A stretch of DNA of 34,719 bases, taken from a virus. The notes below the pieces were generated by a model. That model did no database searches and had not been told where the DNA came from. It saw nothing but the letters and a program-made list of their open reading frames with translations. Of this stretch, positions 1-34,719 are shown piece by piece (the first letter of the stretch is position 1; each line of letters starts with the position of its first letter). A program made the translations under genes and the position numbers. Where the stretch lies: positions 1 through 34,719 of IMG/VR virus record IMGVR_UViG_3300027861_000101. One strand, given 5' to 3'.

Positions 1-240
1 GACACAGAGGACTACAGAAACGACACAGCGTCAGGGACTTCAAGCGGAAAGATTGTCTATGTGACAGCTTTTTATACAGAGACGGAAGTTGACGGAACTT
101 TCACCGAGTTCGGAAATTTCATTGACGGTTCGGCAGGAGCGGATACTGGGGAACTTTGGACTCATGTCGCAGTAAGTTGGGTCAAAGCAAATACAGAGAC
201 TTTAGTCGTAGACTGTAAATATACTTTTAATAACGCTTAA
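1..240 (+). CDS. Tail-appendage protein, 3' part only (copy 1)
   Basis: The reading frame is open from base 1 to a TAA at 238-240 and gives the last 79 residues of a protein whose start lies outside the window. The fragment is nearly identical to the C-terminus of the complete gene at 33797-34351, with two residue differences in 79. At DNA level the first 104 bases are identical, after which silent changes accumulate. The chain is acidic and threonine-rich with alternating strands, as expected for a virion beta-domain. It lies upstream of other tail genes. Function is inferred from position only. Confidence 0.75.
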   Translation, partial: DTEDYRNDTASGTSSGKIVYVTAFYTETEVDGTFTEFGNFIDGSAGADTGELWTHVAVSWVKANTETLVVDCKYTFNNA

Positions 241-241
241 T

Positions 242-412
242 ATGAAACTAACAATCGAGCTAGATGTTGTAGGCAAAATCGAAGCCTACCAAATCGTAAA
301 CAAGTTGAGTTTGCGAGGTGTTAAGGTAATTTCAAGTGAGTTAGGAAAGGAAAAAGCGGTATTTGATAAACAGTTTAAAGCAAAAGATTTTTTAAATAAG
401 AAGCAAAAATAA
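242..412 (+). CDS. Small conserved tail-module protein, 56 aa (copy 1)
   Basis: This short gene begins one base after the preceding stop (TAATATG). The product starts MKLTIELDV, has a strand-helix-strand look and ends in a lysine-rich tail (FLNKKQK). A second copy at 34353-34523 has 49 of 56 residues the same, so the frame is under protein-level selection. The last ~45 bases and the start of the next gene are identical between copies. No SD is present. I do not recognise the family; a role in tail-fibre assembly or as a small chaperone is only suggested by its place between two appendage genes. Confidence 0.7.
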   Translation: MKLTIELDVVGKIEAYQIVNKLSLRGVKVISSELGKEKAVFDKQFKAKDFLNKKQK

Positions 413-415
413 TAT

Positions 416-1438
416 ATGTCTCAATCAAAAGAAGATTACGCACAAGATGATGAACTCGCTCATGGCGACAAAAATCAAGACGCAATAAATGCCAACGATG
501 CTGGTGGTTTTCGTGATACTCTTGATTTGGGTGAAACCTTTACTGGAGCGACAACTCCACAACCTTACTATGTGGACAAATCAGACAACAAGGTGTATCA
601 ATGTGACGGCGATGTTATAGCAAAACTCAATTTTGCTGGGTTTGTTTTGAATTCAGGTATAGCAAATGCAGATGCAGAGATTCAAAATCAAGGTATTGTC
701 AGAGGGTTCGCTGGGCTAGACGAAGGCGAATTATATTATTTATCGAATACAAAAGGAGCTATTTCAAAAACAGCTTATTCTAACAAGCTTGTAGGGATTG
801 CAATAAGTGCAACAGAAATATTGATAATGAAAAAAGACCCAACTCAATTAGTGCAGGATTTTAAAAACCCTATTCCATTCAATAAAAGCGTAACGCCATT
901 TTCAGTTGCCAATGGAGGTGTTACGGTTGCCTCTGGTAAAATAGCAGTTATAACACATTGGTATGCAACCACAGACCATGCATTACAAATTGATGATTCT
1001 GGTGCCACACAAAGGACTGTTTTATCTGGAAAAGCAAATTTAGCAATAGTTCAACACATATTCATCAATCCTTTTCTTGTTGATGAAAGTACAGACATTC
1101 AAACATCCGCATCTACTGCCACCGCTTTTGGCTATTATATAGACAAAGACCCTAGAATTACACCCATTACTGAAATGGTAAATGACAGCACGCAATATAC
1201 AGTGCCAGCAGGAAAATTGCTTGTAATATTAAATGTTTACAGTAGCGTAAACACAAGCCTTGTCTCTGCAGACTTGGGCATTGTTATGAGTGTTTCAGAT
1301 TTGAATAAGATGACTGACCCACCGCAACAGTCTGGAGTACATTACAACCCAATTATATTCGGGGCAGGTGATGTTTTAGATTCTGCAGGTGTAGGATTGG
1401 CTGTAATAATCAATGGTTATTTAATAGATATTTCATAA
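416..1438 (+). CDS. Putative tail-fibre/appendage protein (copy 1)
   Basis: The 340-residue product has a polar N-terminal arm (about residues 1-40, rich in D, N and Q) followed by short repeating beta segments. Phrases such as PYYVDKSDNKVYQCDGD and ELYYLSN are typical of phage tail-fibre or tip domains. It begins three bases after the preceding stop in the TATATG context usual here. The first 64 residues recur at the right edge (34527-34719) with about eight substitutions, so there are two versions of this gene in the data. A role in host contact is likely from position but there is no enzymatic motif. Confidence 0.65.
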   Translation: MSQSKEDYAQDDELAHGDKNQDAINANDAGGFRDTLDLGETFTGATTPQPYYVDKSDNKVYQCDGDVIAKLNFAGFVLNSGIANADAEIQNQGIVRGFAGLDEGELYYLSNTKGAISKTAYSNKLVGIAISATEILIMKKDPTQLVQDFKNPIPFNKSVTPFSVANGGVTVASGKIAVITHWYATTDHALQIDDSGATQRTVLSGKANLAIVQHIFINPFLVDESTDIQTSASTATAFGYYIDKDPRITPITEMVNDSTQYTVPAGKLLVILNVYSSVNTSLVSADLGIVMSVSDLNKMTDPPQQSGVHYNPIIFGAGDVLDSAGVGLAVIINGYLIDIS

Positions 1439-1454
1439 TTAAACAATAAAAAAT

Positions 1455-1736
1455 ATGAGTTACAAAGACCCTACAATTCACAATGTTACTTTAACTTTAG
1501 CCGACACAGAGTACAGTCAGGTTATTCTCGATGAAGCAAGCAAGGTTTTGATTCGATCACGAGATAATCATGAACTTAAATTAGCGTACACAGAGGGAGA
1601 GAGCGGAACAAACTTTATCACTATTCCAGCAGGATCAGGAGGAAAATGGCTAGAGGGATTACAACTAAAAGGCAAAACATTATATATACAATCTCCGTCA
1701 ACAGGTGGCGTAGTTGAGATTGAAATTTGGAAATAA
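1455..1736 (+). CDS. Small beta-rich virion-associated protein
   Basis: This 93-residue protein is predicted to be almost all beta strand, with no cysteine and no membrane segment. The segment TNFITIPAGSGGKWLEG resembles small accessory proteins found beside tail fibres or as capsid/tail decoration in siphophages. It starts 16 bases after the previous stop in an A-rich leader without SD. Position between two appendage genes supports a structural role; the exact role is unknown. Confidence 0.55.
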   Translation: MSYKDPTIHNVTLTLADTEYSQVILDEASKVLIRSRDNHELKLAYTEGESGTNFITIPAGSGGKWLEGLQLKGKTLYIQSPSTGGVVEIEIWK

Positions 1737-1747
1737 CCATAATACAT

Positions 1748-4006
1748 ATGAGAAAATATCTAATTTTCACTTTACTAATTGCTTTTTTGTTATCCACAGG
1801 AATAGCAAATGCACAAATGGGCGGAGGTATTTCAACACCTTCTTGGCTTTATTTAGATAACGCCACAGACACGCTCAAAACAGTAGGCAACAAGTCAATC
1901 GAAGCCCCTATTACGCCAACAGGTGACATCAATTTAGCAGGCAATGATTTACTTGGTGCAGACGAAATCAAGGGAGTTACAGACGAGGACTTAGACATTT
2001 TAAGTCTCGGTACAGGAGCATTGAATTTAACATCAGGAAGCGGAACAATCGAGCTTAACGATATTCTTGATTTGAATACAAACAATATTACAGGTGTCGG
2101 GACTATTTCAGCAGTACAGTTGGAATTGACTGGCGACACAGTTGCTAGTGATATTACAATTTCAAAATCAGAGACACCCGCTTATTTGAAATTTGATGTA
2201 GACTATGCAATTCCAGATAGAGATGACCCAATTGCATATTTTCAGGGGATATCCAAAAATGACGCTGGAGAAGATGTCGTTTATACGGAATTGTATTTTG
2301 AAATCAAAGATGAATTTGACGGAGCTGAAAATGGTAGATTTGATTTGAAAACGATGCAAAATGGTAGCCTAGCAACTGGTATGTATTTGCAAGGTGTTGG
2401 TACTGCTTTATATCCACAAGTACAGTTTTTAGGCGATGCTAATTTTCAAAGTCGGTTAACTCTTAATGACGATGCTGATTTAACATTTGGTCAATTTGGT
2501 GCAAATTCTTTCAGAATGGAGATGGATTCAGCCCAAACAAACAAGATGTTTAGAATAGGAGTAGACACAACTTCCGGAACAATGCTAATTGATAAAGGAT
2601 CTACAACTAATGATCATGAAATTCCAGTTAGCACTAATTATGCCACTGTTGCTATTGCATCAGGTGTGACTTACGATCCAGACGATAGTAATAATTCATG
2701 GATGGCTTATAGGTACGATGGTGATTTCGTTATACTTGGGGCTGATCAAGAAGGAACTGGACTGTCTCCCGCTATTTTGAATAATGGTGTATTGCTAGAC
2801 CTTTCAGATATTACAGATACGCAACTTGAATCATATGGAATGAAACTCGAGAGAGATATTAACGATTCAAATACAGGTAGCGGAAACGATACTTATGCAC
2901 AATACTGGTCAGATTTAAGTATTACAGACGGAACAGGTGCTAATTATGAATATCACTTTTTAGGAACAACAGACGATGTTGATGTCTTCACAGTTGACGA
3001 AGAAGGTACAATCGTTTCACCTAGAACTTATTTAGCTGATATAACAACTCCAACAGATGATAGATTAGAAATTTATCATGGAGCTTCTGGGTCAGTTGCT
3101 GGTGCTTCAACACACGCCTCTTATAAAGAGGGTTACTACGCTGGAAATGTAACGGCTGGCACTCTTGATTTAGTCAATGTTTATTCAGAGGGAATGACAA
3201 CTGCTGGAAATTTAATTGCTGGTCGTTCAACAACAATAAACGGACATGCTAGCGATGTTGCTAATTCTTTCCTTGCTGGTGCAATTTATGATTTTAATGC
3301 AAATAGTACAGGAGCAACTTCAACTGGCGTAGCTTGTTTATTCACTAATGATCCTTGGGACTATTGTACTGTTTCAGTTGCAGGAGACAATATCATGTCT
3401 GCTGTGCTAGTCGGTCCAGGTGACGGAAAAAATACAGGGATTGTCGGTGGTGCAGGTGTGACGGGAGGATCCGATCAGCTCGGTGGTGATGCCTATATGC
3501 AAGTTGGTGCAGGTGCAGGCGGTGGAGACGCTGGTAATGCTTATGTTTACGGAGATGATGGATCAACTGAATTGATTATGTGGAACGGTGAAGACGGATA
3601 TGAAGAGTTCGCAGGGTCAGAAGACTACGGCGGAGGTTATTTTAGAGAGATGATCACAGAACAGACAGTAGACGCAACAGTTACAACAACATGGGAAAGC
3701 TCAACTGTCAACGATAATGAAGCGTACTATGTGACCGCAAAAGTGACCGCTATGGAGACAGACGGCACAAATCGAGCTGTTTATCATATTTCTGGTTTAT
3801 TCTACAGAGATGGCGGAAATGTGAGCCAAGAGGGGACTACAGTTGCGATCAACGAAACAGAATCAGCAGGAATTACTGCTACATGGGACGCAGACTTCGC
3901 ACTTGATACAGGCAACCAAGAGATTGAGGTTCAAGTTACTGGTGGCGGTTCAGATACAGTCAATTGGAAAGTTGAAGTCGAATATGAATTAGTGACATCT
4001 TCATAA
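1748..4006 (+). CDS. Large surface/appendage protein with Sec signal peptide
   Basis: I place the start at ATG 1748, in the CATATG context, rather than at an in-frame TTG at 1727 that would overlap the previous gene. That gives 752 residues. Residues 1-22 are a textbook signal peptide: basic MRK, a hydrophobic core and an ANA cleavage site before QMGGG. The mature part begins with repeats of the kind GDINLAGNDLLGADEIKG and NNITGVGTISAVQLEL, seen in beta-helical fibres. It continues into Gly/Asp-rich segments and ends in a compact beta domain of about 120 residues. The signal peptide is odd for a virion protein assembled in the cytoplasm; it may instead be exported to the host surface. Confidence 0.65.
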   Translation: MRKYLIFTLLIAFLLSTGIANAQMGGGISTPSWLYLDNATDTLKTVGNKSIEAPITPTGDINLAGNDLLGADEIKGVTDEDLDILSLGTGALNLTSGSGTIELNDILDLNTNNITGVGTISAVQLELTGDTVASDITISKSETPAYLKFDVDYAIPDRDDPIAYFQGISKNDAGEDVVYTELYFEIKDEFDGAENGRFDLKTMQNGSLATGMYLQGVGTALYPQVQFLGDANFQSRLTLNDDADLTFGQFGANSFRMEMDSAQTNKMFRIGVDTTSGTMLIDKGSTTNDHEIPVSTNYATVAIASGVTYDPDDSNNSWMAYRYDGDFVILGADQEGTGLSPAILNNGVLLDLSDITDTQLESYGMKLERDINDSNTGSGNDTYAQYWSDLSITDGTGANYEYHFLGTTDDVDVFTVDEEGTIVSPRTYLADITTPTDDRLEIYHGASGSVAGASTHASYKEGYYAGNVTAGTLDLVNVYSEGMTTAGNLIAGRSTTINGHASDVANSFLAGAIYDFNANSTGATSTGVACLFTNDPWDYCTVSVAGDNIMSAVLVGPGDGKNTGIVGGAGVTGGSDQLGGDAYMQVGAGAGGGDAGNAYVYGDDGSTELIMWNGEDGYEEFAGSEDYGGGYFREMITEQTVDATVTTTWESSTVNDNEAYYVTAKVTAMETDGTNRAVYHISGLFYRDGGNVSQEGTTVAINETESAGITATWDADFALDTGNQEIEVQVTGGGSDTVNWKVEVEYELVTSS

Positions 4007-4020
4007 TAATTTAATTCAAT

Positions 4021-4923
4021 ATGACAAAATTTAACAAAATTTTAACAGTCGTGCTATTGATATTTCTATTTAGTGGCGTGGCTTTCGCAGGAACTCGATT
4101 TAATGGTAAAAACATAATCGGTAATTACTTGCGATTGATTGAGGACACAACACCCACTGCTATTGATGGATACGCCTCGGTTCATACAAAATCAGATAAT
4201 AAACTTTATTTTCAAGACGGAGCAGGAACAGAGAATGAGGTAGCATTAACTGAAACCAATTTTGGCGAGATGTATTATTTTGATAATACTGTAGCCACAG
4301 AGATTGAAGCAGTAGACCAATGGCATCCAGCATATGCACTTACAGAAGGGGAGCTTGACGGATGGACTATAGATGCTGGTGGTTCAGTAGATATCCTTTC
4401 ATTTGCCGATTATTCTGGGACGGTGGCAGGTACAATTAAGTCTACTACGGACGGTGCTCACAGTTTTGCTACTGGTGATATTGTTTGCCTAGTCGGTACG
4501 AATATTGCAGACGGAGGAGCTAACGATTACGAAGGTCAATATGAAATAACAGTAATAGATGCAGATGAATTTTATTTTACTAATGCCAACTGGAATGCAA
4601 CCACAACAGCGGTCGCAAAAAAACCCGATACATTAAGGGCTGATACAGGTTCGGCAGGTAGTTATATTTATAATGGTTCTGCTTCCGCTTCAAGCGTGTT
4701 GGGCGACAAGGAGTATGATTGGACATTATTCAAGGACACAACTAGATCAGAAAAAGTAAATGCGAGACAATACCACAAGAATGCAAATGAATATGTGACA
4801 GTAGTTGGTACGGGTGTTTTCGAAGTATCAAATGGTGAAAAATTCTGGTTTGCTATTAGAGGTAATACAGATGCTACCAACCTTGTTATTAGATACTCAA
4901 ATGCAACTATTTATAAACCATAA
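4021..4923 (+). CDS. Secreted/appendage protein with signal peptide, 300 aa
   Basis: Residues 1-23 form a signal peptide with two lysines, a long hydrophobic core and an AFA cleavage site before GTRF. The mature region contains DGYASVHTKSDNKLYFQDG, a segment type frequent in phage tail-fibre necks. It is followed by two beta-rich domains ending near residue 300. It starts 14 bases after the preceding stop with no SD. With its neighbours on both sides it makes three consecutive signal-peptide genes. Either these are tail fibres that kept a leader, or exported proteins that decorate the host. The sequence alone cannot decide. Confidence 0.6.
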   Translation: MTKFNKILTVVLLIFLFSGVAFAGTRFNGKNIIGNYLRLIEDTTPTAIDGYASVHTKSDNKLYFQDGAGTENEVALTETNFGEMYYFDNTVATEIEAVDQWHPAYALTEGELDGWTIDAGGSVDILSFADYSGTVAGTIKSTTDGAHSFATGDIVCLVGTNIADGGANDYEGQYEITVIDADEFYFTNANWNATTTAVAKKPDTLRADTGSAGSYIYNGSASASSVLGDKEYDWTLFKDTTRSEKVNARQYHKNANEYVTVVGTGVFEVSNGEKFWFAIRGNTDATNLVIRYSNATIYKP

Positions 4924-4931
4924 TTAACTAT

Positions 4932-5969
4932 ATGAAATTAAAAAAAATTCTATTTGCGATCTTAATCGCAGGGGTCATCGGAGTCACTTGTTTTGGTGCT
5001 TCAATGGCTAAGATTGGTAATATCAATGGTGAGATAGTCGGTAAGTCCAAGGTTAGTGACACCAGCGATGTTGTTATCAAAGAAGGTCTTTGGCTAACTG
5101 AAAGCACAGCACCAGATATGGATGTAAACTATTCGTCAGGTGCTATCAAAAACGGAACGACTTATTACTACACAGCAACAGGAGACGCTTTAGCTGTTTC
5201 TGCTTCAAGTGCTGGTACTGAAAGATTGGATATAGTCCAAAAACCAACCAATTCAAATGGTGCCCCAACAATTAAACAGGGAGATGAACAAGGTACAGGT
5301 ACAACGAATATGGCGACAGCAAGTAGCACTCCAGTTACTAGATATATATTTTATAATTCAAGCCCTGATTATTACAGATATCAGGCTTGGCAATATGTAA
5401 ATGGTAGCGGAACGGATTATTTGCTAAAGACATTATTAACAAATAGTGCGACTAATGGTGGTACTATCACTTTGAGTTTATATGCAACGCCAGATAACGG
5501 AAGCAATAGCCCAGATTGGGATAATAAGGTTTTAATTGAAACAAAGAGTGGTATATCTTCTTCGCCAAACACTCAAACATGGAGCGATATTGACACAACC
5601 TTTGATAACAGTGATAAGGTTTGGCTTGTTTTAGTAGGATCAAATGCTTCAAACCCAAATCAACATTGGGGAATAAGTTGTGCCCAATCTGCTAACACCA
5701 CAATGGGAACAGGGATTACATCATTGCACAAATTATCTAACGATAACGGAGTTACTTGGAATACTAGTTTGGGTACAAATGGTTCATGGAAACAATTAGA
5801 CGCAGGTTCAGCAGATCCCAGTTATCCAACAGCAGACGCAAACAATGACCCAATCGGATATATTGGTGATTCAAGCACGCCGATTACGGAAAATACAGAT
5901 GCTGTAGTCGAAGCGTCTCCAACAGGTACAGAGGTTCAAATTATTCCAATTAACGACAATAGACTATAA
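4932..5969 (+). CDS. Secreted/appendage protein with signal peptide, 345 aa
   Basis: The N-terminus (MKLKKILFAILIAGVIG...) is a signal peptide with a probable cleavage after ASMA near residue 26. The cysteine at about residue 20 does not sit in a good lipobox. The first mature segment, with SSGAIKNGTTYYYTATGD and GTERLDIV, resembles the N-terminal platform of phage baseplate/receptor-binding proteins. The middle (about 120-290) is a jelly-roll-like beta domain rich in N, S, T and W, suitable for carbohydrate binding. It follows the previous gene by 8 bases without SD. A receptor-binding or host-surface role is inferred. Confidence 0.55.
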   Translation: MKLKKILFAILIAGVIGVTCFGASMAKIGNINGEIVGKSKVSDTSDVVIKEGLWLTESTAPDMDVNYSSGAIKNGTTYYYTATGDALAVSASSAGTERLDIVQKPTNSNGAPTIKQGDEQGTGTTNMATASSTPVTRYIFYNSSPDYYRYQAWQYVNGSGTDYLLKTLLTNSATNGGTITLSLYATPDNGSNSPDWDNKVLIETKSGISSSPNTQTWSDIDTTFDNSDKVWLVLVGSNASNPNQHWGISCAQSANTTMGTGITSLHKLSNDNGVTWNTSLGTNGSWKQLDAGSADPSYPTADANNDPIGYIGDSSTPITENTDAVVEASPTGTEVQIIPINDNRL

Positions 5970-5974
5970 TCACT

Positions 5975-6202
5975 ATGGAGCAAATAAAAAAAGTCACTTT
6001 TGATTTCATTGTTCCAATAGGTTTGGTTATTGGATTATTGACAGGATTTTACCAATTAGGACAAATCGCAAATCAGGTTGATGTAAACACAGTACAAATA
6101 AAATCAGTAAACGAAAGTCTAGCTACATTCCCAACGAGAATGGAATTTCAATCATTGCTAGACGATGTAAAATATATAAGAAACAATTTTCACAAGGAAT
6201 AG
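5975..6202 (+). CDS. Small membrane protein with C-terminal helix
   Basis: The 75-residue product has one hydrophobic helix (about residues 9-32, FDFIVPIGLVIGLLTG...) followed by a polar helix with heptad-like spacing (NQVDVNTVQIKSVNESL). An N-terminal anchor plus coiled coil fits an inner-membrane spanin-like or holin-associated protein. The next gene is a second small membrane protein, and a peptidase and a holin candidate follow within 2.3 kb, so a lysis role is plausible. Its own start lacks SD. Family not recognised. Confidence 0.5.
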   Translation: MEQIKKVTFDFIVPIGLVIGLLTGFYQLGQIANQVDVNTVQIKSVNESLATFPTRMEFQSLLDDVKYIRNNFHKE

Positions 6203-6210
6203 GAGGGAAA

Positions 6211-6351
6211 ATGAAAGACAGGACATTTCTAAGTTGGCTCGGGGGAAAGATCATAGTAATACCGATTATCATTTTTGCGTACTTTTACATGATGTCAAAA
6301 TCCGCACGAAAGGAGTTGAAGAAATGGAGGAAAAAAAAGAAACAAAAATAG
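6211..6351 (+). CDS. Tiny single-span membrane protein, holin-like
   Basis: ATG 6211 is preceded by a perfect AGGAGG at 6201-6206, a strong reason to accept this 46-residue frame. The protein has a short polar start, one transmembrane helix (about residues 12-28, with KIIVIPIIIFAYFYMM) and a very basic tail ending KKWRKKKKQK. A single helix with a lysine-rich cytoplasmic tail is common among small phage holins and holin regulators. It overlaps the next gene by 28 bases in another frame. Confidence 0.55.
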   Translation: MKDRTFLSWLGGKIIVIPIIIFAYFYMMSKSARKELKKWRKKKKQK

Positions 6352-6494
6352 TCAAACGCAAATGCTACTTTTGCAAAAAAGAACGCAACATGAATTTGAC
6401 CAAAATCGAAGATTGCGGTTGGGTAAAATACATCTACAAGTGCTATGTTTGCGGTAAGGTCGAGGAATTTGAATACGATGAAACAAGGAGGTAG
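6324..6494 (+). CDS. Small zinc-ribbon protein A
   Basis: I chose ATG 6324 because AAGGAG lies at 6310-6315, eight bases upstream; the upstream in-frame extension is an unlikely coding sequence overlapping the membrane-protein gene. The 56-residue product has two CxxC knuckles (CYFC and CYVCG) about 26 residues apart, so it should bind one zinc ion. It is one of three very small zinc-ribbon genes in 650 bases. The molecular role is unknown. Confidence 0.6.
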   Translation: MEEKKETKIVKRKCYFCKKERNMNLTKIEDCGWVKYIYKCYVCGKVEEFEYDETRR

Positions 6495-6496
6495 AC

Positions 6497-6682
6497 ATGG
6501 CACTCAAACACAAATGCCTTTGCAATCATTGTGGCAAAGAACGAGATCACGAGATAGATGTTTATCAGGCTGGTGGTTTCGAGGTTCATCTACACTATAC
6601 CTGCCAATTTTGTCGCAAAATTCGTGATGTAAAAATGTCGATGACAAAATGGTACGAATTTCTGAACAGGAGGAAGGAATGA
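6497..6682 (+). CDS. Small zinc-ribbon protein B
   Basis: An AAGGAGG at 6485-6491, five bases before ATG 6497, fixes the start. The 61-residue product carries CNHCGKE and CQFCRK, a two-knuckle zinc ribbon with spacing like that of the preceding gene, so the two may be distant paralogues. It begins two bases after the stop of the preceding gene and overlaps the next gene by ATGA. Probably DNA-, RNA- or protein-binding; no catalytic motif is visible. Confidence 0.6.
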   Translation: MALKHKCLCNHCGKERDHEIDVYQAGGFEVHLHYTCQFCRKIRDVKMSMTKWYEFLNRRKE

Positions 6683-6771
6683 AACTCATTGATTTCTTGA
6701 TATTGTTTGCATTCTCACTCTTGTTTCTTGCTTCGCTACTCATCACGATGAAAGGGTGTGGGTGCGTCTAA
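6679..6771 (+). CDS. 30-residue membrane microprotein
   Basis: ATG 6679 overlaps the previous stop (ATGA) and has AGGAGG at 6668-6673. The product is almost entirely one hydrophobic helix (MKLIDFLILFAFSLLFLASL) followed by a short tail containing GCGC. Its stop overlaps the next start (TAATG), so it is translationally coupled on both sides. The SD and the tight packing are the evidence that such a short frame is real. Function unknown. Confidence 0.45.
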   Translation: MKLIDFLILFAFSLLFLASLLITMKGCGCV

Positions 6772-6953
6772 TGGCAAAAGCAATCGGAGAATGTATAACA
6801 TGCAAAGTTAAGGGGGAATTTTCCGTAGCAGGTATTCGATACGAAGGCAAAAACGCTTTCGTGAAACTCGAATGCGATAACTGCGGTTGGCAAACGCCCT
6901 TCATGAAGATCAGGAGGGAAACGCTGAAAGAACTAATCGGCGAACTCCACTGA
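6771..6953 (+). CDS. Small zinc-ribbon protein C
   Basis: The start at 6771 is inside the TAATG overlap with the preceding gene; an upstream GTG in frame is less likely. The 60-residue product has CITC near the N-terminus and CDNCGW near residue 36, a zinc ribbon with a beta hairpin between the knuckles. It ends in a basic helix (RRETLKELIGEL). It is followed by a GC-rich hairpin. Function unknown. Confidence 0.55.
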   Translation: MAKAIGECITCKVKGEFSVAGIRYEGKNAFVKLECDNCGWQTPFMKIRRETLKELIGELH

Positions 6954-6989
6954 TTCCCACCCCACATCTTGCCTTTTATCCACACACAT

Positions 6990-7012
6990 GGGGGAGGTTC
7001 AAAATCTCCCCC
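6990..7012 (+). terminator. GC-rich hairpin after the zinc-ribbon cluster
   Basis: GGGGGAG at 6990-6996 pairs perfectly with CTCCCCC at 7006-7012 around a 9-base loop. There is no T-tract after it, so it may act as an RNA processing or stabilising stem rather than a true intrinsic terminator. It separates the zinc-ribbon genes from the next small gene. Confidence 0.45.
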
Positions 7013-7033
7013 CCTACCAAAAAGAGGTGCAGA

Positions 7034-7258
7034 GTGAATAAACATCACATACGCCCAAGAAGTCGCTGTAGGGGTAAGGACAAGGACACAGACAACATCG
7101 TAATGTGGGACGAGACTTTTCACAAGGATTTTCACAGATTATTCGAGAATATGACTATACGAGAGATCTATGAATTTATTGCAGTCATAACAGAAGCAGG
7201 TACTCAATGGGATCACGAAGCTATCAGAGAGTTGCAACGACAGATAAAGGGCGAGTAA
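7034..7258 (+). CDS. Small HNH-like 'HHxRPRSR' protein
   Basis: I choose GTG 7034, preceded by AGAGGTG at 7023-7029, because sequence before it is non-coding in character. The 74-residue product begins NKHHIRPRSRCRGKD and continues with NIV.W.E..H..FH.LFENMT. That pattern is the beta-beta-alpha core of HNH-type proteins (HH...PRSR...N...H) followed by helices. The usual zinc-binding CxxC pairs are missing, so nuclease activity is uncertain. Short proteins of this type occur in several phage and bacterial genomes as I recall; I cannot verify the family here. Confidence 0.55.
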   Translation: MNKHHIRPRSRCRGKDKDTDNIVMWDETFHKDFHRLFENMTIREIYEFIAVITEAGTQWDHEAIRELQRQIKGE

Positions 7259-7292
7259 AACTCACCCTTCTTTCAAAACTAATCCAAAAAAT

Positions 7293-8300
7293 ATGTTTGA
7301 AAAAAACAAATCTGGACTGCGAGACAGACCAGAGGACGCTCGAGATATATTTTACGAGCATTTAAGAGGTGGCGGAGAATGGGAGGACATCAAGTCACAG
7401 CTACCAAGACAATTTGGTTTAAAGTACCCAAAAGAACATTATTACAATCAATACAAAAATGATCTTTGTGTATTCTTTGCGACAGCAGGAATGTACAATT
7501 TTTTACATAAAACTAAGTTCAGTCCAATTTATCTTGCTTTTTTCGGCAAAAAGATCAGCAATTTGAATTACGGAGCTTATTCAGTTGATGGTCCCAAAGC
7601 ATTGAAACGCTACTCGACTTGCGGTTATGACATGCTACCGCAGGAAAGAGCAAAGAGAAAAGGCGACATCGACAAGGTTCGGATCACAAGAGCAATGCAA
7701 CAGGACGCAAAAAAATTCAGCACACTTGGATATTGCAGAGCGGACAGCCTATTCGGCAACAGCTTTGACGCAATCAGAATATTTTTATTCGAGACAAAAA
7801 GTCCTTGCATAGTTACGATTCCTTATTACAAGAGTTTTAATGGAACGCCAGACGGCGGAGAATACATCATCAAAAAAGGTTCAAAATATGTGGGTGGACA
7901 TTTGGTTCTATGTGTCGGATATGATGGCGACAGATACGAATTTGTGGACAGTTTTAATCGAAGAGTTTACATGAACAAAAAGATATTAGTTGGCGACAGT
8001 TTAGGATTGATCGATTTCCAGAGGGAAAAAATTGTAGTACCAAAGAGACCGCCGACAAGATACCCAAAGCAAGAGAAATTTCACGCAGAAAATTTGCGAA
8101 ATATGCTGTATTCAAAGTTTGCCCCATATGACAAGGCTCGAGGTTCTGCAGGAATAGCACAGAATTGGTTTAGAATGATTAGTGCTTTAACCTACCGAGA
8201 CTTTACTTACATTGACATGGTGAACTGGATTTACGCACTGTCTCGGACAGGCGAAGAGTTGTTTGATATATCTAAAACAAGGGATCAAGTAATAAAATAA
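7293..8300 (+). CDS. Papain-like cysteine peptidase, candidate endolysin
   Basis: The 335-residue protein shows the layout of a C1-type cysteine peptidase: NQYKNDLCVFFATAGMYNFL places the nucleophile at Cys59. GGHLVLCVGYDGDRYEFVDSF supplies His203, with Asp219 or Asn222 as third residue. The spacing of about 144 residues fits papain-like folds. A region of about 100 residues after it is unknown and could bind the cell wall. There is no signal peptide. The next gene, four bases on, is a holin candidate, so this is the best endolysin (peptidoglycan endopeptidase) in the window; a tail-associated or anti-host peptidase is the alternative. Confidence 0.6.
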   Translation: MFEKNKSGLRDRPEDARDIFYEHLRGGGEWEDIKSQLPRQFGLKYPKEHYYNQYKNDLCVFFATAGMYNFLHKTKFSPIYLAFFGKKISNLNYGAYSVDGPKALKRYSTCGYDMLPQERAKRKGDIDKVRITRAMQQDAKKFSTLGYCRADSLFGNSFDAIRIFLFETKSPCIVTIPYYKSFNGTPDGGEYIIKKGSKYVGGHLVLCVGYDGDRYEFVDSFNRRVYMNKKILVGDSLGLIDFQREKIVVPKRPPTRYPKQEKFHAENLRNMLYSKFAPYDKARGSAGIAQNWFRMISALTYRDFTYIDMVNWIYALSRTGEELFDISKTRDQVIK

Positions 8301-8303
8301 CAT

Positions 8304-8531
8304 ATGAAAAAAACATTCGAAATCATTTTGCAAAAGGCAATTGAGATTGTTACTTCAAACCACATGAAAGCCTTGTACTGGGGAGCTTTCGCAATGATAG
8401 TTGCAGGGCTTATGGATTTAACATCGCAGGCTTTGACAAGTTGGGATCCGCACAATTTGATAACGATTGGAGCAGGTCTAGTGTTTGCTCGAATCACAAA
8501 AGAACTCAACAAAAGATCTCAAGGTAAATAG
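8304..8531 (+). CDS. Two-helix holin candidate
   Basis: The 75-residue product has an N-terminal amphipathic segment, a first hydrophobic helix (about residues 24-43, LYWGAFAMIVAGLMDLTS) and a second (about 50-65, NLITIGAGLVFARITKE), ending in KRSQGK. Small size, two spans, a charged C-terminus and its position directly after the peptidase gene are all holin features. It starts three bases after the peptidase stop in CATATG without SD. Immediately downstream lie a promoter and a small RNA unit. Confidence 0.6.
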   Translation: MKKTFEIILQKAIEIVTSNHMKALYWGAFAMIVAGLMDLTSQALTSWDPHNLITIGAGLVFARITKELNKRSQGK

Positions 8532-8545
8532 GTGTTAATAACTTT

Positions 8546-8574
8546 TTGACAAAAGTAAAAGATCAAGGTAAAAT
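8546..8574 (+). promoter_or_regulatory. Promoter of small RNA 1
   Basis: TTGACA at 8546-8551, a 17-base spacer and TAAAAT at 8569-8574 make a near-consensus housekeeping promoter. Transcription should begin near 8581. The same -35, spacer length and -10 recur at 18560-18588. Confidence 0.75.
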
Positions 8575-8580
8575 ATTATT

Positions 8581-8675
8581 GAGGTCGCAAGACATCAATG
8601 ATTACTTTTATTTGAAGGGAGTCATACAATTTAAGAAAACACGCTTTCGCTCGGTCGCTTAGGCGTGTTTTTATT
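8581..8675 (+). ncRNA. Small RNA 1 (about 95 nt)
   Basis: The interval between a strong promoter and an intrinsic terminator has no plausible start codon with a useful frame, so it should yield an untranslated RNA of about 95 nt. It begins GAGGTC, and GTC-GCAA-GAC at its 5' end forms a GNRA-capped mini-hairpin. ATGATT and AGTCAT (about 8598-8625) close a second stem-loop. The terminator loop carries TCGGTCGCTTA (8651-8661), perfectly complementary to the predicted 5' end of the transcript that starts near 12265. This suggests a trans-acting or regulatory RNA. Confidence 0.55.
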
Positions 8676-8677
8676 TA
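8636..8677 (+). terminator. Intrinsic terminator of small RNA 1
   Basis: AAAACACGC (8636-8644) pairs with GCGTGTTTT (8663-8671) around an 18-base loop, followed by a T-rich tail. The A-run on the other side means it could also stop transcription from the opposite strand. It also ends read-through from the lysis genes. Confidence 0.75.
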
Positions 8678-8700
8678 CTAAATTTACAGCAGAAAACGAG

Positions 8701-8710
8701 TTACCCACAG
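8701..8710 (+). promoter_or_regulatory. TTACCCACAG element upstream of the early promoter
   Basis: This 10-mer recurs exactly at 12213-12222, also just upstream of a promoter. The distance to the -10 differs by 10 bases (about one helical turn). It differs by one base from the DnaA box TTATCCACA, so DnaA or a phage activator could bind. Function is inferred. Confidence 0.4.
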
Positions 8711-8711
8711 T

Positions 8712-8732
8712 AAAAGCCCTATGGGGCTTTAC
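8712..8732 (+). promoter_or_regulatory. Palindrome overlapping the early promoter -35
   Basis: AAAGCCC and GGGCTTT form a near-perfect inverted repeat around TATG, ending in the -35 box of the next promoter. It is well placed to be an operator, or the stem of a terminator for upstream RNA. The half-site AGCCCTAT is the reverse complement of the ATAGGGCT that occurs twice at 12401-12418. Confidence 0.4.
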
Positions 8733-8756
8733 ATGTGCAAAAGAAGGTACTATAAT
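8728..8756 (+). promoter_or_regulatory. Early operon promoter
   Basis: TTTACA at 8728-8733, a 17-base spacer and a consensus TATAAT at 8751-8756 precede the first gene of the recombination region by about 30 bases. It should drive 8787 onward. Confidence 0.65.
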
Positions 8757-8786
8757 TAAAGTATAATAAATAACATAATAAATTGT

Positions 8787-8987
8787 ATGCACCCAAACAA
8801 ACCAATCGACCGACAGGACGCAGATGAGGTGGTCGAGGAATGTGAAAACTATGACACTTTAATCAAGCTAGGAATTAGGGCGGGACTTACGCCATGCGGA
8901 GTTGACGAGTACGGAGTCCCAGACTTCAACGGCAACAGGAAACAGTGGAGCGATTTCGATTTACTAAGGTACGAACAAGGGATATAA
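8787..8987 (+). CDS. Small early protein, 66 aa
   Basis: This is the first gene after the early promoter and lies 4 bases before the annealing-protein gene. The product is acidic and soluble, with a DADEVVEECENYDTLIKLG helix and a C-terminal segment containing DFNGNRKQWSDFDLLRYEQG. No known motif is seen. Its first-in-operon place suggests an early host-takeover or recombination accessory role. Confidence 0.5.
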   Translation: MHPNKPIDRQDADEVVEECENYDTLIKLGIRAGLTPCGVDEYGVPDFNGNRKQWSDFDLLRYEQGI

Positions 8988-8991
8988 ACAT

Positions 8992-9717
8992 ATGACAGAC
9001 AACATTTATTTGGACAAACAAAAAGAGGACAAAAAAGAAAAAGCGGAGTTGACCGCAATGGCAGGGAAAATCCAAGACCCTATCATATCAACAGAGCAGA
9101 TCGTGGCAGTTCTATCGAGAACACCTAAGCAGTATCTATACGACAGACCAGCAAAAGGCGGAGGAAAATGGACTTATGTGTCAGGTGGATATGTTAAGAA
9201 AACATTAAACAGAGTGTTCGGCTGGCGGTGGAGCTTTCAGATCGTAGACAAGTTCAGAGAAGACGGAGAGGTCATCGTGCAGGGTAGACTGATTATACTT
9301 AACGATGAGGGCGTACCATGTATCACAAAAGAGGACTTCGGGAAAAAAGAGATCATGTGCAAAAAGAACAGTACAACACCTCTCTCAATCGGCAACGATT
9401 ACAAGTCAGCGTCAACAGACGCATTGAAGCGATGTGCTTACCAGTTGGGAATAGCAAGCGATGTGTACGCCCCTAAAGAATTTAATGAACTCAAAGGCAA
9501 CCCTTCGGAAATGATAAACGAAAAGAAGAGCAACAGACAGAGACAATGCGAAGTTTGCGGAGAATGGTTTGATACCGACAAGCCATTCATGAAAGAGTGT
9601 AGAGACTGCTACAAGTTATCAAGAGAGGAAAAGAAATCAAAGGTCGATGAAATAAAAAAGGAAGCCGAAGCAGAGGAAAAAAAGCTCGGCGGTCAACCAT
9701 TTACAAATAAAAAATAA
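8992..9717 (+). CDS. Rad52-like single-strand annealing protein with zinc knuckle
   Basis: Residues about 32-165 match the Rad52/Rad22-type annealing fold: YVSGGYVKKTLNRVFGWRW, a beta sheet with VIVQGRLIIL, then DYKSASTDALKRCAYQLG, the usual closing helix of this family. Such proteins anneal complementary single strands and help phage recombination and replication. A C-terminal CEVC...CRDC pair (Cys186, 189, 203, 206) adds a zinc knuckle, followed by a highly charged tail. No partner exonuclease or SSB is recognisable nearby. The start is in ACATATG without SD. Confidence 0.75.
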   Translation: MTDNIYLDKQKEDKKEKAELTAMAGKIQDPIISTEQIVAVLSRTPKQYLYDRPAKGGGKWTYVSGGYVKKTLNRVFGWRWSFQIVDKFREDGEVIVQGRLIILNDEGVPCITKEDFGKKEIMCKKNSTTPLSIGNDYKSASTDALKRCAYQLGIASDVYAPKEFNELKGNPSEMINEKKSNRQRQCEVCGEWFDTDKPFMKECRDCYKLSREEKKSKVDEIKKEAEAEEKKLGGQPFTNKK

Positions 9718-9721
9718 TTGT

Positions 9722-9940
9722 ATGACAGACACAAAAAACATGGACAATCTGCAAGAGCAAAAGCGGATTGTTCAGGAGATCAAAAATTCAGGCTTCGCAT
9801 TTCTGGAAGCACAACAAAACATGAAAGGCGATTACACTGATGAGCAGTGGAAATCATCAAAAGAGAACAGCCAACTTATTATTAAATTACTGGGTCACGC
9901 TGATATAATCAGCCACAACCTACAGGAGATAATCAATTAG
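9722..9940 (+). CDS. Small helical protein, 72 aa
   Basis: A polar, mostly alpha-helical protein lying 4 bases after the annealing-protein gene and 1 base before the Gp157 gene. It has no cysteine or membrane segment. Tight packing in the early operon supports it as a real gene, perhaps an accessory of recombination. Family not recognised. Confidence 0.5.
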   Translation: MTDTKNMDNLQEQKRIVQEIKNSGFAFLEAQQNMKGDYTDEQWKSSKENSQLIIKLLGHADIISHNLQEIIN

Positions 9941-9941
9941 T

Positions 9942-10412
9942 ATGGAAATATATCAAATCAATCAAGAAGTTAGGAACGCATTGCAGGTCGAGGATCAAGA
10001 GGAACAGAAATATCAGCTCGATCAATTGAAATTGACTCTCGAAGAAAAGGTCGAGAATATGACAATGGCAATGCGAAACTTCGAAACAACTGCTGTGGCG
10101 ATAGATGATGAGATCAAACGGCTTCAGGAGTTAAAGAAATCAGCCCAAAACCGAGCTGTAACGATCAAGAAGTACATTCACAGTGGAATGGAGCAACAGG
10201 GCTTAAAACGGCTTGAATTCACCAATTTCCAGTTATTGATCGCAAAATGCCCTCCGTCAGTAGATATACAGAGCGAGACTGATGTACCTGCAGAATTTTG
10301 GGTCACGAAAAAAGTCCACAGCATTGACAAGAAAAAGCTCAAGGACGCACTAAAAGAGGGCGAGGTCGAGGGAGCAGAACTCAAACAGTCCACTTCATTA
10401 AGAATTAAATAA
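9942..10412 (+). CDS. Siphovirus Gp157 family protein
   Basis: The 156-residue protein has a long coiled coil (about residues 20-85, with LEEKVENMTMAMRNFETTA and EIKRLQELKKSAQNRA) followed by a small beta domain containing KRLEFTNFQLLIAKCPPSV. This is the typical layout of the siphovirus Gp157 family, which is common in phage early regions next to annealing proteins. Its biochemical role is unsettled; a part in recombination or replication is assumed from neighbourhood. Length agrees with the family. Confidence 0.8.
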   Translation: MEIYQINQEVRNALQVEDQEEQKYQLDQLKLTLEEKVENMTMAMRNFETTAVAIDDEIKRLQELKKSAQNRAVTIKKYIHSGMEQQGLKRLEFTNFQLLIAKCPPSVDIQSETDVPAEFWVTKKVHSIDKKKLKDALKEGEVEGAELKQSTSLRIK

Positions 10413-10422
10413 CAAAAATTTT

Positions 10423-10911
10423 ATGCAAACAAAAAATCTAATTCAGACACAGGCTAATGTAATCAAAATTACAAGCCTAACAAAAGGAAATATTGTTAAA
10501 CTTATTGACACCAATTATTCATCAAAAGAAGTTAAGTATGGCATTGTAACTGACTTATTAAATGACGGAGAGAAAACATTCATAGAACTCTTGGAGTACA
10601 AAAAGAATTACGACAGTGTGAGTTCTGATATAAAAATATACGAAGGAACGGATGAATTGGCGTTATTTCCAGCAAAGATTGATGAGGTTCAGGAGTATTT
10701 CAACAGTGCAATAGAAGGCTTGGAGCGTACAATAAAAGAGAAAAAAGAGGAGTTGCTTAAATTAGAGAATGGACACAAAAAGGCTATAGAGTTTTCAAGT
10801 GGAGAACTAGAGAAAAAATTGTCAGAAGCGTCATTTGAGGAGGTTTCGCAAGAAGACTACAACCACAAAAAAGAATTAAAAGAGCAACAACTAAAAGAAC
10901 TGCAAGATTAA
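10423..10911 (+). CDS. Coiled-coil early protein, 162 aa
   Basis: The N-terminal 85 residues are predicted beta-rich (SLTKGNIVKLIDTNYSSKE, KYGIVTDLLNDGEKTFIEL), somewhat like a small beta-barrel. Residues about 95-162 form a very charged coiled coil with many E and K. It lies 10 bases after the Gp157 gene and before a structured non-coding interval. No known family; a DNA- or RNA-linked scaffold is possible but unsupported. Confidence 0.5.
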   Translation: MQTKNLIQTQANVIKITSLTKGNIVKLIDTNYSSKEVKYGIVTDLLNDGEKTFIELLEYKKNYDSVSSDIKIYEGTDELALFPAKIDEVQEYFNSAIEGLERTIKEKKEELLKLENGHKKAIEFSSGELEKKLSEASFEEVSQEDYNHKKELKEQQLKELQD

Positions 10912-10917
10912 AAAAAA

Positions 10918-11005
10918 TTAGCTCATTCGCTCGAGGTATTTATTCGCACAGCCACCTCGGTGGCACGACAAGAGTTGTGATGTATACCTCGGCGGATCTG
11001 GCTAA
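10918..11005 (+). promoter_or_regulatory. Structured RNA leader upstream of the YopX-like gene
   Basis: CGAGGTAT (10932-10939) pairs perfectly with ATACCTCG (10984-10991), enclosed by TTAGC/GCTAA (10918-10922 with 11001-11005). Inside, GCCAC and GTGGC (10951-10955, 10960-10964) close a CTCG tetraloop, and CACA/TGTG or ACAA/TTGT give a further stem. ACCTCG occurs twice (10954, 10986), so CGAGGT could choose either partner and form two folds. It lies just before the next start codon, as a regulatory leader would. Confidence 0.5.
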
Positions 11006-11011
11006 AACAAT

Positions 11012-11395
11012 ATGCGTGAAATAAAATTTAGAGGTTGGGACGGTGAAAAGATGTTACCTTCTTATTCCGCTGGTATGTGTGCTTTTGTTTATGACTACAT
11101 GGCAGATAATGACGGCAAATTGCCAAAAGATATTGTTTTAATGCAATATACAGGGCTCAAGGATAAGAACGATAAAGAGATATACGAAGGTGATGTTGTG
11201 AAAACTGGAGAGGATTTTGTCGGTGTCGTAGAATATGACAATGAATCTGTAGATTATTGTATTGATACTGGCACAGGCGATGAATATGAAGAAACTGAAT
11301 ATGATGGCGATGGCTACAAGGAATCTTTAACAGTTGATCCAATTGAAGTAATAGGTAATATTTACGAAAATCCAAACTTATTAAATGAACAATAA
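11012..11395 (+). CDS. YopX family protein
   Basis: The protein opens with MREIKFRGWDGEKML and contains DIVLMQYTGLKDKNDKEIYEGDVVK followed later by PIEVIGNIYENPNLL, here given in part. These are the defining segments of the YopX family found in many phages and prophages (about 120-150 aa). It is an all-beta protein of unsettled function, typically encoded in early or middle regions. The acidic insert around residues 75-105 is longer than usual. It follows a strongly structured leader. Confidence 0.85.
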   Translation: MREIKFRGWDGEKMLPSYSAGMCAFVYDYMADNDGKLPKDIVLMQYTGLKDKNDKEIYEGDVVKTGEDFVGVVEYDNESVDYCIDTGTGDEYEETEYDGDGYKESLTVDPIEVIGNIYENPNLLNEQ

Positions 11396-11428
11396 AAAAT
11401 ATATATTTTAACACACTCAATAATATAC

Positions 11429-11461
11429 AGGTGACAGCAAACTAACAGGCAACTGTCACCT
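11429..11461 (+). promoter_or_regulatory. Perfect 9-bp inverted repeat
   Basis: AGGTGACAG (11429-11437) and CTGTCACCT (11453-11461) are perfect complements around a 15-base spacer in the gap between yopX and the next gene. There is no T-tract, so an intrinsic terminator is unlikely. It may be an operator for a dimeric protein, an RNA stem or a processing site. Confidence 0.5.
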
Positions 11462-11498
11462 AAGCTAATTTTAGACAAAATAACAACTAAAAAATTGT

Positions 11499-11939
11499 AT
11501 GCAATACAAAAGAAATTGTAATTGTTGCGGTCATTCATTGACAGCGTACACGCATAGGCTAAACAAGCCACTTGTAAAAGCACTTAGAGAGTTGGTTGAT
11601 TTCTATGAAGACAACAGGGAAATGGCTAATTTACAGAAGGACTTGAAACTCACCAAGAATCAATACAACAATTTCCAAAAACTCCAATACTTCGATTTAG
11701 TCAGAAGAGTTGAAACTTTAGGCTGGATCCCAACAAAGAAGGGCTTAAATTTTGTACACGGACTAGAGCCTTGCATGACGACAGTTGCAACCTTTGGAAA
11801 AGAAATATTGAAATACGATCACATCGCTTGGCAAACTCACAAAGGAACTATTGAAAGCAAATATATTGGCGACATTGATGAGACAAGTTACAAAAGAAGA
11901 ACTGAATACAAAGAAGAAAAGCAAGACAGATTATTTTGA
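11499..11939 (+). CDS. Putative winged-helix-like protein with cysteine N-terminus
   Basis: The 146-residue product starts with a cysteine cluster (CNCCGHSL, residues 7-14) and then helices. A segment [20 protein letters not shown] followed by [14 protein letters not shown] has the helix-turn-helix plus wing appearance of small phage regulators. Its position beside an HNH nuclease gene and after an inverted repeat is compatible with a regulatory role. The family is not certain. Its stop (TGA) is followed at once by the next start (TGATATG). Confidence 0.45.
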
Positions 11940-11940
11940 T

Positions 11941-12198
11941 ATGCTAAAAAAAGAAGCGAAGCTAAAAATTCTCAAAAGAGATAAGTACACATGCAAATAC
12001 TGTGGAGCGAGCCTAAAAGGGAAAGACACACCAACAAGACCAAACAACTATGAATTTAATGAATGGAAAAACAACAGAAAAGATCCAACGATAGATCATG
12101 TGATACCGATCAGCAAAGGAGGTTCAGACAATAAAGAAAATTTAGTTGCTTGTTGCTTAAAATGCAATAGACTTAAAGGAAATAAAATGCTAAAATAA
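11941..12198 (+). CDS. HNH endonuclease
   Basis: I place the start at ATG 11941, directly after the preceding stop, since the longer in-frame extension lies inside the previous gene. The 85-residue protein has CKYCG (Cys18, Cys21), [10 protein letters not shown] (Asp52-His53), N67 and CLKCN (Cys72-Cys75), the complete zinc-structured beta-beta-alpha HNH nuclease. It could nick DNA for packaging, recombination or as a homing-type selfish gene; distance from the terminase argues for the latter two. Confidence 0.8.
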
Positions 12199-12212
12199 GC
12201 CAACAATAACAC

Positions 12213-12222
12213 TTACCCACAG
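12213..12222 (+). promoter_or_regulatory. Second TTACCCACAG element
   Basis: An exact copy of the 10-mer at 8701-8710, again upstream of a promoter (the -10 is 30 bases downstream here and 40 at the first site). A shared activator or DnaA-like site is the simplest reading. Confidence 0.4.
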
Positions 12223-12230
12223 ATCAACAC

Positions 12231-12258
12231 TTGCAATCATACTAGAATCATTTATAAT
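12231..12258 (+). promoter_or_regulatory. Middle promoter
   Basis: TTGCAA at 12231-12236, a 16-base spacer and consensus TATAAT at 12253-12258 lie in a 230-base gene-free gap. Transcription should start near 12265, so the RNA would begin AAGCGACCGACGG. Confidence 0.6.
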
Positions 12259-12264
12259 TAAATT

Positions 12265-12428
12265 AAGCGACCGACGGCGACGGCGACGGAATGAACAAGG
12301 GACACAATTACAGGTCTAAAAAAAAGACGATAAGCGTAATTGGGAGACAAGGACAGGGACTTACTTAGTCCATTCCAGAGTCAGAGCTTGAGGGAGCTAA
12401 ATAGGGCTACATAGGGCTTTTAAACAAT
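12265..12428 (+). ncRNA. Structured RNA or long leader after the middle promoter
   Basis: The 164-base interval has no credible reading frame. It starts with AAGCGACCGA, complementary to the terminator loop of small RNA 1, then has a triple CGACGG-type repeat (12271-12289). CAATTAC (12305-12311) pairs with GTAATTG (12336-12342) around an inner GTCT/AGAC stem. GGAATG (12288-12293) pairs with CATTCC (12371-12376). Two copies of ATAGGGCT follow at 12401 and 12411. No terminator is visible, so it is probably a leader of the gene at 12429 rather than a separate RNA. Confidence 0.5.
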
Positions 12429-12635
12429 ATGATAAAACCAGAAGATACAATTGAAAAATACAGAAGAACAGATCTAACTCAAGAGAATCACGAGTATTTA
12501 ACAAAGATTAAAAAACTTACTACACAGAGCGGAGAAAAACAATCAGTCTCCAAGTTAGTAAACAATATTATAATTTTAGGGCGAGAGAAAAAGCTGTTTA
12601 ATGAATTAACAGGTCTTGACCTTTCAAATTTATGA
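12429..12635 (+). CDS. Small ribbon-helix-helix-like protein
   Basis: The 68-residue product has a short strand-like start (YRRTDLTQENHEYL), a helix (TKIKKLTTQSGEKQ) and a second helix (SVSKLVNNIIILGREKK). That order resembles an Arc/MetJ-type ribbon-helix-helix DNA-binding fold. As first gene behind the middle promoter and its long leader it could be an autoregulator. The assignment rests on pattern only. It overlaps the next gene by ATGA. Confidence 0.45.
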   Translation: MIKPEDTIEKYRRTDLTQENHEYLTKIKKLTTQSGEKQSVSKLVNNIIILGREKKLFNELTGLDLSNL

Positions 12636-12808
12636 CCGATCACAAAGCAGTTTGCGTAAAATGCAAAAGACTTTATATTTTAAGCTACCTTGATTATTCT
12701 CGATTATGTAAAGATTGCAGTCAATGTTATGATGTAAACAAATTGCACATAGACATAGAGCATAAAAAAGCAATAGACAAGCTAGACAAAGAATTTAACT
12801 TAGATTAA
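12632..12808 (+). CDS. Small zinc-ribbon protein D
   Basis: A 58-residue frame starting in the ATGA overlap with the previous stop. It carries CVKCKR and CKDCSQC, one zinc ribbon with about 18 residues between knuckles, followed by a charged helix (IEHKKAIDKLDKEF). Short length hides it from most length cut-offs, but the coupling, the cysteines and the absence of any other frame support it. Function unknown. Confidence 0.55.
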   Translation: MTDHKAVCVKCKRLYILSYLDYSRLCKDCSQCYDVNKLHIDIEHKKAIDKLDKEFNLD

Positions 12809-12820
12809 GAAATAAAATTT

Positions 12821-13027
12821 ATGCCAGAATTAAAACAACTACAAGAAGCAATTAAAAACTTAGAAGCAGACATCAAGCACGATGAACAAGACATCGCTTT
12901 GGCAGAAGAACACCCAACTGATACGAAAATGTTTAGAAATGCCTTAGCCAACCACAAAGAACGGTTACAGTCAAAGATTGATAAACTAATCGAATTAAAA
13001 AAGGAACTTGATTTATGCCAAAAGTAG
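12821..13027 (+). CDS. Coiled-coil protein, 68 aa
   Basis: The whole product is a two-helix coiled coil (LKQLQEAIKNLEADIKHDEQ, then a loop at HPTDTKM and a second helix). It overlaps the NinB gene by 13 bases, which implies coupled translation. No known family. It may form a hairpin dimer that assists the recombination protein encoded next. Confidence 0.5.
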   Translation: MPELKQLQEAIKNLEADIKHDEQDIALAEEHPTDTKMFRNALANHKERLQSKIDKLIELKKELDLCQK

Positions 13028-13410
13028 TCCCACAGTTCTTGTGTATGGTAGAGGGAGACAAATTGAAAGTTCGTACAAAAAACTTCAAGACATATTTGTA
13101 CCAACTGAAAGACGGAGAGTATTATTTAACAATCAAAAAGAAAAAGAACACTCGCTCATTAAGGCAGAATGCTTATTTATGGGGGGTAGTTTATGCTCTT
13201 ATTTCAGAATATAGCGGTATGCTTCCAGAGGAAGTCCACGACCATTGCAAGATGAGATTTCTTCAAAAGCAGGTTGCAGGTTTTCAGACTTTAGGAAGTA
13301 CCGCAACACTGGGAAAGATTGAGTTCGGAGAATACATTGAGAAAATTAAGCACTGGGCTTTTCACGATTTAGGCGTACAGATCCCAGAGCCGTACACAGT
13401 AGACATTTAA
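13015..13410 (+). CDS. ninB: NinB-like recombination protein
   Basis: The 131-residue protein contains RSLRQNAYLWGVVYALISEY, PEEVHDHCKMRFL, a serine/threonine-rich loop (GSTATLGKIEF) and EYIEKIKHWAFHDLGVQIPEP. This is the NinB/Orf family pattern. In lambda, NinB (Orf) binds single-stranded DNA and SSB and replaces host RecFOR functions. Co-occurrence with a Rad52-like annealing protein and NinG supports the assignment. Only about 30 N-terminal residues diverge. No SD. Confidence 0.75.
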   Translation: MPKVVPQFLCMVEGDKLKVRTKNFKTYLYQLKDGEYYLTIKKKKNTRSLRQNAYLWGVVYALISEYSGMLPEEVHDHCKMRFLQKQVAGFQTLGSTATLGKIEFGEYIEKIKHWAFHDLGVQIPEPYTVDI

Positions 13411-13426
13411 AATAAAAATATAATCT

Positions 13427-13642
13427 ATGTCAGAGCCAATCCCAATCAATGAGATCGGAGCTAAGTTGGAGAACATTATTACAAATAAATTAAACGATCA
13501 GAAGCATGGTTACATTCTGTTAGCAGTCAGCCATGGTCAGATTAAAAAGATCACATGGGAAGCAGGCGAGGTCATGTCTCAAAATGACGACAGACGGATC
13601 ATGGGGAACTTTCAATCTGCTTCAAATCGTAGACGGAGATAG
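13427..13642 (+). CDS. Small unknown protein, 71 aa
   Basis: A soluble protein with a mixed helix/strand N-terminal half (NEIGAKLENIITNKLND, GYILLAVSHGQIKKITWE) and a basic, disordered tail ending SNRRRR. The arginine-rich end suggests nucleic-acid contact. Compact spacing (16 bases before, 1 base after) supports it as part of the operon. Not recognised. Confidence 0.45.
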   Translation: MSEPIPINEIGAKLENIITNKLNDQKHGYILLAVSHGQIKKITWEAGEVMSQNDDRRIMGNFQSASNRRRR

Positions 13643-13643
13643 T

Positions 13644-13700
13644 ATGGAAGTTCTAATTTTAGTGATTTTCTTCTTATACATAAGCCACAAGATACGATGA
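13644..13700 (+). CDS. Possible 18-residue membrane microprotein
   Basis: ATG 13644 in AGTATG follows the previous stop by one base and the frame ends in TGA one base before the next ATG. The product MEVLILVIFFLYISHKIR is one hydrophobic helix with a basic end. It exactly fills the gap between two genes, which is the main evidence. Chance cannot be excluded at this length. Confidence 0.3.
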   Translation: MEVLILVIFFLYISHKIR

Positions 13701-13701
13701 T

Positions 13702-14145
13702 ATGTTCAAAAAAATAAATATCAAAGACACTGCTAATTTAATGAAAAAAACAGATGACAGCGTATTATTTTACACTGCTTACGACAAAGAGGGCGGAACT
13801 GTCAACCCCAAGATATTTTATTTAGTCGGTATTCTATACGCAGAGATAGACAAAGAGAAATGCAAGTTTTGGTTCCAAAAGGAAATCAATATTAAAAAGG
13901 CTGAAAAGCATTTACCAGTAATTAAAATGTGCTTGAGTGGGGCGAGACTTAGCGAGATCAGCAAGGAAAAGGATCAGTTTATGATTAAACTCGCAGAGGA
14001 GATCAAAACAAGACTGTACGGGATCATTTACAAGATAATCACAGAGAAGAAATTTAATCAGAAAAAGGTTAAAATTGTTGATATTTACGCAATCGACAAG
14101 AATCAAGAGATCGACAAGACAGCAGGAGTGAAAGTCCCTAAATAA
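13702..14145 (+). CDS. Unknown protein, 147 aa, beside the recombination genes
   Basis: A basic, mixed alpha/beta protein without cysteine pairs or membrane spans. It has strands around residues 20-60 (SVLFYTAYDKEGG, IFYLVGILYAEID) and long helices after residue 75. It lies between NinB- and NinG-type genes and ahead of a strong RNA stem. A role in recombination or ssDNA binding is suggested by context only. Confidence 0.5.
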   Translation: MFKKINIKDTANLMKKTDDSVLFYTAYDKEGGTVNPKIFYLVGILYAEIDKEKCKFWFQKEINIKKAEKHLPVIKMCLSGARLSEISKEKDQFMIKLAEEIKTRLYGIIYKIITEKKFNQKKVKIVDIYAIDKNQEIDKTAGVKVPK

Positions 14146-14148
14146 TAA

Positions 14149-14254
14149 TAGTTGCTTTGACTGGCGAGAGCCAACCCCATATTTGAAGCTGGCAGGCGAT
14201 ACTTCAGGGCTACGCATAAAGAGCCTACAATCGCCCTGCTAGTCAAGGCAATTA
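14149..14254 (+). ncRNA. Long closed RNA fold upstream of ninG
   Basis: TTGCTTTGACTGGC (14152-14165) pairs without a mismatch with GCTAGTCAAGGCAA (14238-14251), using two G-U pairs, and the stem can extend to 14149/14254. Inside, GGCGAT (14195-14200) pairs with ATCGCC (14230-14235) and GGGCT (14207-14211) with AGCCT (14222-14226), while GCCA/TGGC (14170-14173, 14190-14193) adds a side arm. The G-U pairs argue for an RNA fold rather than a DNA palindrome. The interval fills the whole gap between two genes. Confidence 0.5.
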
Positions 14255-14259
14255 AACAC

Positions 14260-14673
14260 ATGCACAAAACTTATTTCAAAACAAAAACAGTCAAGAAAAC
14301 TAGTAGCAAAGAGGATTTACTTTGGACTTGGTTCAGCAAGTACATTCGATTGAGCCACGCAAACAAAGACGGAATAGTCAGATGTTACACTTGCGGAGCG
14401 TACCACCATTGGAAAGATGTTGACGCAGGGCATTATGTCAAGCGAGAGTTTCACGCAACCAAGTTCGATGAACGAAATGTCAAGCCACAATGCAGGAAGT
14501 GCAACAGATTTATGGGGGGCAATCAAGACGAGTTCGCAATCCATTTACTAAAAGATTATGGTCCAGTAATTATCGAGGAGTTGAACGAACTGAAACATTC
14601 CTATTTTAAGTTTACAGATCAATGGCTCGAGGAGAAGCTCAACCATTACAAAAACGAATTTAAGAAATTATGA
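14260..14673 (+). CDS. ninG: NinG/Rap-like HNH recombination nuclease
   Basis: The 137-residue protein has CYTCG (Cys42, Cys45), a WKDVDAGHYVKR block (Asp55, His58), FDERNVKPQC (Cys78) and CNRFMGGN (Cys81-Asn82), the pattern of the lambda NinG (Rap) family. These are structure-specific nucleases that cut branched recombination intermediates. Together with NinB and the Rad52-like protein it forms a compact phage recombination set. The product is shorter than lambda NinG (about 200 aa) and lacks its N-terminal extension. It overlaps the next gene by ATGA. Confidence 0.8.
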   Translation: MHKTYFKTKTVKKTSSKEDLLWTWFSKYIRLSHANKDGIVRCYTCGAYHHWKDVDAGHYVKREFHATKFDERNVKPQCRKCNRFMGGNQDEFAIHLLKDYGPVIIEELNELKHSYFKFTDQWLEEKLNHYKNEFKKL

Positions 14674-14825
14674 ATTTAGCAAAAGTATTTCTATGGATAA
14701 CAATAGCCCTAGCTGTTTTGACCCTTATTTATGCAAGCATGGTTTTGTTAAACCTGAGCAGTGTTTACGATGCACAGTTGGAGAATGCTCTGGACGAACT
14801 TTATCAAAGACAGGTTTTAAGATAA
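14670..14825 (+). CDS. Small membrane protein, 51 aa
   Basis: The start overlaps the ninG stop (ATGA). Residues about 4-27 form one hydrophobic helix (VFLWITIALAVLTLIYASMV) and the rest is an acidic helix (YDAQLENALDELYQRQ). Its small size, single span and coupling to the upstream gene support a real gene; function unknown. Confidence 0.5.
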   Translation: MNLAKVFLWITIALAVLTLIYASMVLLNLSSVYDAQLENALDELYQRQVLR

Positions 14826-14829
14826 TCAA

Positions 14830-15039
14830 ATGCCCAATCCTATGGAAATAGTATTACAATGCAAGAAGTGCGGACAGAAAAACCTATTCAACCACCCACT
14901 AGAATGGAAAGACGAATTTCGTAAACATTTTGGGGAGTACAAGCTGACATACCGCACAACCCTTTTCAAGTTTTCTTACAAGAGATCAAAAAAATCCTTT
15001 CCGCTTGGGGAATACACCTGTGGAAGCTGTAAAAAATAA
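14830..15039 (+). CDS. Small zinc-ribbon protein E
   Basis: The 69-residue product has CKKCGQK at residues 11-17 and CGSCKK at the very end, a wide-loop zinc ribbon with a basic central region (YRTTLFKFSYKRSKKS). A nucleic-acid role is plausible. It ends six bases before a tRNA gene, so both may share a transcript. Confidence 0.55.
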   Translation: MPNPMEIVLQCKKCGQKNLFNHPLEWKDEFRKHFGEYKLTYRTTLFKFSYKRSKKSFPLGEYTCGSCKK

Positions 15040-15045
15040 CATATT

Positions 15046-15120
15046 GCGTGTATAGTATAGCGGTGATTATGTCTCGCTTCCAACGAGACGAGGTCAGTTC
15101 GATTCTGACTACACGCTCCA
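15046..15120 (+). tRNA. tRNA-Gly (UCC anticodon), CCA encoded
   Basis: GCGTGTA (15046-15052) pairs with TACACGC (15110-15116), followed by T and an encoded CCA. The anticodon arm TCTCG-CTTCCAA-CGAGA puts TCC in the anticodon, reading GGA. The T-arm GTCAG-TTCGATT-CTGAC is perfect, and the D-arm with AGCGGT is normal. The length, 75 nt including CCA, and the layout match bacterial tRNA-Gly. GGA looks like a very common glycine codon in this phage, which fits codon compensation. It lies between + strand genes and is likely processed from their transcript. Confidence 0.93.
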
Positions 15121-15127
15121 AAAAATT

Positions 15128-15550
15128 ATGACAAAAAAACTATTCAGGAACATTATAATTGCAATGGTATTGTTGTGTGCAATCGCAGTCATTGTTTCAG
15201 TTGCAGAACACAACCGTAATAACCGAGAGGATATTTACGCAACAGACTACGAAGCAATGCAACAGCCAAGCACAGATGATATTGATGTAGATTATACTGT
15301 CAAAGATGGTGCAATTTATTCTTATGATAGTGAGCCGATTCTTTTTGGAATTTATTATGGGTCTGAATTTGAGACAAATATTTCAGGTGCTATAACAATA
15401 GACTATGTGGTGACTAGTGAGACAAGCGATGGGGAAACAGCTATGTTTGGATTTAATGAAAGCGGAGAGATTTATGTTGGTATGGAGCAGGTCGCTTACA
15501 ACAAAGATGTTGCCAAATTGTTGATCGATCATTTTATACTTAATAATTAA
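15128..15550 (+). CDS. Membrane-anchored protein, 140 aa
   Basis: After MTKKLFRN comes one hydrophobic helix (about residues 9-25, IIIAMVLLCAIAVIVSV), then an acidic, beta-rich domain that would face outside. The helix could be a membrane anchor or an uncleaved signal. The next gene has the same plan and a similar C-terminal phrase (GEIYVG here, GKVYIG there), so the two may be related. Function unknown; exclusion of other phages is a possibility without direct support. Confidence 0.5.
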   Translation: MTKKLFRNIIIAMVLLCAIAVIVSVAEHNRNNREDIYATDYEAMQQPSTDDIDVDYTVKDGAIYSYDSEPILFGIYYGSEFETNISGAITIDYVVTSETSDGETAMFGFNESGEIYVGMEQVAYNKDVAKLLIDHFILNN

Positions 15551-15559
15551 AATATATTT

Positions 15560-15811
15560 ATGTCAGAACGAACAAAGACAGCTTTAATTTGTGCAGTGAT
15601 TACATTGCTAATTTTAACAGGTTACTACTTTTTCTTGGACAAAAAGGCAGATGGACTTTCAAAAGTTGAGGACGCTAGATTGTTTGGTATTTCACAGGGG
15701 AAAGAGCAAATGACCACTTCAATTGAGTATTACATCAACAGAGACGGTAAAGTATACATTGGAGATTTAGTGTTACAAGAGAAGCCAAAAGAGGAAAAAG
15801 AACAAGAATAG
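15560..15811 (+). CDS. Membrane-anchored protein, 83 aa
   Basis: A single N-terminal helix (about residues 7-26, TALICAVITLLILTGYYFFL) is followed by a short soluble part with YYINRDGKVYIGDLVLQEK and an acidic tail. It shares its layout and the INRDGKVYIGDLV-like ending with the upstream gene. The pair probably act together at the membrane. No SD. Family not recognised. Confidence 0.5.
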   Translation: MSERTKTALICAVITLLILTGYYFFLDKKADGLSKVEDARLFGISQGKEQMTTSIEYYINRDGKVYIGDLVLQEKPKEEKEQE

Positions 15812-15951
15812 CTAATTTTAGTGCTTATCTAAATTTAGCACAAATCCCTACCCTCCCCTACCCTATCGAAAAAAAATTGTTACTCCCCCCTAAGGGGAAT
15901 TAAAAAACAAGGCGCATCGTGCGGAGTAGGAGGGAGGGCAACTATTAACAT
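15811..15951 (+). promoter_or_regulatory. Leader with hairpins that could mask a purine-rich ribosome site
   Basis: The 141-base gap has GCTAATTTTA/TAAATTTAGC (15811-15820, 15830-15839), a pyrimidine tract, a CCCC-TAA-GGGG mini-hairpin (15887-15897) and a purine tract before the methyltransferase start. CCCTACCCTCC (15846-15856) can pair with GGAGGGAGGG (15929-15938) over 10 bp with one bulge. The fold would hide the only SD-like sequence of the next gene. There is no clear promoter in it. Confidence 0.4.
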
Positions 15952-17022
15952 ATGCTAGACATAAAACCATACGAACAGAACGCTAAAAAACACCCAGACA
16001 AACAGCTCAAGCAAATTGCTAAGAGCATAAAAGAGTTTGGTTGGCAACAGCCGATTGTAGTTGATAAGAAGAATATAATCATTGTCGGTCATGGTCGTTG
16101 GTTTTCTTATCAGAAGTTTAAAGACGAAATGAGTTTGCCCGAGCCAGAGATTAAAGTTGCTGATTTAACAGAAAAACAATCGAAAGCGTACAGATTGGCA
16201 GACAACAAACTGAATGATAGCCCTTGGGATATGAAGTTAGTTATTGAGGAATTGAAATTGCTAGATAACGACATGATTGATTTAACTGGATTTAGTAAAG
16301 ATTTAATTTTGGACGATGACGAAAAAGATGACAAGGTGCCAGAGTCCGCAAAAGAGACCAATGCTAAACTCGGAGAGGTTTATCAGTTGGGCAAGCATAG
16401 AGTAATGTGTGGCGACAGCACGAAGATTGAAGAGGTTGAGAAGTTGCTAGACGGAAACAGAGCAGATATTCTATTCACTGATCCGCCCTATAATGTCGGT
16501 TACAAGTATAATCAATACGATGATAATAAAACGCTAGAGGAATATCAGTCTTTTTGCACAGATTGGTTTAATCTTGCCAAAACATTCACAGATTTTCAGA
16601 TAATAACTCCAGGTACGGTCAACTTGCACATGTGGGCGAGTATCGAGAAGTGGAAATCAATAGCCCCTTGGATCAAGAAAAACGCAATGAACAACGGAGA
16701 GATCAGTCATTTGAGACTATGGGAGCCTATTTTGTTTTATGGCAAGAGCAAGAAGCGAAGACCTGCTGATCTGTTCGAACACAATCTAAAGGGCGAGAAG
16801 ATAGAGCATACTTGCCCGAAGCCAGTTGATCTGGTCACTGATTGTTTAGTCAGTTTTGACGCTGATACAGTCTTAGATCTTTTTTTAGGTAGTGGAACTA
16901 CATTGATTGCATGTGAGAAGTCAGACAGAATTTGTTTCGGAATGGAACTAGACCCAAAGTATGTTGATGTTATAATTGAAAGGTGGGAAGATTACACAGG
17001 AAACAAAGCAGAAAAATTATAA
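15952..17022 (+). CDS. ParB-like domain fused to a DNA methyltransferase
   Basis: Residues about 1-95 are a ParB/Srx-type N-terminal domain (KQLKQIAKSIKEFGWQQP, IIVGHGRW at 44-50). From about residue 135 it is a DNA amino-methyltransferase: DPPY at 177-180 (catalytic motif IV) and FLGSGTT at 311-317 (SAM-binding motif I). With motif IV before motif I it belongs to the beta-type order and should methylate N6 of adenine or N4 of cytosine. No cognate restriction enzyme is nearby, so it is probably an orphan phage enzyme for protection or packaging/replication timing. It lies just upstream of the terminase genes, where this fusion is often found. Confidence 0.85.
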   Translation: MLDIKPYEQNAKKHPDKQLKQIAKSIKEFGWQQPIVVDKKNIIIVGHGRWFSYQKFKDEMSLPEPEIKVADLTEKQSKAYRLADNKLNDSPWDMKLVIEELKLLDNDMIDLTGFSKDLILDDDEKDDKVPESAKETNAKLGEVYQLGKHRVMCGDSTKIEEVEKLLDGNRADILFTDPPYNVGYKYNQYDDNKTLEEYQSFCTDWFNLAKTFTDFQIITPGTVNLHMWASIEKWKSIAPWIKKNAMNNGEISHLRLWEPILFYGKSKKRRPADLFEHNLKGEKIEHTCPKPVDLVTDCLVSFDADTVLDLFLGSGTTLIACEKSDRICFGMELDPKYVDVIIERWEDYTGNKAEKL

Positions 17023-17027
17023 ATTAT

Positions 17028-17504
17028 ATGCCAAAAACAAACGAGTTTGACAAGCAGGCGAACTCAAAATTGACAAAAGAGACCGTCCAAAAATTGGAGA
17101 ATGCTTTTGCAATAGACGCAAGCGTACCAGAGGCTTGTTTTTATGCTAACATAAGCAAGCAGACTTATTACAATTGGATAGAAGAAAACCCAAAGCTGAA
17201 AGAAAAGTTTGACCGATTACGACAGAAACCAGTATTAACGGCAAGGCAAGCAGTGAACGATAAGCTCGGAGACAGTTATGCAAACGCAATGGACTATCTA
17301 AGCAGGAAGAAAAAAGCAGAGTTTAGTCAGAGAAATGAATTGGCTGGACCCAATGGCGAGCCTGTAACAGCAATTAAAGTAGAAATAATTGATAACAAAA
17401 ATGGAAGTAAAAATGAAAGGGACAAGGATATTCCAGCAGACGAAGGACAGCAAAGCGAGGATAGTAGTGAACGAGGGGGGGACGAGGTCGAGCAAGACAT
17501 ATAG
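17028..17504 (+). CDS. terS: Terminase small subunit
   Basis: ATG 17028 in TATATG gives 158 residues. The first 75 hold a helix-turn-helix (SVPEACFYANISKQTYYNWI) of the type that recognises packaging sites. An oligomerisation helix region follows, then a charged tail. Position directly before the large terminase and after the methyltransferase supports the call. The last 104 bases are shared with the large-subunit gene in another frame; the tail encoded there (DIPADEGQQSEDSSERGGDE) is disordered and acidic, as expected for a doubly coding stretch. Confidence 0.75.
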   Translation: MPKTNEFDKQANSKLTKETVQKLENAFAIDASVPEACFYANISKQTYYNWIEENPKLKEKFDRLRQKPVLTARQAVNDKLGDSYANAMDYLSRKKKAEFSQRNELAGPNGEPVTAIKVEIIDNKNGSKNERDKDIPADEGQQSEDSSERGGDEVEQDI

Positions 17505-18558
17505 TATTGCTCAAGTGATGATTTGCAAGATGTTAGAAAATCCCGGGATTGTTGTTGATGTATGCAGGAAGACATTGCCAGCCTTGAAGTCAACAGCCTT
17601 GAAGGATTTTTTGGATCTACTAGAGCTATACGGACTATATAACAAAAACAATTTCAACAAATCAGAGTTGATTTATAAATTGGGCGGAAGTGAGATCTGT
17701 TTTTTCAGTGTCGATCAAGAGCAAAAAGTTAAGGGTCGTAAGCGAGATATTTTGTGGATGAACGAAGCGAATGAGTTTAAGCATTCAGATTTTAAGCAAT
17801 TGTCTATTCGTACCAGATTGCAGACATTCATGGACTACAACCCTTCTGATACGCAAAGTTGGATATATGATCATGTACACACTCGAAAAGATATTGAGAT
17901 CATCAAGTCTACTTACCTAGACAATCCGTTTTTAGATCAAAACCTTATCGAAGAGATCGAGAGTTACAGAGACACAGACGAGAACTTTTGGCGTATTTAC
18001 GGATTGGGAGAAAAGGGAGTAGCGGTCAGCAAGGTATATTCTAAATGGGATTACTGTGATGAATTGCCCTCGAAGGGCGAGACAGTCTACGGACTTGATT
18101 TTGGATATAATCACCCTACCGTATTGACTAAGATCACAAACAAAGACGATGAATATTATATAAAAGAGGAGCTTTATGTTCGATTTAAGACTAATTCAGA
18201 TCTCATTGACTTAATGGACGAAGCTAAGGTCAGCAAAAAGATTTGCATATACGCCGATTCAGCGGAGCCACAGAGGATCAAGGAGATACAAAGAGCAGGT
18301 TATTTCGTCAAACCAGCTTACAAAGGTGCAGGTTCAGTCAAGAATGGTATTGATTTCTGCAAGCGACACAAGATACATCTCACAAAGGACAGCACGAAGG
18401 GAGCAGGCGAGATGAAGACTTACAGTTGGAAAACGAAAGAGGAAGAAATACTTGATGAGCCAGTGAAGATCAAGGACGATTTTTGCGATAGTTTCCGATA
18501 CGGAATTTATACTCACTGGGGCGGAGTTGGCAAGAAGGCACGAATCAGAGAGCTATAA
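17401..18558 (+). CDS. terL: Terminase large subunit
   Basis: The 385-residue motor has a Walker A-like GGTRSSKT (Lys32), Walker B DILWMNE (Asp116, Glu122) and a C-terminal RNase H-type nuclease with YGLDFGYN (Asp233), ADSAEP and DDFCDSFRYG. It pumps DNA into proheads and cuts the concatemer. I favour ATG 17401; 17413 is an alternative and an upstream TTG at 17389 is weaker. The start lies 104 bases inside the small-subunit gene, more than usual. The gene ends one base before a promoter -35 region. Confidence 0.92.
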   Translation: MEVKMKGTRIFQQTKDSKARIVVNEGGTRSSKTYSIAQVMICKMLENPGIVVDVCRKTLPALKSTALKDFLDLLELYGLYNKNNFNKSELIYKLGGSEICFFSVDQEQKVKGRKRDILWMNEANEFKHSDFKQLSIRTRLQTFMDYNPSDTQSWIYDHVHTRKDIEIIKSTYLDNPFLDQNLIEEIESYRDTDENFWRIYGLGEKGVAVSKVYSKWDYCDELPSKGETVYGLDFGYNHPTVLTKITNKDDEYYIKEELYVRFKTNSDLIDLMDEAKVSKKICIYADSAEPQRIKEIQRAGYFVKPAYKGAGSVKNGIDFCKRHKIHLTKDSTKGAGEMKTYSWKTKEEEILDEPVKIKDDFCDSFRYGIYTHWGGVGKKARIREL

Positions 18559-18559
18559 T

Positions 18560-18588
18560 TTGACACAAATATTAAAAGATAATAAAAT
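18560..18588 (+). promoter_or_regulatory. Late head-operon promoter / small RNA 2 promoter
   Basis: TTGACA at 18560-18565, a 17-base spacer and TAAAAT at 18583-18588 match the promoter of small RNA 1 in every feature. Transcription should start near 18595. Confidence 0.75.
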
Positions 18589-18594
18589 ATAGAT

Positions 18595-18697
18595 AGAGGT
18601 CAAGTTCGGCGGTTTCCAGTTCCGCCGAGCAGACCCAACAAAAAAAGGCAGGACAAAATCGTCCCCACTTAAATTTTAATAAGTGGGATTTTATTTT
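18595..18697 (+). ncRNA. Small RNA 2 / attenuator leader of the head operon (about 100 nt)
   Basis: The predicted RNA begins AGAGGTC. GGTC (18598-18601) pairs with GACC (18632-18635) and encloses a very stable stem, GTTCGGCGG (18604-18612) with CCGCCGAGC (18622-18630), with a 9-base loop. GGAC/GTCC (18651-18654, 18661-18664) makes a further hairpin before the terminator. There is no open frame. Because the terminator abuts the portal start codon, the unit is either a discrete small RNA or a leader whose termination must be overcome for head-gene expression. Confidence 0.6.
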
Positions 18698-18699
18698 AT
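18664..18699 (+). terminator. Intrinsic terminator in front of the portal gene
   Basis: CCCACTTA (18664-18671) pairs perfectly with TAAGTGGG (18680-18687), followed by ATTTTATTTT. The T-tract runs directly into the portal ATG at 18700. Confidence 0.85.
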
Positions 18700-20769
18700 A
18701 TGTTTAAACGAATAAAAAATATACTCAAAAAAGAAAAGATTTCATACTCACTGCCTTACGGTTGGGGGTCAAGTGTTTGGGGAAGCATTGTTACAAAGAC
18801 GGACACCTTGTCTTTTTATAAGAGCTGGGTGTACGGATGTATTCAGGTTCGAGCAAACGGAATTGCTAAGACAGAATTTACATTGTATCAATCAAGAGGA
18901 AAGAATGTCGTTGAGGTTTTAGAAAACCCATTGCTAGATTTGCTTAACCAAGTGAATCCAGACATGACAAAATACGATTTCCTCGAGTTGCTAGTTATTT
19001 ATTTGGATCTATACGGAAGTTGCCCGATTGTTTTATTCAGAGAGGGTCGATTGCCAACACAAATGTACCCTATACGACCAGACAAATTCAAGGTCATTAA
19101 GAACAAAGACGGAAGCATAAGCCATTATGAATATGTAAACGGAAGTCAGACGCAAAAATTCTTGCCAGAAGATGTCATCATACTGAAACGACCAAACCCA
19201 GCTAATCCAGATTTAGGATTGGGAGTAATTGAATCAGTACGGATCACAGCTCAAAACGATGATTATCAGAAACAATATAATCAAAAACTCTTATTGAATG
19301 GATCAAGACCAGACGGAGTGATTGAAGCAGATGACGGATTAAGTGATAATGCTTATAAGAGATTAAAAAAATACTTCAAAGAAAAATATTCAGGATACGA
19401 TAATGCTTACAAGACAATGATTCTTGAGGGTGGTTTGAAATGGAAATCAATCAGCATTCCACCAAAAGACATGGAGTTCTTGAAAGCTAGAGAAGCGAAC
19501 AGAGAGGAACTTATGGCTATGTTTGGCGTGCCAAAAATCATGCTTGGACTAGACAGCGGTTACAATCGAGCGACAGCCGAGACAGCAGAGCGAACATTCG
19601 CTAAGTGGGTGCTTGAGCCAATGCTAGACAAGATTTTAGCACAGCTTAATGAGTTTTTAGTACCTATGTTCGGTACAAATCTTTTGCTTGCTTATGAGCC
19701 ACTAGCAGGAGAAGACACAGAGGTCCAGCTAAAAAAATACGATTCAGGATATAACAAATGGCTCACAACAAACGAGATCAGACGAATGGAAGGGCTTGAT
19801 GAATTACAAGGCGGTGACTTCATTTACAGACCGCTTTCAGAAGTGCCAGCAATCGGCGGAACTAACAACACAAAGTCTTTCATCAAAATGGAATTAAAGA
19901 ACGCTGGTCAAATGCCAATACTTCAACAGATTAAAATATTGAAGAAAATTAACGCTCGAGATTACAAGCTCAACATAAAAGCCAAGAAGGTTACAGACAA
20001 GATCATGGAGAAAATCGAGGGCAAAACAAAGATAGTCATCAAACTATCCCAAAAAAAAAAGCATAAATGCAACTGCGAAATCAAAGCAGACGATGAATTA
20101 AGTAGTATTCACAAGGTCAGATTCCAAGAGGAGGTCGCATTACAGGGTTTATGGAAAAAGACATTGAGGGCTTACTTTGAAGGCCAAGAGAAAAGGTTTC
20201 AGGAAGCACTCGCAGACAACAAGAAGAGCATTGACGAGGAGATCGGAATTTCGTTTGACAATGAGTTCGAGTCCCTTTCCGAGGTTATGTCCGCAACTTA
20301 CTACGAAACCTTCATGAAAGGCTCTCAGCAGGCCATATCAGTAGTAGGAAATGTCAGTTTAGACATGGAATACATCAAAGGGTGGATAGCAGACAGTAGC
20401 GAGGAATGGGCGAAAGAGATTACCCAGACCACAATCGACCAATTCAATGACGCAGTCAAGCTCGGAATAGCCGAGGGCGAAGGGATTGCAGGGCTTAGTG
20501 CCAGAACATCAGAAGTGTTTGACCTTGCGAAAGGCTATAGAACAGAGCGGATCGCCAGAACGGAGGTCGCACGCACAACCGTAGAGAGCCACAGAACAGT
20601 CTACAAAGACGGAGGGTTCAAAGATGTTGAGTGGTTGCTAGTCGATGACGCAAGCACAGGAAGCCTAGACAGAGAATATTCAGAGCGAGACGATTGGACA
20701 GTTGACTCTATCAAAGGAGTTATCCCAGTCCACCCTAATTGTCGATGTGATTTCGTACCAAAATTTTAA
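18700..20769 (+). CDS. Portal protein fused to a MuF-type head morphogenesis domain
   Basis: Residues about 1-400 are an HK97-type portal (SFYKSWVYGCIQVRANGIAK, EDVIILKRPNP, FGVPKIMLGL). This is the dodecameric gate at one capsid vertex through which DNA passes. After a basic linker (about 400-470), the C-terminal third is a phage head morphogenesis (SPP1 gp7/Mu F) domain with RIARTEVART (617-626) and the signature HPNCRC (678-683). The two are usually separate adjacent genes, so this 689-residue fusion would place about 12 MuF domains inside the head. The start is immediately after a terminator, with no SD. Confidence 0.88.
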   Translation: MFKRIKNILKKEKISYSLPYGWGSSVWGSIVTKTDTLSFYKSWVYGCIQVRANGIAKTEFTLYQSRGKNVVEVLENPLLDLLNQVNPDMTKYDFLELLVIYLDLYGSCPIVLFREGRLPTQMYPIRPDKFKVIKNKDGSISHYEYVNGSQTQKFLPEDVIILKRPNPANPDLGLGVIESVRITAQNDDYQKQYNQKLLLNGSRPDGVIEADDGLSDNAYKRLKKYFKEKYSGYDNAYKTMILEGGLKWKSISIPPKDMEFLKAREANREELMAMFGVPKIMLGLDSGYNRATAETAERTFAKWVLEPMLDKILAQLNEFLVPMFGTNLLLAYEPLAGEDTEVQLKKYDSGYNKWLTTNEIRRMEGLDELQGGDFIYRPLSEVPAIGGTNNTKSFIKMELKNAGQMPILQQIKILKKINARDYKLNIKAKKVTDKIMEKIEGKTKIVIKLSQKKKHKCNCEIKADDELSSIHKVRFQEEVALQGLWKKTLRAYFEGQEKRFQEALADNKKSIDEEIGISFDNEFESLSEVMSATYYETFMKGSQQAISVVGNVSLDMEYIKGWIADSSEEWAKEITQTTIDQFNDAVKLGIAEGEGIAGLSARTSEVFDLAKGYRTERIARTEVARTTVESHRTVYKDGGFKDVEWLLVDDASTGSLDREYSERDDWTVDSIKGVIPVHPNCRCDFVPKF

Positions 20770-20780
20770 CTATAATAAAT

Positions 20781-21710
20781 ATGCCAAAACCAAAGAATAA
20801 CGAACTGGAATTACGCCAGTACAAATCAGAGTTCAAAATTTTAGAGACCAAAGAAGAAGGAGATCAAGGACTCATTGAAGCCTATGTCAGCATTTTTGGA
20901 AATGTCGACAGCTACAACGATATAATTGAGAAGGGGGCTTTCGAGGAAAGTCTAAAAGATAAATTACCTAAAGGTGTTTGGATGCACAATTGGGACGAGC
21001 CAGTTGCAAAAACACTTGAAGCAAAAGAAGATAATATCGGTCTCTACATCAAGGGGCAATTCAACCTCGAGACACAACGAGGTCGTGAAGCATTTTCTGA
21101 TTTGAAGATGGGTATCATTGACGAGTTCAGCATTGGTTTTGTCGTAAAAGATGATTCTTGGGACGATGAAACAGGAATCAGAACTATCAAAAAAATCAAG
21201 TTGTATGAATGGAGTCCTGTATTGGCAGGAGCTAATCCAAAGACTTCATTGATAGACGCAAAAACAGATGAGATCAAAAAAGAGCAAGAAAAAACACCAG
21301 AGGAAAAGGAAGAAAAAGCAGTTGTCGGAAACATCGCAGTAAACATGGAGAAAAAAGAAATGTACCTAGCAGACGATGAAGGACAACCAGTCGCTACATT
21401 TAAGTTGGTGGACAATGCTTATGATTTGATCGAGAAGATAGATGAAGCAAAGGCAGGCAAGGTCTTATCTGAAAAGAACAGAAAATCAATCAGCACAGTG
21501 GTTGACGAATTAAAAAGTTTAGGCAATAACATAGATTCTATTCTCAATCCTCTTGAGAAACTGTTAGAACTAACAGACGATTCCAAGGGGGTAAAGGTCG
21601 ACACTGTTCCGCAGAAAAAGAAAACTCCAACTAAGGAGATTTTGCGAATCAGACATTCTGCTAAACAAGCAGTAAAAGCAAATGAATTTATATTGCGGAT
21701 GACTAAATAA
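20781..21710 (+). CDS. Prohead protease (HK97/S78 type) with C-terminal extension
   Basis: Residues about 12-165 form the prohead protease: AYVSIFGNVDSYNDIIEKGA, the catalytic His69 in WMHNWDE and Ser117 in DEFSIGF, then EWSPVLAGANP. It matures the capsid by cutting the delta domain of the major capsid protein. The remaining 145 residues are charged and helical and may serve as an internal scaffold. It lies between the portal and the capsid gene, the normal order in HK97-like phages. Confidence 0.9.
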   Translation: MPKPKNNELELRQYKSEFKILETKEEGDQGLIEAYVSIFGNVDSYNDIIEKGAFEESLKDKLPKGVWMHNWDEPVAKTLEAKEDNIGLYIKGQFNLETQRGREAFSDLKMGIIDEFSIGFVVKDDSWDDETGIRTIKKIKLYEWSPVLAGANPKTSLIDAKTDEIKKEQEKTPEEKEEKAVVGNIAVNMEKKEMYLADDEGQPVATFKLVDNAYDLIEKIDEAKAGKVLSEKNRKSISTVVDELKSLGNNIDSILNPLEKLLELTDDSKGVKVDTVPQKKKTPTKEILRIRHSAKQAVKANEFILRMTK

Positions 21711-21728
21711 GAATTAACAAAAATTTAT

Positions 21729-22838
21729 ATGAACGAATTAAAAGAGAAGTTAGACGCTTTGGGTGTGAAATATGAAGCCAACGCAACCGAAGCAGAGTTA
21801 AAAGCTCTATTGGCAAAACAGGACGAAGCTGGAACAAAAACTGAAAAAGAAATGACAATGGACGAATTGAAAACAGTTATCGTTGAGGTAGTTAAAGAGA
21901 ATTTACCAGAAGCTAAAGAGGAAGTGAAATTGAATAAAACAGAAGCGGAAGTGAAAATGGAAGGACTCGAAGTTGCAAAGAAATTTATTCAAGATGTTGT
22001 AGAAGGAAAAGCTGTTTCGACAGACAATGCTTCGTTTGGGTACACTGTACCAACTGAATTGGCAAACGCTATTCAGGAGAAAAAGGATAAGATTTCAAAG
22101 ATGAGAGGAATCGCTTTCGTGTTTCAAATGGCAGGTAAATTCCAACTTCCACAGGAAGGTACTGGAGTTACTTCATACTGGGTTGACGAAAATGTTGAGG
22201 TTACTGAAAGTGCCCCAACTGTAGGAAAAACTGATCTTGATGATTACTACCTAGCTGGTCGTGTCTTAGCCCCAAAGAAACTATTGAGTACATCTGCGTA
22301 CAATGTAGTTGAATTCCTTTCAAGATTGATTTCACGATCAATGGTAAATAAAGAGGAATCAGCATTCGTAGCAGGAGACGGATCAAGCAAGCCAACAGGA
22401 TTGAGAAGTGCGTCAGTTAGTTCAGAAGCACAGGAAGGAGCAAACCTTGCTTACGATGATATTGTGAATCTATACTACGGTCTAGCAGAACAGTACCGAA
22501 GTCAAGCTGTATTTTTGACATCAGCAGTCGGAATGAAAGCACTTAGAAAAATTAAAGATGATAACGGTGTGCCAATCTTCGACCCTTCTCGACAGGAATT
22601 ATTCGGACGACCAGTTCTTGAAAGTTCAGATATCCCAAGCACTTTAGGAACTACTGCAAACGAAACAGAACTTTGGTTCTTCGACCCTAGTTACTACTGG
22701 ATTAAAGACGGTGAAACTATGCAAATGGAAACTGACAAGGTCATTAGTAAATTGCAAGTTGAGATCGTTATTTCACAGGCAGTCGATGGTGTATTCACAC
22801 TAGCGGACGCAGGCTACAAACTTACAAGCGTAAAATAG
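21729..22838 (+). CDS. Major capsid protein (HK97 fold)
   Basis: Residues about 1-95 are a helical, charged delta domain that acts as built-in scaffold and should be removed by the protease encoded upstream. From residue 100 the HK97 fold is clear: FGYTVPTELANAI, GTGVTSYWVDENVEVTES, a long spine-helix region with EESAFVAGDGSSKPTGL, and the C-terminal IFDPSRQELFGRPVLES with the following strands. Length (369 aa) matches the family. It is followed by a stem-loop that may stabilise or partly terminate the abundant mRNA. Confidence 0.93.
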   Translation: MNELKEKLDALGVKYEANATEAELKALLAKQDEAGTKTEKEMTMDELKTVIVEVVKENLPEAKEEVKLNKTEAEVKMEGLEVAKKFIQDVVEGKAVSTDNASFGYTVPTELANAIQEKKDKISKMRGIAFVFQMAGKFQLPQEGTGVTSYWVDENVEVTESAPTVGKTDLDDYYLAGRVLAPKKLLSTSAYNVVEFLSRLISRSMVNKEESAFVAGDGSSKPTGLRSASVSSEAQEGANLAYDDIVNLYYGLAEQYRSQAVFLTSAVGMKALRKIKDDNGVPIFDPSRQELFGRPVLESSDIPSTLGTTANETELWFFDPSYYWIKDGETMQMETDKVISKLQVEIVISQAVDGVFTLADAGYKLTSVK

Positions 22839-22843
22839 TTGGC

Positions 22844-22874
22844 TATCCTTGCCCCTCTCGTGGGGGGTGGGATA
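22844..22874 (+). terminator. Stem-loop after the major capsid gene
   Basis: TATCCT pairs with GGGATA (one G-U), and after a small internal loop CCCC pairs with GGGG, capped by CTCGT. There is no T-tract, so it is more likely an mRNA-stabilising or partial attenuating hairpin that lowers expression of the following cassette. Confidence 0.55.
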
Positions 22875-22897
22875 TAGATAATTATTAACCCAAATTT

Positions 22898-23173
22898 ATG
22901 TCAGACAAAGTCTTAGTAAAATTTTTAAAAGGTTGGGGAAACTTCATTAAAGATGACTTGACCAAGCTCGACAGAGAGACAGTCGAAATGTTATTGAAAA
23001 ATAGTATTGTGATTATTTTCGGCGAGGAGGAATTTGACATTACAGACGAAGAGAAAGAATCATTGCCAAATGTAGAACACAAACCAGACTTGTTCATTTG
23101 CCCCATTTGTGGCAAGGAATACAAGACAGAGCGAGGACTTCTAAACCATAAAAAGAAGGAACACAACCTTTAA
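22898..23173 (+). CDS. C2H2 zinc-finger protein
   Basis: The N-terminal 60 residues are helical and strand-like (KVLVKFLKGWGNFIKDD, IVIIFGEEEFDITDEE). The C-terminal 25 hold CPICGKEYKTERGLLNH and KKKEH, a canonical C2H2 finger. The finger could bind DNA, or a protein partner. It opens the cassette between capsid and connector genes and may be a head-completion protein that gained a finger; function unproven. Confidence 0.65.
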   Translation: MSDKVLVKFLKGWGNFIKDDLTKLDRETVEMLLKNSIVIIFGEEEFDITDEEKESLPNVEHKPDLFICPICGKEYKTERGLLNHKKKEHNL

Positions 23174-23178
23174 TAATT

Positions 23179-24111
23179 ATGACTAAAAAAAGGATCATTT
23201 ACATAGGGAATTTCAGCGTACCTTTTTCTACTGAGAATGATATCATGAAGAGTTTTGAAGGTTTGGGTTGGGAAGTCTACGCAATACAGGAAAACAAGAT
23301 GACACCAGAGACAATCAAGGAAATTAAACAGATTCAGGGCGATTTCGATTTCATACTTTACACAAGGACATGGGCAGATTGGGGCAAGATATGGGCAGAT
23401 ATCATAAAGAACGCAGTTATCCCGACAGTCAGCGTACATTTAGACCTCTATTTAGGATTAAGCAGGGGCGACAACTTGAAATCTGATACATTCTTTTGGA
23501 GCGATTATGTTTTTTCAGCAGACGGAGGAGAGGAGCATGGCAAGCAATTTAAAAAATTAGGATTCAATCACCACTTTTTACCGCCTGCAATACTTGAAGA
23601 CAGCTGTTATTTGGGAGAAAAGAAAAAGGAGTTCAGTCACGATGTAATATTTGTCGGAAGTTTCAACTACCACGCAGAATGGAAGCACAGAAGACTTTTA
23701 ATCAAATGGTTGAAAAACACATACCAAGACAGGTTCAAACTATACCCAAACGAGCAGACACCGATTGTCAGAGGGAAAGATTTAAACGATCTTTACAACT
23801 CGGCAAAGGTAGTAGTCGGAGACAGCACATACTCGCCAAACTATTGGAGCGACAGAATACCAGAGACATTGGGCAGGGGCGGTTTCTTACTCCACCCATT
23901 TGTTGACGAGTTAGACAAGCAGTTCGAGTATTACAAAGACTTGATTCCATATAAGCATGGCGATTTCACCAACCTAAAACAGATTATTGATTATTATATT
24001 AAGCACGACAAGGAGCGAGACGAGATCAGACTGCAAGGAATGGCAAGCGTGAAGAGCCACAGCACATACAGGCACAGAGCCGAATATATTATTAACTTTT
24101 TAGGGCTATGA
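23179..24111 (+). CDS. CgeB-like glycosyltransferase (GT-B)
   Basis: The 310-residue protein has an N-terminal Rossmann start (KRIIYIGNFSVPFS), a middle linker (HDVIFVGSFN) and a C-terminal nucleotide-sugar domain. The latter carries DLNDLYNSAKVVVGDS and SDRIPETLGRGGFLLHPFVD, the pattern of CgeB-like GT-B transferases. The conserved Glu in the latter motif would bind the ribose of the donor. It should add a sugar to a protein or glycan. Coupled by ATGA to the next gene. Confidence 0.8.
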   Translation: MTKKRIIYIGNFSVPFSTENDIMKSFEGLGWEVYAIQENKMTPETIKEIKQIQGDFDFILYTRTWADWGKIWADIIKNAVIPTVSVHLDLYLGLSRGDNLKSDTFFWSDYVFSADGGEEHGKQFKKLGFNHHFLPPAILEDSCYLGEKKKEFSHDVIFVGSFNYHAEWKHRRLLIKWLKNTYQDRFKLYPNEQTPIVRGKDLNDLYNSAKVVVGDSTYSPNYWSDRIPETLGRGGFLLHPFVDELDKQFEYYKDLIPYKHGDFTNLKQIIDYYIKHDKERDEIRLQGMASVKSHSTYRHRAEYIINFLGL

Positions 24112-24848
24112 GATTGACAATTTGTGCGATCACTTACAATGAAAAAGAACATTTGGAGCATTGGCACAAACAGCACAAAGATTTAGCAGATGAAATTTAC
24201 ATAGTAGATACAGGCAGTTATGACGGAACTGTCGAGGAAGCGAAACGGATCGGATTGCGATGTGAGACAATGAAATGGACGCATGACTTTGCACACGCAA
24301 AGAATACAGCGATCAGATTTGCAACAGGCGACTGGGTATTGTTACTAAGCCCAGACTTCTGGATTCACGAGAGCAATTTTAAAACGATTCGAGAAGTTAT
24401 CCACAGCAAGGAAATAGTCGGATTCAGGACACCATTGTTTCATCATGGCAAAGATTGGCTGAATGAAAGCTATCCAGAGAAGGTCGAGATAAAAAGAGAG
24501 AATTGGGAAACAGATACTCATTTGGTCTTATTCAAGAACGATCCAAAAATATATTTTCAGCACAGAGTACACGAGAACATAAACGAAAGCATAGACGAGA
24601 ACTACGGAGAGGATCGTATAGGATTCATTCCTGTTGTCAGACACCATGACAACACTACGGATCAGATACATAACTTTGATAAATTAAAATATTACTGGGC
24701 TTTGGAAAGCTACGGAGCAATCGAAAGAAAGTTCTGGGAGCATACCGAAGTTTTAAGGAAACAAGCATATGACACAGAAATTAGACAATTATCAGAGCAG
24801 ATACGAGATACACCAAGAGCGAAAAAAAAAGCAGTTGACAGAGAATGA
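24108..24848 (+). CDS. GT2-family glycosyltransferase with altered DxD
   Basis: The 246-residue GT-A protein opens MRLTICAITYNEKEHLEHW, with VDTGSYDGT (34-41) and ATGDWVLLLSPDFWI (72-86). These are the family-2 glycosyltransferase hallmarks for donor binding. The metal-binding DxD, normally D-A/S-D/E, is S81-P82-D83 here, so the first Asp is lost and metal use may differ or activity may be reduced. It overlaps its neighbours on both sides (4 and 80 bases). Confidence 0.82.
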   Translation: MRLTICAITYNEKEHLEHWHKQHKDLADEIYIVDTGSYDGTVEEAKRIGLRCETMKWTHDFAHAKNTAIRFATGDWVLLLSPDFWIHESNFKTIREVIHSKEIVGFRTPLFHHGKDWLNESYPEKVEIKRENWETDTHLVLFKNDPKIYFQHRVHENINESIDENYGEDRIGFIPVVRHHDNTTDQIHNFDKLKYYWALESYGAIERKFWEHTEVLRKQAYDTEIRQLSEQIRDTPRAKKKAVDRE

Positions 24849-25320
24849 AGAGCCTTGCGAATTAGGTTTGAAGCCAAATTTTTGGGAAGTAATAAACAAC
24901 AGAAGAAGTCATAGAATATTCAGAGGTGAAAGCATAAACAAGATAACACTTGAAATGATACTAGCAAAGGGAGAATTAGCCCCAAGTTCTTGCAACAGAA
25001 ACGCTGTATTTGTTCTCACTGCCAACGCAAGCAAGGTCGGTGATTTGTTGGTCGGCGGTAAAGGTTGGGCTAAAAACGCAGATAAAATATTACTGTACTT
25101 TGCAGATATGTCAGCATACAAGAGTCCGAACGAGGTTATGTTCATGCCGTACTTAGACGCAGGCGTAAAGGTCATGCAAACAAGTCTAGTATGCGAGAGT
25201 TTGGGAGTTCGGAATTGTATCGTCAACCCGAACATCAGAGCAGAAGATAAATTGAAATTTAATAAATTATTTAACCAAGACGGATACAAATTTTGTGTAG
25301 CCTTGGTCATAGGTTTATGA
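24769..25320 (+). CDS. Nitroreductase-fold protein
   Basis: NRRSHRIFRGESINKITLEM, LAPSSCNRNAVFVL (residues about 69-83), DAGVKVMQTSLVCESLGVRN (130-149) form the FMN-dependent nitroreductase pattern: the RRS phosphate-binding start, the APS loop and the D.G....L....LG helix. At 183 residues it is close to the minimal family size. The first 30 residues overlap the previous gene by 80 bases; an internal TTG at 24835 would cut the overlap to 14 bases. In a sugar-transfer cassette it might reduce or modify a sugar precursor, which is inference. Confidence 0.7.
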   Translation: MTQKLDNYQSRYEIHQERKKKQLTENEEPCELGLKPNFWEVINNRRSHRIFRGESINKITLEMILAKGELAPSSCNRNAVFVLTANASKVGDLLVGGKGWAKNADKILLYFADMSAYKSPNEVMFMPYLDAGVKVMQTSLVCESLGVRNCIVNPNIRAEDKLKFNKLFNQDGYKFCVALVIGL

Positions 25321-26333
25321 AAATTGCATTTATAGCGAGAGCGGACAACACAGGTCTCGGAGTTGAGAGCTGGGAGTTTGCTAGACACTTTCCGAAAGCA
25401 AAGGCTATTATTGTTGATTTATCAGCGGACAACGAACACAAAGACCTTTATAAATTACATTTGGATCGATTCAATAAGCATGTGGTAGCAATACCAGAGA
25501 CGCTTAAAAATGCGATTGTGAGAGAGCTTAAAGGATATACCATGCTTTTATCATTTGAGACCTTTTATGACGCTAGAATCGTTGAAATAGCCCGAGAAAT
25601 GGGGATCAAAACTGTATTGAGAGTCAACTATGAATGGCTAGAGGTAGAAAACTACATAAACAAGCACAAGCCAGACATGTTTATCGCCCCTAGCTTATGG
25701 GAATTTGAGAGTTATCCACACCCAGCGAAGTATATCCCCTATCCTATCCACAGGCAGGTTCTACCATTCGATCTGAAAACCAAAGCGAAGAAGTTTATCC
25801 ACATAGCAGGAAACATGAAAGCAGGTTACGATAGAAATGGAACAAAAGCATTCTTGGAAGCAATCCCACTAATCAAGAACAAGAACATTGAGATCATCAT
25901 AAAAAGCCAAGTACCAATCGAGTGCAATGATAAGCGTGTCAGGGTAGATGTTACCAACCACGATAATTATTTCGACATTTGGGAAAAGGCAGATGTTTAT
26001 GTCAGCCCTAGACGATACGCAGGTCAGAGCTTACCGCTCAACGAAGCAATGAGTTTGGGAATGGCAATAATGATGACGGACATGAAACCACAAAATCAGT
26101 TCTTGCCAAAGGAATTGTTGATACAGCCAAGAGAGATCAATACAATAGAAATAAAAGGCAATACAATCGAATACGCAGAGATCGAGCCGAAAGAGATCGC
26201 CAAGAAGATTGACGAGATCGCAGGCAAAGACATCAAAAAGTATTCAATCGCCAGCGATGAGATCGCACACAATTGGAGCTGGGACAAATTAAAAGAAAAG
26301 TACGATAATTTATTTAAAAATATATGTCAGTAA
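25317..26333 (+). CDS. GT4-like glycosyltransferase
   Basis: ATG 25317 overlaps the previous stop (ATGA); an earlier in-frame start is unlikely. The 338-residue protein has a GT-B layout: KIAFIARADNTGLGVES, the linker KKFIHIAGNMKAGYDRNGT and the donor site VYVSPRRYAGQSLPLNEAMS (about 227-246) with Glu243 in the EX7E-like position. It is a retaining-type nucleotide-sugar transferase by family. With its two companions it could build a short glycan on a virion protein or host molecule. Confidence 0.8.
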   Translation: MKIAFIARADNTGLGVESWEFARHFPKAKAIIVDLSADNEHKDLYKLHLDRFNKHVVAIPETLKNAIVRELKGYTMLLSFETFYDARIVEIAREMGIKTVLRVNYEWLEVENYINKHKPDMFIAPSLWEFESYPHPAKYIPYPIHRQVLPFDLKTKAKKFIHIAGNMKAGYDRNGTKAFLEAIPLIKNKNIEIIIKSQVPIECNDKRVRVDVTNHDNYFDIWEKADVYVSPRRYAGQSLPLNEAMSLGMAIMMTDMKPQNQFLPKELLIQPREINTIEIKGNTIEYAEIEPKEIAKKIDEIAGKDIKKYSIASDEIAHNWSWDKLKEKYDNLFKNICQ

Positions 26334-26893
26334 TAGCAAACGCACTCACAACAGTCGTGAAAGTCAAACTACATTTAGGAATAAGTGTAGCGACTTACGA
26401 TTCATTATTCGAACAATTGATTGACGAAGCGACTTTATTTATAGAGACCTATTGCAACAGAGTAATATCAAAGACAACTCACACAGATGTTTTGTTTGAC
26501 GGAGACGATTATGATTCGACCTTGTACATCAAGAACTTTCCAATCACAGAGATTGACACAATCGAATACAATAATGGAACTTTTGCAACTCCAGACTGGA
26601 CAGCATACACAACCGATCAATACGAATACAACCTAGCAGAGGGTATCATTTATTTCGATGTTGATTTGCCAAGCGGTAAACAGAATGTTCGAATCACTTA
26701 CACAGGCGGATTCACAACAGTACCGCAGGATATTGAGATGGCTTGCAATAAATTAGTCGCTAGATATTACAATAAAAGAAAAAGTGAGGGGGTAAGTGCC
26801 GAGACCGCAGGAATTACTAATTTAACTTGGGACGATGTTTTGACTAAAGAAATAACAAGTGTCTTGAATAGATACAAAAATCATACTATATGA
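26324..26893 (+). CDS. Head-tail connector (gp6-like)
   Basis: A 189-residue protein with an N-terminal helical bundle (ANALTTVVKVKLHLGISVAT, FEQLIDEATLFIETYCNR). An inserted beta domain with PITEIDTIEYNNGTF and GIIYFDVDLPSGKQNVRITY follows, then a C-terminal helix with CNKLVARYYNKRKSEG. This is the HK97 gp6/SPP1 gp15-type adaptor that forms a ring under the portal. It returns the gene order to the virion programme after the sugar cassette and overlaps it by 10 bases. Confidence 0.83.
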   Translation: MSVIANALTTVVKVKLHLGISVATYDSLFEQLIDEATLFIETYCNRVISKTTHTDVLFDGDDYDSTLYIKNFPITEIDTIEYNNGTFATPDWTAYTTDQYEYNLAEGIIYFDVDLPSGKQNVRITYTGGFTTVPQDIEMACNKLVARYYNKRKSEGVSAETAGITNLTWDDVLTKEITSVLNRYKNHTI

Positions 26894-27201
26894 GATTTTT
26901 TTTCGATAGAACAATCACAGTTGAGCGATTAACAGATGAGGGCGGAGCGACAAAGGAAGCATACGCAAGCAACGGCACGATTTACGCTTCATTGCTACCA
27001 GCAACCGCAGAGGACGCATTCTTAGACTTGGGAGACCCAGCCAAAACATACACACTGATCACAGGTGAGGATTCAGATATACAAGAGACTGATCGGATCA
27101 CGGACGAGGACAGCATAAAATATACTGTTAAGGGCGTGAGAAAAGTAAGATTATTAAGTAGCTCGCACATTGAAGCAACGGTAGTAGAGCTAAACAGCTA
27201 A
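26890..27201 (+). CDS. Head-closure/stopper protein
   Basis: The 103-residue protein is a small beta barrel (FFFDRTITVERLTD, GTIYASLLPATAED, DSIKYTVKGVRKVRLL), consistent with the head-tail joining stopper family (SPP1 gp16-like, HK97 gp7-like). It overlaps the connector gene by ATGA. The position second after the portal-adaptor and before the gp10-like gene matches the conserved order. Confidence 0.75.
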   Translation: MRFFFDRTITVERLTDEGGATKEAYASNGTIYASLLPATAEDAFLDLGDPAKTYTLITGEDSDIQETDRITDEDSIKYTVKGVRKVRLLSSSHIEATVVELNS

Positions 27202-27202
27202 T

Positions 27203-27661
27203 ATGCCTATACTATCAATCAAAGTAGAGAACTTAAAAGAGTTTAAGGAAAGCATAAAGGAAGCCCCAGCTCTTGCGGAAAGATATTTAAACGAAAACAC
27301 AAAGAAGGCAGGAATAATGGTGCAGTCGATTGAGAAAAAGGAAGCCCCAGTTGACAAGGCACAGTTGAGACGGACGATTGACATGTCGTATAGACCAATC
27401 ACAGCAACAGTCGGTCCCACTGTAGAATATGCAAAATTTGTCGTGAAAGGTACAAGACCACATTTAATCACCCCACGCAGAGCAAAAGCATTGAGATACA
27501 AAACCAGAACAGGGCAATGGGTATTCGCAAAGAGAGTGCGACATCCAGGTACGAGAGCAAACGACTTTGTCGGCAGAGCATACTTGAAGAGTATAAAACC
27601 AGTCACGAGATTATTCTCGAAGATGGTTGAGAATTTTCTAAATAACATTACAGTTCAATAA
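27203..27661 (+). CDS. HK97 gp10-like tail completion protein
   Basis: The 152-residue protein contains APVDKAQLRRTIDMSY, VGPTVEYAKFVVKGTRPHLI and VRHPGTRANDFVGRAY. The last two (YA.FVE.GT and HPGT.A..F) are the defining signature of the gp10/HK97-type family involved in joining tails to heads. Short spacing (1 base) on both sides fits the operon. Confidence 0.85.
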   Translation: MPILSIKVENLKEFKESIKEAPALAERYLNENTKKAGIMVQSIEKKEAPVDKAQLRRTIDMSYRPITATVGPTVEYAKFVVKGTRPHLITPRRAKALRYKTRTGQWVFAKRVRHPGTRANDFVGRAYLKSIKPVTRLFSKMVENFLNNITVQ

Positions 27662-27662
27662 T

Positions 27663-28082
27663 ATGGCAGATGAATACACAACATTGAAAGCGTACATCAA
27701 GACCCAGCTAACAGCTATCACAGGGTTGAAGTATGTTTACGGATATGAAAAGGGAGATCTAGCAGGCTACCCAGCTTGTACGATTGTCGGTTTTAGCGTG
27801 GCGAGTCCACTCGAGACAACAAGCGAGAATTTGAGGGCTTACACTTTTAAGATCAGAGTTTTCCAAGAGATTAACGAGGATTCGAGAGGTGCAGAAGACG
27901 CAGAGACAGTCATCGACAATTTAGTCGACACAATAATAACAAAGTTTGATAACGACTATCATTTAGGAGATAACTGCGAAATGAGCCTTGTCGCTGGAAC
28001 GCTTGGGTGGATAGACAGGGAATTGTCGATGAGAGTCATTGACATCGATCTTATTTGCCAAAAGCTCGTGACTGTTAGTTGA
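27663..28082 (+). CDS. Tail terminator protein
   Basis: At 139 residues with an alpha/beta layout (TLKAYIKTQLTAITGLKYV, YPACTIVGFSVASPLE, YTFKIRVFQEIN, and a C-terminal strand RELSMRVIDIDLIC), it resembles the lambda gpU/SPP1 gp17 tail-terminator fold. The position between the gp10-like gene and the tail tube supports it. The terminator caps the tube and sets its length together with the tape measure. Confidence 0.7.
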   Translation: MADEYTTLKAYIKTQLTAITGLKYVYGYEKGDLAGYPACTIVGFSVASPLETTSENLRAYTFKIRVFQEINEDSRGAEDAETVIDNLVDTIITKFDNDYHLGDNCEMSLVAGTLGWIDRELSMRVIDIDLICQKLVTVS

Positions 28083-28102
28083 TAATAAATAATAAAACAC
28101 AT

Positions 28103-28243
28103 ATGCTAAAAGACAAAATTGAGGACAAGGCTGTTAAAAAAGCCGAGACAAAAGAAACTAAGAAAATGTTTTTCTTTCCAAGGGAAGGCAGAACTATTTA
28201 TGCTACTTCAAGAGAAGAAGCGATGAAAGAATTAACCAAATAA
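28103..28243 (+). CDS. Small protein before the tail tube, 46 aa
   Basis: ATG 28103 in CACATATG opens a 46-residue frame, with a lysine/glutamate-rich first half and then FFFPREGRTIYATSREEAMK. Small proteins with a similar FxxPxGRxxxAxSxEEA segment often precede tail-tube genes in siphophages. It ends three bases before the tube start. Role unknown, perhaps a minor virion or assembly protein. Confidence 0.6.
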   Translation: MLKDKIEDKAVKKAETKETKKMFFFPREGRTIYATSREEAMKELTK

Positions 28244-28246
28244 AAT

Positions 28247-29209
28247 ATGCTTATAACTAAAAGAGACAATTGTATTGGTATCGGAAAAGAATCAGCTCGA
28301 GGCACAAAGGTTGCCCCAGTTCTTTGGATCCCACTAAAGAGCTTTGACTTCGAAGACAAAACGGAAAAAGTAATTGACGATTCAGGCTATGGAATCATTG
28401 AGGATTCAGTAGATGACATCGTAGTGAAACAATGGGCAGAAGGCTCAATTGGTGGAAATGTTTATAGTGAGAATTTTGGACTTATCTTGTACGCATTGCT
28501 TGGTACTTTATCAAGTGGAAGCGTAATTGATTCGTCATATACTCATTCTGTTTCAGTACAGCAAGGACACCAACACCAATCGCTAACTATTAGCTTGGAT
28601 GACGCTTTGAATGAGAATGCTTACCCACTAGCAATGATTAGCACTTTAGAGATCACAGCAGAGGTCGGGGGATTCGTTGAATATTCAGCAGAGTTCTATT
28701 CAAAAGTTAGTGAATCAGCAGGTACAATCACGCCTAGCTATACAGCCGAAAAACCATTTACCGCAAAAGATGTTACATTGAAACTAGCAGATGATTTATC
28801 TGGATTATCAGGAGCGTCAGTCATCAATGTTAAAACAGTGAAGTTGACCGTTGAAAAAGATCTTGAGCCAGATGATATTTTAGGAAGCGATGATCCAAAC
28901 GACATTTTGAATAAACAGGTTATGGTGTCAGGTGAAATCGAGTTACTTTACGAAGCGAATACTTATAAGGCTTACGCACAAGCAGGTACAAATAAAGCGA
29001 TGAGAATTGCGATTATTAGTGGAGACACTATTGGAGCAGGTTCAACTCCGTACAGCTTGACAATCGATCTAGCAAAAGTTAGCTTCGACTGGGGCAAAGA
29101 AATCGGCGATGATCTAGCAAGACAGACATTAACATTCAAAGGAATGTACAGCTTGTCAGACGCTTCAATGATTACTGCTTCATTGGTGAATGCGACAGTT
29201 AGTTACTAA
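28247..29209 (+). CDS. Major tail tube protein
   Basis: The 320-residue protein starts CIGIGKESARGTKVAP and has long beta segments (WAEGSIGGNVYSENFGLILY, HQSLTISLDDALNENAY, EITAEVGGFVEYSAEFYSKV), then LARQTLTFKGMYS. This is the pattern of the phage tail-tube family (Phage_tube_2 type). Hexameric rings of it stack to form the flexible tail. It is followed by the frameshifted chaperone gene, as is universal in siphophages. Confidence 0.85.
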   Translation: MLITKRDNCIGIGKESARGTKVAPVLWIPLKSFDFEDKTEKVIDDSGYGIIEDSVDDIVVKQWAEGSIGGNVYSENFGLILYALLGTLSSGSVIDSSYTHSVSVQQGHQHQSLTISLDDALNENAYPLAMISTLEITAEVGGFVEYSAEFYSKVSESAGTITPSYTAEKPFTAKDVTLKLADDLSGLSGASVINVKTVKLTVEKDLEPDDILGSDDPNDILNKQVMVSGEIELLYEANTYKAYAQAGTNKAMRIAIISGDTIGAGSTPYSLTIDLAKVSFDWGKEIGDDLARQTLTFKGMYSLSDASMITASLVNATVSY

Positions 29210-29227
29210 TTATTAAAATAATTTTTT

Positions 29228-29575
29228 ATGAGCGAGACAACAAAGGAGAGAGAGACATTAAAGTTATCCACACCCAGTGGAGTGGAGTTTGAAATTAAAA
29301 GCTACATCACAGGAAGAGAAAAACAAGCTATTGAAAATTCTTTGTACAAAGGAATGAAAGTAGACGGAGACAGAGACGGAAAAATGCAACTAGACATGAT
29401 GAATGTATCACTGCAAAGCAACGAATCAATCACTCAAGTTGTTCTTAGTGTGGCTGGAAAAGCTGAAAATGTACTCGATCAGGTTCTCGACATGAGAGCA
29501 GAAGACTACGAATTTGTTTTATCGAAAATAAATGAGGTGACAACACCTATCTCAAAGGAAAAAAAAACCGCATAA
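29228..29575 (+). CDS. Tail assembly chaperone, short form (gpG-like)
   Basis: The 115-residue product, with TPSGVEFEIKSYITGREKQA and many helices, occupies the position between tail tube and tape measure and has the size of a lambda gpG-type chaperone. It ends just after a run of nine A residues that allows a -1 shift into a longer form. It should coat the tape-measure protein during tail assembly. Confidence 0.82.
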   Translation: MSETTKERETLKLSTPSGVEFEIKSYITGREKQAIENSLYKGMKVDGDRDGKMQLDMMNVSLQSNESITQVVLSVAGKAENVLDQVLDMRAEDYEFVLSKINEVTTPISKEKKTA

Positions 29576-29787
29576 TTGAGGAGTACGCAAGATTATTAAG
29601 GGTTGGGAAGTGTCGAATCAGTCCAGAAATGCAAATGATTATTCTTTGCGATTATATGAAATGGACTTATCAAGAATACACTTCTCAACCTTGTTGGTTT
29701 ATAGACCTATTGAATGAGAAAACAATAGAGGACGCTAGACATAGCAATCAAAAATATGGCAAATCAAAGACTAAACATCATCATTGA
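29228..29787 (+). CDS. Tail assembly chaperone, frameshifted long form (gpGT-like)
   Basis: A -1 shift at A-AAA-AAA (29560-29566) moves translation into a frame that stays open to TGA at 29785-29787. It adds about 73 residues (NRIIEEYARLLRVGKCRI..., QMIILCDYMKWTYQEYT...) for a total near 186. The extension overlaps the start of the tape-measure gene by 32 bases. This is the conserved arrangement of siphophage G/GT chaperones, in which a small fraction of ribosomes shift. Without it the 180 bases between chaperone and tape measure would be an unexplained gap. Confidence 0.78.
29560..29566 (+). promoter_or_regulatory. Programmed -1 frameshift site
   Basis: The heptamer A-AAA-AAA is in the correct zero-frame phase (codons GAA AAA AAA), inside a run of nine A's, three codons before the zero-frame stop. 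Both the phase and the long open -1 frame after it support a real slip site. Confidence 0.78.
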
Positions 29788-31648
29788 CGCACAGAATAAG
29801 GCAACAACTGCTTTCAAAAACATTGAAGGCAATTTGACCGACCTAAAAAAGAAGGTCGGAACTACCACAGCCAAGATCAAAAACATGGGTCCAGCATTCA
29901 AGAAAATGTCTATCATTGGTGTTGCTAGTTTGGGAGCCGTTGCTATTGGATTAAACAAAACACTTCAAGAAGCTGGAGTCGCCGAGGGTGCTATGGCAAA
30001 ATTTAACACTGTGTTTGCAGACGGAAAAGATGAGATGATGGACTACATCAACACATTGAGAAAAGAAATGCCGACAGCGACAACCGACATAGTCATGATG
30101 GCTTCTGGTGTGCAGGACTTGCTTGTACCTATGGGATTGGCAAGGAGCGAAGCACAGGGAATGACAAAGGAAATTCTTGACCTATCGAATAAGATCGGTG
30201 CTTTTAATGACAAAAGCCCAGAAACAGTTTTGCAAGCTATCCAGTCAGGTTTGGTTGGATCAAGTGAGCCATTGAAACAGTTTGGTGTTGACGCTCGAGT
30301 GACGACATTGGAGCAAACAGCATTGAGCGAGGGATTATTGAAGGTTGGTCAGAAATTGAGCGACTTAGAGCCAGCAATGAAAACGCAGATCACCGCACAG
30401 GCTTTGTTGAGACAGATCACATTGCAGTCTTCTGATGCAATCGAGGGCTTTGAGGAAAACAATGATTCATTTTTACGAAGACAATTAGATTTAAACGCAA
30501 CACTTAAAGAGACAAGAGAGACAATCGGAAAGGCTTTGTTGCCTGTCATGGACGATTTATTGAAAAAAGTATTGCCAATCATATCAAAAATTAGTGAATG
30601 GATAGAGGAAAATCCAAAATTAACCGCCGTGATTATTGGTGTCACAGTTGCATTAACTGCTTTGCTGGTTATTGTTGGGCTACTCGGTCTAGCCCTTCCT
30701 CCAATCATCGCAGGATTTGGGCTTATCAGCCTACCTGTTTTAATTGTGATAGGAGTTATTGGAGCTTTGATCGCAATCGGCGTGTTGTTGTGGAAAAACT
30801 GGGAAACAATCAAAGCGAAAGCAACGGAGATTTTCGGTGCTATCGTTGCTAGTGTCAAGGGATTCATGAACAAAATGAAAGACGGAATCATGTCAGTGTG
30901 GAACGCAATCAAAAACTTCTTTCAGGGAATATTTGATTTCATTTTTGGAATATTCAAATTCTTTTTCGCATTATATGTAGGGATTGTATTATCAGTATTC
31001 GAGAAAATGGGTATTGATATTTTTGCAATTTGGGAAAGCATAAAAACATTTTTTGTGGATACTTTCGAATGGTTAAAAGAATTATTTACTGGAGCCTTAG
31101 AGTGGTATTTAAATATTTGGATTTCAACATGGGAAAAAATATCAGCAGTCTTCTCTAAAATTTGGGAAGGGATTAAAAAAGTTGTCTCGATTGGGTTGAA
31201 TTTCATTCGAAAATTCTTCTTGGACACAACGAAACCAATACTAGACGCTTGGTCAAATATGTGGGACGGAGTAAGTGGAAAGCTAACTAGCATTTGGGAC
31301 GGAATAAAAGATACCGTAAAAGCAGGGATCAACTGGATTATCGATAAGATGAACTGGTTTATTCGAAAAGCGAACGCAATCGCAAGCAAAGGGGCTGGGG
31401 CGGTTGGTATCAGCATTCCGCAGATCGGAGAAATTCCTCGATTAGCAGAAGGTGGAATCGTCAGACGACCAACTATCGCAATGATCGGTGAAGCTGGTCC
31501 CGAAGCAGTAGTCCCATTGGGCAAGAACGGTGGCGGTATCGGCGGAAATGTTGTGAATATAAATGGAGGTACTTATTTGAGCGAAGATGTAGCCGAGGAA
31601 ATCGGAAACATGATTATTAAAAAATTAAGATTCGATTATCCAATATAG
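29756..31648 (+). CDS. Tape measure protein
   Basis: The 630-residue protein has a helical N-terminus (KNIEGNLTDLKKKVGTTTAK), then a conserved minor-tail region. A strongly hydrophobic block follows (about 289-346), then a second one (about 388-420) and tryptophan-spaced helices (WEGIKKV, WSNMWDGVSG, IWDGIKDTV). It ends with GGIVRRPTIAMIGEAGPEAV from about residue 566, the usual C-terminal signature. Its length should set the tail length: roughly 630 residues at 1.5 angstrom per residue gives near 95 nm, by the general rule. The hydrophobic blocks may help DNA cross the host membrane. Confidence 0.93.
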   Translation: MANQRLNIIIDAQNKATTAFKNIEGNLTDLKKKVGTTTAKIKNMGPAFKKMSIIGVASLGAVAIGLNKTLQEAGVAEGAMAKFNTVFADGKDEMMDYINTLRKEMPTATTDIVMMASGVQDLLVPMGLARSEAQGMTKEILDLSNKIGAFNDKSPETVLQAIQSGLVGSSEPLKQFGVDARVTTLEQTALSEGLLKVGQKLSDLEPAMKTQITAQALLRQITLQSSDAIEGFEENNDSFLRRQLDLNATLKETRETIGKALLPVMDDLLKKVLPIISKISEWIEENPKLTAVIIGVTVALTALLVIVGLLGLALPPIIAGFGLISLPVLIVIGVIGALIAIGVLLWKNWETIKAKATEIFGAIVASVKGFMNKMKDGIMSVWNAIKNFFQGIFDFIFGIFKFFFALYVGIVLSVFEKMGIDIFAIWESIKTFFVDTFEWLKELFTGALEWYLNIWISTWEKISAVFSKIWEGIKKVVSIGLNFIRKFFLDTTKPILDAWSNMWDGVSGKLTSIWDGIKDTVKAGINWIIDKMNWFIRKANAIASKGAGAVGISIPQIGEIPRLAEGGIVRRPTIAMIGEAGPEAVVPLGKNGGGIGGNVVNINGGTYLSEDVAEEIGNMIIKKLRFDYPI

Positions 31649-31649
31649 T

Positions 31650-33743
31650 ATGAAGTTGTCAATCATCAACGGAGCATTACAATTAGACGGAGCAAACCAC
31701 TACGGACAATTAACATACAGGGCAGATTTAGAGCCTGCCGAATTTACTATTTGCGGAATGTTCAAAAAAGACAGCATTGTTGGCGAAAAAGTTATAATAG
31801 GAAAAGTTGGAGGGTACACAGTTGAAGTCTCAACTAACGATTTGAGATTTCGTGTTTATGACGGAGTTGATTACGCCCCCCCAGCAGAAGTCTCAAACTT
31901 GATTGTCGCAGACACAACTTACTTTTTTGTTGCCACATATAATAGCGGTACATTAACATTATATTTATACGATGACACAGGCGAACTGTTAGGGTCAGGT
32001 ACGGAAACAAACACAATAAGCTACGCAGGCTCAACGAGTTTATTCTTTGGCAGATTTAATGCAACCAATTATTTTGACGGAACTATTGGAAAAACACGAA
32101 TATACGACACAGCTCTTTCATTGGCACAAGCCGAGCAATGGGCAAAGGGCAAAGAGTTCTCCGACAACGAGATTGTCAGATTCGATTTCAAAGAAGGCTC
32201 AGGCACAGAGACAAAAGACAGTGCAGGCAACAAACAAATGACGATTTACAATACGCCGACATGGTCAAGTCTTGACGAGGACAGAACAAACTATGTCGAT
32301 TGGAAAAGTTTGCAGAAGTCAGATGTAAAATCAAGTTACGCAGATTCAATGATGTTCAGTTGCAAGGGATATGGAAACAGATTGTGGAAGCCAACAGTTT
32401 ATCAAGAGATTAAACTCGAAGACGCAGGTGGAACGAAGTTATTCGCAGGTGTTATAATGGGCGTAAATACTAACCTCGTCAGCCAGTATGTAAAACACAA
32501 AGTCAAATGCAAAGACTATTCAGAATTGATGGATAAAAATTTGGTTGTTGAAACTTACGAGAACATGACAATCGCCGAGATAATTGACGACATCAACACC
32601 GAGTTTATGGGTGGGTATTTTACCACGACAAATGTAATAGACGCAGATTTTTCAGTAAACAAAATCACATTCAATTACGAGAGACCAACGAAATGTATCA
32701 AGGAATTAGCAGAGTTTATCGGCTACGATTGGTATGTTGATTACGACAAAGATATTCATTTTTTCGCAAAGGGAACGGAGTTATCCCCAATCTCAATCAC
32801 AGACACAAACAAGAAGGCAATTAAGGGATCGCTCAGTTTGAATTTAGACAATTCACAGCTCAGGAATGTTGTCTATGTTCGAGGTGGCGAGTACGAAGGC
32901 ACAGAGAGGTCAGAGGATTATTTAGCAGACGGAGACCAAGACACAATCCCATTGGGTACAAAATTCAGTTCTTTGCCAACTGTTACAGTAAACGCAGTAT
33001 CGCAGACTGTGGGGATAGAAAATTTGAACGATTTTACTTCTTATGATTGTTTATGGGATTACAACCAAAAATACTTACGATTTGAAAATCCTGTTACTCT
33101 TGGGCATGTTGTTGCTAGTTCAGGAACTCCACTTATCCCAGTTTTAGTTAAGGTTAGAGACCCAGAATCAATCGAAGAGTACGGAATAAAAGAGTTTAAA
33201 ATCACAGACAAAACAATTGAAGACAAGACAACAGCCAGAAGGAGAGGACAGGCAGAACTCGAAGCGTACAGGGACGGTGTCATTGAAGGCTCATTTTCGA
33301 CATATGAGGACGAATTGAGGTCAGGGCAGGAGATAACACTCACAAGCGATTTACTCGGCATAGACGAGAAGTATATCATTCAAAAGATGTCAATGAAAAT
33401 GCGATCGCCCAACGATGACGCACTTTACAAGATAGATATTGTCAGCAAAAAGACCCTTGGAATAGTTGACTTTTTAATCAAATTGTTGACGGACGGGAAT
33501 AAAAATATTAAAATAGATAGTGACGAGGTACTAGAAATTGTTGAAAACATTGACGAGATTACTGAGATCACAGAGGAGATCAATGTTGAGACCGAGAAGG
33601 AAGTTCACGAGATCGAAGAGATCAGCGAGCAGATACGCCAAGACCCTTGGACTCCAGAATGGGTGTTCGCAGGTTATTTCCCTTCTAGTGACGCAGACCC
33701 AAAGCGTCCAGGTAGACTAAGTAATTCATTCAGATTAACATAA
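31650..33743 (+). CDS. LamG-like domain fused to baseplate hub protein
   Basis: Residues about 1-205 form a concanavalin/LamG jelly roll (LQLDGANHYGQLTYRADLEP, TYFFVATYNSGTLTLYLYDD, FFGRFNATNYFDGTIGKTRI), a sugar- or protein-binding module. From about 215 the chain follows a tail-hub pattern (KLFAGVIMGVNTNL, HKVKCKDYSELMDKNLV, IKELAEFIGYDWYVDYDKDI, TTARRRGQAELEAYRDGVIE), like the central hub of siphophage tips. An acidic helical stretch (about 625-668) closes it. The 697-residue fusion puts an adhesive domain at the tail tip. It ends just before a terminator. Confidence 0.8.
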   Translation: MKLSIINGALQLDGANHYGQLTYRADLEPAEFTICGMFKKDSIVGEKVIIGKVGGYTVEVSTNDLRFRVYDGVDYAPPAEVSNLIVADTTYFFVATYNSGTLTLYLYDDTGELLGSGTETNTISYAGSTSLFFGRFNATNYFDGTIGKTRIYDTALSLAQAEQWAKGKEFSDNEIVRFDFKEGSGTETKDSAGNKQMTIYNTPTWSSLDEDRTNYVDWKSLQKSDVKSSYADSMMFSCKGYGNRLWKPTVYQEIKLEDAGGTKLFAGVIMGVNTNLVSQYVKHKVKCKDYSELMDKNLVVETYENMTIAEIIDDINTEFMGGYFTTTNVIDADFSVNKITFNYERPTKCIKELAEFIGYDWYVDYDKDIHFFAKGTELSPISITDTNKKAIKGSLSLNLDNSQLRNVVYVRGGEYEGTERSEDYLADGDQDTIPLGTKFSSLPTVTVNAVSQTVGIENLNDFTSYDCLWDYNQKYLRFENPVTLGHVVASSGTPLIPVLVKVRDPESIEEYGIKEFKITDKTIEDKTTARRRGQAELEAYRDGVIEGSFSTYEDELRSGQEITLTSDLLGIDEKYIIQKMSMKMRSPNDDALYKIDIVSKKTLGIVDFLIKLLTDGNKNIKIDSDEVLEIVENIDEITEITEEINVETEKEVHEIEEISEQIRQDPWTPEWVFAGYFPSSDADPKRPGRLSNSFRLT

Positions 33744-33758
33744 GGCAGGATATAAAAT

Positions 33759-33790
33759 CCCCTAAACAAATAATGTTAGGGGTTTTATTT
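33759..33790 (+). terminator. Intrinsic terminator of the head-tail operon
   Basis: CCCCTAA (33759-33765) pairs perfectly with TTAGGGG (33776-33782) around a 10-base loop, followed by TTTTATTT. It closes the operon that begins near 18595. Confidence 0.85.
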
Positions 33791-33796
33791 ATAAAT

Positions 33797-34351
33797 ATGA
33801 AAAAAACAAATCAAGCAGAGAAATTAGGTGTCAGGGGCGACATAACAGCAAAGTGTTACGACCAGACAACATTAAATTTTTTCCAAACAAAATGGAATAA
33901 AGTTGTTGAATTTTTGAATTTAAGCAAACAGAGATTTTACATTTTAGGACAATTAAAATGGGCAGATGAAAAGAAGAATGTTGTTTGTACAGCAGGAATA
34001 AACGCACTCATTAGAAGACTACACGGAAGCACAACCTACACAGGAGAGATAAACAAAATGGCTTTAGGCACAGGAGCGAGTCCAAGCCCAGTTGAGGGCG
34101 ACACAACGCTCGACACAGAGGACTACAGAAACGACACAGCGTCAGGGACTTCAAGCGGAAAGATTGTCTATGTGACAGCTTTTTATACAGAGACGGAAGT
34201 TGACGGAACTTTCACAGAGTTTGGCAATTTCATTGACGGAGAAGCAGGAGCAGACACAGGAGAATTATGGACACATGTCGCAGTCAGTTGGACAAAGGCA
34301 AATACAGAGACTTTAGTCGTAGACTGTAAATATACTTTTAATAACGCCTAA
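33797..34351 (+). CDS. Tail-appendage protein, complete (copy 2)
   Basis: ATG 33797 lies just after the terminator T-tract; an in-frame ATG at 33773 lies inside the hairpin and is unlikely. The 184-residue product has a basic N-terminus (KCYDQTTLNFFQTKWNKVVEF), then a middle with INKMALGTGASPSPVEGDT, a segment type known in many phage tail-tip or fibre-attachment proteins. Its C-terminal beta domain matches the partial gene at 1-240. It begins a new transcription unit, so a promoter must lie nearby, but I cannot identify one. Confidence 0.65.
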   Translation: MKKTNQAEKLGVRGDITAKCYDQTTLNFFQTKWNKVVEFLNLSKQRFYILGQLKWADEKKNVVCTAGINALIRRLHGSTTYTGEINKMALGTGASPSPVEGDTTLDTEDYRNDTASGTSSGKIVYVTAFYTETEVDGTFTEFGNFIDGEAGADTGELWTHVAVSWTKANTETLVVDCKYTFNNA

Positions 34352-34352
34352 T

Positions 34353-34523
34353 ATGAAATTAACAATTGAATTAGATGTTGCAGACAAAATCGAAGCGTAT
34401 CAGATTGTAAACAAATTGAGTTTGCGAGGGTTTAAGGTCGTTTCAAGTGAGCTAGACAAAGAAAAAGCAGTTTTCAACAAGGACTTCAAAGCAAAAGATT
34501 TTTTAAATAAGAAGCAAAAATAA
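34353..34523 (+). CDS. Small conserved tail-module protein, 56 aa (copy 2)
   Basis: Homologue of the gene at 242-412, with seven substitutions in 56 residues (mostly V/A, G/D, V/F and D/N). It starts one base after the preceding stop, as in copy 1. Changes are spread over the middle while both ends are the same, which suggests conserved terminal contacts. Confidence 0.7.
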   Translation: MKLTIELDVADKIEAYQIVNKLSLRGFKVVSSELDKEKAVFNKDFKAKDFLNKKQK

Positions 34524-34526
34524 TAT

Positions 34527-34719
34527 ATGTCACAATCAAAAGAAGATTACGCACAAGACGATGAACTCGCTCATGGCGATAAAAATCAAGACGCAAAAAA
34601 TGCAAATGACGGAGCAGGTTTTCGTGATACTTTAGATATGGGCGAAGCATTTACAGGTGCAACAACTCCACAGCCTTTTTATGTATCAACATCAGACAAT
34701 AAAGTTTATCAATGCGATG
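34527..34719 (+). CDS. Putative tail-fibre/appendage protein, 5' part only (copy 2)
   Basis: The window ends inside this gene after 64 codons. These match the first 64 residues of the 416-1438 gene at 56 positions (differences include I24K, L38M, T41A, D54S and K55T). The DNA differs more than the protein, so both copies have been under selection. Confidence 0.65.
   Translation, partial: MSQSKEDYAQDDELAHGDKNQDAKNANDGAGFRDTLDMGEAFTGATTPQPFYVSTSDNKVYQCD

Follow-up and report, generated by a model that had tools for sequence, protein, structure and literature searches.

Among phages, glycosylation of the virion has been shown in a small number, chiefly in mycobacteriophages. The head operon of mycobacteriophage Corndog encodes a methyltransferase and three glycosyltransferases (GTs) (PMC4351075), and glycans on mycobacteriophage capsids and tail tubes, the Corndog capsid included, were described by Freeman et al. 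(2023), as relayed in PMC12363180 and PMC12619734. With this precedent, virion glycosylation is already a known kind of modification. In this study, we analyzed a 34.7-kb phage record (34,719 nt; IMG/VR IMGVR_UViG_3300027861_000101; hereafter the window, meaning this whole stretch of DNA), which carries an HK97-type morphogenesis operon with terminase, portal, S78 protease, major capsid protein (MCP), connector and neck genes, tail protein, and tape measure. The gene just preceding the terminase small subunit (15952-17022; PF01555, phrog_498) codes for a DNA methyltransferase that carries a ParB-like domain at its N-terminus. Five same-strand genes occupy the slot between MCP and connector: a small zinc-finger gene, a CgeB-like GT, a GT2, a nitroreductase-fold gene, and a GT4. 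The slot and its borders read as follows.

21729..22838, + strand, HK97-type MCP, upstream border of the slot (PF05065 3e-47; phrog_10 7e-47)
22844..22874, + strand, hairpin just 3' of the MCP stop codon, with no T-run
22898..23173, + strand, small post-MCP gene with a C2H2 zinc finger (PF13894 2.3e-5)
23179..24111, + strand, CgeB-like GT-B glycosyltransferase (PF13524 2.7e-18; phrog_28745 1e-40)
24108..24848, + strand, GT2 glycosyltransferase (PF00535 1.2e-13)
24769..25320, + strand, FMN-nitroreductase-fold oxidoreductase (PF00881 4.7e-11)
25317..26333, + strand, GT4 glycosyltransferase, ATG start at 25317 (PF13692 4.8e-9; phrog_2170 1e-12)
26324..26893, + strand, head-tail connector, downstream border of the slot (PF05135 5.6e-11; phrog_442 2e-31)

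The Pfam and PHROG matches bear out the gene content that a preliminary description, made from the letters alone, had assigned to this gap. That description also had the genes mostly overlapping by ATGA, which holds at two cassette junctions only, CgeB/GT2 and nitroreductase/GT4; a 5-base gap separates the zinc-finger and CgeB-like genes, GT2 and nitroreductase overlap by about 80 bases, and GT4 and connector by 10 bases. The GT4 start, formerly placed at 25293, is moved to the ATG at 25317. What we observe in this slot, namely which genes it holds, their fixed place, the swapping of one GT set for another there, the fusion of the small gene's domain to GTs, and the strict pairing of finger and CgeB cassette, leads us to propose that the five genes probably form a late-expressed virion-glycosylation cassette, housed in a slot reserved for capsid-associated functions.

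The strong hairpin behind the MCP gene is conserved in structure across the lineage, but not in sequence. Over 36 phages the z score at this site has a median of -5.0, with 86% below -2, whereas the portal, protease, connector, and TTP genes are followed by values near 0; the hairpin may have a role in setting capsid-to-downstream expression.

Turning to the enzymes, the nearest PDB matches of the GT2 in a sequence search are the protein GTs GmaR (9e-14) and SunS (4e-8). Both act on polypeptides, their acceptors being a flagellin and a bacteriocin, so this likeness is consistent with a polypeptide acceptor. The DXD-type motif of the GT2 reads xPD, the first Asp being lost in all five members of the alignment; thus, one of the GTs may be weak or may have changed its role. 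Neither the CgeB-like GT nor the GT4 found a PDB match by sequence. The nitroreductase scores 43.6 bits against PF00881 (cut-off 23.5), its AF2 model matches FMN nitroreductases (PDB 8cqt, E 4e-8), and an N-terminal YQxRYxxHQxxKK motif is conserved; we propose that it is a glycan-tailoring enzyme. Our literature search gave no clear precedent for a nitroreductase in polysaccharide clusters, and tblastn against INPHARED returned no match for the nitroreductase, the GT4, or a 494-aa GT fusion from the related phages described below. Within the window we recognized no gene for sugar-donor synthesis, and the phage would therefore depend on its host for donors.

To see what fills this slot elsewhere, we collected 53 viral loci and 6 MAG-contig loci encoding relatives of the window MCP (59 in total), excluded three viral loci with only 24-25% identity from the slot survey, and removed near-copies by hand. 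This left 40 nonredundant phages, the window included, and the counts that follow depend on that manual reduction and on a simple ORF caller applied to uncultured collections in which many contigs are fragments. In 21 of the 40 the slot holds a single small gene only, with two irregular cases: a second short ORF precedes the small gene in L048, and a neck gene precedes the connector in L040. Ten carry a window-type cassette (type A), composed of zinc-finger gene, CgeB-GT, a variable middle, and GT4, and they include phages whose MCPs fall to about 50% identity. The middle varies as follows.

GT2 and nitroreductase: window, L007, L008, L009
GT2 alone: L004
FkbM methyltransferase: L005, L006, L035
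another class I methyltransferase: L027
two methyltransferases: L011

All ten lie between MCP and connector, the contig of L005 ending before the connector. The survey of relatives that the preliminary description had called for thus found the cassette neither absent nor elsewhere, ten of ten being in the slot, with nine more phages carrying other GTs there. In two viral contigs, whose MCPs share about 55% identity with that of the window, the window-type cassette sits at the same position, with CgeB-GT and GT4 proteins 53-61% identical to the window's, that is, conserved like the MCP itself; for the CgeB-GT, identity to L006 and L008 is 59-61%. Taken over the other contigs, the cassette genes keep order and place at about 50-61% identity, with the zinc-finger gene lower (33-42%). 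The same genes in the same order and place argue that the cassette is not a chance assembly.

The nine others have GT cassettes that are nonhomologous to the window's yet occupy the same slot. Eight phages (type B; an additional one, L111, came from a later scan) encode a 488-494-aa protein with two GT2 domains, often accompanied by extra GT2, methyltransferase, or fibre-like genes, and one phage (type C, L030) an 849-aa protein with GT2, GT4, and CgeB-type domains; in both types a small domain typical of the post-MCP gene is fused to the GT. The slot after the capsid gene is therefore a lineage-wide hot spot. Trees of the CgeB-GT and GT4 from the ten type-A phages largely match the MCP tree, with the exception of L011, which groups elsewhere with weak support and hints at cassette exchange between lineages. 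Fibre- or decoration-like genes are also found between MCP and connector (L045 11246-14245, L067 10666-13313, L011 5242-7717; e.g., 655, 592, and 278 aa), an indication that the slot serves the capsid exterior in general.

The small post-MCP protein itself has a composite build. In the window it consists of an N-terminal bbab domain (about residues 3-41), a disordered linker, and a C-terminal C2H2 finger (about residues 61-90). AlphaFold2, run on a 35-row alignment, returns the bbab domain and the finger as ordered parts, both with pLDDT about 90, joined by the disordered linker, and pLDDT exceeds 90 across most of the finger. The finger is an intact C-x2-C-x12-H-x4-H (CPIC...H-x4-H), two Cys and two His at standard spacing; its PF13894 score, 25.2 bits, falls just below the cut-off of 27, which the relative in L004 passes. 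Fold searches with the small protein matched uncharacterized small phage proteins only, with poor rmsd in most cases because two ordered parts are flexibly linked. No match to PF23843 (DUF7210) exceeded the cut-off, the window gene giving none and that of L048 14.8 bits against 27. A pattern VxFxKxxxPYxxGDxAG...A..LI, or a variant of it, is present after the MCP in every surveyed phage, as a short protein except in L030 and L031, where its sole occurrence is at the start of a GT. When a profile built from the stand-alone small proteins was run on 826 proteins longer than 150 aa from the surveyed loci, it matched 14. All of these, truncated and repeat copies included, come from the slot and carry the domain N-terminally, and the full-length forms are GTs (identified as such by Pfam for L030, L031, and L044). 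Relatives of the domain also lie directly 3' of the major tail protein in Gordonia phage Mahdia (8190-8435) and Nocardia phage NS-I (8177-8422). The domain may thus belong to virion surface proteins in general, and the target of glycosylation could be the tail. As to the capsid, we saw no C-terminal MCP extension that could serve as an acceptor tail in the three cassette phages aligned.

The finger, in turn, follows the cassette. A C-terminal C2H2 finger is found on the small protein in all ten type-A phages and in none of the 30 others. The distribution of cassette A on the MCP tree requires five changes, of which well-supported branches force at least four, and the finger tracks each. The small post-MCP protein of L032 (5300-5611) has a CCHC zinc-knuckle-like motif at its end in place of the C2H2 finger, and the slot there has no GT. 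Such pairing could have a simpler cause, which concerns the proposed tether and not the virion target: the zinc-finger protein would be a nucleic-acid-binding or regulatory head gene, as C2H2 fingers usually bind nucleic acid, and its association with the CgeB-GT mere hitch-hiking, since adjacent genes travel together. The independent pairs on the MCP tree, in which finger and cassette agree in four of four, are too few for significance, and so few contrasts leave room for this explanation. Loci outside the lineage bear on it. A single-sequence scan of viral contigs with the CgeB-GT found nothing, alignment queries being required, and a scan with a GT4 alignment yielded three informative loci (L099, L100, and L101) in which no MCP of the window lineage was recognized. 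In L099 and L100 the gene immediately 5' of the CgeB-GT ends in a C2H2 finger, and in L099 this gene is a fusion, its first 218 residues matching the second of the two GT2 domains in type-B proteins (E 2e-27). Both the finger and the bbab domain are thus found joined to a GT in a single polypeptide. This L099 polypeptide and the bbab-GT fusions of types B and C speak against hitch-hiking, which we consider unlikely, if still a serious competitor. We put forward the small protein as a candidate tether or adaptor. In more distant CgeB-GT loci (31-40% identical) no finger adjoins a GT.

Some of these outlying loci have features of their own. L101 (3165-6999) lacks the finger and shows a run of CgeB-GT, sulfotransferase (PF13469), and GT4 genes 3' of a gene that, with no Pfam match, looks like a capsid protein; a sulfated virion glycan is possible there. 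In L100 (4806-9798) a GT-D-like gene, an acetyltransferase, and a predicted aminotransferase adjoin the CgeB-GT/GT4 cassette, as if this phage made an amino-sugar donor. In L013 a Fic-domain gene (9588-10217) stands between FkbM methyltransferase and GT4, the CgeB cassette lying upstream of the portal gene.

Where the sugars would be placed is a separate question. Phage GTs that alter host surface sugars are well known, as in the Gtr systems, and bacterial polysaccharide loci, too, contain GT4 and CgeB GTs; the cassette might accordingly modify the host surface for receptor masking or superinfection exclusion, its place in a late operon being incidental. Yet it encodes no flippase and no membrane GT of the Gtr type, none of its proteins having a membrane segment (maximum KD19 1.2); receptor masking would be ill-timed at late expression; and the place beside the MCP is fixed in all ten carriers of the lineage, with other GTs as replacements there. 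The fusion of both the bbab domain and the finger to GTs further favors a virion target, and a host-surface role appears distinctly improbable to us. The earlier suggestion of a glycan on capsid or tail proteins gains support from these fusions and from the lack of membrane proteins. Glycosylation of hypermodified phage DNA against restriction, a use of phage GTs known from T4-type phages and others (examples are cited in PMC12619734), is far less probable still: we recognized no pyrimidine hydroxymethylase or related base-modifying gene in the window, many of whose early genes are unassigned, and neither the head-operon location nor the fusions fit it. Seroconversion and DNA hypermodification were both judged weak candidates, since membrane, flippase, and base-modification genes were not recognized.

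Virion glycosylation thus remains the preferred reading, and a mechanism can be outlined for it. The bbab domain of the small protein would bind the capsid, or be itself a minor head component, while its zinc finger would recruit the separately encoded GTs; where a phage has the bbab domain fused directly to a GT, the fusion would take the place of the finger. The three GTs might then assemble a short glycan stepwise on a virion protein (capsid, small head protein, or tail) from sugar donors presumably supplied by the host. The nitroreductase-fold enzyme would tailor the sugar or its donor, at a position held by FkbM or class I methyltransferases in other members, and the finished glycan probably changes adsorption or shields the particle.

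As to hosts, MCP relatives are found in MAG contigs named Paceibacterota, Falkowbacteria, and Moraniibacteriota; the last, a 146-kb contig (L040), also bears ClpB, LigA, and GlyA genes, and other bacterial genes are present on the contigs of Paceibacterota and Falkowbacteria (L036 and L037 complete the Patescibacteria-linked loci). These bacterial chromosomal genes make some members of the lineage look like proviruses of Patescibacteria, a group of ultrasmall bacteria. Other relatives come from Bacteroidota and Desulfobacteraceae bins, and the slot is free of GT cassettes in all three relatives linked to Patescibacteria. Overall, we tentatively suggest, at somewhat less than even confidence, a capsid-docked system in which a head domain brings GTs to the assembling virion, by fusion or through a C2H2 adaptor, the docking part being kept and whole glycan programs swapped in one slot, with ultrasmall Patescibacteria as at least some of the hosts. 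In the uncultured phage lineage described here, different GT sets have come to fill one capsid-proximal slot again and again. How phage GTs are targeted to the phage's own particle could be answered, in a testable way, by a head-domain or zinc-finger tether, and the GT-fused head domain provides a sequence marker for more such systems.

Among described systems, Corndog and its cluster O relatives come closest, with a run of three GTs and a tailoring O-methyltransferase (gp35-gp38) in the head operon near the capsid genes. Their cassette, unlike that of the window, sits between portal and protease and not 3' of the MCP; it has no annotated zinc finger, head-domain match, or nitroreductase, and neither HMM nor BLASTP gives gp33-36 of Catdawg, a cluster O phage, a significant match to the window proteins. 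Che8 gp110 and the Myrna GTs are similar by description, being phage-encoded GTs reported to modify virion proteins. The nearest isolate relatives of the CgeB-GT, in Streptomyces phages (e.g., Dryad gp34-36), are likewise followed by a methyltransferase, but they are only about 30% identical and lie 3' of tail and lysis genes, not adjacent to the capsid gene. GmaR and SunS share domain similarity with the window GT2, in which the canonical DXD is altered. For the small protein, a similar small fold is seen in DUF7210-like phage proteins in BFVD, where one match is annotated DUF7210, and a sequence relative lies directly after the MCP in Marinobacter phage AS1; we found no reported zinc-finger or GT link for DUF7210-like proteins and, in a limited literature search, no description of the tether architecture. 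Set beside these systems, the tethering architecture, the nitroreductase, and the lineage itself look new.
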